Below, one piece after another: positions 1-45,182 of a DNA stretch of 45,182 nt; the stretch's first letter is position 1; each line of letters starts with the position of its first letter. The position numbers were made by a program, and so were the translations under genes. The notes beneath the pieces were generated by a model that did no database searches, had not been told where the DNA came from, and saw nothing but the letters and a program-made list of their open reading frames with translations. The stretch covers positions 280,549-325,730 of the forward strand of contig NZ_KB290716.1 in NCBI RefSeq assembly GCF_000318095.2, given 5' to 3'. The DNA is from Alloprevotella sp. oral taxon 473 str. F0040. GTDB lineage: Bacteria > Bacteroidota > Bacteroidia > Bacteroidales > Bacteroidaceae.

Positions 1-85
1 ACATAACGCTCGCTCCCTAGCGTTTCGAGACTAACTTGTTGAATTTTGGCTCTATCCAGCAATTTAATGACCTGACCATAGACTG

Positions 86-220
86 GCTGTCCGGTAAAAT
101 ATGTACTTTTAATCATGTTACTAGTGTTTTTTTTGCAACTGGGAAAGCAACAAAACAGCCTGAAATCCTGCAAGAGGATTTGAACCTTATATTTTAACCC
201 AAAAACTTTTATCGGACAGC
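86..220. repeat. Short inverted-repeat element, possible IS remnant or MITE
   Basis: GCTGTCCGGTAAAA at 86-99 is matched in inverted orientation by TTTTATCGGACAGC at 207-220 (13 of 14 positions), enclosing about 107 bp with no usable reading frame. The ends look like terminal inverted repeats of a small transposable element, so this may be a solo remnant. The inner part has a small hairpin (AATCCT/AGGATT near 164-180). Nothing is recognised in 1-85 or 221-400. The family assignment is inference. Confidence 0.4.
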
Positions 221-400
221 AATACTTGTTTTTATATTGCGTTTACCACCACCTCCCTCATGGGGAAGTGGCGTTTTTTCGTGTTCTCAGATAATTGGTG
301 AGCAAAGTCCTCAGAAGATAGGGCGCACAATTCAAACTCATCAGCTTTCATGCTACAGAGCATTCCGCAAGGGTAAGAGTTTTCTTAGGTTTTTCCCATC

Positions 401-464
401 CCTCACGCGCGAGCGTGCGCGCGCACTACAGCAATTTTGCACTTTTTGCTTTCACAACCTTCAC
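401..464 (-). repeat. Core repeat with alternating-CG tail, locus 1 left copy (class B)
   Basis: On the minus strand this begins with the invariant 22-bp core (GTGAAGGTTGTGAAAGC followed by AAAAA, at 443-464), then a linker containing TTGCTGTAG and an alternating CG-rich tail at 403-424. It is the left partner of an inverted pair with the copy at 866-930. No ORF uses it. The class B linker is shared with the copies at 18665, 34919 and 44412. Confidence 0.85.
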
Positions 465-509
465 AGAAAATCCTTGTAAAGTATTGAATGACTACACATT
501 AAGAGGGAT

Positions 510-538
510 TTTTAGGGCGAGAATCTCACTCTTTCGGC
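510..538 (-). repeat. Shared AAAGAGTGA motif, locus 1
   Basis: Read on the minus strand, this carries GCCGAAAGAGTGAGATTC followed by TCGCCC. Relatives occur at 17979-18003, 34525-34546 and (minus) 44876-44894, always inside the same four intergenic mosaics. Its function is unknown. Confidence 0.45.
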
Positions 539-652
539 AAAACAGAAGAAAAGCTGTGGAAAAAGGCTCATAAAATAACAAGAAAAACCTGGAGAGTTTT
601 CTAAAAAGAAGCCGATAAACTCAGAAAAAGCTACGAGTAAATTGAGAGAAAG

Positions 653-778
653 TCTGAGAAATATAGAAGAACCTCCGAGTGTTTGGGGGATATCTCGGAC
701 GTTTCTAAAAGAAACTCCGACATTGGAGCTAAAACATCGGAGATTTTATTCGTGCACTCGAAGAAGTACGAAGCGACG
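653..778. repeat. 21-bp phased TCSGA array, locus 1
   Basis: TC[GC]GA-type hexamers start at 653 (TCTGAG), 674, 695, 716, 737 (TCGGAG) and 758 (TCGAAG), exactly 21 bp apart; weaker units precede at 611 and 632. The sequence between the hexamers is not conserved. TCSGA is its own reverse complement, so both strands show the same phase. Read as codons it gives heptads opening with Ser-Asp or Ser-Glu (for example SDVSKRN, SDIGAKT), but the flanking frame has stops and no convincing gene is present. Confidence 0.8.
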
Positions 779-865
779 AGTGCATCACTGCACTACACGG
801 AACAAAAACCGCCTTTCAAACTATCACTTTTTCCTCACGAAAATCCCCTCATCAGCAGGCAAGGT

Positions 866-930
866 GTGAAGGTTGTGAAAGCAAAAAATGCTAAATCCCA
901 GGGAAGGCGCGCGTGTCACACGCGCGTGAG
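866..930 (+). repeat. Core repeat with CG palindrome, locus 1 right copy (class A)
   Basis: The invariant 22-bp core is at 866-887, followed by CCCAGGGAAGGCGCGC and the hairpin GCGCGTG-TCA-CACGCGC at 909-925. The class A tail is also seen at 34698-34762 (minus) and 44632-44696, and in a shortened form at 18442-18497 (minus). Paired in inverted orientation with 401-464. Nothing is recognised in 931-1011. Confidence 0.85.
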
Positions 931-1011
931 GAAAAAGCTCCAACGAAGGGGTGCAGAACTGGAGTGAAAGCGACCTTGCCTTTCATCCGACATAGCTTGT
1001 GCCCTACCCTC

Positions 1012-1132
1012 TAAACCCAAATCGGTCATTAGACCGTTATAGTGCAATTCGTTATAGAGAAGATAACTTCCTGCCATCTTCTCAACAATCCAATGAAATC
1101 TGTTCAGTATCTAATGACCACTTTGGGATTAA
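1012..1132 (-). mobile_element. MITE-like element A (121 bp)
   Basis: Terminal inverted repeats are TAAACCCAAATCGGTCATTA at 1012 and, inverted, TTAATCCCAAAGTGGTCATT at 1132. Inner sequences match the longer element at 18240-18440 in opposite orientation (GGCAGGAAG and ACTGAACAGATTT blocks). The copy is shorter and looks internally deleted. It has no coding capacity. Confidence 0.7.
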
Positions 1133-1210
1133 TACTGGAAGAGAATGTGCAAGTCACAAGCAGAATCACGTAATTTTGTTAATCAGACAAAGCAATTTCA
1201 CCTACAACAA

Positions 1211-1313
1211 AAGAAAAAACTGCACTTTTTCCTCTATTTTTCATTCTTTGCCTCATTATGAACCCATATATAGATAGGGGGGCAAGATTAAAGAATAGTA
1301 GAAAAAGTGCAGT
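1211..1313 (-). terminator. Long hairpin and T-run downstream of tamL
   Basis: ACTGCACTTTTTC (1219-1231) and GAAAAAGTGCAGT (1301-1313) pair perfectly. Inner segments (CTATTTTTCATTCTTTGCC against GGCAAGATTAAAGAATAG) extend the stem. On the minus strand the right arm is followed by TTTTTTCTTTTG, and tamL stops at 1327, so this is the likely terminator of the tam operon. The unusually long stem also leaves open a structured 3' RNA. Confidence 0.65.
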
Positions 1314-1326
1314 AAGCAGGTTTTCC

Positions 1327-4002
1327 TTAGAACGGATAGCCGATGGCGAAGTGGAACGCTAGGCTTTCACGAAACGAGTTCATGTTGTAGAATCCGCTAC
1401 GTTGAGTCTGATATGGAGCGTGAAGCCCGATGCCGAGGTCGAATCGAAGCACGAGGAATTGCATGTCATAGCGCAGTCCTACCCCCGTGCCAACCGCTAC
1501 TCGGCGAAGATTAGAGAGATTGAGCTCCGACTGCGGACGTTGTGCATCGGGACGCATCAACCACACATTTCCTGCATCGAGGAATATGGCTCCGTGTAGG
1601 GATCCAAACAAATGAGCACGGAGTTCTGCGTTGGCCTCTAGTTTGAAATCACCTGTTTGGTCGATGTACGAATAGTTGGTGTGCGGGGCATTGTATCCAC
1701 CAGGCCCGATGGTGCGCACACCAAAGGCACGAACACTGTTGGCACCTCCTACATAGAATTGATCACCAAAGGGAGCGCGCGTGCTATTGCCATAAGAGTA
1801 GACCGCACCAGCAAAGGCTCTCGTGGCCACTGAGAAACGATCGGTGATGCGATGCGTGTAGTGCATTTCGGCAGTGGCCTTGACAAACTGAGCAAAGGGA
1901 GAACCGAGCATCTCTTTATCAGTTTGACTAAAAGGTTTGCCCGCAAGAGCGTAGAGTCCTGAGGTGACGTTACCCGCTTCCTTCACAAAAAGCTGTAACC
2001 AGAAAGGGTGTCGCACCGATGCTGGCGAACTGTAGGTGAAGAGATAGCTGATAGAGGGTACAAACTGATTGCGCATGGAGATGTAAAGCGCAGGGTTGGC
2101 ACGCGTGATAGAGTCGAAGACGGCGGTCTTGTTGAGCGTACTGTTGTATTCGATGGTGATGGGTGACAGTTCGTGACGTGTATTAGAAGAACGTGACCAT
2201 TTATAGGTCATGTTTCCTCCGAAGGTGACGAACTGGAAGAAACTAGAACGATTGCGCCAATCGGCATTGAGCGCAAAGGTGGTTGTCCCATTGAGAGGGA
2301 GCACATCACTGAGGCGCAATGGGGCTGGCAGACCATTGGCAGCTGCTTCGGCACGAGCCAGTTTGAGCGCACGACGTGCGCGACGTCCCATCGCAGATGG
2401 ATTGAACCAAGGCATCATGAGTCGAGGAAACTTGAAGCTCAACTGAGTTCCCAATTCAAAACTATTATTGTTGCTAGAAGCCCCTTTACCAATTTGCCAT
2501 TCGTAGCTCCCGAAGATTTTCCAAGCCACCGTTTCGGCTCCACGAAAAGCATTGAGACGAGAGAGTTCGTAGCTGATACCAGGGCCGGCCTGGTCATTGC
2601 TCTTGAGCGTGGCATTCATCTCAAGCCCGGACTCAAATGGATAGCCCAATGTGGCGTTGATGCGCATGTCGAGCGTGTCGCAGGTGGCAGTGGTGTCGCG
2701 GGGATAATACTCAATGTCCAATGACGAGAAAAGACCTAAAGCATAGAGTTGCTCTTGCGTGGATTTTTGATCATAGAGTGCGAAGCGTTCTCCTTCAATG
2801 TGGGAGACAGAACGGCGCCACAGTCCTGAACGCAAGGGTATCTTTTTCCCAGGGAAGAAATAGGTGTAGCCTTCACGCTTGAGTTGCCCAGTGAGTGGAC
2901 TATCTTGGTTGTCGCGAATCACTACGTAGGTGTGACCCATGTGCCATGGACGGCGCGTGTTGGCTGCACGATTAGGATTAGGTTGCACACGCAAGTCCAC
3001 ATATCCCGTTTGGCGCACGGTGTCCGCCTGAAAAGTGGTGGTGGCTGCCGTGTAAAAATAGTAGCCATTGTTGCGCATCAATGATTCGATGCGCGATTGC
3101 TCCCCAGAAAGCTGTGCAATGCTGAAGGGATTGCCTCTGCGCAAGAGTGACTTGTGGCGAGTGCGGGACAATAGCGAATCAGCTACGGGGTCAAAGTGCC
3201 GATATTCTATAGAATCGAGATAGAAAAGCAAGCCTGGTGTGACATCGTAGGATAGTTTGGCTTTGAGAGGGTTACTGCTGGTCAAGACGTTATAGTCTAC
3301 TTTCCCACGCAAATAACCATAGTTGCGCAATGTGGTTGCGGCTACTTTAGTACGCATTTGAGGAGCCACTGTCGAAATGAGGACAGGAGGTTCGGCAAAG
3401 GCCTTAAATAACCATTTTCCCACCCATGTTTCTGCATCGACGAAGGTGTTATAAGCCCATAAACCAGGTTTCCACGGACTCACATATTTGGACGAGCCAA
3501 AGAGAGATCCATTGGGTGCATAGGCAAGCACTGCTTCTACCTCAGTGCGCATGGCTTCAAGGTTTTCTTTAGCTTGTGACTCTTTGTGTTCTAGCAGTTT
3601 GCGCTCAGCAGTATTCAGCGATTTTCTGTCGCGTTGCTCCAACTCTGCGACAGAAGGCTGAGCCTTTGTCGCTCCATTTACCGCACGATCTATAGCTTCC
3701 ACCGCATTAGCAATGGAAGTGATGACTCCAGCACTGTCTGCCGTGGCCTTCGACGGTTGTCCACGCTTGGCTTTGGCAGAAGGAAGATGGTAGGTCACGC
3801 TTTTGATGCCCGTGTAGAGCTGTTCTCCCTCTGGAACTTTTTCGGTGAGGGAACAGGCATGCAACACCAAGATCACCAAACAAAGCGGTGTCATGGCTTT
3901 CGTGGCGCGCCAGACGAACTGGGGGGCGCGATGAAGACTGAGGAGTATAGAAGAGATTCGCATCATGAGCGATAATAATCTAGTTGAATATAGAATAAGC
4001 AA
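1327..4002 (-). CDS. tamL: TamL-type Omp85 outer-membrane lipoprotein
   Basis: BamA/TamA-family protein of 891 aa. An N-terminal hydrophobic stretch ends in a lipobox (VLHAC, Cys at about 50), typical of the lipidated Bacteroidetes TamA homologue TamL. POTRA-like repeats follow (roughly 180-430), then a C-terminal 16-strand barrel domain with the YVGGANSVRAFGVR region and a terminal Phe (FAIGYPF). With TamB it is thought to link inner and outer membranes in lipid transport or outer-membrane protein assembly. It lies 24 bp downstream of tamB in the same direction. The start is uncertain: Met13/14 (3966/3963) would give a shorter, more usual leader. It is followed by a strong hairpin terminator. 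Confidence 0.88.
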   Translation of the reverse strand: MLILYSTRLLSLMMRISSILLSLHRAPQFVWRATKAMTPLCLVILVLHACSLTEKVPEGEQLYTGIKSVTYHLPSAKAKRGQPSKATADSAGVITSIANAVEAIDRAVNGATKAQPSVAELEQRDRKSLNTAERKLLEHKESQAKENLEAMRTEVEAVLAYAPNGSLFGSSKYVSPWKPGLWAYNTFVDAETWVGKWLFKAFAEPPVLISTVAPQMRTKVAATTLRNYGYLRGKVDYNVLTSSNPLKAKLSYDVTPGLLFYLDSIEYRHFDPVADSLLSRTRHKSLLRRGNPFSIAQLSGEQSRIESLMRNNGYYFYTAATTTFQADTVRQTGYVDLRVQPNPNRAANTRRPWHMGHTYVVIRDNQDSPLTGQLKREGYTYFFPGKKIPLRSGLWRRSVSHIEGERFALYDQKSTQEQLYALGLFSSLDIEYYPRDTTATCDTLDMRINATLGYPFESGLEMNATLKSNDQAGPGISYELSRLNAFRGAETVAWKIFGSYEWQIGKGASSNNNSFELGTQLSFKFPRLMMPWFNPSAMGRRARRALKLARAEAAANGLPAPLRLSDVLPLNGTTTFALNADWRNRSSFFQFVTFGGNMTYKWSRSSNTRHELSPITIEYNSTLNKTAVFDSITRANPALYISMRNQFVPSISYLFTYSSPASVRHPFWLQLFVKEAGNVTSGLYALAGKPFSQTDKEMLGSPFAQFVKATAEMHYTHRITDRFSVATRAFAGAVYSYGNSTRAPFGDQFYVGGANSVRAFGVRTIGPGGYNAPHTNYSYIDQTGDFKLEANAELRAHLFGSLHGAIFLDAGNVWLMRPDAQRPQSELNLSNLRRVAVGTGVGLRYDMQFLVLRFDLGIGLHAPYQTQRSGFYNMNSFRESLAFHFAIGYPF

Positions 4003-4026
4003 GATGGGGACACACCACTAACGAGC

Positions 4027-7000
4027 TCATTGTGCAGAGGTGTTTTGTGGTTTGACTATGGGCGACGTCTTGCGCGGTTTGAAGAGGAAGAGATCTACAA
4101 GTCTATTGGATTTGCGGCGCATCACTAGACCTACTCCCGTCTTCATTAGTTGTCCTTCCAGTGGATCTCGGCTATCGCGATCATAGAAGAGGCGCACATA
4201 GCGAGTGCTGTTGGGATCGAGACGATACTCTAGCGAGATATTATCAATCACAGACTCGGCAGTGTTGGTTTGATCAGCTCCAGAGGAGACTTTACCACCG
4301 ATGACCACTCGCATGCGATTGTTCAAGAAACGCTTGGAGAACTGGAACGAATAGTCGGTGGTGGAAGCACCAGAGGCACTGACCCCATTCTCCATGCCGA
4401 ACGACAGGTCTATCGTCGAGAGGGCTTTACCAGCGATATTCTGGATTTCGCTTTGCAAGAAGGCATTGAGCGCATTGGAGGCCTTAAAGCCACCTACGGA
4501 CAGGTTGTCGTCGGTGATGTACATGCCCGTGGCGAGCAAAGCCACTGCGGCTTTGCCACGCTCCTCGGTGGTCATAGAAGCCAACTGATTTTTGATGGTC
4601 AAATCTTCAGGGGCTTCGATGATAAACTCTAAGCCCATGTCTTCAAGTGTACGCGAGATTTTCACACCAGCTTCGAAGTTGACAGCACGCTGATGGTCAT
4701 TCTCGGTGACGATGCTTTTCAAACGCTCCGTTGCTGTGATGTTGAGGGTAGGATTCATCATCTTACCTGTAAACTCTACATAAGAGCCAGGTGCGAGGGT
4801 GAAGGTGCGCAGGGGGATAACGGGCAACTCATAGTTCATCTTGCCTTCATTGAGCGTGAGACGACCAGTGATTCGCATCTCTCCTTCTGGAGGCATGCGC
4901 AATTCTAGATTTCCTTCGCCCGAAACATCAACGTAGCTATCACCATTGGGGGTGAGGAAGCATTGGAATCGTGCTCCTTGACGTAGACGAATGGTAAGAG
5001 CGACATTCAAGCTCGAATTATTCTGCTGTTGCACAGGAGCTACAGCAGTGAGGGTGTCGGAGAAGTCTGTGAAAGTGACCAAGTCTGAAATATCACTGCC
5101 ACTGCTGATGGGAGAATTGGTGAGCAGATAGGTCACATCGGTCTGATCTAAGACGGTGAGCAGACCTCGCACGGTCATCTTAGAGGGCGTGCCATAGATA
5201 TTGGCTGCAAAGTTGGTGAGAACTTTGCCATAGACCAACGACTCACGCTTACGCTTCGTGTCGATGACGGGGAAGTTTTTCGCAATCATGTCGATATTGA
5301 GGAACACCGCTTCTGGACGTTCCATGTTGATAACTCCAGACATTTTAAGCGGACTTCCATCGGCAGTAGTGAGGGCAAAGTCTTTCAGTTGGATCAAGGA
5401 GTTGTGAATCTCCACGGGTTGGGAGGCTAGTGTGAGATCGACTCCATAGACATGGCTATAAAGATGGGCTTTATCAAAAGTGAGCGTGCCATTGACCACT
5501 GGTTTATCGGCCGTACCGACAATGGTCAGCTCTCCATTGAGTGCACCTTTCATCTTGGTTTGTGTACCTTCGAGGAAGGCATCCATCATGCTGAGAGGTA
5601 GCGACTTGAGCTTTACATTACCAGCAAAAGAACCTTCACCTTTCGCATAATAAGTGCCTGAGGCCTCAGCGACTTCAGTACCATTAAACGTGATGAATAC
5701 ATCGGCTTTGTGATCACCATCTTTCGTGGGTTGATAGGATAATTCGGCTCCTAGATTTCCCATCTCGACTCCTTGATAGGCAAACTTACGCGCCTCGGCC
5801 ATACCCACAGCAGAGAATTGTTTGTCCTGCTCAACGATGTGGAAATCGGCATTGAGTATACCACTCACAGGAGGTAGATAGGGCATCACGCTAGCTAGTT
5901 CGCCGAGATTGAGACGATTGATTTCTACAGAAATATCGTTATTATAGATACTATCGGGTTCTTCAGCATGCAGCATCAGAGAGGTGCCATCATCTGCCAA
6001 CAAACTGACGTTGGCTTTCAAACGGCGATCATCGCCCCAGAACACGAAGTTATCGGGATTGATGATGAACTCACGATAGGCCACTATGGCTTTCTCTGGG
6101 GTGAGATGGACACGCGTACCACCTTCTGCCATTTCTACCTGAGCACCCAGTTGGAGTCCTTTTTTATTATTAGCATCGGTGAAAGTAACCTCGGCTTTAA
6201 CACCATGCTCTAAAAGGCTACTCTGCAGAGTTGCCGTGAAAGGATTGGGATTTTTGCGCTTGTCATTGTGGACGGTTGCAGAAAAATGCAAACGATCTTC
6301 TATATGCTGTAGTGTTCCGTGGATGGTGTCGATGACGAGAGCTCCATGTTTGAGTTGTCCCACAGCAAGGTGACCATTGACTCCTTCTCGAGCATTGGCA
6401 TCTAGATGGAGCTTAAAGGTGGAAACTTCGTAATGAAGATAGCGCAAAAGATTGCTGATGATATTATTGTGACCACCCACTACATGAAGAGCCATGTTGG
6501 GAAGCTGCTTTCTCAAAGACAACTGATCAATGCTGCGGTGCTTCAATTGAGCTTGCACCACCTTCGCCAGTTCTCCTCCCTTTTTGCCTATCTGTTCTAA
6601 GCCTCCTCGAGCGGAGAAGTCGAGGAGCATGTCGCCAGAATAGGCCTGCAACGTTGTGGTGTCAGGCTGAGAACGGAATTTGAAATCTATGTCGCGAGCT
6701 AAAATGGCGCGCTCTGGAGCAATCAGACGAAGGTGGCGCATGGATCCTTTAGCCATCATGCGCTTCATATCGGGGGTTGCTTCAAAATTACCCTTAAAGC
6801 TAGCACCAAATGTAAGGGTGTCTTCCATGCCAGTGAGACGGCGCAGGTCGAGCTTGTCAAGTTGGACATCTACAGCTGCGGCATAGCGGCGATTGAGTTG
6901 AGCGTCTATGCTGCCACGTCCTTCGATAAGGGGGTTATGTGCAGAAAAGTCCACCAAAGCGTGGGTGCCGCGGAGTGAACCTTTCAAGCGGATACCATCG

Positions 7001-8667
7001 AGGGGATAGCGATCATAACGGAAACAGCGAATGTCTGCTGTGGCCTGAAGATTGGTGCGCATGGCTAGTGGCGCAAATCCTTGTCCGTGCACGCCGAAAC
7101 TTCCTGTAAAGGGACTGAGAGGTTGATCCTTTATGAAATGATGCAGGGGGAAATTGCGCACATCGACTTCTGCATCGTAACGCTCTGTATCGGTATTGAC
7201 CGAGGCACGTGCATTGATTTGACCTTGCGCGTGCTGGAAGGTGGCATTGGTGCGATAGTTGGCACCATTGAATTGTAGATGTCCTAAAGCAGAAAGTCCA
7301 TCAGGAAGATGGAAAGTCTGGGCTAAATCGGGGGGGAGCAACGGACGGATGCGCTGAGAGGACTGTGAATTGAGGGAGAAGTGGAAAGCTCCGCTGCGGT
7401 TTTTCTCCATGGCATTACGCACAAACCCATCTGCTGCTATACGCGCCAAACCTGCCACTCCCATAGTAGCTCGCTGCACGGCAAGATGGCGCATATTGCC
7501 TTCAGCATCGAGCTGCATTTCGATGGGGTTGCCTCCCAATAGTTTCCGACTCATATCGGCTATTTGTCGATGTTGTGCCGTAGATATGTGCGGTTTCATA
7601 GCCGAGAGCACGTCTATCATACCTACACTGGCTTGAGCCTTGAGTGAGAAACGTCCCTTTCCAGCAGGTCGGAAAGCAGAGAAATCGGCTACGAGTGAGG
7701 CGGTGAGTTGAGAATTAGGGGTTGCCACACGCAGATTGGGAAGACTTACCCATGTGGTGTCTCCTTCTATTTTACCTCCTAAATGTGTCAAATAGAGGTC
7801 ATGTTGTCCTTCTCGCAACGAAAGATGCTGCACATTGGCCAAAAAACGTCCTTGTGCATCGTAGCTCACTCCGCTAGCTTTGAGGTCTATCCCTGTAAGA
7901 TCAAAAAGTGCATCGGCTGGCAATGGACGGCGCGTCATGTTCATGCTGGCTGTTCCTTGAGAGAGGGTGAGAGATTGCACACGATAGTCTTTCTTTCCCA
8001 GGTCGAAATGTCCCTTTGCCATGCGAGCATCCTGCAAAGAAACTGCTAGATGAGAACTATCTCCAGGCATGGATAAGGCTACCCTGCTCCGCTGTATATG
8101 AAGATCTTGCAAATCAACCACCCAAACCACAGGCTTGGAGGCTGTATCTTTTTGGGCTGTATCAGCAAGCGCAACGGTGAGATCCGCTCCATCTAAATGA
8201 GCACGATTGAGCGTGAAGATGCTTTGCTTCCAGTCTACTCCTTTTGCCTCGGCAGAAAAAGACTGGATGCGACCTTTCACTCCCACATCGGGGATGAGGG
8301 TCTTGGAGTTGATGCGCGCACCTTTCAAACCAAACCCTTCGACATCGGCTCGTCCATCTAGCAACGGCCAAAAAGCCACATCGAGATGCAAGTGGTCAGT
8401 CGCAAGAAGAGTGTCATTTTCACGATCTTGCGCAATCATGCCTTGTACATCTAAATTGAGGAAGGGAGTAAGTCGCACTTCATCCACTTTGACCTTCACT
8501 CCCATGGATTCCTCCAGAGAGCTAGACACACGTTCCACAGCCCACCGCTGCACGGGAGGAAGATAGAGTGCAAGGATGGGCAACAATATCAAGCCCAACA
8601 AGATGGCCAGGATAATGCCTAAGAATTTCAGTGTTTTTCGAGGAGAAATCATTAACGATATACGCAA
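4027..8667 (-). CDS. tamB: TamB translocation/assembly module protein
   Basis: A 1546-aa AsmA-like protein: one N-terminal membrane anchor (about 13-37), a very long beta-rich periplasmic region, and the conserved C-terminal DUF490/TamB domain (about 1080-1500, with the 'FTGKMMNPTLNI' and 'AAVALLATGMYI' type segments). The family forms a hydrophobic-groove bridge across the periplasm that carries phospholipids and works with an Omp85 partner, here encoded directly downstream. Length is normal for Bacteroidetes TamB. An alternative start at Met6 (8652) is possible. The gene begins about 90 bp after the M20 peptidase gene and is probably in the same transcript. Confidence 0.93.
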   Translation of the reverse strand: MRISLMISPRKTLKFLGIILAILLGLILLPILALYLPPVQRWAVERVSSSLEESMGVKVKVDEVRLTPFLNLDVQGMIAQDRENDTLLATDHLHLDVAFWPLLDGRADVEGFGLKGARINSKTLIPDVGVKGRIQSFSAEAKGVDWKQSIFTLNRAHLDGADLTVALADTAQKDTASKPVVWVVDLQDLHIQRSRVALSMPGDSSHLAVSLQDARMAKGHFDLGKKDYRVQSLTLSQGTASMNMTRRPLPADALFDLTGIDLKASGVSYDAQGRFLANVQHLSLREGQHDLYLTHLGGKIEGDTTWVSLPNLRVATPNSQLTASLVADFSAFRPAGKGRFSLKAQASVGMIDVLSAMKPHISTAQHRQIADMSRKLLGGNPIEMQLDAEGNMRHLAVQRATMGVAGLARIAADGFVRNAMEKNRSGAFHFSLNSQSSQRIRPLLPPDLAQTFHLPDGLSALGHLQFNGANYRTNATFQHAQGQINARASVNTDTERYDAEVDVRNFPLHHFIKDQPLSPFTGSFGVHGQGFAPLAMRTNLQATADIRCFRYDRYPLDGIRLKGSLRGTHALVDFSAHNPLIEGRGSIDAQLNRRYAAAVDVQLDKLDLRRLTGMEDTLTFGASFKGNFEATPDMKRMMAKGSMRHLRLIAPERAILARDIDFKFRSQPDTTTLQAYSGDMLLDFSARGGLEQIGKKGGELAKVVQAQLKHRSIDQLSLRKQLPNMALHVVGGHNNIISNLLRYLHYEVSTFKLHLDANAREGVNGHLAVGQLKHGALVIDTIHGTLQHIEDRLHFSATVHNDKRKNPNPFTATLQSSLLEHGVKAEVTFTDANNKKGLQLGAQVEMAEGGTRVHLTPEKAIVAYREFIINPDNFVFWGDDRRLKANVSLLADDGTSLMLHAEEPDSIYNNDISVEINRLNLGELASVMPYLPPVSGILNADFHIVEQDKQFSAVGMAEARKFAYQGVEMGNLGAELSYQPTKDGDHKADVFITFNGTEVAEASGTYYAKGEGSFAGNVKLKSLPLSMMDAFLEGTQTKMKGALNGELTIVGTADKPVVNGTLTFDKAHLYSHVYGVDLTLASQPVEIHNSLIQLKDFALTTADGSPLKMSGVINMERPEAVFLNIDMIAKNFPVIDTKRKRESLVYGKVLTNFAANIYGTPSKMTVRGLLTVLDQTDVTYLLTNSPISSGSDISDLVTFTDFSDTLTAVAPVQQQNNSSLNVALTIRLRQGARFQCFLTPNGDSYVDVSGEGNLELRMPPEGEMRITGRLTLNEGKMNYELPVIPLRTFTLAPGSYVEFTGKMMNPTLNITATERLKSIVTENDHQRAVNFEAGVKISRTLEDMGLEFIIEAPEDLTIKNQLASMTTEERGKAAVALLATGMYITDDNLSVGGFKASNALNAFLQSEIQNIAGKALSTIDLSFGMENGVSASGASTTDYSFQFSKRFLNNRMRVVIGGKVSSGADQTNTAESVIDNISLEYRLDPNSTRYVRLFYDRDSRDPLEGQLMKTGVGLVMRRKSNRLVDLFLFKPRKTSPIVKPQNTSAQ

Positions 8668-8754
8668 TTTGAGTTTTTAGTGTTGGGAAGAATCTAGCGC
8701 AACGAAGGAGGAAGCTCCTCACGAAAAGGGGCATCCTCCTTGCTGCAAACATGA

Positions 8755-10116
8755 TTAGCCTTTGTAGTGGAGGTGGAAACCTGCCACGGCTGCAATGGCT
8801 TTACGGAAAATGTCGAGACTGAAGTTTTCATTGGGAGAGTGAATGGCGTTGCTCTCAAGTCCGAAGCCCATCAAGATGGTTTTCACTCCGAGCACGCGCT
8901 CAAACTCGCTGATGATAGGGATACTTCCACCACGGCGCACAGCAAGTGGTCGCTTGCCAAAGGCTTCGGTGAACCCTTCTTCTGCTGCTTTATAAGCGGG
9001 AAGTGTGATGGGGCAAACATAACCTTCGCCACCGTGCATGGGAGTCACTTTGATTTTCACCGATTTAGGTGCAAGACTTTCCACATAATCAATGAAGAGC
9101 TGTTGGATTTTCTCGTGCTTTTGGTGAGGAACCAAACGACAACTCACCTTGGCATAGGCTTTGGAAGGCAGCACTGTTTTGGAACCTTCTCCTTGGTAAC
9201 CGCTCCACATGCCACAGATGTCGAAGCTAGGACGACAAGCATTGCGTTCGATGGTAGAATATCCCTTTTCACCACGCACTTCTGCTACATCGATAGACTT
9301 TTTATAGGCTTCTTCATCAAAAGGTATGGAAGCAATCATAGTGCGCTCTTCGGCTGAAAGTTCTTCTACATCGTCGTAGAATCCAGGAATGGTGATGCGT
9401 CCATCCTCATCCACCATCTTGGCAAGAAGTTCGCAGAGCACGAGGGCTGGATTGGCAACAGCTCCTCCGAAGTGTCCGGAGTGCAGGTCACGATTAGGGC
9501 CAGTGACTTCGATTTGCCAGTAGGCTAAGCCACGAAGTCCCGTGGTGAGTGAAGGAAGATTGGCAGCCAACATGGAGGTATCGCTCACCAAAATGATGTC
9601 GCTACGCAGGAGATCGCGATGCGCCTCCAAGAACCCCACGAGAGAGGGGCTACCGATTTCTTCTTCTCCCTCAAGAATAAACTTGACATTATGGCGCAAG
9701 AGGTCGTGCTTCACCAGATATTCAAAGGCTTTTACCTGCGTGAACGACTGTCCTTTGTCATCATCGGCTCCGCGTGCCCAAATGTGGCCATCGCGAATCT
9801 CGGGTTCAAAGGGATCGGAGTGCCAAAGTTCAAGAGGTTCGGCAGGCATCACGTCATAGTGTCCATACACCAACACCGTAGGAGCTGAAGGGTCTACGAT
9901 TTTCTCACCATAAACAAAAGGGTTTCCCTCGGCAGGAATCACCTGTACGTTTTCTGCCCCCGCTTCGGTGAGTAATTCTTGCCAACGAACAGCACAACGC
10001 TCTATGTCGCCTTTGCGTTCGGGATGTGCACTGATGCTGGGAATGCGGATGAGCGAGAAAAGTTCTTCGAGAAACCGCGGTTCATTGGCGGCGATATATT
10101 CTTGTATCGTAGTCAT
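8755..10116 (-). CDS. M20-family dipeptidase
   Basis: A 453-aa zinc metallopeptidase of the M20/M25/M40 family (ArgE/DapE/CNDP-like). Visible metal-site motifs, in order: YGHYDVMP (about 84-91), ADDDKG, the catalytic EGEEEIG (about 148-154), VSDT, and a C-terminal AIHSPNE. The insert between the two halves is the dimerisation domain. It probably cleaves dipeptides in the cytoplasm; no signal peptide is seen. It stops just before tamB and starts 27 bp after the DUF1934 gene. The exact substrate cannot be told from sequence. Confidence 0.9.
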   Translation of the reverse strand: MTTIQEYIAANEPRFLEELFSLIRIPSISAHPERKGDIERCAVRWQELLTEAGAENVQVIPAEGNPFVYGEKIVDPSAPTVLVYGHYDVMPAEPLELWHSDPFEPEIRDGHIWARGADDDKGQSFTQVKAFEYLVKHDLLRHNVKFILEGEEEIGSPSLVGFLEAHRDLLRSDIILVSDTSMLAANLPSLTTGLRGLAYWQIEVTGPNRDLHSGHFGGAVANPALVLCELLAKMVDEDGRITIPGFYDDVEELSAEERTMIASIPFDEEAYKKSIDVAEVRGEKGYSTIERNACRPSFDICGMWSGYQGEGSKTVLPSKAYAKVSCRLVPHQKHEKIQQLFIDYVESLAPKSVKIKVTPMHGGEGYVCPITLPAYKAAEEGFTEAFGKRPLAVRRGGSIPIISEFERVLGVKTILMGFGLESNAIHSPNENFSLDIFRKAIAAVAGFHLHYKG

Positions 10117-10143
10117 AAGAGAGAATATTTAGGTTATGATGGA

Positions 10144-10566
10144 CTATTTCGTGGGAAGGGGCGACCAAGTCAGGGTCAATTCATTGGTGGTGACGAGACT
10201 TCCAGAGAGGTAAAGTTCATAATGCACCTGCACTTCTGCCTGCGCTTCCGTCACTTCTTGATGTAAGAAGGTGGTTTGTGTAGACATGGCAAACTCCCCT
10301 TGTGGAGTCTTGTATATACTCTCCAAAAGATCGCCCACTCGAAAGAGGAGTCGCGACTTCGTGTCGCCATCTCTCGATACTGACACCCATAGATCTGCGC
10401 CTTGGATCGCAGTTTGTCCGTGATTCTCTGCATCAGTGTAACGCACCGACCAAGTGCCGTTCTCACGAAGCGCAGCCATAGCGCGACCTTCGTAGCGAAT
10501 CTCATCGTGCTCGCCCTCGGTGTTGGTGGTGCGCAAAATAGTTTTGAGAAAAACGGGATAAATCAT
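10144..10566 (-). CDS. DUF1934 (YwiB-like) beta-barrel protein
   Basis: A 140-aa soluble protein whose pattern of short beta strands fits DUF1934, the family of Bacillus YwiB: an opening 'FLKTILRTTNTEGEHDEIRYEG', a central 'VSRDGDTKSRLLFRVGD', 'YKTPQGEFAMSTQT', and a final 'VHYELYLSGSLVTTNELTLTW'. The fold is calycin-like and the function is unknown. I know the family mainly from Firmicutes, so its presence in a Bacteroidetes operon is noteworthy. It sits between rsmA and the dipeptidase gene, all on the minus strand. Confidence 0.7.
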   Translation of the reverse strand: MIYPVFLKTILRTTNTEGEHDEIRYEGRAMAALRENGTWSVRYTDAENHGQTAIQGADLWVSVSRDGDTKSRLLFRVGDLLESIYKTPQGEFAMSTQTTFLHQEVTEAQAEVQVHYELYLSGSLVTTNELTLTWSPLPTK

Positions 10567-10693
10567 ATTTGTTATTGGGAAAAAACAGCCTAATTGAAAA
10601 TAAACTGCTCTTCTTTCGAGCTTAAATCACTCTATTTTTTTTATGATAAACTGCTCAACTTATTTTATTGAAGCGACAACAGCTGCTGCTATT

Positions 10694-10740
10694 GAACGAG
10701 AGTCTACAATAGTCTACAATCAAGATAAACGAGAGTCTAC
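10694..10740. repeat. Short direct repeat in the rsmA-DUF1934 gap
   Basis: AACGAGAGTCTAC occurs at 10695-10707 and 10728-10740, 33 bp apart, with a partial AGTCTACAAT copy between. The rest of the 219-bp gap (10567-10785) shows nothing recognisable. No function is proposed. Confidence 0.5.
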
Positions 10741-10785
10741 CGTCAAGACATTAGTAGCTTGTAAAAAGCACAGAATCTCTACCTC

Positions 10786-11604
10786 CTATCGCGCCATTTC
10801 AGCGGCAATATCGTTGGTCAACTGCACAAACTCCGCAACAGAAAGTTGCTCAGGACGTTTCGTCAAAAGTGGTTGTGCGAGAAACTCAGCATGATCGCGG
10901 CCGCAGTTACGCTCCGCATTGAGTTGCGCAAAGAGCGGTTTGAGACTTCCGCGCATCATCTTGCGACGTTGATTAAACGCTGTCTTCACCACACGGCGAA
11001 GCAAACGCTCATCGCAACCGCAGTCTTCCACATTGTTGCGGGTCATACGCACCACAGCACTCTTTACCTTAGGAGGAGGATTGAACACCCCTGGTTCGAC
11101 AGTGAAGAGATATTCCACGTCATACCACAACTGCACCAAGACACTCAAAATGCCATACGTCTTATTGCCTGGTTTAGCCGCAAGACGCTCTGCCACTTCT
11201 TTCTGAATCATGCCTGTGCAACAAGGGATGAGGTGGCGATAGTCGAGCATTTTGAAGAAAATCTGGCTCGAAATATTATAAGGATAGTTACCAGTGAGCA
11301 CAAACGAACGACCTTCAAAGACATGTTCGAGGTGCATTTTCAAGAAATCGTCCTCAATGATGCCATCGGCTTCGAGCTGTGGATAAGCCTCTCGAAGGTA
11401 AGCCACACTCTCAAAGTCAATCTCAGCCACTTTCACCTCACGTTCTTTCGGCAGAAGGTATTGCGTGAGCACACCCATACCAGGCCCCACTTCAAGAATA
11501 GGGAGATCGGGACAAGCATCCACCGTGTCAGCGATGGCACGTGCCACATTCAGGTCTTTCAAAAAATGCTGTCCTAGGAATTTTTTCGGGCGTACTGATT
11601 TCAT
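10786..11604 (-). CDS. rsmA: 16S rRNA (adenine-N6)-dimethyltransferase RsmA/KsgA
   Basis: A 272-aa Rossmann-fold methyltransferase that dimethylates two adjacent adenines near the 3' end of 16S rRNA, a late step of 30S assembly. Seen: the N-terminal FLGQHFLKD, the SAM-binding LEVGPGMG (37-44), the acidic EIDF (61-64), the catalytic NYPYN (106-110), and a C-terminal helical domain with FNQRRKMMR. Length is standard. It is the first gene of the minus-strand run leading to tamL. Its upstream region holds the inverted repeat at 11617-11753 with a minus-strand -7 box. Confidence 0.95.
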   Translation of the reverse strand: MKSVRPKKFLGQHFLKDLNVARAIADTVDACPDLPILEVGPGMGVLTQYLLPKEREVKVAEIDFESVAYLREAYPQLEADGIIEDDFLKMHLEHVFEGRSFVLTGNYPYNISSQIFFKMLDYRHLIPCCTGMIQKEVAERLAAKPGNKTYGILSVLVQLWYDVEYLFTVEPGVFNPPPKVKSAVVRMTRNNVEDCGCDERLLRRVVKTAFNQRRKMMRGSLKPLFAQLNAERNCGRDHAEFLAQPLLTKRPEQLSVAEFVQLTNDIAAEMAR

Positions 11605-11616
11605 TCTACGAAATAA

Positions 11617-11753
11617 TTTGTATTTTTGCGGTAGCAGGGCAGCTAAACATCATTAGGTTACATCCTCCATCAAGCTCCCTTGTAAAAGCATCGCTGGCGA
11701 AATCTTACACAATGATTGTATTATAAGATGCGCTGCTACCGCAAAAATACAAA
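11617..11753. promoter_or_regulatory. Perfect 21-bp inverted repeat with facing -7 boxes
   Basis: TTTGTATTTTTGCGGTAGCA plus one G at 11617-11637 is repeated perfectly and inverted at 11733-11753. Each arm contains TATTTTTG, a match to the Bacteroidetes -7 element TAnnTTTG: plus strand at 11621-11628 facing the gene at 11769, and minus strand at 11742-11749 facing rsmA. Neither has an exact TTTG at -33. If both fire, the two leaders overlap by about 110 nt in antisense. A small MITE is the alternative. Confidence 0.5.
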
Positions 11754-11768
11754 AAAACTCCGATTCGA

Positions 11769-12746
11769 GTGAAGCAACTCCTCAACATATTCAAGATTCT
11801 ATTGCCTTTTGTCTTCAGCATAGGCATATTGTGGTGGATGTACCGCGAACTCGACTGGAAAAGCGTGCTCACAATGCTCCAAGCCACGCACTGGGGATGG
11901 ATGTTCATCTCACTGCTCTTTGGCATTGTGCCCCTGGTGCTTCGCGCACTGCGCTGGAAGATTGCATTACAGCCACTACAAGAACAGCCCCCCACTCGCA
12001 TTTGCATTGATGCCATCTTCGTGTCCTATGCAGCGAGCCTTGTCATCCCCCGAGTAGGAGAAATCACTCGTTGTGGCACCTTGAAGAACTATGCGGGCAC
12101 TTCCTTTTCTAAAGCTCTCGGCACGGTGGTGGCAGAACGTATGATAGATGCCCTCTTGATGCTCCTCATTGCAGTGCTTGCCCTCTGCTTGCAATTGCCA
12201 CAATTTTTGTCTTTCTTGCAGTCGACAGGTACCAATGCACACGACATCTTGGCGCAATTCACCTCCACAGGCTACATCGTCACAGCCATTTGCATCATTG
12301 TCGGCATTGGATTTGCCATCTTCCTACTGGCAAAAGTGCCCTTCTTCCAACGAGGCAAAGACAAGATGCGCGGTTTCCTAGATGGCCTATCCTCACTGCG
12401 CCACTTGCGCCAACTTCCACTTTATCTGCTCTATAGCATCGGTATTTGGGTTGGCTATTTTTTACACTTCTATCTTGCCTTTTTTGCTTATGAGAGCACC
12501 AGTCACATAGACATCATGGCAGGATTACTCAGCTTCAGCGCAGGCACTTTTGCCGTACTAGTACCCACTCCCAATGGTGCCGGTCCTTGGCACTTCGCCG
12601 TAAAGACCATGCTCGTACTTTATGGCGTGGCGCAAGCTCCTGCCGTATTGTTTGCCCTAGTCGTTCATACGATTCAAACTGCTCTTGTCATCCTCATGGG
12701 AGCTGTGGGTTGGGCAGACCTTTTCAACCTAAAGAAAACTCTCTAA
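11769..12746 (+). CDS. UPF0104 / lysylphosphatidylglycerol-synthase-type membrane protein
   Basis: A 325-aa integral membrane protein with about eight hydrophobic segments (4-25, 40-60, 78-96, 118-140, 158-180, 213-238, 245-285, 290-315). The order and motifs (an early 'ALRWKIAL', 'RVGEITRCG', 'TFAVLVPTPNGAGPWHF') fit the UPF0104/AglD family, related to the flippase half of MprF. These proteins handle lipids or glycolipids at the inner membrane; the substrate here is unknown. No synthase domain is attached. The start is GTG at 11769. It lies 56 bp before pepD. Confidence 0.82.
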   Translation: MKQLLNIFKILLPFVFSIGILWWMYRELDWKSVLTMLQATHWGWMFISLLFGIVPLVLRALRWKIALQPLQEQPPTRICIDAIFVSYAASLVIPRVGEITRCGTLKNYAGTSFSKALGTVVAERMIDALLMLLIAVLALCLQLPQFLSFLQSTGTNAHDILAQFTSTGYIVTAICIIVGIGFAIFLLAKVPFFQRGKDKMRGFLDGLSSLRHLRQLPLYLLYSIGIWVGYFLHFYLAFFAYESTSHIDIMAGLLSFSAGTFAVLVPTPNGAGPWHFAVKTMLVLYGVAQAPAVLFALVVHTIQTALVILMGAVGWADLFNLKKTL

Positions 12747-12802
12747 ATCTGAGAGCGCGTTCACACCACACTTCGAACGAACTCTCTTAATACCTATCAC
12801 TT

Positions 12803-14263
12803 ATGAGCGAAATTCTCAAATTGCAGCCCGAAGCTATCTGGCGCAACTTCCATCTCCTCACCCAAGTGCCTCGCCCTTCTGGACACTTGGAAAAGATTCA
12901 ACAGTTTCTCCTCCAATGGGCTGCCGAACGCAACATTGAAGCCTCGCTCGATGATGCAGGAAATATCTTGATGTACAAGCCAGCTACGCCTGGCATGGAA
13001 GATAGAAAGACCATCACCCTCCAAGGCCACACCGACATGGTGCCCCAAAAGACACCAGACTCTCCCCATAATTTTGAAACCGACCCCATCGAAACATGGA
13101 TCGATGGAGATTGGGTGCGTGCGCGCAACACTACTTTGGGTGCAGACGACGGTATGGCCATTGCCACCATCATGGCCATCTTCGAAGACGACACCATTCC
13201 TCACGGACCGCTCGAAGCCTTCATGACCTCCGACGAAGAAACCACCATGCACGGGGTGACTTACATGAAGGACGGTCTTTTGAAAGGCGACATCCTCATG
13301 AACCTTGACAACGAAGTGCATGGTGAATTGATGACCGGTTCAGCAGGTGGTATCAACCTAAGCGCAGAGCTCGAATACCAAGAAGTGGCTCCCGATGCCG
13401 AAGATGTAGCTGTGGAAATCGTGATTGGCGGTCTCCGTGGCGGACACTCTGGTTTGGAAATCAACGAAGGTCGTGGAAATGCCAACAAACTCTTGGCACG
13501 CATCGTCACAGATGCCATTGCCAACTTTGAAGCTCGTTTGGCTTCTTGGAAAGGCGGCAACATGCGCAACGCCATCCCCCGCGATGCTCATGCAGTGCTC
13601 ACCCTCCCCAAGGAGAATGTAGCAGAATTGCGCGAAGTGGTGCTCGGAGAATGGCTCACCGACTTGACCGACGAATATGGTCTCATCGAGCCTAACCTCA
13701 CCCTCCAAGTGAATGAAGTAGCTATACCTGCTGCCATCGTGCCCGAAGCCGTGCAAGACAATTTGGTCAACGCCATCCTCTCTTGCCACAACGGCGTGAT
13801 GCGTTTCATCCCCCACCTTCCCCGCATCGTAGAAACATCAAGCAACTTGGCAATCATTGAGATTGGCGAAGGCAAAGCCTTCTTCAAAGTTCTCGTGCGC
13901 TCTAGTGCCGACTCCATGCGCCAGTATTGCGTAGACACCCTCGAAGCTGGTTTCTCTATGGCTGGCATGAAGGTCACCACCGATGGCGCATACCCCGCAT
14001 GGCAACCTTCGCCCAAGAGCGAAATCGTGGAACTCATGACCGAGGTTTACAAGGACCTCTTCAACGAAGACCCCAAAGTCACTGTGGTACACGCTGGTTT
14101 GGAATGCTCCATCATCCTCACCCACTGCCCTGGCATGGACGTTGTTTCCTTCGGCCCCACTTTGCAGTCGCCCCACACGCCCAACGAGCGTTGCAACATC
14201 CCATCTGTGGAAAAATACTGGCGTCTTGTGCTCGAAACACTCAAGCGCGTGCCTAAGAAATAA
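12803..14263 (+). CDS. pepD: Aminoacyl-histidine dipeptidase (M20C)
   Basis: A 486-aa cytosolic zinc dipeptidase of the PepD/M20C type, which cleaves Xaa-His and many other dipeptides. Motifs: LQGHTDMVP (about 73-81), GADDGMAIA (about 114), the catalytic TSDEETTMHG (about 143-152), and 'GLRGGHSGLEIN' in the lid domain. Length matches E. coli PepD. An intrinsic terminator follows at 14302-14340. This and the minus-strand dipeptidase at 8755 are two different M20 subfamilies in one neighbourhood. Confidence 0.94.
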   Translation: MSEILKLQPEAIWRNFHLLTQVPRPSGHLEKIQQFLLQWAAERNIEASLDDAGNILMYKPATPGMEDRKTITLQGHTDMVPQKTPDSPHNFETDPIETWIDGDWVRARNTTLGADDGMAIATIMAIFEDDTIPHGPLEAFMTSDEETTMHGVTYMKDGLLKGDILMNLDNEVHGELMTGSAGGINLSAELEYQEVAPDAEDVAVEIVIGGLRGGHSGLEINEGRGNANKLLARIVTDAIANFEARLASWKGGNMRNAIPRDAHAVLTLPKENVAELREVVLGEWLTDLTDEYGLIEPNLTLQVNEVAIPAAIVPEAVQDNLVNAILSCHNGVMRFIPHLPRIVETSSNLAIIEIGEGKAFFKVLVRSSADSMRQYCVDTLEAGFSMAGMKVTTDGAYPAWQPSPKSEIVELMTEVYKDLFNEDPKVTVVHAGLECSIILTHCPGMDVVSFGPTLQSPHTPNERCNIPSVEKYWRLVLETLKRVPKK

Positions 14264-14301
14264 GCACCTGCACTTCGCGCAGCTTTGCTTTTTATCCCAT
14301 C

Positions 14302-14340
14302 GCCCTCTTCAGTCTTCTCGGCTGGAGAGGGCATTTTTTG
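14302..14340 (+). terminator. Intrinsic terminator of pepD
   Basis: GCCCTCTTCAG (14302-14312) pairs with CTGGAGAGGGC (14322-14332) with one mismatch and is followed by ATTTTTTG. It lies 39 bp after the pepD stop codon. Confidence 0.85.
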
Positions 14341-14371
14341 TGAAATCCTTGGTTGTTTCATAGGGAGTTCG

Positions 14372-14379
14372 TAATTTTG
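14372..14379 (+). promoter_or_regulatory. Candidate -7 promoter element of pgi
   Basis: TAATTTTG matches the Bacteroidetes -7 consensus TAnnTTTG, just after the pepD terminator and about 95 bp before the pgi start. The -33 position shows only TTGG. A separate pgi transcript is likely because a terminator precedes it. Confidence 0.5.
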
Positions 14380-14473
14380 TTGCAACAAACGAACGTGTGC
14401 TTGCGCTGTCGCTCCTTACCTCGTTGAGAGCGGCACATCGACCACGCTCACCCACCTCATAAAATTCATTCAG

Positions 14474-15808
14474 ATGAAATCTATTCGCTTAGAAATCAAC
14501 AACGCCACTTCTTTCCTCGCCGCTGGTGCACTCGATGAAGTGAGCGCAAACGTACCTGACGCTCAGAAGGCACTTGAAGAACAAACCTGCCCTGGCAATG
14601 ACTTCCTCGGTTGGATGCACCTTCCCTCAAGCATCACTCCCGAATTCTTGGGAGAAATCAAGGCTTGCGCACAAACTTTGCGCGAAAACTGCGACACCAT
14701 CGTCGTAGCCGGCATTGGTGGTTCTTACCTCGGTGCACGCGCCGTGATTGAAGCACTCGGCAACCAATTTGAGTGGCTCACCAACGACGGCTCAAATCCC
14801 GTGATTCTCTTTGCTGGTAACAACATCGGCGAAGACTATCTCTTCGAACTCTGCGAATATCTCAAAGGCCGCAAATTCGGTGTCATCAACATCTCTAAGA
14901 GTGGTACGACCACTGAAACTGCTCTCGCTTTCCGCCTCCTCAAAAAGCAATGCGAAGACCAACGCGGCAAGGAAGTAGCGCGCAAGGTCATCGTTGCCGT
15001 TACCGATGCTAAGAAAGGTGCAGCTCGCATCACTGCCAACCAAGAAGGCTACACTTCGTTCATCATCCCCGACAACGTGGGTGGTCGCTTCTCTGTCCTC
15101 ACTCCCGTAGGTTTGCTCCCCATCGCTTGCGCTGGTTTCGACATCGACGCGCTCGTGCAAGGTGCCACCGACATGGAGAAGGAATGCAGCACCGACGATA
15201 ACATCGCTACACAATACGCTGCTGTCCGCAACGCCCTCTACCGCGCTGGCAAGAAGATCGAAATCCTCGTCAACTATCAGCCTAAGCTCCACTTCATGAA
15301 CGAATGGTGGAAGCAACTTTATGGCGAAAGTGAGGGTAAGGATGGCGTAGGCATCTTCCCTGCTGCCGTAGACTTCACCACCGACCTCCACTCCATGGGA
15401 CAATGGATTCAAGAAGGTGAGCGCAGCATCTTTGAAACGGTGATTTCTGTGGAAAATCCTCGCCACAAAGTGCTCTTCCCCCACGACGAAGAAAACCTCG
15501 ATGGTCTCAACTTCCTCACGGGTAAGCGTGTGGACGAAGTGAACAAGATGGCTGAACTCGGCACGCTTCTCGCTCACGTAGACGGCGGTGTGCCCAACAT
15601 GCGTGTGGTGCTTCCCGAACTCAACGAATACTACCTCGGTCAGCTCATCTACTTCTTCGAGCGTGCCTGCGGTGTGAGCGGTCTCTTGCTCGATGTCAAT
15701 CCTTTCAACCAACCTGGTGTGGAGGCTTACAAGAAGAACATGTTCGCGCTCCTCGGCAAACCCGGTTATGAAGCTGAAACAGAAGCTATCCAAGCTCGTC
15801 TGAAATAA
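14474..15808 (+). CDS. pgi: Glucose-6-phosphate isomerase
   Basis: A 444-aa enzyme interconverting glucose-6-phosphate and fructose-6-phosphate in glycolysis and gluconeogenesis. The two SIS-type halves show [16 protein letters not shown] (about 80-95), the phosphate-binding [15 protein letters not shown] (about 140-154), [14 protein letters not shown], and the C-terminal '[13 protein letters not shown]' with the catalytic Lys. The length is that of the short bacterial form. It has its own -7 element and a strong terminator at 15832. A 333-codon antisense frame here is a codon-usage artefact. Confidence 0.97.
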
Positions 15809-15831
15809 GTTTCATTTTCCATCACTATACT

Positions 15832-15878
15832 GCGACCCCACCGTCCTCCCCAAGAGTGAGGTGGGGTCGCTGCTTTTA
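15832..15878 (+). terminator. Intrinsic terminator of pgi
   Basis: GCGACCCCACC (15832-15842) and GGTGGGGTCGC (15860-15870) form a perfect 11-bp stem, followed by TGCTTTTA. It lies 24 bp after the pgi stop. Confidence 0.85.
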
Positions 15879-15908
15879 TCTACTGATTTCTCGCACACGG
15901 TTCTTTTC

Positions 15909-16742
15909 ATGTCTTCTATCTACGCTTCAGCCATCGCCCGATATTGGGCGCAACACTCTGATTTCTTAACACAAGCCAAAGCATCTGTATCTCAACTATC
16001 GGCTACGAATGTAGACTCCTCTACTACCACCGAAGCATACCCTACTCTCCTCCCTCTCCGCGCCACTCTCTTCGACATGGATGGGGTGCTTTTCGACTCT
16101 ATGCCTGCCCACGCCAAGTCATGGGCACAGGTTTGTCACGAATTTGGCTTCGACATCGAAGAACAAGAGATTTACATGAACGAAGGGCGCACGGCCTTTA
16201 CTACCCTCAACGTGTTTACACAACGTCAATTCGGACGTGACACCAACCCAGAAGAAGTGGAACGCGTGTATCAGCGCAAGTGCGAAATTTTCAACGCTTT
16301 TCCCACGGCTCCTAAAATACCGGGAGCACAAGAACTGCTCGACCAAATTGCTGCCGATCAACTCACCCGCGTGGTAGTCACAGGTAGCGGACAAGCTAGT
16401 TTGCTCGATCGTCTCACGCGACACTATCCTGGCATCTTCGCACCCGAACGCATTGTGTCGTCGATGGATGTGAAGCACGGCAAACCCGATCCTGAACCAT
16501 ATCTCATGGGGTTGGAGAAAGCTGGGGTGCAACCTTGGGAAGCCATCGTGGTGGAAAACGCGCCTCTCGGTGTGCGCGCTGGTGTGGCAGCTGGCATTTT
16601 CACCATTGCGGTCAATACGGGTCCACTGCCCGAAAGCGCGCTCTTAGACGAAGGAGCGCATCTCCTCTTCCCCTCTATGCAGGCTCTTGCCGAGGCATGG
16701 CCACAACTGCGCCAGCTCTTCGGACTTACGCCCCAAGACTAA
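15909..16742 (+). CDS. HAD-family phosphatase (beta-phosphoglucomutase-like)
   Basis: From ATG 15909 this is 277 aa of the HAD superfamily, subfamily I. DMDGVLFDS (D56 nucleophile, D58 acid/base) is motif I, VVTGSG is motif II, and KHGKPDPEPYLMGLEKAG with VVENAPLGVRAG gives motifs III and IV. An all-helical cap lies between motifs I and II. It probably dephosphorylates a sugar phosphate or similar metabolite; the substrate is unknown. A polar, Ser/Thr-rich leader of about 50 residues precedes motif I and is longer than usual; an ATG at 15861 would lengthen it further. Confidence 0.85.
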   Translation: MSSIYASAIARYWAQHSDFLTQAKASVSQLSATNVDSSTTTEAYPTLLPLRATLFDMDGVLFDSMPAHAKSWAQVCHEFGFDIEEQEIYMNEGRTAFTTLNVFTQRQFGRDTNPEEVERVYQRKCEIFNAFPTAPKIPGAQELLDQIAADQLTRVVVTGSGQASLLDRLTRHYPGIFAPERIVSSMDVKHGKPDPEPYLMGLEKAGVQPWEAIVVENAPLGVRAGVAAGIFTIAVNTGPLPESALLDEGAHLLFPSMQALAEAWPQLRQLFGLTPQD

Positions 16743-16800
16743 ACAGCGGCACGAATCAACTTGCCCTTACTCGCCTGTCCTTTCCCTTCTTCTAGCTCCC

Positions 16801-17919
16801 ATGACTATGATACACACCATTGCGCTCTCCCTTTTAGAAGGACTCACCCAAAACAAGACACTCACCTTGTTGCGACAAACCAACGATGCGCAACTTATCT
16901 TTGAGCAACCTGATGTGGCTTTGGCTGATTTTGCCCCGAGTTTTCAACAAGAGGTGATACACCTGTTGCGCACCAAAGGGGCAAAGGCGCTGCAGAAGGC
17001 GCAAGCGGAATGGGAGTTTTGTCAAGAACACGGCATCCGCCCCATTTCCATCACCGCGAGCGACTATCCGCAACGGCTCAAAGACTGCCCCGATGCGCCT
17101 GCGGTGCTCTTCTATCGGGGTTCAGCGGAATGGAATGTTCCTCACGTGCTTTCCGTCGTAGGCACGCGTCGCATCAGCCCTTATGGAAAAGACCTCTGCC
17201 GGATGTTTTGCCAAGAACTGGCGCGCTTGTTTCCCGATACGCTTGTGGTTAGCGGACTGGCTTATGGCGTGGATGTGCATGTGCACAAGGCTTGTTTGGA
17301 ACAACAACTCCCCACCATCGGGGTGTTGGCGCATGGACTGGATCAAATCTATCCTGCGGCTCATCGCAACACAGCCTGCGAAATGTTGAAGAATGGCGGT
17401 CTGCTCACGGAGCACCCACGCGGTGTGCGCCCCTTTGCGGGTAATTTCGTCCGCCGCAATCGCATCGTCGCTGGCATGGCAGATGCCACCATCGTCATCG
17501 AGAGTGCTGACCATGGCGGTGCCCTCATCACTGCGCGCTTAGCAGGCGAATACAACCGCACGGTGTGTGCCTTCCCTGGGCGAACCACCGACAAGTTTAG
17601 CGAAGGTTGCTTGCACCTCATTCGCCAACGTCGCGCGGAGTTGGTCACCTCTGCCACTGATGTTCTCGAACTGCTCAACTGGATCGAACCAGCTCAGCTC
17701 GATGCACCAGTGCAACTCGAACTTTTCGCACCTCAACTCACACCCGACCAACAACTGATGGCGCGTGTGCTGCAAGACAACGATGGTTGCACGCTCTCAC
17801 AACTCATGCTTCACACGGGTTTTGACCTCCCCAAAATCAATACCCTCGTTTTTGAACTCGAGATGCTCAACTGCATTTCGCTCTCCTCTGGTAATTGCTA
17901 TCGCTGGAAACCTCAATAG
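16801..17919 (+). CDS. dprA: DNA-processing protein DprA
   Basis: From ATG 16801 this is 372 aa, the usual length; an upstream ATG at 16687 would overlap the HAD gene. DprA loads RecA onto incoming single-stranded DNA in natural transformation. Seen: an N-terminal helical region, the Rossmann-like DNA-binding domain with VVGTRRISPYGKDLC, VVSGLAYGVDVHVHKACL and FVRRNRIVAGMADATIVIES, and a C-terminal winged-helix (DML1-like) domain after about 300. It is the last plus-strand gene before the repeat mosaic and is followed by a terminator at 18091. Confidence 0.95.
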   Translation: MTMIHTIALSLLEGLTQNKTLTLLRQTNDAQLIFEQPDVALADFAPSFQQEVIHLLRTKGAKALQKAQAEWEFCQEHGIRPISITASDYPQRLKDCPDAPAVLFYRGSAEWNVPHVLSVVGTRRISPYGKDLCRMFCQELARLFPDTLVVSGLAYGVDVHVHKACLEQQLPTIGVLAHGLDQIYPAAHRNTACEMLKNGGLLTEHPRGVRPFAGNFVRRNRIVAGMADATIVIESADHGGALITARLAGEYNRTVCAFPGRTTDKFSEGCLHLIRQRRAELVTSATDVLELLNWIEPAQLDAPVQLELFAPQLTPDQQLMARVLQDNDGCTLSQLMLHTGFDLPKINTLVFELEMLNCISLSSGNCYRWKPQ

Positions 17920-17978
17920 CCTTCCCCCTTTCTTCCCTATTTCCTCACCATACCCCCTACTTTATATGGGTACATATC

Positions 17979-18003
17979 GACCCAAAGAGTGAAAAATCGG
18001 CGA
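17979..18003 (+). repeat. Shared AAAGAGTGA motif, locus 2
   Basis: CGACCCAAAGAGTGAAAAAT followed by CGGCG. The closest relative is at 34525-34546; both follow a TATGGG block by 10-20 bp. Inverted relatives are in loci 1 and 4. Its function is unknown. Confidence 0.5.
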
Positions 18004-18090
18004 AAAAGTGACAAAACTTTTTGAGACACCGCCATTTTTGCAATACCTAGATTATAAAACACATTAATTTCGGCTATTTGTAGATTTCCG

Positions 18091-18140
18091 ACACAAGGCT
18101 CCGTAACCTCATCGTTGCGGAGCCTTGTGTATCTTCTCCC
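18091..18140 (+). terminator. Intrinsic terminator downstream of dprA
   Basis: ACACAAGGCTCCG (18091-18103) and CGGAGCCTTGTGT (18118-18130) form a perfect 13-bp stem, followed by the T-rich ATCTTCTCCCTTTTCC. It lies 171 bp after dprA with no gene between. Nothing is recognised in 18141-18239. Confidence 0.75.
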
Positions 18141-18239
18141 TTTTCCCTAAATCTGCTCTACCGCGCATAAGCTACTTTTCGCTCCTGTCTAGAATTTCTA
18201 AGTCCCCTTCCTTTTGTCCTGCAAAATCCCTAGTCAGTT

Positions 18240-18440
18240 TTAATCCCAATCGGTCATTAGATACTGAACGGATTTTATTTGGTTATTGAGCAGATGGTTG
18301 ATTGTGAGTTTGAAGGCGTAGCGGGCTACGTCGAAAACAAACGAGCAACAAGATGCCAACAAGATAATGAAAAATGGCAGGAAGCGATCTTTTCAATTTC
18401 GACTAGCACTATTGCGGTCTAACGACCGATTGGGGTTTAA
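18240..18440 (+). mobile_element. MITE-like element B (201 bp)
   Basis: Terminal inverted repeats are TTAATCCCAATCGGTCATTA at 18240 and, inverted, TTAAACCCCAATCGGTCGTT at 18440. The inside includes GTAGCGGGCTACG (also in the copy at 44960) and AATGGCAGGAAG. It has no ORF. It directly abuts the core repeat at 18442. Two full and two partial copies occur in the window, so it is a dispersed non-autonomous family. Confidence 0.75.
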
Positions 18441-18441
18441 G

Positions 18442-18497
18442 CCCTACGCGCGCGTACGTAACAGGGATTTCCATTTTTTTGCTTTCACAACCTTCAC
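18442..18497 (-). repeat. Core repeat with alternating-CG tail, locus 2 left copy (class A, shortened)
   Basis: The invariant 22-bp core is at 18476-18497 on the minus strand, followed by GGAAATCCCTGTTACGTACG and a CGCGCG tail. The tail resembles class A but lacks the middle part. Inverted partner: 18665-18728. Confidence 0.8.
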
Positions 18498-18606
18498 AGT
18501 ACCGCACAAAAACTACCTCGAAAAGCGCTATTTCTAGCGTGTCTTCTTTCCTCCGAAAATCAGGTTTTTTCCTTCCCTTCCAGCACTCAAATACCACACT
18601 TTCACG

Positions 18607-18623
18607 AACATTGTTCCTATTAC
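18607..18623 (+). repeat. Spacer motif between the paired core repeats, locus 2
   Basis: AACATTGTTCCTATTAC matches AACACCGTTCCTAATAC at 34861-34877 and, inverted, 44506-44522. In all three it lies between the two core repeats and keeps orientation relative to the class A and B copies. The 167-bp spacer also holds a small hairpin CGCTA/TAGCG near 18525. Confidence 0.6.
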
Positions 18624-18664
18624 CCTCATAAACTCCTCACTTACTGCCTCTTATTCTCAATTTT

Positions 18665-18728
18665 GTGAAGGTTGTGAAAGCAAAAAGTGCCAAATTTCAG
18701 GATGTGCGCGTGCGCGCACGCGCGAGAG
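18665..18728 (+). repeat. Core repeat with alternating-CG tail, locus 2 right copy (class B)
   Basis: The invariant 22-bp core is at 18665-18686, followed by GTGCCAAATTTCAGGA and a long alternating purine-pyrimidine tract (GTGCGCGTGCGCGCACGCGC) of the kind that can adopt Z-DNA. Confidence 0.85.
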
Positions 18729-18879
18729 CCCCATTTTTAACCCTCATTTTGTTGTGAATTTCTCTCCTCGATTCCTTCTCCACTTTCCCTCCCATTTGAG
18801 AGCAAAAAATCACAGTTTCCACCTCAAAATACTCCAAATATTTCCTCGTAAATTATTCGATTACCCCAAAAGTTCATTA

Positions 18880-19047
18880 TCATCCACCAAAAACTTTGCT
18901 CTCATCAAGCAAAAATACTCTCCCATCAAGCAAAATATTTTCTCCCACAAAACACAAAAAACGTCGGAGATAATTCAAAAAATCTCCAACGTTTTTCAAA
19001 AAAAGTCCGACGTTTTTTCGAGATTCTCCCACGTTATTAGAGCATTC
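18880..19047. repeat. 21-bp phased array, locus 2
   Basis: Hexamers at 18943 (TCCCAC), 18964 (TCGGAG), 18985 (TCCAAC), 19006 (TCCGAC) and 19027 (TCCCAC) are exactly 21 bp apart. Earlier units at 18880, 18901 and 18922 are recognisable by the repeated ATCAAGCAAAA block (18904 and 18925). In one plus-strand frame it reads as heptads such as SEIIQKI and SDVFSRF, inside a 100-codon ORF (18754-19056) that I do not accept as a proven gene. Confidence 0.75.
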
Positions 19048-19090
19048 TCAAAATAAAACTAGACGAAATATGCGTATTAATACTATCGCA

Positions 19091-20293
19091 TTATAAAGTT
19101 AAGCACAAAACAACAGATATACAAGTTGACAAAACCACAGCAATAGAAGTCACATAAATCAAAGTTCTACGCGCTGTCTTCTTTTGTAATTCAATCAAAC
19201 TATCAAATCGTTCTTGTTGAGCATTAAGTTGTTTGCTAAAATCTTCAGTAGCATCAGAAACTACGCTTTCAAGATTTTCCCTTGCCTCTGCGCTTATTTC
19301 AAGAAGTTTATTCTTGGACTTAGCAAACTCACACTCATTATTTTTAGCAATCGACGTAAGACTTTGAGACACATGATTTGACTTTTCATCCAATCTATTC
19401 TCATGCGTTGTAATGCTATCTTGTAAACACTTGCATTTTGAATCATAATCAGAAACAATTTGCTGTTCTTTTGCAATGGCTTGCGCCAATATCTGCTCAC
19501 ACTTTTGAGTTGAACTGCTTAATTCGTCCTTTGCATGATTGATATTTCGACGCATTTCCTCGCGTAGTTCTTCCCCTTTCCGTTGATTTTCTTGAAGACA
19601 ACGACTAATCTCTTTGCTCTTCTCCTCAAACTCTTGAACAAGTTCAGCTTTGAGCTTCTCTGTTTCTTTAAGAAGTTCCTTCTTTCCTTCTATAAAAAAA
19701 CGATTTTGTTCATTCTCAAGGCTGTCAATTCTTGCTTGAATCTTTTCTACAATATCATCAACACGAGCGTTAATCTTACCTTGCAGCATTCTCAGACGAT
19801 CTCGAAGAGTATAAGTACGATTCTTTAAGCCTTCTAGCATCTCCACAAAATGCTTATCTTTAATACCACTTTTCTGGATTAGGTTATCAAAAAAGTATCG
19901 TATTTCAACATCATTCGTTTCTAAATCATCGAACTTACCATAAATATCAGACTCTATCTTGACAATCATGACAATGAATTCAAGGATTTTGCTTATATGA
20001 TCATTAACACCAATAAGAGCTTCGCCACAAACTTTAAAACCCTCTGATAGATCCTTATACGTTGTTTTAAATCCTTCCTCGATACTACTTTTATCGATAG
20101 TAAGATACCAGTTACGACGTATTTCAATAGATGATGTATCTTTGAGTTTTTCTAGTTTTTTCGCTAGTTCGTCCTCGCCATTTTTAACAGACTGAATCAC
20201 TGTGCTTAATCTATTCTCTATCTGAGAAACAGACAAGTCTTCAGACTGATTCAAGAGAGGATAATTTCTTTCTTGCAATGTACCTTTATCCAT
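19091..20293 (-). CDS. Tail-anchored coiled-coil protein, partner of the nuclease gene
   Basis: A 400-aa protein not assigned to a named family. Its N-terminal 150 residues are mixed alpha-helical, with a hydrophobic helix at about 100-113. A long charged coiled coil runs from about 155 to 370 (many E/K/Q, few prolines). One C-terminal membrane segment at about 379-398 ends the protein, so the rod should face the cytoplasm from the inner membrane. It starts 2 bp after the stop of the 602-aa gene, which implies translational coupling and a joint role. Sampled GC is about 35%, far below neighbouring genes at about 50%, a sign of transfer. It might sense or scaffold for the upstream nuclease-membrane protein; this is inference. 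Confidence 0.8.
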   Translation of the reverse strand: MDKGTLQERNYPLLNQSEDLSVSQIENRLSTVIQSVKNGEDELAKKLEKLKDTSSIEIRRNWYLTIDKSSIEEGFKTTYKDLSEGFKVCGEALIGVNDHISKILEFIVMIVKIESDIYGKFDDLETNDVEIRYFFDNLIQKSGIKDKHFVEMLEGLKNRTYTLRDRLRMLQGKINARVDDIVEKIQARIDSLENEQNRFFIEGKKELLKETEKLKAELVQEFEEKSKEISRCLQENQRKGEELREEMRRNINHAKDELSSSTQKCEQILAQAIAKEQQIVSDYDSKCKCLQDSITTHENRLDEKSNHVSQSLTSIAKNNECEFAKSKNKLLEISAEARENLESVVSDATEDFSKQLNAQQERFDSLIELQKKTARRTLIYVTSIAVVLSTCISVVLCLTL

Positions 20294-20295
20294 AA

Positions 20296-22104
20296 TTAGA
20301 AATCTTCATCATTTACAGAATCATTCTTTAGTTTCTCAAGATTAGCAATGAAATCATCTTGCTGAACTAGAGCTCTTTTGACTTTCTTATTAACAACATT
20401 GACTTCACTTTGTTTCTGCACGAAACTTTCATGAGCTATTTTCATTGTTCCAAACTCAACAGCAACCTGCTCATAGGTAGCTTTCATTTTCATATTTACC
20501 TCAAGCGAAGAGAGGGTAATCTTTGCAGACTGAATATGAATCAGCTTAGATTGTTGCTGAATTATACGAGTAGATACGCTTGGACTGAAAAATTGAGTTT
20601 TGAACCTATCAAACAAAAGCAGAACCAAACCAGAAGTAATACCAGCAAACAGCCCCGCAAAACATTCTGCAATATAAGAAGAGAATGGAATACCTAGGCT
20701 CGTGAGCCCTTTATCTATAAGTTCATTGAGACCGAAACCTAAAAGAGCGACAACACCTGCAGTAAGTACTTTTGTAGCTTCATAGAGACGCTCACCAAAA
20801 GACACAGATTTGTCAGATTTAAAGATAATCTTAAATGCAGACTTAATGGAACCCCACATTTTTCGGATAATGCGAAGCGTATTCTTGAATGTATTGAAGA
20901 CAAAATCATTCAACGCTGTGAAAATTTCTGCTATTACATTGCTCTTGAAACTTTCCCACGCTGATTTCAATGTCTGTTTTACTTTATCTTTTATGATTTG
21001 CCACGACTGCTTAAACGCTCTCTTAACACGAACAAAGAATTTATCGTCACTATCAGACGAGAATTCTTTGTACATCTCTGAGACAATTGTACCAACAACA
21101 TCTTTGAGCAAACCTACTAGTACACTCTTACCAACTGAAACCAATGTTGATTTTGCAGCACGCTTTGCACGAATCTTCGCTTCATGCTTTATATATGCAA
21201 TTTTCTCTTCTGAAATAAATTTATTCAGCTGAGCTTTTGTGGAATCACCATGTAGGTAGCTTGTCATCTCTGAACAATAACCTTTATGACGCGCACCATC
21301 ATGCACATCACGAGGTACAAGCATCATACCATCAGGTCCTTCATGAATGGTTAGATTATGGTCCTTGCGCCACTTTTGAGCTTCAGCTTTACTTTTGAAA
21401 CCATAGCGCGACATCAGCTCTGCATCAAATCTATCGAAATTTGTCTTACGCACAAAAGAAGCGGTTTTAGTTCTGTCGAGTTTATCTGGACATTGTGCAC
21501 GAAATTTTTCCTCCATCTCGCTTACACTATACATAGGAACTACAGGACCTACTTTATAGCTTCTCAAACCAGCAAGAGACTCTAGATTGGCTTGTTTGTT
21601 CGTCTTATAGTCTATTGTATTCCCATCTTTTGATAGTGCAGTAATACTCTTAGTGCGTTGCTCATAAGCCATGAGATCACGCTCTAAGGTCTCCTTTCCA
21701 CAATCAGACATTCCCTGTGTGTGTTGGTTTACATTCTTATCAAAAGGCGTGGTGCGAGCATCAGACATCTTTCTAGACTCTTTTGAAACATTAGGGTCTG
21801 CAGAAGGGTGTGATATATCTATATCAGTTTTATCCCACTTTGAGACATCTTGTGGATTGCGCAAGTTCTCATTCTCGACTGCTATGCCCGTCATGCCTTC
21901 TAAATAGTCTAAAGCACTCTTCTTAGCACTCTCAAGCACTTCTCTGAACAAGTCTTTTTGTCCTTGAGCTTCTTTTTCTAACTCTAGAATTTCTCGTAAA
22001 GCTTGCTCTTCTTCTGCTGACAACATCGTTTTAATGTCGTTCAAATCAGCCTCCGAATATTCCAACTCTATTTCAGGTTGGTAAATAAGTAAATCACTAT
22101 TCAT
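20296..22104 (-). CDS. Membrane protein with a WHH/HNH-like nuclease motif
   Basis: A 602-aa protein. Residues 251-276 read LTIHEGPDGM..LVPRDVHDGARHKGY, which lines up with the WHH branch of the HNH/endonuclease VII superfamily (T-W-H-H..DG..M.LVP.D.H....H.G). H254, H268 and H273 are the expected metal or catalytic positions; the usual W-H-H is I-H-E here. A polar N-terminus of about 200 residues precedes it. Basic amphipathic helices fill 300-430, then two hydrophobic segments (about 447-461 and 479-498) and a C-terminal helical tail. A central nuclease followed by a membrane region differs from polymorphic toxins, whose toxin is C-terminal, and no immunity gene is visible. AT-rich, beside tRNA-His, coupled to the coiled-coil gene. 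A defence or conflict role is inferred. Confidence 0.7.
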   Translation of the reverse strand: MNSDLLIYQPEIELEYSEADLNDIKTMLSAEEEQALREILELEKEAQGQKDLFREVLESAKKSALDYLEGMTGIAVENENLRNPQDVSKWDKTDIDISHPSADPNVSKESRKMSDARTTPFDKNVNQHTQGMSDCGKETLERDLMAYEQRTKSITALSKDGNTIDYKTNKQANLESLAGLRSYKVGPVVPMYSVSEMEEKFRAQCPDKLDRTKTASFVRKTNFDRFDAELMSRYGFKSKAEAQKWRKDHNLTIHEGPDGMMLVPRDVHDGARHKGYCSEMTSYLHGDSTKAQLNKFISEEKIAYIKHEAKIRAKRAAKSTLVSVGKSVLVGLLKDVVGTIVSEMYKEFSSDSDDKFFVRVKRAFKQSWQIIKDKVKQTLKSAWESFKSNVIAEIFTALNDFVFNTFKNTLRIIRKMWGSIKSAFKIIFKSDKSVSFGERLYEATKVLTAGVVALLGFGLNELIDKGLTSLGIPFSSYIAECFAGLFAGITSGLVLLLFDRFKTQFFSPSVSTRIIQQQSKLIHIQSAKITLSSLEVNMKMKATYEQVAVEFGTMKIAHESFVQKQSEVNVVNKKVKRALVQQDDFIANLEKLKNDSVNDEDF

Positions 22105-22171
22105 AAATAATCGAAATCAGATAAAGAAAACATGCGATAACACATGGGATGCTCTTTTTGCATTCCTACTG

Positions 22172-22179
22172 CAAATATA
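22172..22179 (-). promoter_or_regulatory. Candidate -7 element for the nuclease operon
   Basis: CAAATATA on the plus strand reads TATATTTG on the minus strand, a full TAnnTTTG match about 68 bp upstream of the ATG at 22104. The nearest TTTG (plus CAAA at 22206-22209) is 26 bp away rather than about 20, so the promoter is only partly consensus. Confidence 0.4.
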
Positions 22180-22336
22180 CCAAAAGAGCCAAGAATAGAC
22201 CTAAGCAAACTAAAAAAACTTATATTTCACACACAAAAGCAGGAAATAAGGATAACGCCTAAGGCTCATTATTATAAAGTACAGAATAATGCTCACGTAT
22301 TACTTTAAACAATACTAAAGATACAACCAGTACCAA

Positions 22337-22373
22337 ACAAAAAATCCCTCGCAACGGAATGTTGCAAGGGATT
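22337..22373 (-). terminator. Intrinsic terminator of tRNA-His
   Basis: AATCCCTCGCAAC (22343-22355) and GTTGCAAGGGATT (22361-22373) form a 13-bp stem with one wobble or mismatch and a 5-nt loop. On the minus strand it is followed by TTTTTTG. It separates the tRNA transcript from the nuclease operon. Confidence 0.88.
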
Positions 22374-22379
22374 TCCTTG

Positions 22380-22454
22380 GGTGACCGATGGGATTCGAAC
22401 CCACGACATTCAGAACCACAATCTGACGCTCTAACCAACTGAACTACGGTCACC
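22380..22454 (-). tRNA. tRNA-His (GTG)
   Basis: The minus strand folds into a full cloverleaf: G-1 at 22454, acceptor GTGACCG/CGGTCAC, D arm GTTCAGTTGGTTAGAGC, anticodon arm TCAGATTGTGGTTCTGA with anticodon GTG, T arm GTGGGTTCGAATCCCAT, discriminator C73 at 22380. G-1 paired with C73 is the tRNA-His identity element. CCA is not encoded, as usual in this phylum. A consensus promoter lies upstream and a terminator downstream. Its 3' end faces the AT-rich operon, a common island insertion geometry. Confidence 0.96.
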
Positions 22455-22482
22455 ATGTTGCCCTTTCATCTGAAAGGCGATG

Positions 22483-22514
22483 CAAAAGTACGGACTTTCT
22501 GCGAAACCTCCAAA
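22483..22514 (-). promoter_or_regulatory. Promoter of tRNA-His
   Basis: On the minus strand TTTG (plus CAAA at 22511-22514), a 20-bp gap, and TACTTTTG (plus 22483-22490) match the Bacteroidetes housekeeping promoter TTTG-N19/20-TAnnTTTG. The expected start site is about 20 bp upstream of the mature tRNA. Confidence 0.8.
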
Positions 22515-22601
22515 TCTTTTCGGGCTTTTTTTCGCTTTCAACGCTATTTTCCTACGTTTTGGGGCTTTTCCAACTCAAAACACCTTAGAAGTGGGCAAAG
22601 A

Positions 22602-23180
22602 CTAGTCGGAAACTTCGTCAGAAGCCGAAGTGTCTTGGTTGGTGTCGCGCTCGATGGATGGGTTGCCTTGAGCACTGAGGGGAAGTGTGAGTTTGTAGAT
22701 CAAACCGCCTTCGTCATCACCAGGGAGATTGAGTTGCGCACCGAAGTGAAAACCGCGCTCATCGACACTACTAAAGGCGATGCCACCAAGTATCAAGTTC
22801 TTAGAAGATGCTACTTCAGGTTGTCCGGCAAAGAGAGCTTTGGTGAAGACTCGCTTGGCAAGGGCTTCTCCATCGCGAGTGATGGTGATGGTGACTTGGT
22901 TGTCCAGGAAAGGATCTCCAAATCTGTCTTTCACCTGTGCAAGTGAATCGCCAGGAATGCGCTCCACAAGGATGTGATATTTGTGTCCACTCCACTCCGC
23001 ATCGGTGGGAATGGTCTGGTTGTCGTCATGTCCTGGACCTTGCTCTTGCGCTAAGGCAATCTGACCTGTATCGACTGACGAACCGTTGTTTTTTTTGTCG
23101 TTTTTCCCACCGCAGGCTGCCACTGTGAGGAGGAGTGCGAAGAGAGCTATCACAGAATATTTGTGTTGCATAGTCGTCAA
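22602..23180 (-). CDS. DUF4738 lipoprotein
   Basis: A 192-aa protein; Met4 (23171) is an equally good start. The signal peptide ends in a lipobox (LLTVAACGG, Cys at about 23). A low-complexity linker follows, then a beta-rich domain with WSGHKYHILVERIPGD, FLDNQVTITITRDG, VFTKALF and an IERDTNQDT end, the pattern of DUF4738, a Bacteroidales lipoprotein family of unknown function. It is probably anchored to a membrane facing the periplasm. It is divergent from the DUF4230 operon, about 100 bp away. Confidence 0.78.
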   Translation of the reverse strand: MTTMQHKYSVIALFALLLTVAACGGKNDKKNNGSSVDTGQIALAQEQGPGHDDNQTIPTDAEWSGHKYHILVERIPGDSLAQVKDRFGDPFLDNQVTITITRDGEALAKRVFTKALFAGQPEVASSKNLILGGIAFSSVDERGFHFGAQLNLPGDDEGGLIYKLTLPLSAQGNPSIERDTNQDTSASDEVSD

Positions 23181-23250
23181 CTCATGTTTGATTTAACAGC
23201 GAAGATAGTAAATAAATCCAAGATGACAAGGCAGAACGAAAATAATTCGT

Positions 23251-23258
23251 TATTTTTG
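23251..23258 (+). promoter_or_regulatory. Candidate -7 element of the DUF4230 operon
   Basis: TATTTTTG matches TAnnTTTG, 23 bp before the ATG at 23282. No TTTG is found at the -33 position. Position and orientation fit a short-leader promoter. Confidence 0.45.
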
Positions 23259-23281
23259 CTCTTCATAGGTATAATACACGC

Positions 23282-23962
23282 ATGAAGAAATTATTCATAT
23301 TGGGACTGCTTGCCCTCATGATGGCTTGCCACTCTGCAAGTGCTCCCTCCGACTCCCCTGCTGACTCCTCAAAGACGGCACAAAAGGAGACTCCCATCGA
23401 CACGCTCGCTACGCTCGTGGCAAGAGTGCAACAACAAAGCAGGCTCTATGCTGCCGACTGCATGGTGCATAAGGTGGTGCTCTTCACCGATAAGAGTCAG
23501 ATAGATGGCGGTTTGGTCAAATTCAACAAAGTGGGTTACCGCAAAGTAGCCATTCCCATAGATGTGACCCTCAAGGGCTACATTGATTTTGCAGATTTCA
23601 CAGTCGACAACGTGTCGCGCGAAGGAGATTTGCTGGTGATTACGCTGCCTGATCCGAAGGTGATGCTCACCGCCTCAAAGATAGACCACAAGAAAGCCCG
23701 TCAATATGTGTCGCTCACGCGTTCCAACTTTTCCAGTGATGAAGTGACCCGACTCGCTCGCCAAGGGGTGGACAGCATCCGTCGCCACGCTGCGAGTTTT
23801 GGAATTGTGGAATTGGCACGCACCTCGGCAGCACACACACTGGTGCCTATCGCCACCCGACTGGGATATGCAGAAAACAATGTAGTAGTGCGTTTCCGCA
23901 AAGATTTCAACGAATCTGATTGGAAGAAGATTGTTAAACCGCTCAATAGTGACCGCTCATGA
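23282..23962 (+). CDS. DUF4230 lipoprotein
   Basis: A 226-aa protein with a lipoprotein signal (LLALMMACHS, Cys at about 16). The body fits DUF4230: an opening that asks for a charged 'CMVHKVVLFTDKSQ', 'RKVAIPIDVTLKGYIDFADF', 'LVITLPDPKVMLTASKIDHKKA', and a helical C-terminal region ending in 'NNVVVRFRKDF'. The function is unknown. It overlaps the next gene by 4 bp (ATGA), so the two DUF4230 proteins are made together and may form a hetero-complex. Confidence 0.8.
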   Translation: MKKLFILGLLALMMACHSASAPSDSPADSSKTAQKETPIDTLATLVARVQQQSRLYAADCMVHKVVLFTDKSQIDGGLVKFNKVGYRKVAIPIDVTLKGYIDFADFTVDNVSREGDLLVITLPDPKVMLTASKIDHKKARQYVSLTRSNFSSDEVTRLARQGVDSIRRHAASFGIVELARTSAAHTLVPIATRLGYAENNVVVRFRKDFNESDWKKIVKPLNSDRS

Positions 23963-24816
23963 ACGAGAATTTGACCACAAATCCCGAAGAACTGCAAAGT
24001 ACGTTCTCGGACCCTCAAGCGGAAACAACGGAAAAGGCGGAACAGACCGCTCAACCCTCGGAAGTGGCAGACAAGAATGCGGAAGAAGGAGAGAACATCC
24101 CAGCTAAAATTGCCTCCCCTGCGGTAGTCACTGCCACTCCTCCCTCTCCTCCACTGCCTCCCGATGGAAAATCGAAACGCGGATGCTGGAGCATCTTGTG
24201 GTGGTGTCTTAAAGCGATGGTGCGTCACTGGCGCATCACCTTCTTCGTTCTCCTAGTCGCCTTGATTGGCTATGGAGCGATGGTGGCTTATCGCACACTC
24301 ACCAACTCGAACGATGCTGTGGAGAAGCCCATCGAGCAATCTCCCGAAGAAATCGTGCGCCTACAAGCCATCGGTCAGTGGGAGTTTCTCTCTGTAGAAT
24401 CGGAAGAACTGGTGGAACGTCACTATTCGGGACTGATGAGCGAGCGCGATTTGGTGTGCATCTACCGCGGTACGCTTCGCATTGGTGTCGATATGCGCAA
24501 ACTTCCTACGGACTGGGTGGAAATGCAAGGGCGCAATGCGATTTTACCCCTCCCACAACCATCTTTATTAGACGAAGATTTCCTGGACGAGAGTCGCACG
24601 ACAGTTTTCTTTGAACAAGGTGTCTTCCGCCCCGAGGAGCGCGATGCAATGCGCACAGAGGCAAAGGATAAAATGAAAAAACGCGCTATTACTGCAGAAA
24701 ATCTGAGTATAGCGCGCAGAAATGCGGAAGCTCAATTCCAAAAACTCTTCCTCGCTATGGGATATGAGGATGTAGTGGTGGAATTTGAGTCTTCAACTCC
24801 AACAGAAACAAACTAA
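23959..24816 (+). CDS. Second DUF4230 protein, membrane-anchored
   Basis: A 285-aa protein. A cytoplasmic, acidic, low-complexity N-terminus of about 85 residues precedes one membrane segment (about 92-114, ITFFVLLVALIGYGAMVAY). The periplasmic part follows the DUF4230 pattern (GQWEFLSVESEELVERHY, IYRGTLRIGVDMRKL, 'NAILPLPQPSLLDEDFLDES', and a helical tail ending DVVVEFE). It is a paralogue of the preceding gene and translationally coupled to it. The clostripain-like gene starts 7 bp after its stop. Confidence 0.78.
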   Translation: MNENLTTNPEELQSTFSDPQAETTEKAEQTAQPSEVADKNAEEGENIPAKIASPAVVTATPPSPPLPPDGKSKRGCWSILWWCLKAMVRHWRITFFVLLVALIGYGAMVAYRTLTNSNDAVEKPIEQSPEEIVRLQAIGQWEFLSVESEELVERHYSGLMSERDLVCIYRGTLRIGVDMRKLPTDWVEMQGRNAILPLPQPSLLDEDFLDESRTTVFFEQGVFRPEERDAMRTEAKDKMKKRAITAENLSIARRNAEAQFQKLFLAMGYEDVVVEFESSTPTETN

Positions 24817-24823
24817 ACAAAAT

Positions 24824-26368
24824 ATGACTAAACAAATTATTTTCCGGTTCTTCCCCATTGTGGCAATACTCCTTGGGGTATTCTCTTGTGGAGATGAGCC
24901 AGAAACACCATCATATCCACCAGGCAGCACTTTCAAACGCACCGTGATGGTGTATATGGCTGCGCAAAACACTTTAGGTGCTTCGGGATTTGCACGACAA
25001 GACAGTGCAGAAATGGCAAACGGTATGCGATATCTTCACGCTGGAGAGCGCGTGCTGATGTTTCTCGACGACAATAAACCACCGCGTCTCTACGAGCTGC
25101 GCAAGGGTTTGTCTGCTCCTCGATTAGTAAAAGAATGGAAAGAGGACGTGAACTCTGCCGATCCCAAAACGCTCACCGAATTGCTCACTACGATGCGCAC
25201 GGATTTCACTTCCGAAAGTTATGGTTTGGTACTCTGGAGTCACGCCACGGGGTGGATACCCAGTCCTAAATCTGTGGCGGAAGAGAAGAATAATGTGGCG
25301 ACAACCCACAACATAACAGCTGGCGCAGCAGAGGATTTGGCAAGTCGTGCGGCTTCATCGGTACCAAATGCTTCGTTGCTCACGCGCAATGATTTATGGC
25401 AGCCTGAAAGCACTACAACTGCTGACAACGCTCCAGCCTCTACCACAAGCAAAGAGAACTCCACTTCTCGCAAAAAACCAGCTTTTTCTGCGAAGAGCTA
25501 TGGCATGGACGTGGGTAAGAACGGAAACTGGAATGCTGACGTCGCAGTCTTAGGCGCGCATCCTGATGAAATCAACATTGATGATTTGGGCAAAGCCATC
25601 GCAGCTGCAAATATCCCCCTACGCTTCATCCATATGGACTGTTGCTTGATGAGCGACATCCAAAGTTTCTACGCTTTGCGACACTCAGCTGACTATATCG
25701 CAGCTTCTCCCATTGAGATTTCTGCAATCGGTGGTTTCTATACCGATATGCTCCACTGGGGATATTTCTCCGAAGAAATCAAAGATTTGGGTATCACTTA
25801 TGCCAACTATTACCTTGGCAAAGGCAGTGAACCCTATACAGATAACTTCGGTTTGGTGTTTGCCATCGTACGCTCCGACAAACTGCAGGCGGTGGCAGAG
25901 GCAATGGCAGCGGAATTGCCTCAACATCTCCCAGCCTTGAAAGCGGATGGTTCGAAGAACTTCCCCAACATGACGGAGACACAAACGTATGCTCGCTACT
26001 CTGCACGAAAGTTTTGGCGTCCTCACTACTACGATATGAACGATGCGCTTCGTCGTGCACTGCCTACAGAAAGTTGGCAACGTGTAAAGCGAGCACTAGA
26101 TGCAGCGACAGTGTACAAATTCACCACACCTCGATTTATGACAGGCTTGACTGTGCTTTATCAAGGACAATACGCTGCTGATGTAATAGCAGTGGACGAA
26201 GCCAACTTCTGTGGTATCTCCATGTTTGTGCCACAAGAGACTTACACAGAGCATGCTGTGAGCAACCCTCCTAGCTGGTATCGTGCCTGCCCTCATGGTG
26301 ACTTCAATGAGGAATTCCGCAAAACGGAGTGGTACACCGCTGCTGGATGGAAAGCTGCTGGGTGGTAA
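24824..26368 (+). CDS. Clostripain-family (C11) cysteine peptidase, lipoprotein
   Basis: From ATG 24824 this is 514 aa; the upstream ATG 24785 overlaps the previous gene and would spoil the signal peptide. The lipobox is GVFSC (Cys22). The C11 fold follows: VMVYMAAQNTLG (41-52), catalytic H140 in GLVLWSHATGW, and the D-C-C-L-M motif at 272-276 with C274 as the likely nucleophile. Residues 147-222 are an Ala/Ser/Thr/Asn-rich insert exactly between the His and Cys sub-domains, where clostripain is cleaved. It is probably a cell-envelope protease specific for basic residues, by analogy. It is third in the DUF4230 operon. Confidence 0.85.
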   Translation: MTKQIIFRFFPIVAILLGVFSCGDEPETPSYPPGSTFKRTVMVYMAAQNTLGASGFARQDSAEMANGMRYLHAGERVLMFLDDNKPPRLYELRKGLSAPRLVKEWKEDVNSADPKTLTELLTTMRTDFTSESYGLVLWSHATGWIPSPKSVAEEKNNVATTHNITAGAAEDLASRAASSVPNASLLTRNDLWQPESTTTADNAPASTTSKENSTSRKKPAFSAKSYGMDVGKNGNWNADVAVLGAHPDEINIDDLGKAIAAANIPLRFIHMDCCLMSDIQSFYALRHSADYIAASPIEISAIGGFYTDMLHWGYFSEEIKDLGITYANYYLGKGSEPYTDNFGLVFAIVRSDKLQAVAEAMAAELPQHLPALKADGSKNFPNMTETQTYARYSARKFWRPHYYDMNDALRRALPTESWQRVKRALDAATVYKFTTPRFMTGLTVLYQGQYAADVIAVDEANFCGISMFVPQETYTEHAVSNPPSWYRACPHGDFNEEFRKTEWYTAAGWKAAGW

Positions 26369-26440
26369 TGCTAACAACTTCTGACACATTGCTCTACAAC
26401 CTTTCCGTAGGCTAGAACCAGAATTTGAGCGTGAAAAAAA

Positions 26441-26479
26441 GAAGAGAAAGCGTCGAATAAACTCAACGACTTTCTCTTC
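26441..26479. terminator. Hairpin between the clostripain-like and DedA genes
   Basis: GAAGAGAAAGCGTCG (26441-26455) pairs with CGACTTTCTCTTC (26467-26479) with a small bulge. The plus-strand T-run after it is poor, while an A-run precedes it, so termination of the upstream gene is possible but not clear-cut. Confidence 0.4.
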
Positions 26480-26548
26480 GATTATTCAGACTGTGACAAC
26501 CGAAAATAAAGATTTTCAAAACAAGATATAAATAGGTATATACACAAT

Positions 26549-27205
26549 ATGGGCGAAATCATCGCGTGGGTGCTCAATCACCTCAACTATTGGGTCATCT
26601 TTTTGGGCATGACCATCGAAAGTTCTTTCATCCCCTTCCCATCGGAAGCCGTCATTCCTCCAGCCGCTTGGATGGCAAACAATGGAGCACTCAACATCTT
26701 CTTGGTGGTCATCGTTGCAACCTTAGGAGCTGATGCAGGCGCACTCATCAATTATGGTTTGGCTTACTACCTAGGTCGCCCTGTCATCTACTCGCTAGCA
26801 GACACACGTTGGGCGAAGTTACTCCTCATAGACCGAGAGAGTGTGGAAAAGTCGGAGCGTTTCTTCCGTCATCATGGTGTTATCTCCACGCTCATCGGAC
26901 GTCTAGTGCCAGGGGTTAGACAACTCATCAGCATTCCTGCTGGTTTGTCACGCATGCACCTGGGTAAGTTTATGATTTACACCACACTTGGCGCTGGAGC
27001 TTGGAACATTGTACTCGCTTTCTTGGGTTTTTATCTCATCCCTACCCTCTTCCCCACTGTCACCACGCCCGAACAGGTGATGGAAAAGGCTAATCAATAC
27101 AGCCACATCATCGGGTATATCATTGGTGGAGTGGTGATTTTGGTGCTCATCTACCTTATTTATAAGGTGGCTTCCCACAAATCCAAGAAGCAACCTACTG
27201 CTTAA
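26549..27205 (+). CDS. DedA-family membrane protein
   Basis: A 218-aa inner-membrane protein of the DedA/VTT (SNARE-associated) family. Hallmarks: an early E-x-x-x-P-[F/S]-P stretch (ESSFIPFPSEAVIPPAAW, about 24-41), an A-x-x-G-x-x-x-G-region (ATLGADAGALINY), and the GRLVPGVRQLISIPAG segment (about 117-132) followed by G-x-x-x-W. DedA proteins act in undecaprenyl-phosphate or phospholipid flipping and in membrane homeostasis. Length is normal. It starts about 180 bp after the clostripain-like gene and ends 21 bp before aroA. Confidence 0.9.
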   Translation: MGEIIAWVLNHLNYWVIFLGMTIESSFIPFPSEAVIPPAAWMANNGALNIFLVVIVATLGADAGALINYGLAYYLGRPVIYSLADTRWAKLLLIDRESVEKSERFFRHHGVISTLIGRLVPGVRQLISIPAGLSRMHLGKFMIYTTLGAGAWNIVLAFLGFYLIPTLFPTVTTPEQVMEKANQYSHIIGYIIGGVVILVLIYLIYKVASHKSKKQPTA

Positions 27206-27226
27206 TCTCTCCTTTCTGCCTTCGCG

Positions 27227-28699
27227 ATGAGAGTTGTTCCTAGATTTCCATTGAAACTCAATGCAAGTCTTGCTCTTCCCACGAGCAAGAGTCTCTGCGC
27301 GCGCGCTTTGGTGATCAATCATCTCTGCGAACAACCCGTCCACCTCGAAGGTTTGTCAGACTGCGACGACACGCAAGCCATCCTCCAAGGCTTGGAAGCA
27401 CTCCGCAACTCGGAGGATACTCCACTTCGCGTGGACGTTGGTGCAGCCGGCACTGCGATGCGCTTCCTCACCGCGCTATTTGCAGCCACCCCTCAGCTCG
27501 ATGTGCTGATTACGGGTAGTCAGCGCATGAAGGAACGTCCCATCGGCGCGCTCGTCACTGCACTTCAGGCGGCAGGAGCTGACATAAGCTATGTGGAAAA
27601 GGAGGGGTATCCTCCTTTGCGCATCCGAGGTAAACAACTCAAAGGTGGAAAGATAGCCCTCCCTTCTAATATCAGTTCGCAATATGTAAGTGCGCTCCTA
27701 ATGATCGCCCCCACGATGCGCGACGGACTGCACCTAGAGTTGGTGGGAAAAGTGGCTTCAGCTCCCTACATTCGCATGACGATACAGGTGATGAAAGCCT
27801 TTGGCGTGGAAGCAAAGTGGGAAAACAATCTCATCAGCATAGAAAGTGGTCAGCGATACGTTCGCACGCTCTCCCCACGCTGCGGAACTACTGAGGAAAC
27901 AGAACAAGCAGCGTCCTACGCCATTGAAAGCGATTGGAGCGCAGCTTCTTACTGGTACGAAATTGTTGCACTACATCCTGACAAAGCTGCGAGAGTCTTA
28001 CTACGAGGACTGAGAGAAACCAGTGAACAAGGCGACTCCGTCTGCGCAAGATGGTTTGAAGCACTCGGAGTGACGACAACTTTCACCGCAGAAGGAGCTA
28101 TTTTGGAAAAATCATCCATCTCTCCGCAAGCTCAAAGCAAGAATGATAGTAGCTTATCGAAAGGCAACACACATTCTTTGCAAACTGATGATAACTTCTC
28201 CGAAAGCAACGAGTGTTTATCGAAAATAGATTGTAGATTATCGCAAGCAACTAGTAACTCATCGCAAGCCATTTGCCATTCATCGCAAACTAATCATTCT
28301 TCCTGCAAGGATGCCACTCCCCTCTTGCTAGATTTCACGGCAGCTCCCGACCTCGCTCAAACTTTTGTGGTCACTTGCGCTCTGCTCTCACGCCCCTTCC
28401 ATTTCAAAGGTTTGGAGAGTTTACGCATCAAAGAGACTGATCGCATCGTAGCCCTCATAGCAGAACTGCAGAAATTGGGCAAGCACATCGAAGCAATCGG
28501 GGAAGGAGAACTTCGATATACGGCTCAAAACGACAGTTCTCCTACACAACCCATCACGATAGCCACCTACGACGATCACCGCATGGCACTAGCCTTCGCT
28601 CCAGCAGCGTTGCTTTTTCCACAGCTCTCCATTGAGCATCCAGAAGTAGTGGCAAAATCCTATCCCCATTATTGGGAACATCTCTCCGAATTACACTAA
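27227..28699 (+). CDS. aroA: 3-phosphoshikimate 1-carboxyvinyltransferase (EPSP synthase) with heptad-repeat insert
   Basis: A 490-aa enzyme of the shikimate pathway (phosphoenolpyruvate plus shikimate-3-phosphate to EPSP). Motifs: PTSKSLCARALV (19-30), DVGAAGTAMRFLTA (about 64-77), TGSQRMKERPIGALV, SNISSQYVSALL, SDWSAASYW, LRIKETDRIVAL (about 399-410) and DDHRMALAF near the end. It is about 60-70 aa longer than usual because residues 297-366 are a Ser-rich tract of 7-residue units (for example SKIDCRL, SQATSNS), coded by a DNA repeat of exactly 21 nt. The tract falls before the conserved DFTAAPDLAQ strand, probably in a surface loop, and all core motifs are intact, so the enzyme is likely active. 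Confidence 0.93.
   Translation: MRVVPRFPLKLNASLALPTSKSLCARALVINHLCEQPVHLEGLSDCDDTQAILQGLEALRNSEDTPLRVDVGAAGTAMRFLTALFAATPQLDVLITGSQRMKERPIGALVTALQAAGADISYVEKEGYPPLRIRGKQLKGGKIALPSNISSQYVSALLMIAPTMRDGLHLELVGKVASAPYIRMTIQVMKAFGVEAKWENNLISIESGQRYVRTLSPRCGTTEETEQAASYAIESDWSAASYWYEIVALHPDKAARVLLRGLRETSEQGDSVCARWFEALGVTTTFTAEGAILEKSSISPQAQSKNDSSLSKGNTHSLQTDDNFSESNECLSKIDCRLSQATSNSSQAICHSSQTNHSSCKDATPLLLDFTAAPDLAQTFVVTCALLSRPFHFKGLESLRIKETDRIVALIAELQKLGKHIEAIGEGELRYTAQNDSSPTQPITIATYDDHRMALAFAPAALLFPQLSIEHPEVVAKSYPHYWEHLSELH
28115..28324 (+). repeat. In-frame 21-bp repeat tract inside aroA
   Basis: Ser-type codons recur every 21 nt at 28115, 28136, 28157, 28178 (Leu), 28199, 28220, 28241, 28262, 28283 and 28304 (Cys), usually as TCG or TCC followed by AAA, CAA or GAA. 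Units at 28241-28303 share ATCGCAAGC or ATCGCAAAC blocks. The length of 21 keeps the frame. Period and TCG/TCC phase match the intergenic arrays. Confidence 0.85.
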
Positions 28700-28724
28700 A
28701 TATCAAATTCAAAAACCTATCATC

Positions 28725-29159
28725 GTGCTATATCTCATCCTACTTTTAATCTCCCTTGGCATCATTGCTGCTGTGGCTGAAGCCATCCGACAATGGTGGC
28801 TCAGACAAAAAGTGAAGAAAGGCGAACTTGCTGAGATACCCGCCATACAAGAGAATGCTGCAGCAGGCTGTTGCGGACTCCACGAAACCTGTGAATCGGA
28901 AAGCCTCTTGGCAGGAGTAAGCAAGGGTATTGAATATTACGAAGACGAAGAACTCGACCGCTTCAAAGGACGCTCGGGAGAAGACTATAACGATGCCGAA
29001 ATCGAGGAGTTTGCAGACGTCCTCACCACCCTCAAGACAGAAGAGGTGGCTGGTTGGGTGCGCTCATTGCAATTGCGTGAAGTCAATCTTCCCATTGAAC
29101 TCAAAGACGATGTCATCCTCCTTGTGGGAGAACAGCGCGAACTCTCGCACGCTTCGTAA
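28725..29159 (+). CDS. Small conserved membrane protein, function unknown
   Basis: A 144-aa protein with a GTG start. An N-terminal membrane segment (about 2-22, LYLILLLISLGIIAAVAEAI) is followed by a basic stretch, a GCCGLHETCE cysteine cluster (about 45-54) and an acidic helical C-terminus with EYYEDEELDRF, DYNDAEIEEFADVL and 'VAGWVRSLQLREV'. I recognise it as a Bacteroidales protein often found next to aroA, sometimes annotated as a phospholipase without good support. The Cys cluster could bind metal or form disulfides. It starts 25 bp after aroA and is probably co-transcribed. Confidence 0.65.
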   Translation: MLYLILLLISLGIIAAVAEAIRQWWLRQKVKKGELAEIPAIQENAAAGCCGLHETCESESLLAGVSKGIEYYEDEELDRFKGRSGEDYNDAEIEEFADVLTTLKTEEVAGWVRSLQLREVNLPIELKDDVILLVGEQRELSHAS

Positions 29160-29299
29160 ATCACCGCGCTAGCCTCTCACCAGCTTGTAAGTAATCTCAA
29201 ACTCTCCCTTCCTTTGCTGTTTAGAAAGAAAAACTCTTCTTCCAGCCTCACTACGAGAGTGGCATAAGCATCTCGCTTCTTCTACCCTATTATTCCATC

Positions 29300-30115
29300 A
29301 TGCTATCAATCTTTAGCTACACCTTTTTCCAAAATGCCCTACTCGGTGCGCTGCTCTCTAGCGTGCTCTGCGCCTGCATCGGCACCTATGTGGTGACTCG
29401 CCGCTTAGTCATTGCCGGTGGCGGCATGGCGCACGCCTCACTGGGTGGTGTGGGGATGGGCGCATATTGGGGATTCTCCCCCATCTTCGGTGCAGCCTGC
29501 TTTGCCCTCGCCAGTGGTCTCGGCATCGACTGGTTGAGTCGCAAACGCGAAGTGCGCGGCGACAGTGCCATCGCCATGATATGGACACTCGGCATGAGCA
29601 TCGGCATCCTGTTTGCCTATCTTGCCCCTGGTTTTATGACCGACCTCCCCACCTATCTCTTTGGCGACATCCTCAGTATCTCCCATAGCGACCTCCTCGC
29701 CATGGGACTTCTCACCGCAGGCACCCTACTTTTCTTCTTCCTCTTTGAGCGCAGCATCATCACCCTCGCCTACGATCGCGATTTTGCACGCACACAAGGT
29801 TTACCCGTCCGCACTTTAGAAACCATACTCACAGCTCTCACCGCCCTAACCATTGTCGGGTGTTTGCGCATGGTAGGCATCGTCATGGTCATCTCCCTGC
29901 TGTCCATTCCTCAACTTACAGCAGCCGTGTTCACGCGCACCTTCCGAGGCATGATTTTATGGTCTATGGTTGTAGGATTTGCAGACTGTCTAGGCGGTCT
30001 CTCCCTCTCCTATGTTCTCAACGTCCCTTCGGGAGCAGCCATCATCGTAGTGAGCGTAGTGCTTTACTTCGTGGTACGTGCAATAAAAGCCCTATTTCAG
30101 CGTTTTTCTTCATAG
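29300..30115 (+). CDS. znuB: ABC-3 family metal transporter permease (ZnuB-like)
   Basis: A 271-aa integral membrane protein of the ABC-3 family (zinc or manganese uptake permeases ZnuB/MntB). It shows about eight hydrophobic segments and the family stretches GTYVVTRRLVIAGGGMAHASLGGVG (about 27-51), SDLLAMGLLTAG, 'DRDFARTQGLPVRTLE' and 'RMVGIVMVISLLSIPQLTA'. It should pair with an ATPase and a periplasmic binding protein, but neither is next to it: an unrelated small membrane protein is upstream and porW downstream. Metal specificity is not visible in the sequence; the gene symbol is provisional. Confidence 0.85.
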   Translation: MLSIFSYTFFQNALLGALLSSVLCACIGTYVVTRRLVIAGGGMAHASLGGVGMGAYWGFSPIFGAACFALASGLGIDWLSRKREVRGDSAIAMIWTLGMSIGILFAYLAPGFMTDLPTYLFGDILSISHSDLLAMGLLTAGTLLFFFLFERSIITLAYDRDFARTQGLPVRTLETILTALTALTIVGCLRMVGIVMVISLLSIPQLTAAVFTRTFRGMILWSMVVGFADCLGGLSLSYVLNVPSGAAIIVVSVVLYFVVRAIKALFQRFSS

Positions 30116-30127
30116 CGTAGTTTTATC

Positions 30128-30213
30128 CAAAAGGGCTATTAGACCGTAATAGTACTACTTGTTATTGAAAGAATCATTTTTTGTCATCTTCTATTCTCTG
30201 GTTGGGTTTAATC
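30128..30213 (-). mobile_element. Degenerate MITE-like element C
   Basis: ATTAGACCGTAATAGTACTA, TTGTTATTGAAAG and TGTCATCTTCT align in order with the left half of element A at 1012-1132. The far end shows TGGGTTTAA of the terminal repeat. It is more decayed than copies A, B and D. It lies just before the porW-like gene and may hold part of its leader. Confidence 0.5.
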
Positions 30214-30253
30214 TTGCTCTCTAATCTCATCTAAATTTCTATATTTTTCCACG

Positions 30254-33241
30254 TTGAAGCGACTTTTCTATCTCCTTCTCCTGTTATTTGTCGTCACTGC
30301 TTGCAGCACCAGCCGCAACACTGCAACGACACGATGGTGGCAAGCCTTTGTCACCCGCTACAACGTGTATTACAATGCCGCCACAGCCTACCGCGAAGGA
30401 GAAGCTGCCCAACGCAGTGGACTCAAAGACGACTACACGCAGATGTTGCCGCTCTTTGGGGTGGCGTACCCTCAACAACAAAACCTCGGCAAAGGCAACT
30501 TTGAAACGGCAGTGACCAAGTGTGAGAAAGCCATTCAACTACACAGCATCAAAAAACGCCCACAAATCGCTCCCGGTCGCAACGCTTCTCCCCAGCTCAA
30601 AGCCTATCTCTCGCGCAAGGAGTTCAACCCCTTTTTGAAAAATGCGTGGTTGCTCATGGGGAAGTCCCAGTTTCAACAAGGCGACTTCCTTGGTGCCGCC
30701 TCCACTTTTGCCTACATCACCCGCTTCTATGCCCCCGAACCGCTTGTAGTAGCCGAAGCTCGCTTATGGTTGGTGCGTTCGCAAGTGCGCCTCAACTGGA
30801 TGTACGATGCAGAAGATGCCCTCCGCCAAGTGGCCAAGATGGAACTTCCCAAGCGATTGCAGCGCGAGCGCGATTTGACCATGGCAGATTTCCACATCGC
30901 CCAGCAGCAGTATGCCGAAGCCTTGCCCTATCTAGGCCGTGCCGCTCGTCAGGCTTCTCACAATTTCGACCAAGCGCGATGGTATTATCTTTTGGCACAA
31001 GTCAATATGCAATTGGGACGTAAAACAGATGCTTACAATGCCCTCAACCGCTGTCTTGCGCAAAATCCCCCCTATGCTCTAGCCTTCCAAGCGCGCATCT
31101 TGCAGACCGAAGCCCTCACCACGCGACAAAATGTGGCATCCATGCTGCGCCGTCTAGACCGCATGACGAAAGATCCCAACAATGCCGACTATCTCGACCA
31201 AATCTACTACGCACAAGGCAATATCTATATGGCTCAGCGCGACACTACCGCTGCCATAAAATCTTATGAAACGGGAAGATTTCGCGCCACACAGTCCACT
31301 CCTGCCAAGGGCGTATTGTTGAACACTCTAGCCGACATCTACTGGCAACAACAACGCTTCGACAAAGCCCAATCGTGCTACACAGAAGCCATCGGTCTGC
31401 TCGACAAAACGCAGCCATCTTACAACGAAATCCTCCGCCGTTCTGCGATTCTCGACCAACTTGTCCCATCTACCACTATCATTTTTGAGCAAGACTCTCT
31501 GCTCCATCTGGCATCTCTTCCCGAAGCGCAACGCAATGCGGTGATTGATGCCAAAATCACCCAATACAAAAAGGAGCTTGCCGAAGCCAAGAAGGCAAAA
31601 GCAGACAGTGCCCTCCGCGCTGCCCAAGAAAATGAAGGCATAGACCTGCCTCAACGTCCATCGCTCCCCTCTACCCGTCCCAGCAGCAGTGGCGGTGGCT
31701 GGTATTTCTACAACACCCAAGCCGTGCAACAAGGTAAGCAAGCCTTCGCTCGACAATGGGGACGGAGAAAGAACGAGGACGACTGGCGACGTGCCAATCA
31801 CACTGTCGTTGCTGACAACGACCAAAAAGGTTTTGACTACGCAGCCGACGACAGTATCAACAGCCTCCTCCGTCATCGCCGCGATAGCCTCACCTTAGCT
31901 GGCGTGGCACAGCGGGACATCGATACGCAAATCCGCGACTATGCTCAGCAACTGGCAGAGGGCACGTCTGCCGCTCCTGCCGATTCTACTGCAAGCGCAG
32001 GAAAAGCCGACAAAAAGGAGCAAGACCCCACGCAGCGTGCTTATTATCTAGCGCAACTTCCCCTAACGGCTGAAGCCCAACAGGAAGCTCGCAGCAAAAT
32101 TCACGATGCCCTCTTCGAAGCTGGTTTGATAGAGAAAGACGAACTCGAAGATTTCGGTCTGGCTCGCCGCACCCTCCAGCGATTTGTGCGCGAAGCCCCA
32201 AAGCACGATCGTGAGCCCGAAGCCTACTACCACCTCTTCCTCATGGCGCAGCGCACTCAACAACGCGCAGAAGCCGAAAGATTGAAGAACATTCTGGCGC
32301 AGTCTTTCCCCAACTTCCCGATGACACGCGTCATCTCCGATCCAGATTTTGAAAACAACCTTCGCTATGGTCGCGAGCACGAAGACTCACTCTACACGGC
32401 TGCCTATGCTGCTTATCTAGCAGGCAATAAAGCCGAAGTATCACGTCTATTCGATCGCTCGACACAGCAATTTCCCACGGGTGCCAACCGCCCCAAGTTT
32501 ATCTTACTCCATAGTTTGGCGCGCTTGCAAGAGGCACCGCGCGACACACTCCAACGCGAGCTCACCGACTTGGCCAAAGACTACCCCAAATCTGACGTAG
32601 CAGAACTGGCAGGTATGATAGCTCGCGGACTGCAAGAGGGTCGCACCATCGGGCAAGCCTTCCGTCCCACCGATTTGTGGAATCGCCGACTCAACGATGC
32701 CAAGGTGGAAGCTGCGGCAGCTGGTGAGAGCACGCAGCTCTCCGACGACCGCAACGTGCCCTTCGTTTTCCTCGTGGCCTATCCCACCGATTCGCTCGAC
32801 AACAACAAGGTGCTCTTTGCATTGGCGCAATTCAACATCGAACATTTCACTTCGCGCAATCTAGACATTGCCCAAGAACGTGGCAACGGATTGACTCAAT
32901 TTCGTGTGCAGGGCTTCCGCTCTTTTGCCGATGTGCACCACTATGCGCAACAACTCTATGCGCAAACCAAACTGCGCGGCCTCTTCCGCATGGCGCGCAC
33001 CGAACTCATCAGTGCAAGCAATCTCCGTTTACTCGGCACCGTCATTTCGTTTGAAGACTATCGCAAGTTCTACAACGAACACTTTGCTCCACTCAAGATT
33101 AAGCCCGAACTCCCTCTCGAGTTTGAATCTGATGATGTGCCTAAGCAAATCTACGAAGACGAATTGCCGCAAGGGCAAACCAATCGCAAGGTACAACCTA
33201 AGCAACAGCCCGACGACAACGAATATGAATATGAGGAATAA
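30254..33241 (+). CDS. porW: Type IX secretion TPR lipoprotein PorW/SprE-like
   Basis: A 995-aa protein whose only sensible start is TTG at 30254, giving a clean lipoprotein signal (LLLLFVVTACST, Cys at about 17). The first domain (HYNVYYNA-type 'RYNVYYNAATAYREGE', about 34-50) and the many TPR repeats between 130 and 400 and again after 640 match the SprE/PorW family, which links the PorKN ring to the translocon in type IX secretion. A low-complexity, charged region (about 440-600) separates the TPR blocks. The C-terminal part has a repeated 'VFLVAYPTDS..NKVLFALAQFNIEHF' fold typical of the family. porQ lies about 6 kb away. Confidence 0.82.
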   Translation: MKRLFYLLLLLFVVTACSTSRNTATTRWWQAFVTRYNVYYNAATAYREGEAAQRSGLKDDYTQMLPLFGVAYPQQQNLGKGNFETAVTKCEKAIQLHSIKKRPQIAPGRNASPQLKAYLSRKEFNPFLKNAWLLMGKSQFQQGDFLGAASTFAYITRFYAPEPLVVAEARLWLVRSQVRLNWMYDAEDALRQVAKMELPKRLQRERDLTMADFHIAQQQYAEALPYLGRAARQASHNFDQARWYYLLAQVNMQLGRKTDAYNALNRCLAQNPPYALAFQARILQTEALTTRQNVASMLRRLDRMTKDPNNADYLDQIYYAQGNIYMAQRDTTAAIKSYETGRFRATQSTPAKGVLLNTLADIYWQQQRFDKAQSCYTEAIGLLDKTQPSYNEILRRSAILDQLVPSTTIIFEQDSLLHLASLPEAQRNAVIDAKITQYKKELAEAKKAKADSALRAAQENEGIDLPQRPSLPSTRPSSSGGGWYFYNTQAVQQGKQAFARQWGRRKNEDDWRRANHTVVADNDQKGFDYAADDSINSLLRHRRDSLTLAGVAQRDIDTQIRDYAQQLAEGTSAAPADSTASAGKADKKEQDPTQRAYYLAQLPLTAEAQQEARSKIHDALFEAGLIEKDELEDFGLARRTLQRFVREAPKHDREPEAYYHLFLMAQRTQQRAEAERLKNILAQSFPNFPMTRVISDPDFENNLRYGREHEDSLYTAAYAAYLAGNKAEVSRLFDRSTQQFPTGANRPKFILLHSLARLQEAPRDTLQRELTDLAKDYPKSDVAELAGMIARGLQEGRTIGQAFRPTDLWNRRLNDAKVEAAAAGESTQLSDDRNVPFVFLVAYPTDSLDNNKVLFALAQFNIEHFTSRNLDIAQERGNGLTQFRVQGFRSFADVHHYAQQLYAQTKLRGLFRMARTELISASNLRLLGTVISFEDYRKFYNEHFAPLKIKPELPLEFESDDVPKQIYEDELPQGQTNRKVQPKQQPDDNEYEYEE

Positions 33242-33270
33242 GTGCACCAGTGCGTGAACTCAACTCACCA

Positions 33271-33310
33271 ACGAGGAACCTCTACGCCGAGTGTTCCTCG
33301 TTTCCTCTTT
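33271..33310 (+). terminator. Intrinsic terminator of porW
   Basis: ACGAGGAAC (33271-33279) and GTTCCTCGT (33293-33301) form a perfect 9-bp stem followed by TTCCTCTTT. It lies 29 bp after the porW stop and 20 bp before the mazG start, so termination may be partial. Confidence 0.6.
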
Positions 33311-33329
33311 AACCCCAAAAACTCAATAT

Positions 33330-33656
33330 ATGACTCTCCAAGAAGCTCAAAATCAAGTGGACGAATGGATACGCACCTATGGTGTTCGCTATTTTTCCGA
33401 ACTCACCAATATGGCAGTTCTCACCGAAGAAGTGGGAGAACTGGCGCGTGTGATGTCGCGCCGCTATGGTGACCAATCTTTCAAAGCTGGAGAAAATCAA
33501 GATCCAGCCGATGAAATGGCCGATGTGCTGTGGGTGCTCCTCTGCCTCGCCAATCAGACTGGGGTGAATCTCACAGAAGCCTTTCAGAAAAATCTTGAGA
33601 AGAAAACCAAACGCGACCACGATCGTCATCATAACAACCCCAAACTCCAATCATGA
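33330..33656 (+). CDS. MazG-family nucleotide pyrophosphohydrolase
   Basis: From ATG 33330 this is 108 aa; an upstream ATG at 33291 lies in the terminator region and adds an unlikely leader. The single MazG-type domain has EEVGELARVM (about 31-40) and DEMADVLWVLL (about 64-74), the E-x-x-E and E-x-x-D metal-binding motifs. It should hydrolyse nucleoside triphosphates to monophosphates as a house-cleaning enzyme. The size is that of the small MazG/RS21-C6 type, not the two-domain MazG. It overlaps the SDR gene by 4 bp (ATGA). Confidence 0.88.
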   Translation: MTLQEAQNQVDEWIRTYGVRYFSELTNMAVLTEEVGELARVMSRRYGDQSFKAGENQDPADEMADVLWVLLCLANQTGVNLTEAFQKNLEKKTKRDHDRHHNNPKLQS

Positions 33657-34375
33657 ACATCATCATCGTAGGAGCTTCTTCGGGCATCGGCATGGCCACG
33701 GCTCGCGAATTTCTCCGTCTAGGTCATCGTGTTGGTGTGGCAGCTCGCCGCTCAGCTCCCTTACTTGCTCTACAAGCTGAATATCCAGCGCAGGTGGTGT
33801 GTGCCACCATCGACATCAATGCTCCAGAAGCCTCTAGCCAGCTTCTCCAACTGGCAGAAGACCTCGGTGGTATGGACGTGTATCTCCATAGTTCGGGAGT
33901 AGGACACGAAAACAAGGAACTGGATCCGGGCATCGAGCTCGACATCGTGCAAACCAACGGTTCTGGCTTCATGCGCATGGTCACAGCCGCTTTCCGCTAC
34001 TGGACGAGTCGCGGACAAAGGGGGCATCTGGCGGCTATCACTTCGGTAGCTGGCACTCGAGGTTTGGGCATCTCTCCTGCTTATAGCGCAACAAAGCGCA
34101 TGCAGAGCCAGTATCTCGAAGCTTTGTCGCAAATCTCCCACCAGGGTCATCACGACATCGCCATCACTGACATCTTGCCAGGCTTCGTGCGCACCGATTT
34201 CATAGCCCAACGCAACTACCCCATGGTGATTTCTCCTGAGAAAACTGCTCACCACATTGTCAAAGGCATTCTCCTTCGTCGCCGCCGCATCGTCATCGAC
34301 TGGCGCTATCGTGTGCTCATCACCTTGTGGTCTGCCCTCCCTCGCTGCATCTGGGAACGCTTACCTTTCCCTTAA
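33653..34375 (+). CDS. Short-chain dehydrogenase/reductase
   Basis: A 240-aa Rossmann-fold oxidoreductase. The cofactor site is GASSGIG (7-13), with ARR at 31-33 suggesting NADP preference; the catalytic triad is S131, Y144 and K148 (YSATK). The C-terminal 'RRRIVIDWRYRVLITLWSALPR' is basic and hydrophobic and may touch the membrane, as in several Bacteroidales SDRs. The substrate is unknown. It is translationally coupled to the mazG-type gene. It is the last plus-strand gene before repeat locus 3. Confidence 0.9.
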   Translation: MNIIIVGASSGIGMATAREFLRLGHRVGVAARRSAPLLALQAEYPAQVVCATIDINAPEASSQLLQLAEDLGGMDVYLHSSGVGHENKELDPGIELDIVQTNGSGFMRMVTAAFRYWTSRGQRGHLAAITSVAGTRGLGISPAYSATKRMQSQYLEALSQISHQGHHDIAITDILPGFVRTDFIAQRNYPMVISPEKTAHHIVKGILLRRRRIVIDWRYRVLITLWSALPRCIWERLPFP

Positions 34376-34524
34376 ACTCATATCCCTGTTTTAAACCGTG
34401 ATGCTCTCCTCCAACTCGTGCCACATTCTGCTCCCTCTTTGCGTGATGTGGCATGATGCAGTTTGAAATGCCTCGATGCTCACGCCCCATGACCCATGCC
34501 CCTATAAAGATATGGGAGGAAATT

Positions 34525-34546
34525 GCCCTAAAGAGTGAAAAATCGC
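34525..34546 (+). repeat. Shared AAAGAGTGA motif, locus 3
   Basis: GCCCTAAAGAGTGAAAAATC followed by GC. Best matched at 17979-18003 in locus 2, with a TATGGG block just upstream in both. The stretch 34376-34524 holds only a TGCCACAT/ATGTGGCA inverted repeat (34419-34453) without a T-run. Confidence 0.5.
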
Positions 34547-34697
34547 ACTTAAAAATTCTAAAACAAGCTATTTTCTAAGAGAAACGAGTTCTACAATACG
34601 TATTTGAAAGGTGAAGGTTGCATTTCTCAACACTTCTTTTACGGGCTACTCTAGATGTTTGCAACTGGAAATCAGAGTTGCTGGCATGGGCAGTTTG

Positions 34698-34762
34698 CTC
34701 ACGCGCGCGTGACAGGCGCGCCTTCCCTGGGAATTTCGTTTTTTTGCTTTCACAACCTTCAC
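34698..34762 (-). repeat. Core repeat with CG palindrome, locus 3 left copy (class A)
   Basis: The invariant 22-bp core is at 34741-34762 on the minus strand, then AAATTCCCAGGGAAGGCGCG and a GTCACGCGCGCGTGAG tail. It is nearly identical to the copy at 44632-44696. A partial core (GTGAAGGTTG) also occurs at 34611. Confidence 0.85.
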
Positions 34763-34803
34763 CTTTGCCCTTCCCAAGGTAAGAATAAGAATAAAAAAAC
34801 TAG

Positions 34804-34836
34804 AGGTGCATTTTCTGTGGAAAATGCACCTTTTTG
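34804..34836 (+). terminator. Perfect intrinsic terminator in the locus 3 spacer
   Basis: AGGTGCATTTTC (34804-34815), loop TGTG, GAAAATGCACCT (34820-34831), then TTTTTG: a perfect 12-bp stem with a T-run on the plus strand. The nearest plus-strand gene ends 430 bp upstream, so it ends either a long 3' leader of the SDR transcript or an independent small RNA. Confidence 0.8.
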
Positions 34837-34860
34837 TATAGATTTAGAGGACGAGAAGTA

Positions 34861-34877
34861 AACACCGTTCCTAATAC
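34861..34877 (+). repeat. Spacer motif between the paired core repeats, locus 3
   Basis: AACACCGTTCCTAATAC; relatives at 18607-18623 and (inverted) 44506-44522 in the same position of the module. Confidence 0.6.
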
Positions 34878-34918
34878 ACCGATAAATCACTAGATATAAG
34901 CAAATTGCAATGAATTCT

Positions 34919-34970
34919 GTGAAGGTTGTGAAAGCAAAAAGTGAGAAATTGCTGTACGCGCGCGCGAGGG
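34919..34970 (+). repeat. Core repeat with alternating-CG tail, locus 3 right copy (class B)
   Basis: The invariant 22-bp core is at 34919-34940, then GTGAGAAATTGCTGTACGCG and a CGCGCGAG tail. Inverted partner: 34698-34762, with 156 bp between the cores. Confidence 0.85.
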
Positions 34971-35113
34971 AGACAAAAAAACAGAAAACTTAAAGGAGAA
35001 TTGGAGAGCGACAGAGCAAAGTGGTACATGCTGCTACTAAGCGAGGGACGTAGTTGGCGAACAAGGTAGAAAGAAAGGGTTTGCAAGTGGCTAGGAAGTC
35101 TAGCTCACAATCG

Positions 35114-35218
35114 TGGGATATACTTTCTAAACTCTCGGAGATATTCTAAAGAATGTCGGAGATTTCTGGTATTATCTCGGAGTTTTCCCGAAGTATGTCG
35201 GATACATTTTCACAATCT
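35114..35218. repeat. 21-bp phased TCSGA array, locus 3
   Basis: TCGGAG at 35135, 35156 and 35177 and TCGGAT at 35198 are exactly 21 bp apart; a weak unit precedes at 35114. Plus-strand heptads include SEISGII and SEFSRSM, with a stop codon in the first unit; minus-strand heptads include SEIIPEI. Neither frame makes a convincing gene. Nothing else is recognised in 34971-35113. Confidence 0.8.
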
Positions 35219-35227
35219 CCGCAGATG

Positions 35228-35275
35228 ATAAAACAACACTCGCTTACTTCCGATGGTGAAAGTAGGCGAGTGTTG
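35228..35275 (-). terminator. Terminator of the TonB-family gene
   Basis: CAACACTCGCTTACTT (35234-35249) pairs with AAGTAGGCGAGTGTTG (35260-35275) with one G-T pair. On the minus strand it is followed by TTTTATC. It lies 115 bp after the tonB-type stop. Confidence 0.7.
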
Positions 35276-35389
35276 AATTGAGTTGTTGCAGGGAAAGAGG
35301 AAAGCCACAAATGCTTCTGAAAAAGATAGGGATTCTCATTCAAAAAACAGCGAACCTATGAACAAAGAAGAAATTCACATCAAGTGAAC

Positions 35390-36187
35390 TCACTTGTTGA
35401 ACCACACGGGCACAGTGACCATCACGGGTGAGGGCACGCCCCCACGGCGGCCGGGCTTCCATTTGGGCATATTTTGAATCACCGAAATGATTTGGTGCTC
35501 CAAGGGATCGTCGAGGTGCTTGGTGATTCTCACATCGGAGATGCTGCCGTCGCGCTGCACCACAAAGGAGACTTCTATGATTCCACGCACTCCGCGGCGT
35601 TGCGCACCACCAGAAAACACGATATGGTCGTCGAGATATTTGGCTAAGGCGATAAGTCCACCAGGGAATTGGGGCATCTCTTCCACCACCTGCGTGGCGG
35701 TGAGTTGTGGCCCCTCAACTGGCAAATCCGTTTGTCCAGCATTATGGTGCACATCCTGATCGGTCAAATCATCGTTAGGCGTGATCTTGCTATCGTCAGG
35801 GCCATCTATGCCTATGGGCGAGGAAGTCACAGCTTCATCTACGATGACAGGAGCTCCAGTTTTACCTCCAGGAGTGGTGATGACACGCGACACCGCACGA
35901 CCTGCCGACACTCGTTTGCGCTCGAACCCATCGCGCGCCTCCAAAGGACGGAGCTGTTTCACCTCTTCTTGGATTTCAGTCGCCATTTCTTGCACTTTAT
36001 TGTAGGCCACATAGCCTAGAGATGCTCCAAAAGCGAGTACTACCATCAAGATAGAAAGAAATACATACATGACACGACGATAACGACGCCCTGTCTCCTT
36101 GCGGATGACATAGGCACCGTATGCTTTGTTGCGGCCTTCAAAGACCACTTCGCACCATTGTCGGGAAAATAATTCTGTATTCCTCAC
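35390..36187 (-). CDS. TonB-family energy transducer
   Basis: A 265-aa protein of the Bacteroidetes TonB type. The N-terminus carries the phylum-typical 'VFEGRNKAYGAYVIRKETGRRYRRV' (about 15-39), one membrane anchor follows (about 40-60), then a variable periplasmic linker, and a C-terminal TonB domain (about 170-265: QFPGGLIALAKYLDDHI, 'RGIIEVSFVVQRDGSISDVRI', PKWKPGRRGG, VPVWF). It should pass proton-motive-force energy from ExbBD to outer-membrane receptors; no exbBD or receptor genes are adjacent. It is divergent from porQ, about 220 bp apart. Confidence 0.9.
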   Translation of the reverse strand: MRNTELFSRQWCEVVFEGRNKAYGAYVIRKETGRRYRRVMYVFLSILMVVLAFGASLGYVAYNKVQEMATEIQEEVKQLRPLEARDGFERKRVSAGRAVSRVITTPGGKTGAPVIVDEAVTSSPIGIDGPDDSKITPNDDLTDQDVHHNAGQTDLPVEGPQLTATQVVEEMPQFPGGLIALAKYLDDHIVFSGGAQRRGVRGIIEVSFVVQRDGSISDVRITKHLDDPLEHQIISVIQNMPKWKPGRRGGVPSPVMVTVPVWFNK

Positions 36188-36345
36188 GTTAGTTTGTTAT
36201 GAATACCTTTTGCGATGGCTAGAATCGGTATTAGTACAAAATCCGCAGCGATAGTTTTACCACGGAATAGGACGATGAACGATTATTCTGCAAGGGGCAT
36301 TCAGCATATAGCCCTTCATTGCGCAACTCGCATCGTTTTTCGAAG

Positions 36346-36353
36346 CAAAAGTA
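36346..36353 (-). promoter_or_regulatory. Candidate -7 element of the TonB-family gene
   Basis: CAAAAGTA on the plus strand reads TACTTTTG on the minus strand, a TAnnTTTG match. It is about 159 bp upstream of the start with no consensus -33, so support is moderate. Confidence 0.35.
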
Positions 36354-36376
36354 CGCCCAAAAAGGAAAATAAGTAC

Positions 36377-36384
36377 TACCTTTG
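36377..36384 (+). promoter_or_regulatory. Candidate -7 element of porQ
   Basis: TACCTTTG matches TAnnTTTG and lies 21 bp before the ATG at 36406, giving a very short leader. No TTTG is present at -33. Confidence 0.5.
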
Positions 36385-36405
36385 TCCCTATATTTTATCG
36401 TTGAA

Positions 36406-37383
36406 ATGAAAGAAAGTCTAATTCTCGCGCTCTTTTCTGTCCTTGTGCTCAGTCTGCAAGCTCAAGAAAGCAATTCGGCCTATCGGGTTTTGCAATTGCC
36501 AACCTCAGCACATGCACTGGCAGTGGGAGGAGAAAACATCACGATGAACGACGATGACCCTGCACTCGTGCAGCACAACCCTGCCCTACTCACCAACGTC
36601 ACTCCCAATCGTTTGGGACTCTCCTTCATGTCACTCGGCGAACTGGGCACATGGAGTGGTGCACAGTATGTGCGTGCTTTTGGCGACCGACACACAGCTG
36701 CGGCTTTTGCGCAATATCGAGGTTATGGTGAGATGACTGCACGCGACGAACAAGGCACCGAAATGGGTACTTTCTCTGCTAAGGACATCATTGCCGGCAT
36801 AGGCTACGGCTATGTGCTGAGCGATAACTGGGCAGGTGGTGCCAACCTGAAAGTGGTGCACGAGAGTTTGGGTGAGTTTTCGGCGGCTGCTTTGGCAGTG
36901 GACGTAGGCTTAAACTACTATAATGAAAATGAGGGGCTTTCTCTCTCAATGGTGTTGCGCAACGCTGGTGCTCAATTCAAGAGTTTCAATGGACGCAACG
37001 AATTTGTACGTCACAATCTCCAATTGGGTGTGTCGAAAGAATTACTCCACGTGCCTCTACGATTTCATGCTACCCTCACGGATTTGACACGCTGGAGCAA
37101 ATCGGACTATATCCAAGCAGACGAGAAGCCACTGAGCACGGCTCGCCTTCTCACTAATCACTTGGTGTTGGGCGTGGACTGGATGCCCAGTGACTTAATC
37201 ACCCTATCTGCGGGCTACAACTTCCGCCGCGCCTATGAGCTTTCTACGCTCGGTGGCGCACATGGGGCTGGTTTCTCCCTCGGTGCCGGACTGACTTTCT
37301 CACGAGTGAAAATTGATTTGGCATGGAGCAAGCAGCACGTTGCGGCTTCGAGCATCATGGGAACGCTATCCTTCGCACTTTGA
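36406..37383 (+). CDS. porQ: Type IX secretion system protein PorQ
   Basis: From ATG 36406 this is 325 aa; the upstream ATG 36382 would lie inside the promoter. A signal peptide (about 1-19, ending SLQAQ) is followed by a 14-strand outer-membrane barrel of the PorV/PorQ/FadL-like type: 'YRVLQLPTSAHALAVGGENI', 'DDDPALVQHNPALL', 'GYGYVLSDNWAGGANLKVV', ending in 'GTLSFAL'. PorQ is part of the attachment complex (PorU-PorV-PorQ-PorZ) that processes type IX cargo and links it to A-LPS. In relatives cmk and ispH follow; here ispH follows but cmk is absent. Confidence 0.87.
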   Translation: MKESLILALFSVLVLSLQAQESNSAYRVLQLPTSAHALAVGGENITMNDDDPALVQHNPALLTNVTPNRLGLSFMSLGELGTWSGAQYVRAFGDRHTAAAFAQYRGYGEMTARDEQGTEMGTFSAKDIIAGIGYGYVLSDNWAGGANLKVVHESLGEFSAAALAVDVGLNYYNENEGLSLSMVLRNAGAQFKSFNGRNEFVRHNLQLGVSKELLHVPLRFHATLTDLTRWSKSDYIQADEKPLSTARLLTNHLVLGVDWMPSDLITLSAGYNFRRAYELSTLGGAHGAGFSLGAGLTFSRVKIDLAWSKQHVAASSIMGTLSFAL

Positions 37384-37514
37384 TTAGGTGGGAAGCTGTG
37401 ATTTCTACCTTGTTTAGCAAGTCGCAATAGTGCATCATGAGCTTCAAGGCTCTTTCTCGTGGCTTGCGCCATGATTTTGCCTCTAAACTACACAACTACT
37501 AGACTATAACAACT

Positions 37515-38378
37515 ATGCTTCATATCGAAATCGACACTGGTTCGGGCTTCTGCTTTGGGGTGACAAGTGCTATCAAAAAAGCGGAAGACGAACTCACCGA
37601 ACGCGATATTCTTTACTGCCTTGGCGACATCGTGCACAATAGCCGCGAATGTGAACGCCTGCGCGAACGTGGACTGGTGATGATTGACCATGCCACCTTT
37701 GAAAAACTTCACGATGTGAGAGTGTTGCTCCGTGCACACGGCGAACCTCCCTCGACTTACGAAACAGCGCGCCGCAATAACATCACGCTTGTTGATGCCA
37801 CTTGCCCCGTGGTCTTGAATCTCCAAAAGCGCATCCGACGGGTGTATCACGAAATGGGCAATGATCCCCAAATTGTGATTTATGGCAAGCACGGACACGC
37901 GGAAGTTCTCGGACTCGTGGGACAAACCAACAGCGAAGCCATCGTGATTGCCGACATCAGTGAGGTGGATAAGGTGGATCTCACGCGCAACACGTATCTG
38001 TTTTCCCAAACTACCAAACCTCTGGAGGGTTTTCAGACGTTGATCAATTACCTCACCGAACACATCAAAGCTCCAGCCGAATTCAAATGCTTCGACACCA
38101 TCTGCCGCAGTGTTTCTAATCGTCTGCCAGCAGTACAAGATTTTGCGCGCAAACACGATGTGGTGCTCTTTGTTTGCGGTCTCAAAAGCAGCAACGGACG
38201 TGTGCTCTATGAGGCCTGCCACAAGATCAACGAGCACACTCATCTAGTGGACGACCCAACGATGTTGGATGCTGCGTGGTTTGACGGTGCTCAAAGCGTG
38301 GGCATCTGTGGGGCAACGTCTACTCCCAAATGGCTCATGGAGAAATGTGCCGAACGCGTGCGTGAAATCACGGAATAG
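37515..38378 (+). CDS. ispH: 4-hydroxy-3-methylbut-2-enyl diphosphate reductase
   Basis: A 287-aa iron-sulfur enzyme for the last step of the non-mevalonate isoprenoid pathway (HMBPP to IPP and DMAPP). The three cluster-binding cysteines are C13 (SGFCFGV), C97 (DATCPVV) and C197 (DTICRSVSNR), with HGE at 75-77 and the catalytic-site KHGHAE at 125-130. Length is standard. It starts 131 bp after porQ. A 43-bp tandem repeat follows its stop. Confidence 0.96.
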   Translation: MLHIEIDTGSGFCFGVTSAIKKAEDELTERDILYCLGDIVHNSRECERLRERGLVMIDHATFEKLHDVRVLLRAHGEPPSTYETARRNNITLVDATCPVVLNLQKRIRRVYHEMGNDPQIVIYGKHGHAEVLGLVGQTNSEAIVIADISEVDKVDLTRNTYLFSQTTKPLEGFQTLINYLTEHIKAPAEFKCFDTICRSVSNRLPAVQDFARKHDVVLFVCGLKSSNGRVLYEACHKINEHTHLVDDPTMLDAAWFDGAQSVGICGATSTPKWLMEKCAERVREITE

Positions 38379-38393
38379 TGCGATGCGCACCAA

Positions 38394-38505
38394 GACTTTA
38401 AGGTGAAATATCACCGAGGAGTGTTATACATAGCACGACTTTAAGGTGAAATATCACGGAGATGTGTTACACATAGCACGACTTTAAGGTGAGAAATCAC
38501 AGAAA
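38394..38505. repeat. 43-bp tandem repeat between ispH and mnmA
   Basis: GACTTTAAGGTGA starts at 38394, 38437 and 38480: two full units and one partial, 43 bp each, with few differences. Each unit contains GGTGAAATATCAC (a small palindrome) and GTGTTA-ACATAGCAC. The sequences between copies are part of the unit, not spacers. It lies 55-165 bp upstream of mnmA and may affect its expression. Confidence 0.85.
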
Positions 38506-38559
38506 TTCACGAGAGTTTCACGAGAATTTCTCTCAACAACGACAAGACTTTTCCAATCA

Positions 38560-39672
38560 ATGAATATAGCTCTTTTGCTCTCGGGCGGTGTAGATAGTGC
38601 CGTCGCCACCCACCTTTTGGTGGAGCGCGGACTTCGCCCCGACTTGTTTTACATCAAAATCGGCATGGACGATGACGAAGATCTCACCTGCACCGCAGAG
38701 GAGGACATCGAACTCTGCCAAGCCATTGCACGCCGCTATGGTCTTCCCCTTGAAGTGATTGATTTACAAAAGGAATACTGGGAACGTGTGGTGTCTTACA
38801 CCATGGATCATGTGAAACAAGGACTGACTCCCAATCCCGATGTGATGTGCAATCGCCTCATCAAGTTTGGAGCTTTTGAGGAGAAAATCGGACATGCCTA
38901 CGACCGCATCTGCACAGGACACTATGCTCGTGTGGTGCGCGACGATGAAGTCTTCGCAGATCCTCGTTCGGGAGAGAGCATCGACTTGTCGAGCAGTGCC
39001 TCATGGTTGGGCACAGCTCCCGACCCCATCAAGGATCAGACGGACTTTTTGGCACAACTCGATGCACACCAAGTGGGAAAAATCATGCTTCCCCTCGGAC
39101 ATCTCCGCAAAGAACAAGTGCGCCAAATTGCACTCGACAATAAACTCGCACCTGCACGCCGCAAAGACTCACAAGGCATCTGCTTTTTGGGCAAAATCAA
39201 CTACAACGATTTCGTGCGCCGCTTCCTCGGAGAACGAGTGGGTGATGTCATCGAACTAGAAACGGGCAAGAAAGTGGGAGAACACCGCGGATATTGGTTT
39301 CACACCATCGGTCAGCGCAAAGGTCTAGGACTCGGTGGTGGCCCTTGGTTTGTGGTGAAAAAGGATTTAGAGCAGAACATTCTCTATGTTTCCCACGGTT
39401 ACGACAACTTGCTCCAATATGGTCGCTCCTTCAACATCGCAGGATTTCACTTCCTCACAGGCGATCCTTGGCCATCTTCAGGCAGCATAGACGTGACTTT
39501 CAAAGTGCGCCACACCGATCGCTGGCGCACAGGTGTCTTGACACGTACTGAAGAAGGAGGCTTCCACATCGATGGTGACGACCCCATCCAAGGCATCGCC
39601 CCTGGTCAGTTTGGAGTGGTCTATTCTCGCGATGGCCGCATCTGCATCGGTTCGGGAGAGATAGCCATTTAG
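38560..39672 (+). CDS. mnmA: tRNA-specific 2-thiouridylase MnmA
   Basis: A 370-aa ATP pyrophosphatase that thiolates U34 of Lys, Glu and Gln tRNAs. The PP-loop is SGGVDS (8-13); the catalytic cysteines are C97 ([13 protein letters not shown]) and C208 (SQGICFLG); GHYARV (120-125) and '[22 protein letters not shown]' mark the tRNA-binding parts, and the C-terminal barrel is complete. A stretch '[20 protein letters not shown]' (134-153) is longer than the usual loop. Length is otherwise normal. Confidence 0.96.
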
Positions 39673-39870
39673 TGCGCTGCTTTCTCTTATATACTGCTCA
39701 GTATCTCTGAGTCACTACTGAAATTCTCAGAAATCCTATTATAAGAAATGAGTGGCTAATGCTGCGAAGCTACAAAACTCTCTGCTTATCTTACGAAGTC
39801 GAGGCTACTCACGATGCTCAGCAGCTAGCAACAACTCCTCTACGTCTAACCACAATGTCATAGTCTAAGG

Positions 39871-40257
39871 ATGCCCAAGCCCTACACTTCCAACTTCAAC
39901 GCGGAACGCATGGCACAAATCTACATAGATGTCTTGCGGTTACTCCAACTCAAACGTATGTCGCGCAATCCGAAAGTGTCGGCTCGCGACATTGCTAAGC
40001 AGATTGGTTGCGACCACCGCGCCATCAGTGCTGCCATCTCCACCCAAGCTGGCTTAAACTTTCACCAGCTCATTGGAAAGATTCGCAGCAACGAGGTAGC
40101 ACAACGATTAGTGGATCCCAAGTTCTCCGATTACACCGTCGAAGAAATCGGACTGCACTGCGGGTTTTCCTCGCGACAATCCTTTTACAATGCTTTCCAT
40201 CGGAGCTTCAACATGACTCCAAGACAATATCGCCTGCAACAGCTCAGCAAATCCTGA
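39871..40257 (+). CDS. Stand-alone AraC-type HTH protein
   Basis: A 128-aa protein that is almost only an AraC/XylS DNA-binding domain: first HTH at about 45-65 (SARDIAKQIGCDHRAISAAIS), second at about 90-112 (YTVEEIGLHCGFSSRQSFYNAFHRSFNMTPRQYR). There is no sensor domain. A short N-terminal helix (AERMAQIYIDVLRLLQLKR) may serve dimerisation. Its target genes are unknown. It ends in a strong terminator shared with the convergent aat gene. The 198-bp gap before it shows nothing recognised. Confidence 0.88.
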   Translation: MPKPYTSNFNAERMAQIYIDVLRLLQLKRMSRNPKVSARDIAKQIGCDHRAISAAISTQAGLNFHQLIGKIRSNEVAQRLVDPKFSDYTVEEIGLHCGFSSRQSFYNAFHRSFNMTPRQYRLQQLSKS

Positions 40258-40281
40258 GTCGTTGCAGGCGATAGCCTTTTT
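40229..40281 (+). terminator. Strong terminator between the AraC-type gene and aat
   Basis: ATCGCCTGCAAC (40229-40240) and GTTGCAGGCGAT (40261-40272) pair perfectly, with GCTCAG/CTGAG extending the stem inward, followed by AGCCTTTTTATC. The stem begins inside the coding sequence and spans the stop codon. It separates convergent genes 22 bp apart. Confidence 0.85.
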
Positions 40282-40930
40282 ATCCTCTCACGTAAGTCAT
40301 AAACTCATCGTAGGGTAAGAACTTACCTCCTAGTGATTGGAGGTGATTCGTATGTAATTGGCAATCGATCAACCAATTGTCACGCTCTTTCAAGCGATCT
40401 GCCAGAGCAGACAACGCCACTTTTGAAGCATTCGGAGCAAACGAACACATGCTTTCTCCGCAGAAAGTGCGACCAATCTCCACGCCATACAAGCCGCCCA
40501 CGAAGTCATCGCCCTGCCACACTTCGACACTGTGAGCAATCCCTCTGCGGTGTAAATCTACATATACTCCGATGAGATGTTCGCCCAACCAACGACCTTG
40601 TTCACGGCTGCGCCCATTAACTTCACCACATCCGCGCATCACGCGCTCAAAGTCTTGGTCAAAAGTGACCCGATACTTACCACTCCGCAACAACTGCCGC
40701 ATGGAGTGCGAAATGTGCAGTTCATCTGGAAAAATCACAAAGCGTTCAGGCGGACACCACCAGTAAGGCTCTTCCTTATCTTCATAAGCATACCACTGAA
40801 AAATGCCCAAACCATAACCAGTCATCAGCCAATCATGCGTAATGTCTCCCCCGATCGCCAAAAGTCCATCATCATCGGCATCATGTGGATCGGGAAATTC
40901 TACGTGATTCTTGTCTAGATAGTATATCAT
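40280..40930 (-). CDS. aat: Leucyl/phenylalanyl-tRNA-protein transferase
   Basis: A 216-aa transferase that adds Leu or Phe from aminoacyl-tRNA to proteins with N-terminal Lys or Arg, creating N-degrons. Motifs: GLLAIGGDI (about 23-31), GYGLGIFQWY (family usually G-I-F-P-W; the Pro is Gln here), YWWCPPERFVIFP, 'GGLYGVEIGRTFCGESMCS' (about 145-163), and the C-terminal 'LIDCQLHTNHLQSLGG'. It is the third gene of clpS-clpA-aat, starting 11 bp after clpA, so the modifying enzyme and the recognition machinery share an operon. Confidence 0.95.
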   Translation of the reverse strand: MIYYLDKNHVEFPDPHDADDDGLLAIGGDITHDWLMTGYGLGIFQWYAYEDKEEPYWWCPPERFVIFPDELHISHSMRQLLRSGKYRVTFDQDFERVMRGCGEVNGRSREQGRWLGEHLIGVYVDLHRRGIAHSVEVWQGDDFVGGLYGVEIGRTFCGESMCSFAPNASKVALSALADRLKERDNWLIDCQLHTNHLQSLGGKFLPYDEFMTYVRG

Positions 40931-40941
40931 GAGTGCGTGAA

Positions 40942-43425
40942 TTATTCGTCAGACTTCTTAGTCGTTTTCTTTGTCGTCTTGCGAGTGGTGCTGCGAGCAG
41001 CCTTCTTCCCAGGGGTTTTCTCCTCTTTCGATGCAGACAAAACCGCCTTTTCTGGAGCACTCTCCGATGGTTCAGCTGGAAGTACCAAAGGCGTGGTGGA
41101 AAGCACCAATTTTTCAGCTGCTACATCCACCTTTGCCTCCCCCCCATGCTTCAAATCGCCAAAGAGCAACGAGCGAGTGAGCAGCGGTTTGAGTTCGCGC
41201 GCCACGATACGTTCAATTTCGCGCGCACCATATTCAGGTGTATAACCGAGATTGAGCAGATGAGATTCAGCTTCTGGAGAAAGCACCAATTCCACACGGC
41301 GTGCCAAGAGTTTTCCACGCAGCGCATCTACCTTCTTGCGGAGAATCAAGTGCGCCATCTCCGTGTTCATCGCGTTAAACACCACCGTAGCCGAAAGACG
41401 ATTGAGAAATTCGGGCTTAAAGGTGCGTTTCACCTGCGCAAGCATCGCCTGCCCAGCCGAAACGCCACCCCCAAATCCCACTGCCGCTTGGTGAGCGTGC
41501 TGTGCCCCAGCGTTAGAAGTCATCACCACCACCGCATGGCGGAAATCCGCTTGTCGTCCGCGGGTGTCAGTGAGCGAAGCATTGTCCATCACCTGCAAGA
41601 GGAGGTTGAAAATATCGGGGTGCGCTTTCTCGATTTCGTCCAAGAGCAGCACACAGTGTGGCGTACGGCGCACTGCATCCGTTAGCAGTCCACCATCTTC
41701 ATATCCCACATATCCCGCAGGAGCACCGATGAGTCGTGCCACCGTGTGCTTCTCCGCATATTCGCTCATGTCGAAGCGCAACAGTTCCACACCCATTTCT
41801 TCTGCCAGCACCTTCGCCACTTCCGTCTTTCCCACACCAGTAGGTCCCACAAATAAGAGCGAAGCCACGGGTTTATGCTCGTCAGTGAGTCCAGCGCGTG
41901 ACAAAAGCACCGCTTCAGTCACCGCAGCTATCGCCTCATCTTGACCAAAAATTTGTCGCTTCATCGCTGGTTCGAGCGACTGCAAATCTGCCACTTCGCT
42001 CGTTTCCACATCACGCAAGCTCTCCACTTTGCAGATGCCAGCCAGCACTTGGTCAATGAGTGCCTTACTCACCACCTGATTCTCGGCAGGATGCACCTCT
42101 CGATAGGCCGCAGCCTCGTCGATGAGATCAATCGCTTTGTCGGGAAGGCGACGATCATTGATGAATCGGGCTGCCCGATGCACAGCATGGCGCACTGCAT
42201 CGGGAGCAAACGTGACGTTGTGGAAAGATTCGTAGCGCGACTGCAAACCTTCGAGGATGCGCACCGCCTCGTCTATCGAGGGTTCGGGCACTTCTATCGT
42301 TTGAAAACGGCGCACCAACGCCCCATGTCCTGCAATGTGGCGGTTAAACTCTTCGTGCGTGGTAGCCCCCACAAAGCGGATGCGCCCTTCTTCGAGGAAA
42401 GGTTTGAGCATATTGGCAGCATCCATCGCCCCATCGCTCGTGCGCCCAGCCCCTACGATCGTGTGTATCTCGTCAATGTACACAATCGCATTGGGAACAG
42501 TGAGCAATCCCTCCATAATCAACTTCCAGCGTTTCTCAAAATCACCGCGATATTGCGTACCTGCCAAGAGTGTACTCACATCGAGTGAGAATATCTGAGC
42601 ATCCTTCAAGCGTTCGGGCACCTCGCCAGCCTTGATTTTTTCTGCCAGTCCATAGATTAGAGCCGTCTTGCCCACCCCAGGGTCACCCACGTGGAGGGGA
42701 TTGTTCTTATCGCGACGACAGAGCACACGAATCGTGCGCTCCAATTCGTCCTCACGACCGATGAGCGGATTTCGATTTTCCAAATGCTCATTCACGCATG
42801 TCACCCATTGTCGCCAATCTTCTCCTTTTTTCTTTGCCCCCTCTCCCGACTGGTGGTCTCCCATCTCACCACTCACTTGTTCTGCCATTTCATTGAAATG
42901 CTTCCCTAACTCTTGAGCAAAGTCAAGAATTCCCTCTCGTGCTTGCACAAACTGATGATAGCGATCTATCTCCTCATCATTATAGGGAGTTTCTCCGCAG
43001 AGCACGTTGAGATCTGCCAAAAAACCATGAAGATCCTCTAAATGCTCACGCAAGAAAAAGTTAGCCCAGCACTCATCAGTGCACAAGATTTCGCACAGCA
43101 CATGGGTTGCAGTGAGATCTTTCGCCTCCAACTTCTTCTGCATTTCTTGTGCACGGATGAAACACTCGCCCAACTGATAAGAGAGTTCTATCGACTCTTC
43201 ATCTGGAGCTTCAGGCAATTCCTCCATCGTCTCGTTGATGTAATAGAGGAGTTCGCCCATCACATCTTCGTAGTAGAAGTCTTGATCAATCTTGCACCAG
43301 TTGTCCAGCACATGATACACAAACATTTCTGGAGTGATGCACTCATAGTGCCGCTCCATAGCATAGGCATGCGCATCCGAAATGACCGATTCTAGGGTAA
43401 GCTGTGTTTTTTTCTTTCTAGGCAT
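40942..43425 (-). CDS. clpA: ATP-dependent Clp protease ATPase subunit ClpA
   Basis: An 827-aa AAA+ unfoldase. The N-domain (about 1-150) binds ClpS. AAA-1 has Walker A GDPGVGKT (about 247-254; the family usually has G-E-x-G-x-G-K) and Walker B VYIDEIHT; AAA-2 has GPTGVGKT (about 530) and LLLDEIEKAHPD. After SNAGAQ comes AAVGFGG, in the place of the IGL/IGF loop that docks on ClpP. The last about 25 residues are Lys/Thr-rich and low-complexity (TTRKTTKKTTKKSDE), an extension not needed for the fold. clpP is not in the window. It lies downstream of clpS by 63 bp. Confidence 0.95.
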   Translation of the reverse strand: MPRKKKTQLTLESVISDAHAYAMERHYECITPEMFVYHVLDNWCKIDQDFYYEDVMGELLYYINETMEELPEAPDEESIELSYQLGECFIRAQEMQKKLEAKDLTATHVLCEILCTDECWANFFLREHLEDLHGFLADLNVLCGETPYNDEEIDRYHQFVQAREGILDFAQELGKHFNEMAEQVSGEMGDHQSGEGAKKKGEDWRQWVTCVNEHLENRNPLIGREDELERTIRVLCRRDKNNPLHVGDPGVGKTALIYGLAEKIKAGEVPERLKDAQIFSLDVSTLLAGTQYRGDFEKRWKLIMEGLLTVPNAIVYIDEIHTIVGAGRTSDGAMDAANMLKPFLEEGRIRFVGATTHEEFNRHIAGHGALVRRFQTIEVPEPSIDEAVRILEGLQSRYESFHNVTFAPDAVRHAVHRAARFINDRRLPDKAIDLIDEAAAYREVHPAENQVVSKALIDQVLAGICKVESLRDVETSEVADLQSLEPAMKRQIFGQDEAIAAVTEAVLLSRAGLTDEHKPVASLLFVGPTGVGKTEVAKVLAEEMGVELLRFDMSEYAEKHTVARLIGAPAGYVGYEDGGLLTDAVRRTPHCVLLLDEIEKAHPDIFNLLLQVMDNASLTDTRGRQADFRHAVVVMTSNAGAQHAHQAAVGFGGGVSAGQAMLAQVKRTFKPEFLNRLSATVVFNAMNTEMAHLILRKKVDALRGKLLARRVELVLSPEAESHLLNLGYTPEYGAREIERIVARELKPLLTRSLLFGDLKHGGEAKVDVAAEKLVLSTTPLVLPAEPSESAPEKAVLSASKEEKTPGKKAARSTTRKTTKKTTKKSDE

Positions 43426-43488
43426 AAATCGTGAAAAAGGATATAGAGGGGGAGAGATTATAAACAGGAAGATAAAGCGAGTGCTAGA

Positions 43489-43803
43489 CTAATCTTCGAC
43501 GATGGGTTCTATGGAAAAGGCTAAGGGAAAACCCTCTTGTTCTGCCGCCTGCATCGCGCGGCGCACCTTAGTCTGCGCCATATCGAGCGAGCGATATTTC
43601 GCCACCTGACACTGCCCCTCCTTGTGCACTTTGAGCATCACTTTCATGCTCTGCTGATAGTTCAACCGAAAAATTTGCATCAGCACTTCCACCACGAAGT
43701 CCATGGTGGTTTGATCATCATTGTGCATGATAACTGCATAAGAATGTGGAGGACGTAGTCGAGTGCGCTCAAGCACACCCGAGGAAGTACGAGGTTGTGG
43801 CAT
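43489..43803 (-). CDS. clpS: ATP-dependent Clp protease adaptor ClpS
   Basis: From ATG 43803 this is 104 aa; the longer frame from 43911 reads through the divergent promoter region. The ClpS fold is clear: HSYAVIMHNDDQTTMDFVVEVL (about 22-43) contains the N-D-D substrate-pocket motif, followed by MLKVHKEGQCQVA and the C-terminal helix. ClpS binds proteins with N-terminal Leu, Phe, Trp or Tyr and hands them to ClpA. It is the first gene of the operon clpS-clpA-aat and divergent from the small membrane protein at 43942. Confidence 0.94.
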   Translation of the reverse strand: MPQPRTSSGVLERTRLRPPHSYAVIMHNDDQTTMDFVVEVLMQIFRLNYQQSMKVMLKVHKEGQCQVAKYRSLDMAQTKVRRAMQAAEQEGFPLAFSIEPIVED

Positions 43804-43838
43804 GAAATAAAGGGAAACTAGGACGGTGAGCCACCCCA

Positions 43839-43870
43839 TTTGGTGGTTCATCCGAAAAGATGTATCTTTG
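43839..43870 (+). promoter_or_regulatory. Consensus Bacteroidetes promoter
   Basis: TTTG (43839-43842), a 20-bp gap, and TATCTTTG (43863-43870) fit TTTG-N20-TAnnTTTG exactly. It points toward the gene at 43942, with about 65 bp of leader. Confidence 0.8.
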
Positions 43871-43941
43871 CAAGAGAAGGAATCAAGCGGAATCTCTGCT
43901 TCGTTTTCCATCGCTATATTCTCCTTTCTACTGCAAGTTCT

Positions 43942-44238
43942 ATGCCGAAGACCTCTAAAACCCGACTATTCTTCCAGCAACTCCAGCTCCGCCTCTCGCG
44001 CCTCTCCTTTCGCACTGGCCTTTGGGTGCTCGCTGGTTGCGCCTTGAGCTATCTGTTGGCTTTCGCTCCCATCCTGCTCCCTCTCTCATTGTCCACCAAG
44101 GGAGTACTCTGGTTCATCTTTTTCGGTCTTGCCAAAACCCTGCAATACACCGCTCTTGCCATCATCGGCAAAGAGGGCATACAGCGCATCCGCCTATGGT
44201 GGCGCGAGCGCAAAACCAAACTCTCGCAAAAGAAATGA
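43942..44238 (+). CDS. Small membrane protein (transporter-suffix-like)
   Basis: From ATG 43942 this is 98 aa; earlier ATGs lie in the promoter region. Two hydrophobic segments (about 24-43 and 50-70) are followed by IGKEGIQRIRLWWRERK, the pattern seen in short proteins labelled transporter suffix domain, whose function is not known. The C-terminus is strongly basic and should stay in the cytoplasm. A consensus promoter precedes it. It is the last gene before repeat locus 4. Confidence 0.7.
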   Translation: MPKTSKTRLFFQQLQLRLSRLSFRTGLWVLAGCALSYLLAFAPILLPLSLSTKGVLWFIFFGLAKTLQYTALAIIGKEGIQRIRLWWRERKTKLSQKK

Positions 44239-44257
44239 GAAGAAGCGCGTAAATCAC

Positions 44258-44341
44258 TCGGAGTTTTTCAAGATTATGTCGGAGATTTCACCACAAATCT
44301 CCGACTTTTTTGTATCCTTCTCGGAGAAGTTCCGCACACTT
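44258..44341. repeat. 21-bp phased TCSGA array, locus 4
   Basis: TCGGAG at 44258 and 44279, TCCGAC at 44300 and TCGGAG at 44321 are exactly 21 bp apart. Plus-strand heptads are of the form SEISPQI and SDFFVSF. In the mirrored module order it lies outside the class B core copy, as in loci 2 and 3. Confidence 0.85.
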
Positions 44342-44411
44342 CTCCCTACTATTTTGTCACCTCCACGTTCCCTACTTTTTCAGCCTCCTTTTCTCACACT
44401 TTTTATTCCTT

Positions 44412-44464
44412 CCTCACGCGCGCACATACAGCAGTTTTACACTTTTTGCTTTCACAACCTTCAC
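44412..44464 (-). repeat. Core repeat with alternating-CG tail, locus 4 left copy (class B)
   Basis: The invariant 22-bp core is at 44443-44464 on the minus strand, then GTGTAAAACTGCTGTATGTG and CGCGCGTGAG. Inverted partner: 44632-44696, with 167 bp between the cores, the same distance as in locus 2. Confidence 0.85.
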
Positions 44465-44505
44465 AAAATTCTTCACAACTCACTTTTAAACAGCGTTTTA
44501 CACAT

Positions 44506-44522
44506 GTATTAGGAACATTGTT
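44506..44522 (-). repeat. Spacer motif between the paired core repeats, locus 4
   Basis: GTATTAGGAACATTGTT on the plus strand, i.e. AACAATGTTCCTAATAC on the minus strand, matching 18607-18623 and 34861-34877 in inverted orientation, as expected for the mirrored module. Confidence 0.6.
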
Positions 44523-44631
44523 TACTCTTTCATATTGGCAAGCAGCAAAACGGACGACTTTTTACGGCAAAAATAACGAAGAAACAGTCTCACCTTGATA
44601 GGCACAATCATTGGTCTAAAAAACTGCTTCG

Positions 44632-44696
44632 GTGAAGGTTGTGAAAGCAAAAAATCGAAATTCCCAGGGAAGGCGCGCACGTCACGCGCGCGTGAG
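44632..44696 (+). repeat. Core repeat with CG palindrome, locus 4 right copy (class A)
   Basis: The invariant 22-bp core is at 44632-44653, then AAATTCCCAGGGAAGGCGCG and GTCACGCGCGCGTGAG. It is nearly identical over its full length to the copy at 34698-34762. Confidence 0.85.
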
Positions 44697-44875
44697 CATT
44701 CGCCCTCCTCCTCGTGTGGTTTACTGCGCCCCCACCATCAACTTTACAGTATCCTCGGTTTCGACAGAAACGTCTGTTGATTGATATTACAACACTGCAA
44801 TCTAGACCTAGCAAAATCAGGCTATAAAATCAATATCCCAGAGAAAAACGTGCCTTTTCAATTCTTTTAACTCAA

Positions 44876-44894
44876 TTTTTCTCACTTTCGGGCG
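44876..44894 (-). repeat. Shared AAAGAGTGA-type motif, locus 4 (diverged)
   Basis: CGCCCGAAAGTGAGAAAAA on the minus strand resembles the motif of loci 1-3 with a 2-bp deletion. It is the weakest of the four. Nothing else is recognised in 44697-44875. Confidence 0.3.
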
Positions 44895-44959
44895 ATTTCG
44901 ACCCACTATTAATTGTAGGGCTTTCCCAATTGGAAGAAAGCTCCATTTCATTTTTACCT

Positions 44960-45182
44960 ACCCAAATCGGTCATTAGCTCCTGAACAGATTTTATTGGTT
45001 TGTTGAGCATATTGTTTGTCGTTAGTCTTTGGTGTAGCGGGCTACGGCGAGAACGAACGTTTTAGTTAAGCCAAATGAGCAGAACCGAGCTTGCTCGAGT
45101 TATGCCATGGCGAGAAAACGAAGGATGAAATCCAACGAAAGACAAGAAGCCAACAAGAAAATGAAAGAGGTCAGGAAGTTAT
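44960..45182 (+). mobile_element. MITE-like element D, cut by the window end
   Basis: The left terminal repeat ACCCAAATCGGTCATTAG is at 44960-44977, followed by CTGAACAGATTTTATTGG, GTAGCGGGCTACGG (also in element B) and GTCAGGAAGTTAT at the window end, which in element A lies about 50 bp from the other terminus. It is longer than element B (at least 223 bp). Confidence 0.7.

Follow-up and report, generated by a model that had tools for sequence, protein, structure and literature searches.

Results

Four composite elements lie in the gene-free regions of the window

The window, that is the whole 45,182-base stretch of DNA analysed here, comes from contig C16 (positions 280549-325730) of the 2,553,017-base draft genome of Alloprevotella sp. 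oral taxon 473 str. F0040 (G000, 96.7% complete). Four loci in this stretch each carry a pair of inverted cores (starting at 443/866, 18476/18665, 34741/34919 and 44443/44632) and one of four 21-bp arrays, and the repeated composite module described in the first-pass annotation is therefore real.

Locus 2 carries on its L side a side motif (CCCCCTA..ATATGGG..AAAGAGTGAAAAATCG, 17953..17999, plus strand) that is repeated in locus 3 and is missed by our strict regular expression; the AAAGAGTGA motif of this locus lies at 17984-17992 (placed at 17979 in the first-pass annotation). An alternating purine-pyrimidine GC tract in the L arm (18445..18460) precedes the L core (18476..18497, minus strand), which is identical in the orthologous element of a related species. 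The R arm comprises a type motif of the beta form (18604..18623, plus strand), at a fixed distance inside the R core and assigned from the R-arm consensus and type counts, the R core itself (18665..18686, plus strand; its 5' G lies 168 bp from that of the L core) and a second alternating GC tract, which is palindromic (18702..18724). Both tracts belong to the class evaluated in the genome-wide tract test below. Further out, the 21-bp array (18920..19031), made of CTCCRA/TCGGAG-type words and A/T tracts, corresponds to the lag-21 periodicity peak. Beside this array, positions 19091-22104 of the window hold two neighbouring minus-strand genes (400 and 602 aa) for which no Pfam family scored above cut-off.

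Locus 3 has the same arrangement: a side motif that repeats the locus 2 motif and contains AAAGAGTGA, with no strict-regex match (34510..34545, plus), an L core (34741..34762, minus), a beta type motif (34861..34877, plus), an R core 157 bp from the L core (34919..34940, plus) and an array (35134..35181). Locus 4 is the mirror image of loci 2 and 3, as originally described, with the array (44257..44325), R core (44443..44464, minus), beta type motif (44506..44524, minus), L core (44632..44653, plus) and a side motif scored in the strict-regex test (44877..44921, minus). Between loci 3 and 4, a 43-bp unit is repeated three times in tandem between two genes (38367-38503); it is unrelated to the cores.

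At locus 1 the array (673..742) lies between a minus-strand core (443..464) and a plus-strand core (866..887), which by eye are of R and L type, respectively, judging from their outer flanks; the side motif (1234..1282, minus) was likewise seen by eye and has no strict-regex match. The first-pass annotation took this as a changed order of parts. The array is indeed internal, but 12 of 19 long elements of the genome share that order, and the parts of locus 1, read by eye as the long type in mirror image, need not be scrambled. Automatic L/R scoring gives this locus the opposite orientation with low scores, and locus 1, L067 and L080 all score poorly in that assignment.

A MITE-like repeat of about 207 bp with terminal inverted repeats (18233..18442) adjoins the element at locus 2. 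MITE copies had been noted beside several of the loci, but among the 21 places listed for this repeat only 5 are within 1 kb of a core, and it is a repeat independent of the element. It also adjoins the orthologous locus 2 in LT608321.1 (L156).

Cores are paired across the F0040 genome

As the first-pass annotation had proposed, the 22-bp core GTGAAGGTTGTGAAAGCAAAAA was searched for in this genome and in its relatives. The F0040 genome contains 89 sites at up to 3 mismatches (71 exact; 45 on the plus and 44 on the minus strand), compared with 0 for the reversed control pattern. The sites fall into 46 loci, 43 of which show a minus core followed by a plus core. More specifically, both cores have at most 4 mismatches at 42 of these loci, and at L072 the partner has 6; L060, L061 and L066 hold a single core. 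These three and L072 were left out of the arm, type and spacing counts. The cores are thus not mostly unpaired, which the first-pass annotation had regarded as the mark of a chance cluster, and all pairs have the same relative orientation. No core occurs in the first 556 kb of contig C17.

The core consists of two tandem GTGAARG half-sites 9 bp apart; it is bipartite and not palindromic, which suggests two DNA-binding units per core. Half-site spacings of 8, 9 and 10 occur between and within species and keep no reading frame, and short-peptide coding was rejected on this ground. Some copies have extra tandem double cores that straddle runs of 20 N, which we read as scaffold joins. In 15 of 42 elements the L and R cores are unequal, without compensation.

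The core-to-core distance is most often about 190 bp. When equal distances are collapsed, distances in the F0040 genome are helically phased (p=0.003, best period 10.4). The same test on relatives gave p=0.07 with a best period of 11.45 in LT608321.1 and p=0.03 with a best period of about 9.15 in G047, the latter using distances derived by hand from 71 of 85 listed sites. Phasing is accordingly supportive in F0040 and weak elsewhere, where the best periods are not 10.5, and looping is something that we infer.

Locus 2 matched no phage or plasmid sequence and no Rfam family at gathering score, the core pattern matched no viral contig, and three core strings had no occurrence in the literature searched. 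As far as we have searched, we therefore agree with the first-pass annotation that this is not a named family.

Each element has two distinct arms

Each core is flanked on its outer side by a GC-rich tract in which purines and pyrimidines alternate. The longest alternating run has a median of 23 bases in R arms (n=40) and 14 in L arms (n=37), compared with 5 in 172 control stretches. These tracts are only somewhat more palindromic than alternation alone yields (of 8 pairs, 6.88 versus 6.11 expected in R arms and 6.49 versus 6.01 in L arms). Arms containing N were excluded from this test and from the comparison of arm likeness, in which, across 35 elements, resemblance outside the core is no greater between the arms of a single element than between arms of different elements (0.484 versus 0.524 and 0.350 versus 0.354, within versus between; p=0.98 and 0.56).

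The L and R arms differ consistently. The R arm carries the type motif on its inner side, at about -63 to -45, and a TTACA near -16. Among 42 R arms the type motif takes three forms (alpha 14, beta 11, gamma 13), with none in 4; the spacer motif AACAnyGTTCCTAwTAC of the first-pass annotation is the beta form, which can also be written GAAC-N3-GTTCCTATTAC. By eye, the inner motifs of the L and R arms go with their own outer flanks. The sequence between the cores varies: the first 95 nt of 14 short spacers are 29% identical between copies, compared with 26% after shuffling, and the last 70 nt are 46% identical.

Arrays with at least three words in phase lie on the R side of 17 of 24 short elements (L side 1, inside 1). 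Long elements have the array inside in 12 of 19 cases and on the R side in none. In 493 kb of sequence, partly chosen for its elements and not random, we counted 22 array chains, compared with 1 when the sequence was reversed, and 12 of the 22 are without cores. Outward of the core, periodicity is strongest at lag 21 in F0040 and in the congeners G047 and G048, and lag 21 ranks third in G005 (5 segments); a weaker lag-21 peak is also seen on the L side in F0040. The AAAGAGTGA side motif, defined by a strict regular expression, has matches at 9 of 43 elements, all of them L-sided and in one direction, with 0 matches in the other three arrangements; this expression misses copies seen by eye, for example those of loci 1, 2 and 3. 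The first-pass annotation saw one evolving unit with conserved order. That description fits the core pair and, largely, the array; for the side motif, strict matches are limited to a minority of elements.

Elements are intergenic and often face gene 3' ends

Genes were called by codon usage with our own script, and none of the 46 loci overlaps a called gene. The 42 element-holding gaps with both neighbours called comprise 13 convergent, 22 tandem and 7 divergent gaps; element-free gaps in the same stretches are convergent in 13 of 179 cases (3 of 43 for gaps of at least 250 bp). Placement between convergent genes, as noted in the first-pass annotation for the window, is an enrichment and not a rule, since 29 of the 42 gaps are tandem or divergent. 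In 35 of 42 gaps a gene 3' end faces the element from one side or from both, and in 38 cases scored by side a 3' end is faced on the L side in 23 and on the R side in 21. Orientation relative to the replication fork gave 21 of 32 (p=0.11), using pairs that we assigned ourselves, some by order along contigs.

REP/BIME elements of enterobacteria are also extragenic and often 3' of genes. The resemblance in placement that had been proposed holds for the intergenic position and the convergent enrichment; it does not hold for the gaps that are not convergent, and PF01797, the RAYT transposase family, has no match in the F0040 genome.

Orthologous elements keep the cores and, when short, their distance

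In a collection with one genome per species, from which the window's own genome and its nearest relatives may be omitted, the exact-type core pattern occurs only in LT608321.1 (G043), Prevotellaceae bacterium Marseille-P2826. This genome has 85 core sites, namely 42 pairs and one single, with the same pairing as in F0040. For proteins neighbouring the elements, the best matches between the two genomes reach a median of 92% identity (93 matches). We proposed 34 ortholog pairs, some assigned by order along contigs; 28 had enough sequence and 27 at least one matching flank (15 both, 12 one). L078, with neither flank matching, was dropped.

Across the 27 supported pairs the core is 98.6% identical (1124 of 1140 positions), compared with 76.6% for the spacer, 77.5% for the flank and 86.5% for the outer 45 bp. 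Restricting the analysis to the 15 pairs with both flanks gave 98.9%, 75.6%, 78.6% and 86.5%, respectively. The type-motif stretch of the R arm is kept at 75.5%, compared with 50.2% at equivalent L positions (ungapped anchoring; 28 pairs, L078 included). Among short supported elements, the core-to-core distance changes by no more than 2 bp in 17 of 18, the remaining one differing by 21 bp, and in 10 of 10 with both flanks. The same holds for 24 of 62 intergenic control windows of at least 50% identity and at most 220 bp (p=2.3e-5 and 2.4e-4, respectively). Long elements, counted before L078 was dropped, keep their distance within 2 bp in 1 of 9 cases. The interior fits better in the orientation of the flank in 28 of 28 pairs, or 27 of 27 once L078, the weakest, is dropped.

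The two genomes also differ in the presence and absence of elements, for which ten cases were aligned. At the four such sites that we read, most of the gap of about 1 kb differs, and neither a clean empty site nor a target duplication was seen. Arrays without cores were noted at L224 (11099-11167) and L225 (6432-6543), where the other species has an array and a core pair.

Taking LT608321.1 as circular, about 1.1 Mb (starting at about 2.06 Mb and running across the scaffold end as far as 0.44 Mb) holds one element only (largest-gap p=0.0005), and GC samples of this stretch are mostly lower. Sampled GC skew suggests an origin near 1.7 Mb and a terminus near 0.35 Mb. An ori/ter macrodomain was considered and rejected: the element-poor stretch is not symmetric about either point, and a core-versus-accessory explanation is as good. 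Near the skew-predicted origin, L050, L051, L052 and L054 of F0040 lie at apparent rearrangement breakpoints relative to L233-L236 of LT608321.1. These may be real or due to scaffolding; a run of 20 N is present in L052 and not in L050, L051 or L054, and N also occurs in L055.

Similar layouts built from other words occur in three more congeners

Among 58 genomes of the genus, a 17-base core stands out in F0040 and LT608321.1 only. G018 was rejected as a carrier: it has 13 inexact matches to the 17-mer, but the longer pattern occurs only seven times at 3 mismatches. A pattern with free bases between the half-sites, GTGAAGGN{1,3}GTGAARGCAAA, was found at 85 sites in G047 and 16 in G048, compared with 0 in 54 other congeners and 0 for the reversed control. 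The GC tract, searched at up to 1 mismatch, occurs 29 times in F0040, 33 in LT608321.1, 40 in G047, 31 in G048 and 14 in G005 (85% complete), compared with 0 to 5 in other congeners. In G005 the elements use GTGGARG half-sites, 45 of which lie within 420 bp and 3 beyond 700 bp at 8 chosen loci. G047, G048 and G005 thus have similar layouts with other words. A CRISPR-like direct repeat was seen near a GC tract at L248 (G048 contig C90).

The count of half-sites by distance just given for G005 drew on 8 of 9 loci there (L249, which is coding, was omitted); the corresponding counts used 6 of 9 G048 loci and 4 of 15 G047 loci. Where neighbouring half-sites are inverted, their spacing is 43-44 bp in G048 (38 of 44 cases) and G047 (13 of 18), and 44-45 bp in G005 (5 of 10). 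No such 43-45 bp inverted unit was found in F0040, and the inner geometry is therefore not common to all carriers.

F0040, LT608321.1, G047 and G048 all have a core just downstream of dprA. Counting this position, a clear ortholog beside an F0040 element was found at 1 of 11 G047 positions and 3 of 13 G048 positions. Because the F0040 neighbourhoods compared amount to about 11% of the genome, the number in G047 does not exceed what chance would give. Most positions differ between F0040 and G047, and few coincide with those of G048, which implies that elements are gained and lost.

Discussion

Comparison with known systems

REP/BIME elements of enterobacteria resemble these elements in being intergenic and dispersed, with units of alternating orientation, motifs between them and a likely role as protein-binding DNA. 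Their unit is a palindrome of about 20-40 nt, whereas the core here consists of tandem half-sites. Binding of gyrase or IHF is a further criterion for REP/BIME elements. REPs usually exceed 100 copies (PMC2817692); here there are about 45 element copies, and the distance between units is constrained in short elements. REPIN/RAYT systems share the inverted pair of short, species-specific words in intergenic DNA; in contrast to them, the spacers here are unrelated between copies. A RAYT-type origin was rejected: PF01797 (Y1_Tnp) had no match in four of five carriers and 1 in G047, with the F0040 draft 96.7% and G005 85% complete.

As for MITEs, the inverted cores lie inside GC tracts and the outer ends are undefined; MITE copies are similar over their length, in contrast to the near-background identity of the spacers over their first 95 nt. 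The BrickBuilt MITE of Porphyromonas gingivalis has 19 copies with a 23-nt tandem repeat framed by a leader and a tail and with small inverted-repeat ends (PMC4596501). It is like the present elements in being intergenic, in tens of copies, with a short-period array and in the Bacteroidales; it differs in that the period here is 21 and the array lies outside the cores in most short elements or occurs without cores. PINSR, a 188-bp repeat of Prevotella intermedia and P. nigrescens with 177 and 184 copies, is reported to be without terminal inverted repeats (PMC4755523). It is also intergenic and lineage-specific, occurs in Prevotella and has many copies common to the genomes compared; the inverted cores and the lack of a spacer consensus over the first 95 nt set our elements apart from it, by description. 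They also resemble another kind of site in being dispersed, conserved and short, and uneven along the chromosome. The matS, parS and NBS-type sites are dispersed conserved short sites that organise chromosomes. Unlike these, the elements combine paired bipartite sites with arrays and GC tracts, and their word differs between congeners. We recognise no named family among those searched.

A proposed role as paired sites for a DNA-bridging protein

Our best reading is that the elements are paired sites for a putative DNA-bridging protein, BIME-like in role and yet not REP/BIME. One sequence-specific protein would bind both cores and bridge them, closing a small loop. The GC tracts, which can adopt Z-DNA or cruciform structures, may shape or anchor the complex, as may the A/T-tracted 21-bp array, which spans two helical turns and is perhaps bent or bound by a second protein, within the intergenic gaps. 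As the preference of the protein drifts, selection would carry all of the approximately 45 sites along, making the word species-specific while the general layout is kept. The core word and the short-element distance are kept while the intervening DNA drifts, and the copies are not recent duplicates, as expected of protein sites that must meet. Long elements, which change length freely between the two species, count against bridging. From sequence comparison, we consider it the most probable interpretation, at a little under an even chance, that the elements are DNA-level nucleoprotein sites that structure or insulate the chromosome. The complex could be structuring, insulating or regulatory; the stretch of about 1.1 Mb with one element counts against a general insulator role, which does not predict such a gap.

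The inverted, terminal-like cores and the consistent L/R asymmetry also fit a non-autonomous mobile element, in which a transposase acting in trans, at present or in an ancestor, would bind the cores as the ends of a MITE-like element. Presence/absence differences between two close species and the single shared position among 11 in G047 point the same way. We nevertheless regard this as unlikely, because copies remain constrained after speciation in core and, if short, in spacing, as dead insertions would not be. Moreover, the copies have unrelated spacers and hence are not the product of recent transposon spread; reading of the four presence/absence sites showed no clean empty site or target duplication, and PF01797, the sole transposase family searched, had no match in any carrier except G047. 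Distinctly less probable is an element acting in RNA, where a long hairpin or the GC hairpins would, once transcribed, terminate transcription in both directions, stabilise 3' ends or form a small RNA. Locus 2 can form a long stem (z=-6.0), to be expected in part because its cores are inverted, and most gaps present at least one gene 3' end to the element. Against such an element stand the uncompensated differences between L and R cores and the 7 divergent gaps; the arm comparison likewise disfavours a stem, and locus 2 has 1 terminator-like site against 1.0 expected and no Rfam family.

Phase-variable promoters of Bacteroides are invertible segments flipped by a site-specific invertase, and inverted repeats about 190 bp apart that flank a possibly promoter-like motif recall them. 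If the cores were recombination sites of such an invertase, both orientations might be met with; instead, orientation is the same in all 27 supported pairs (one genome per species), on which ground an invertible promoter was rejected, and the inner motifs go with their own outer flanks by eye. We give an invertible segment of any kind scarcely any credence. Very unlikely, too, is a chance cluster of independent intergenic repeats without joint function. It would account for the arrays without cores, the independence of the MITE and the few strict side-motif matches, and it leaves unexplained the pairing of the cores, the constrained distance in short elements and the preferred positions of the array; it is already disfavoured for the core pair and may still apply to the array and side motif.

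A wider form of the bridging interpretation is that these are chromosome-wide paired looping sites that organise the chromosome of one Bacteroidota clade through the putative protein. Its layout would comprise paired bipartite sites, GC tracts and a 21-bp array whose word is also species-specific, with a fixed distance in the short elements of F0040 and LT608321.1 and 43-45 bp inverted units in three relatives, and it would persist while the words change in concert at dozens of loci. On the sequence alone we hold this broader proposal to be possible but rather doubtful.

Repeats between bacterial genes are commonly regarded as debris of mobile elements. In this case, individual copies preserve their word, and short ones their spacing too, across species, and the concerted difference of the word between relatives at dozens of unrelated loci argues for a trans-acting factor under selection. 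The system may thus offer a natural experiment in which a DNA-binding protein co-evolves with its sites, and the core, usable as bait for the factor, could reveal a chromosome-organising protein in Bacteroidota.
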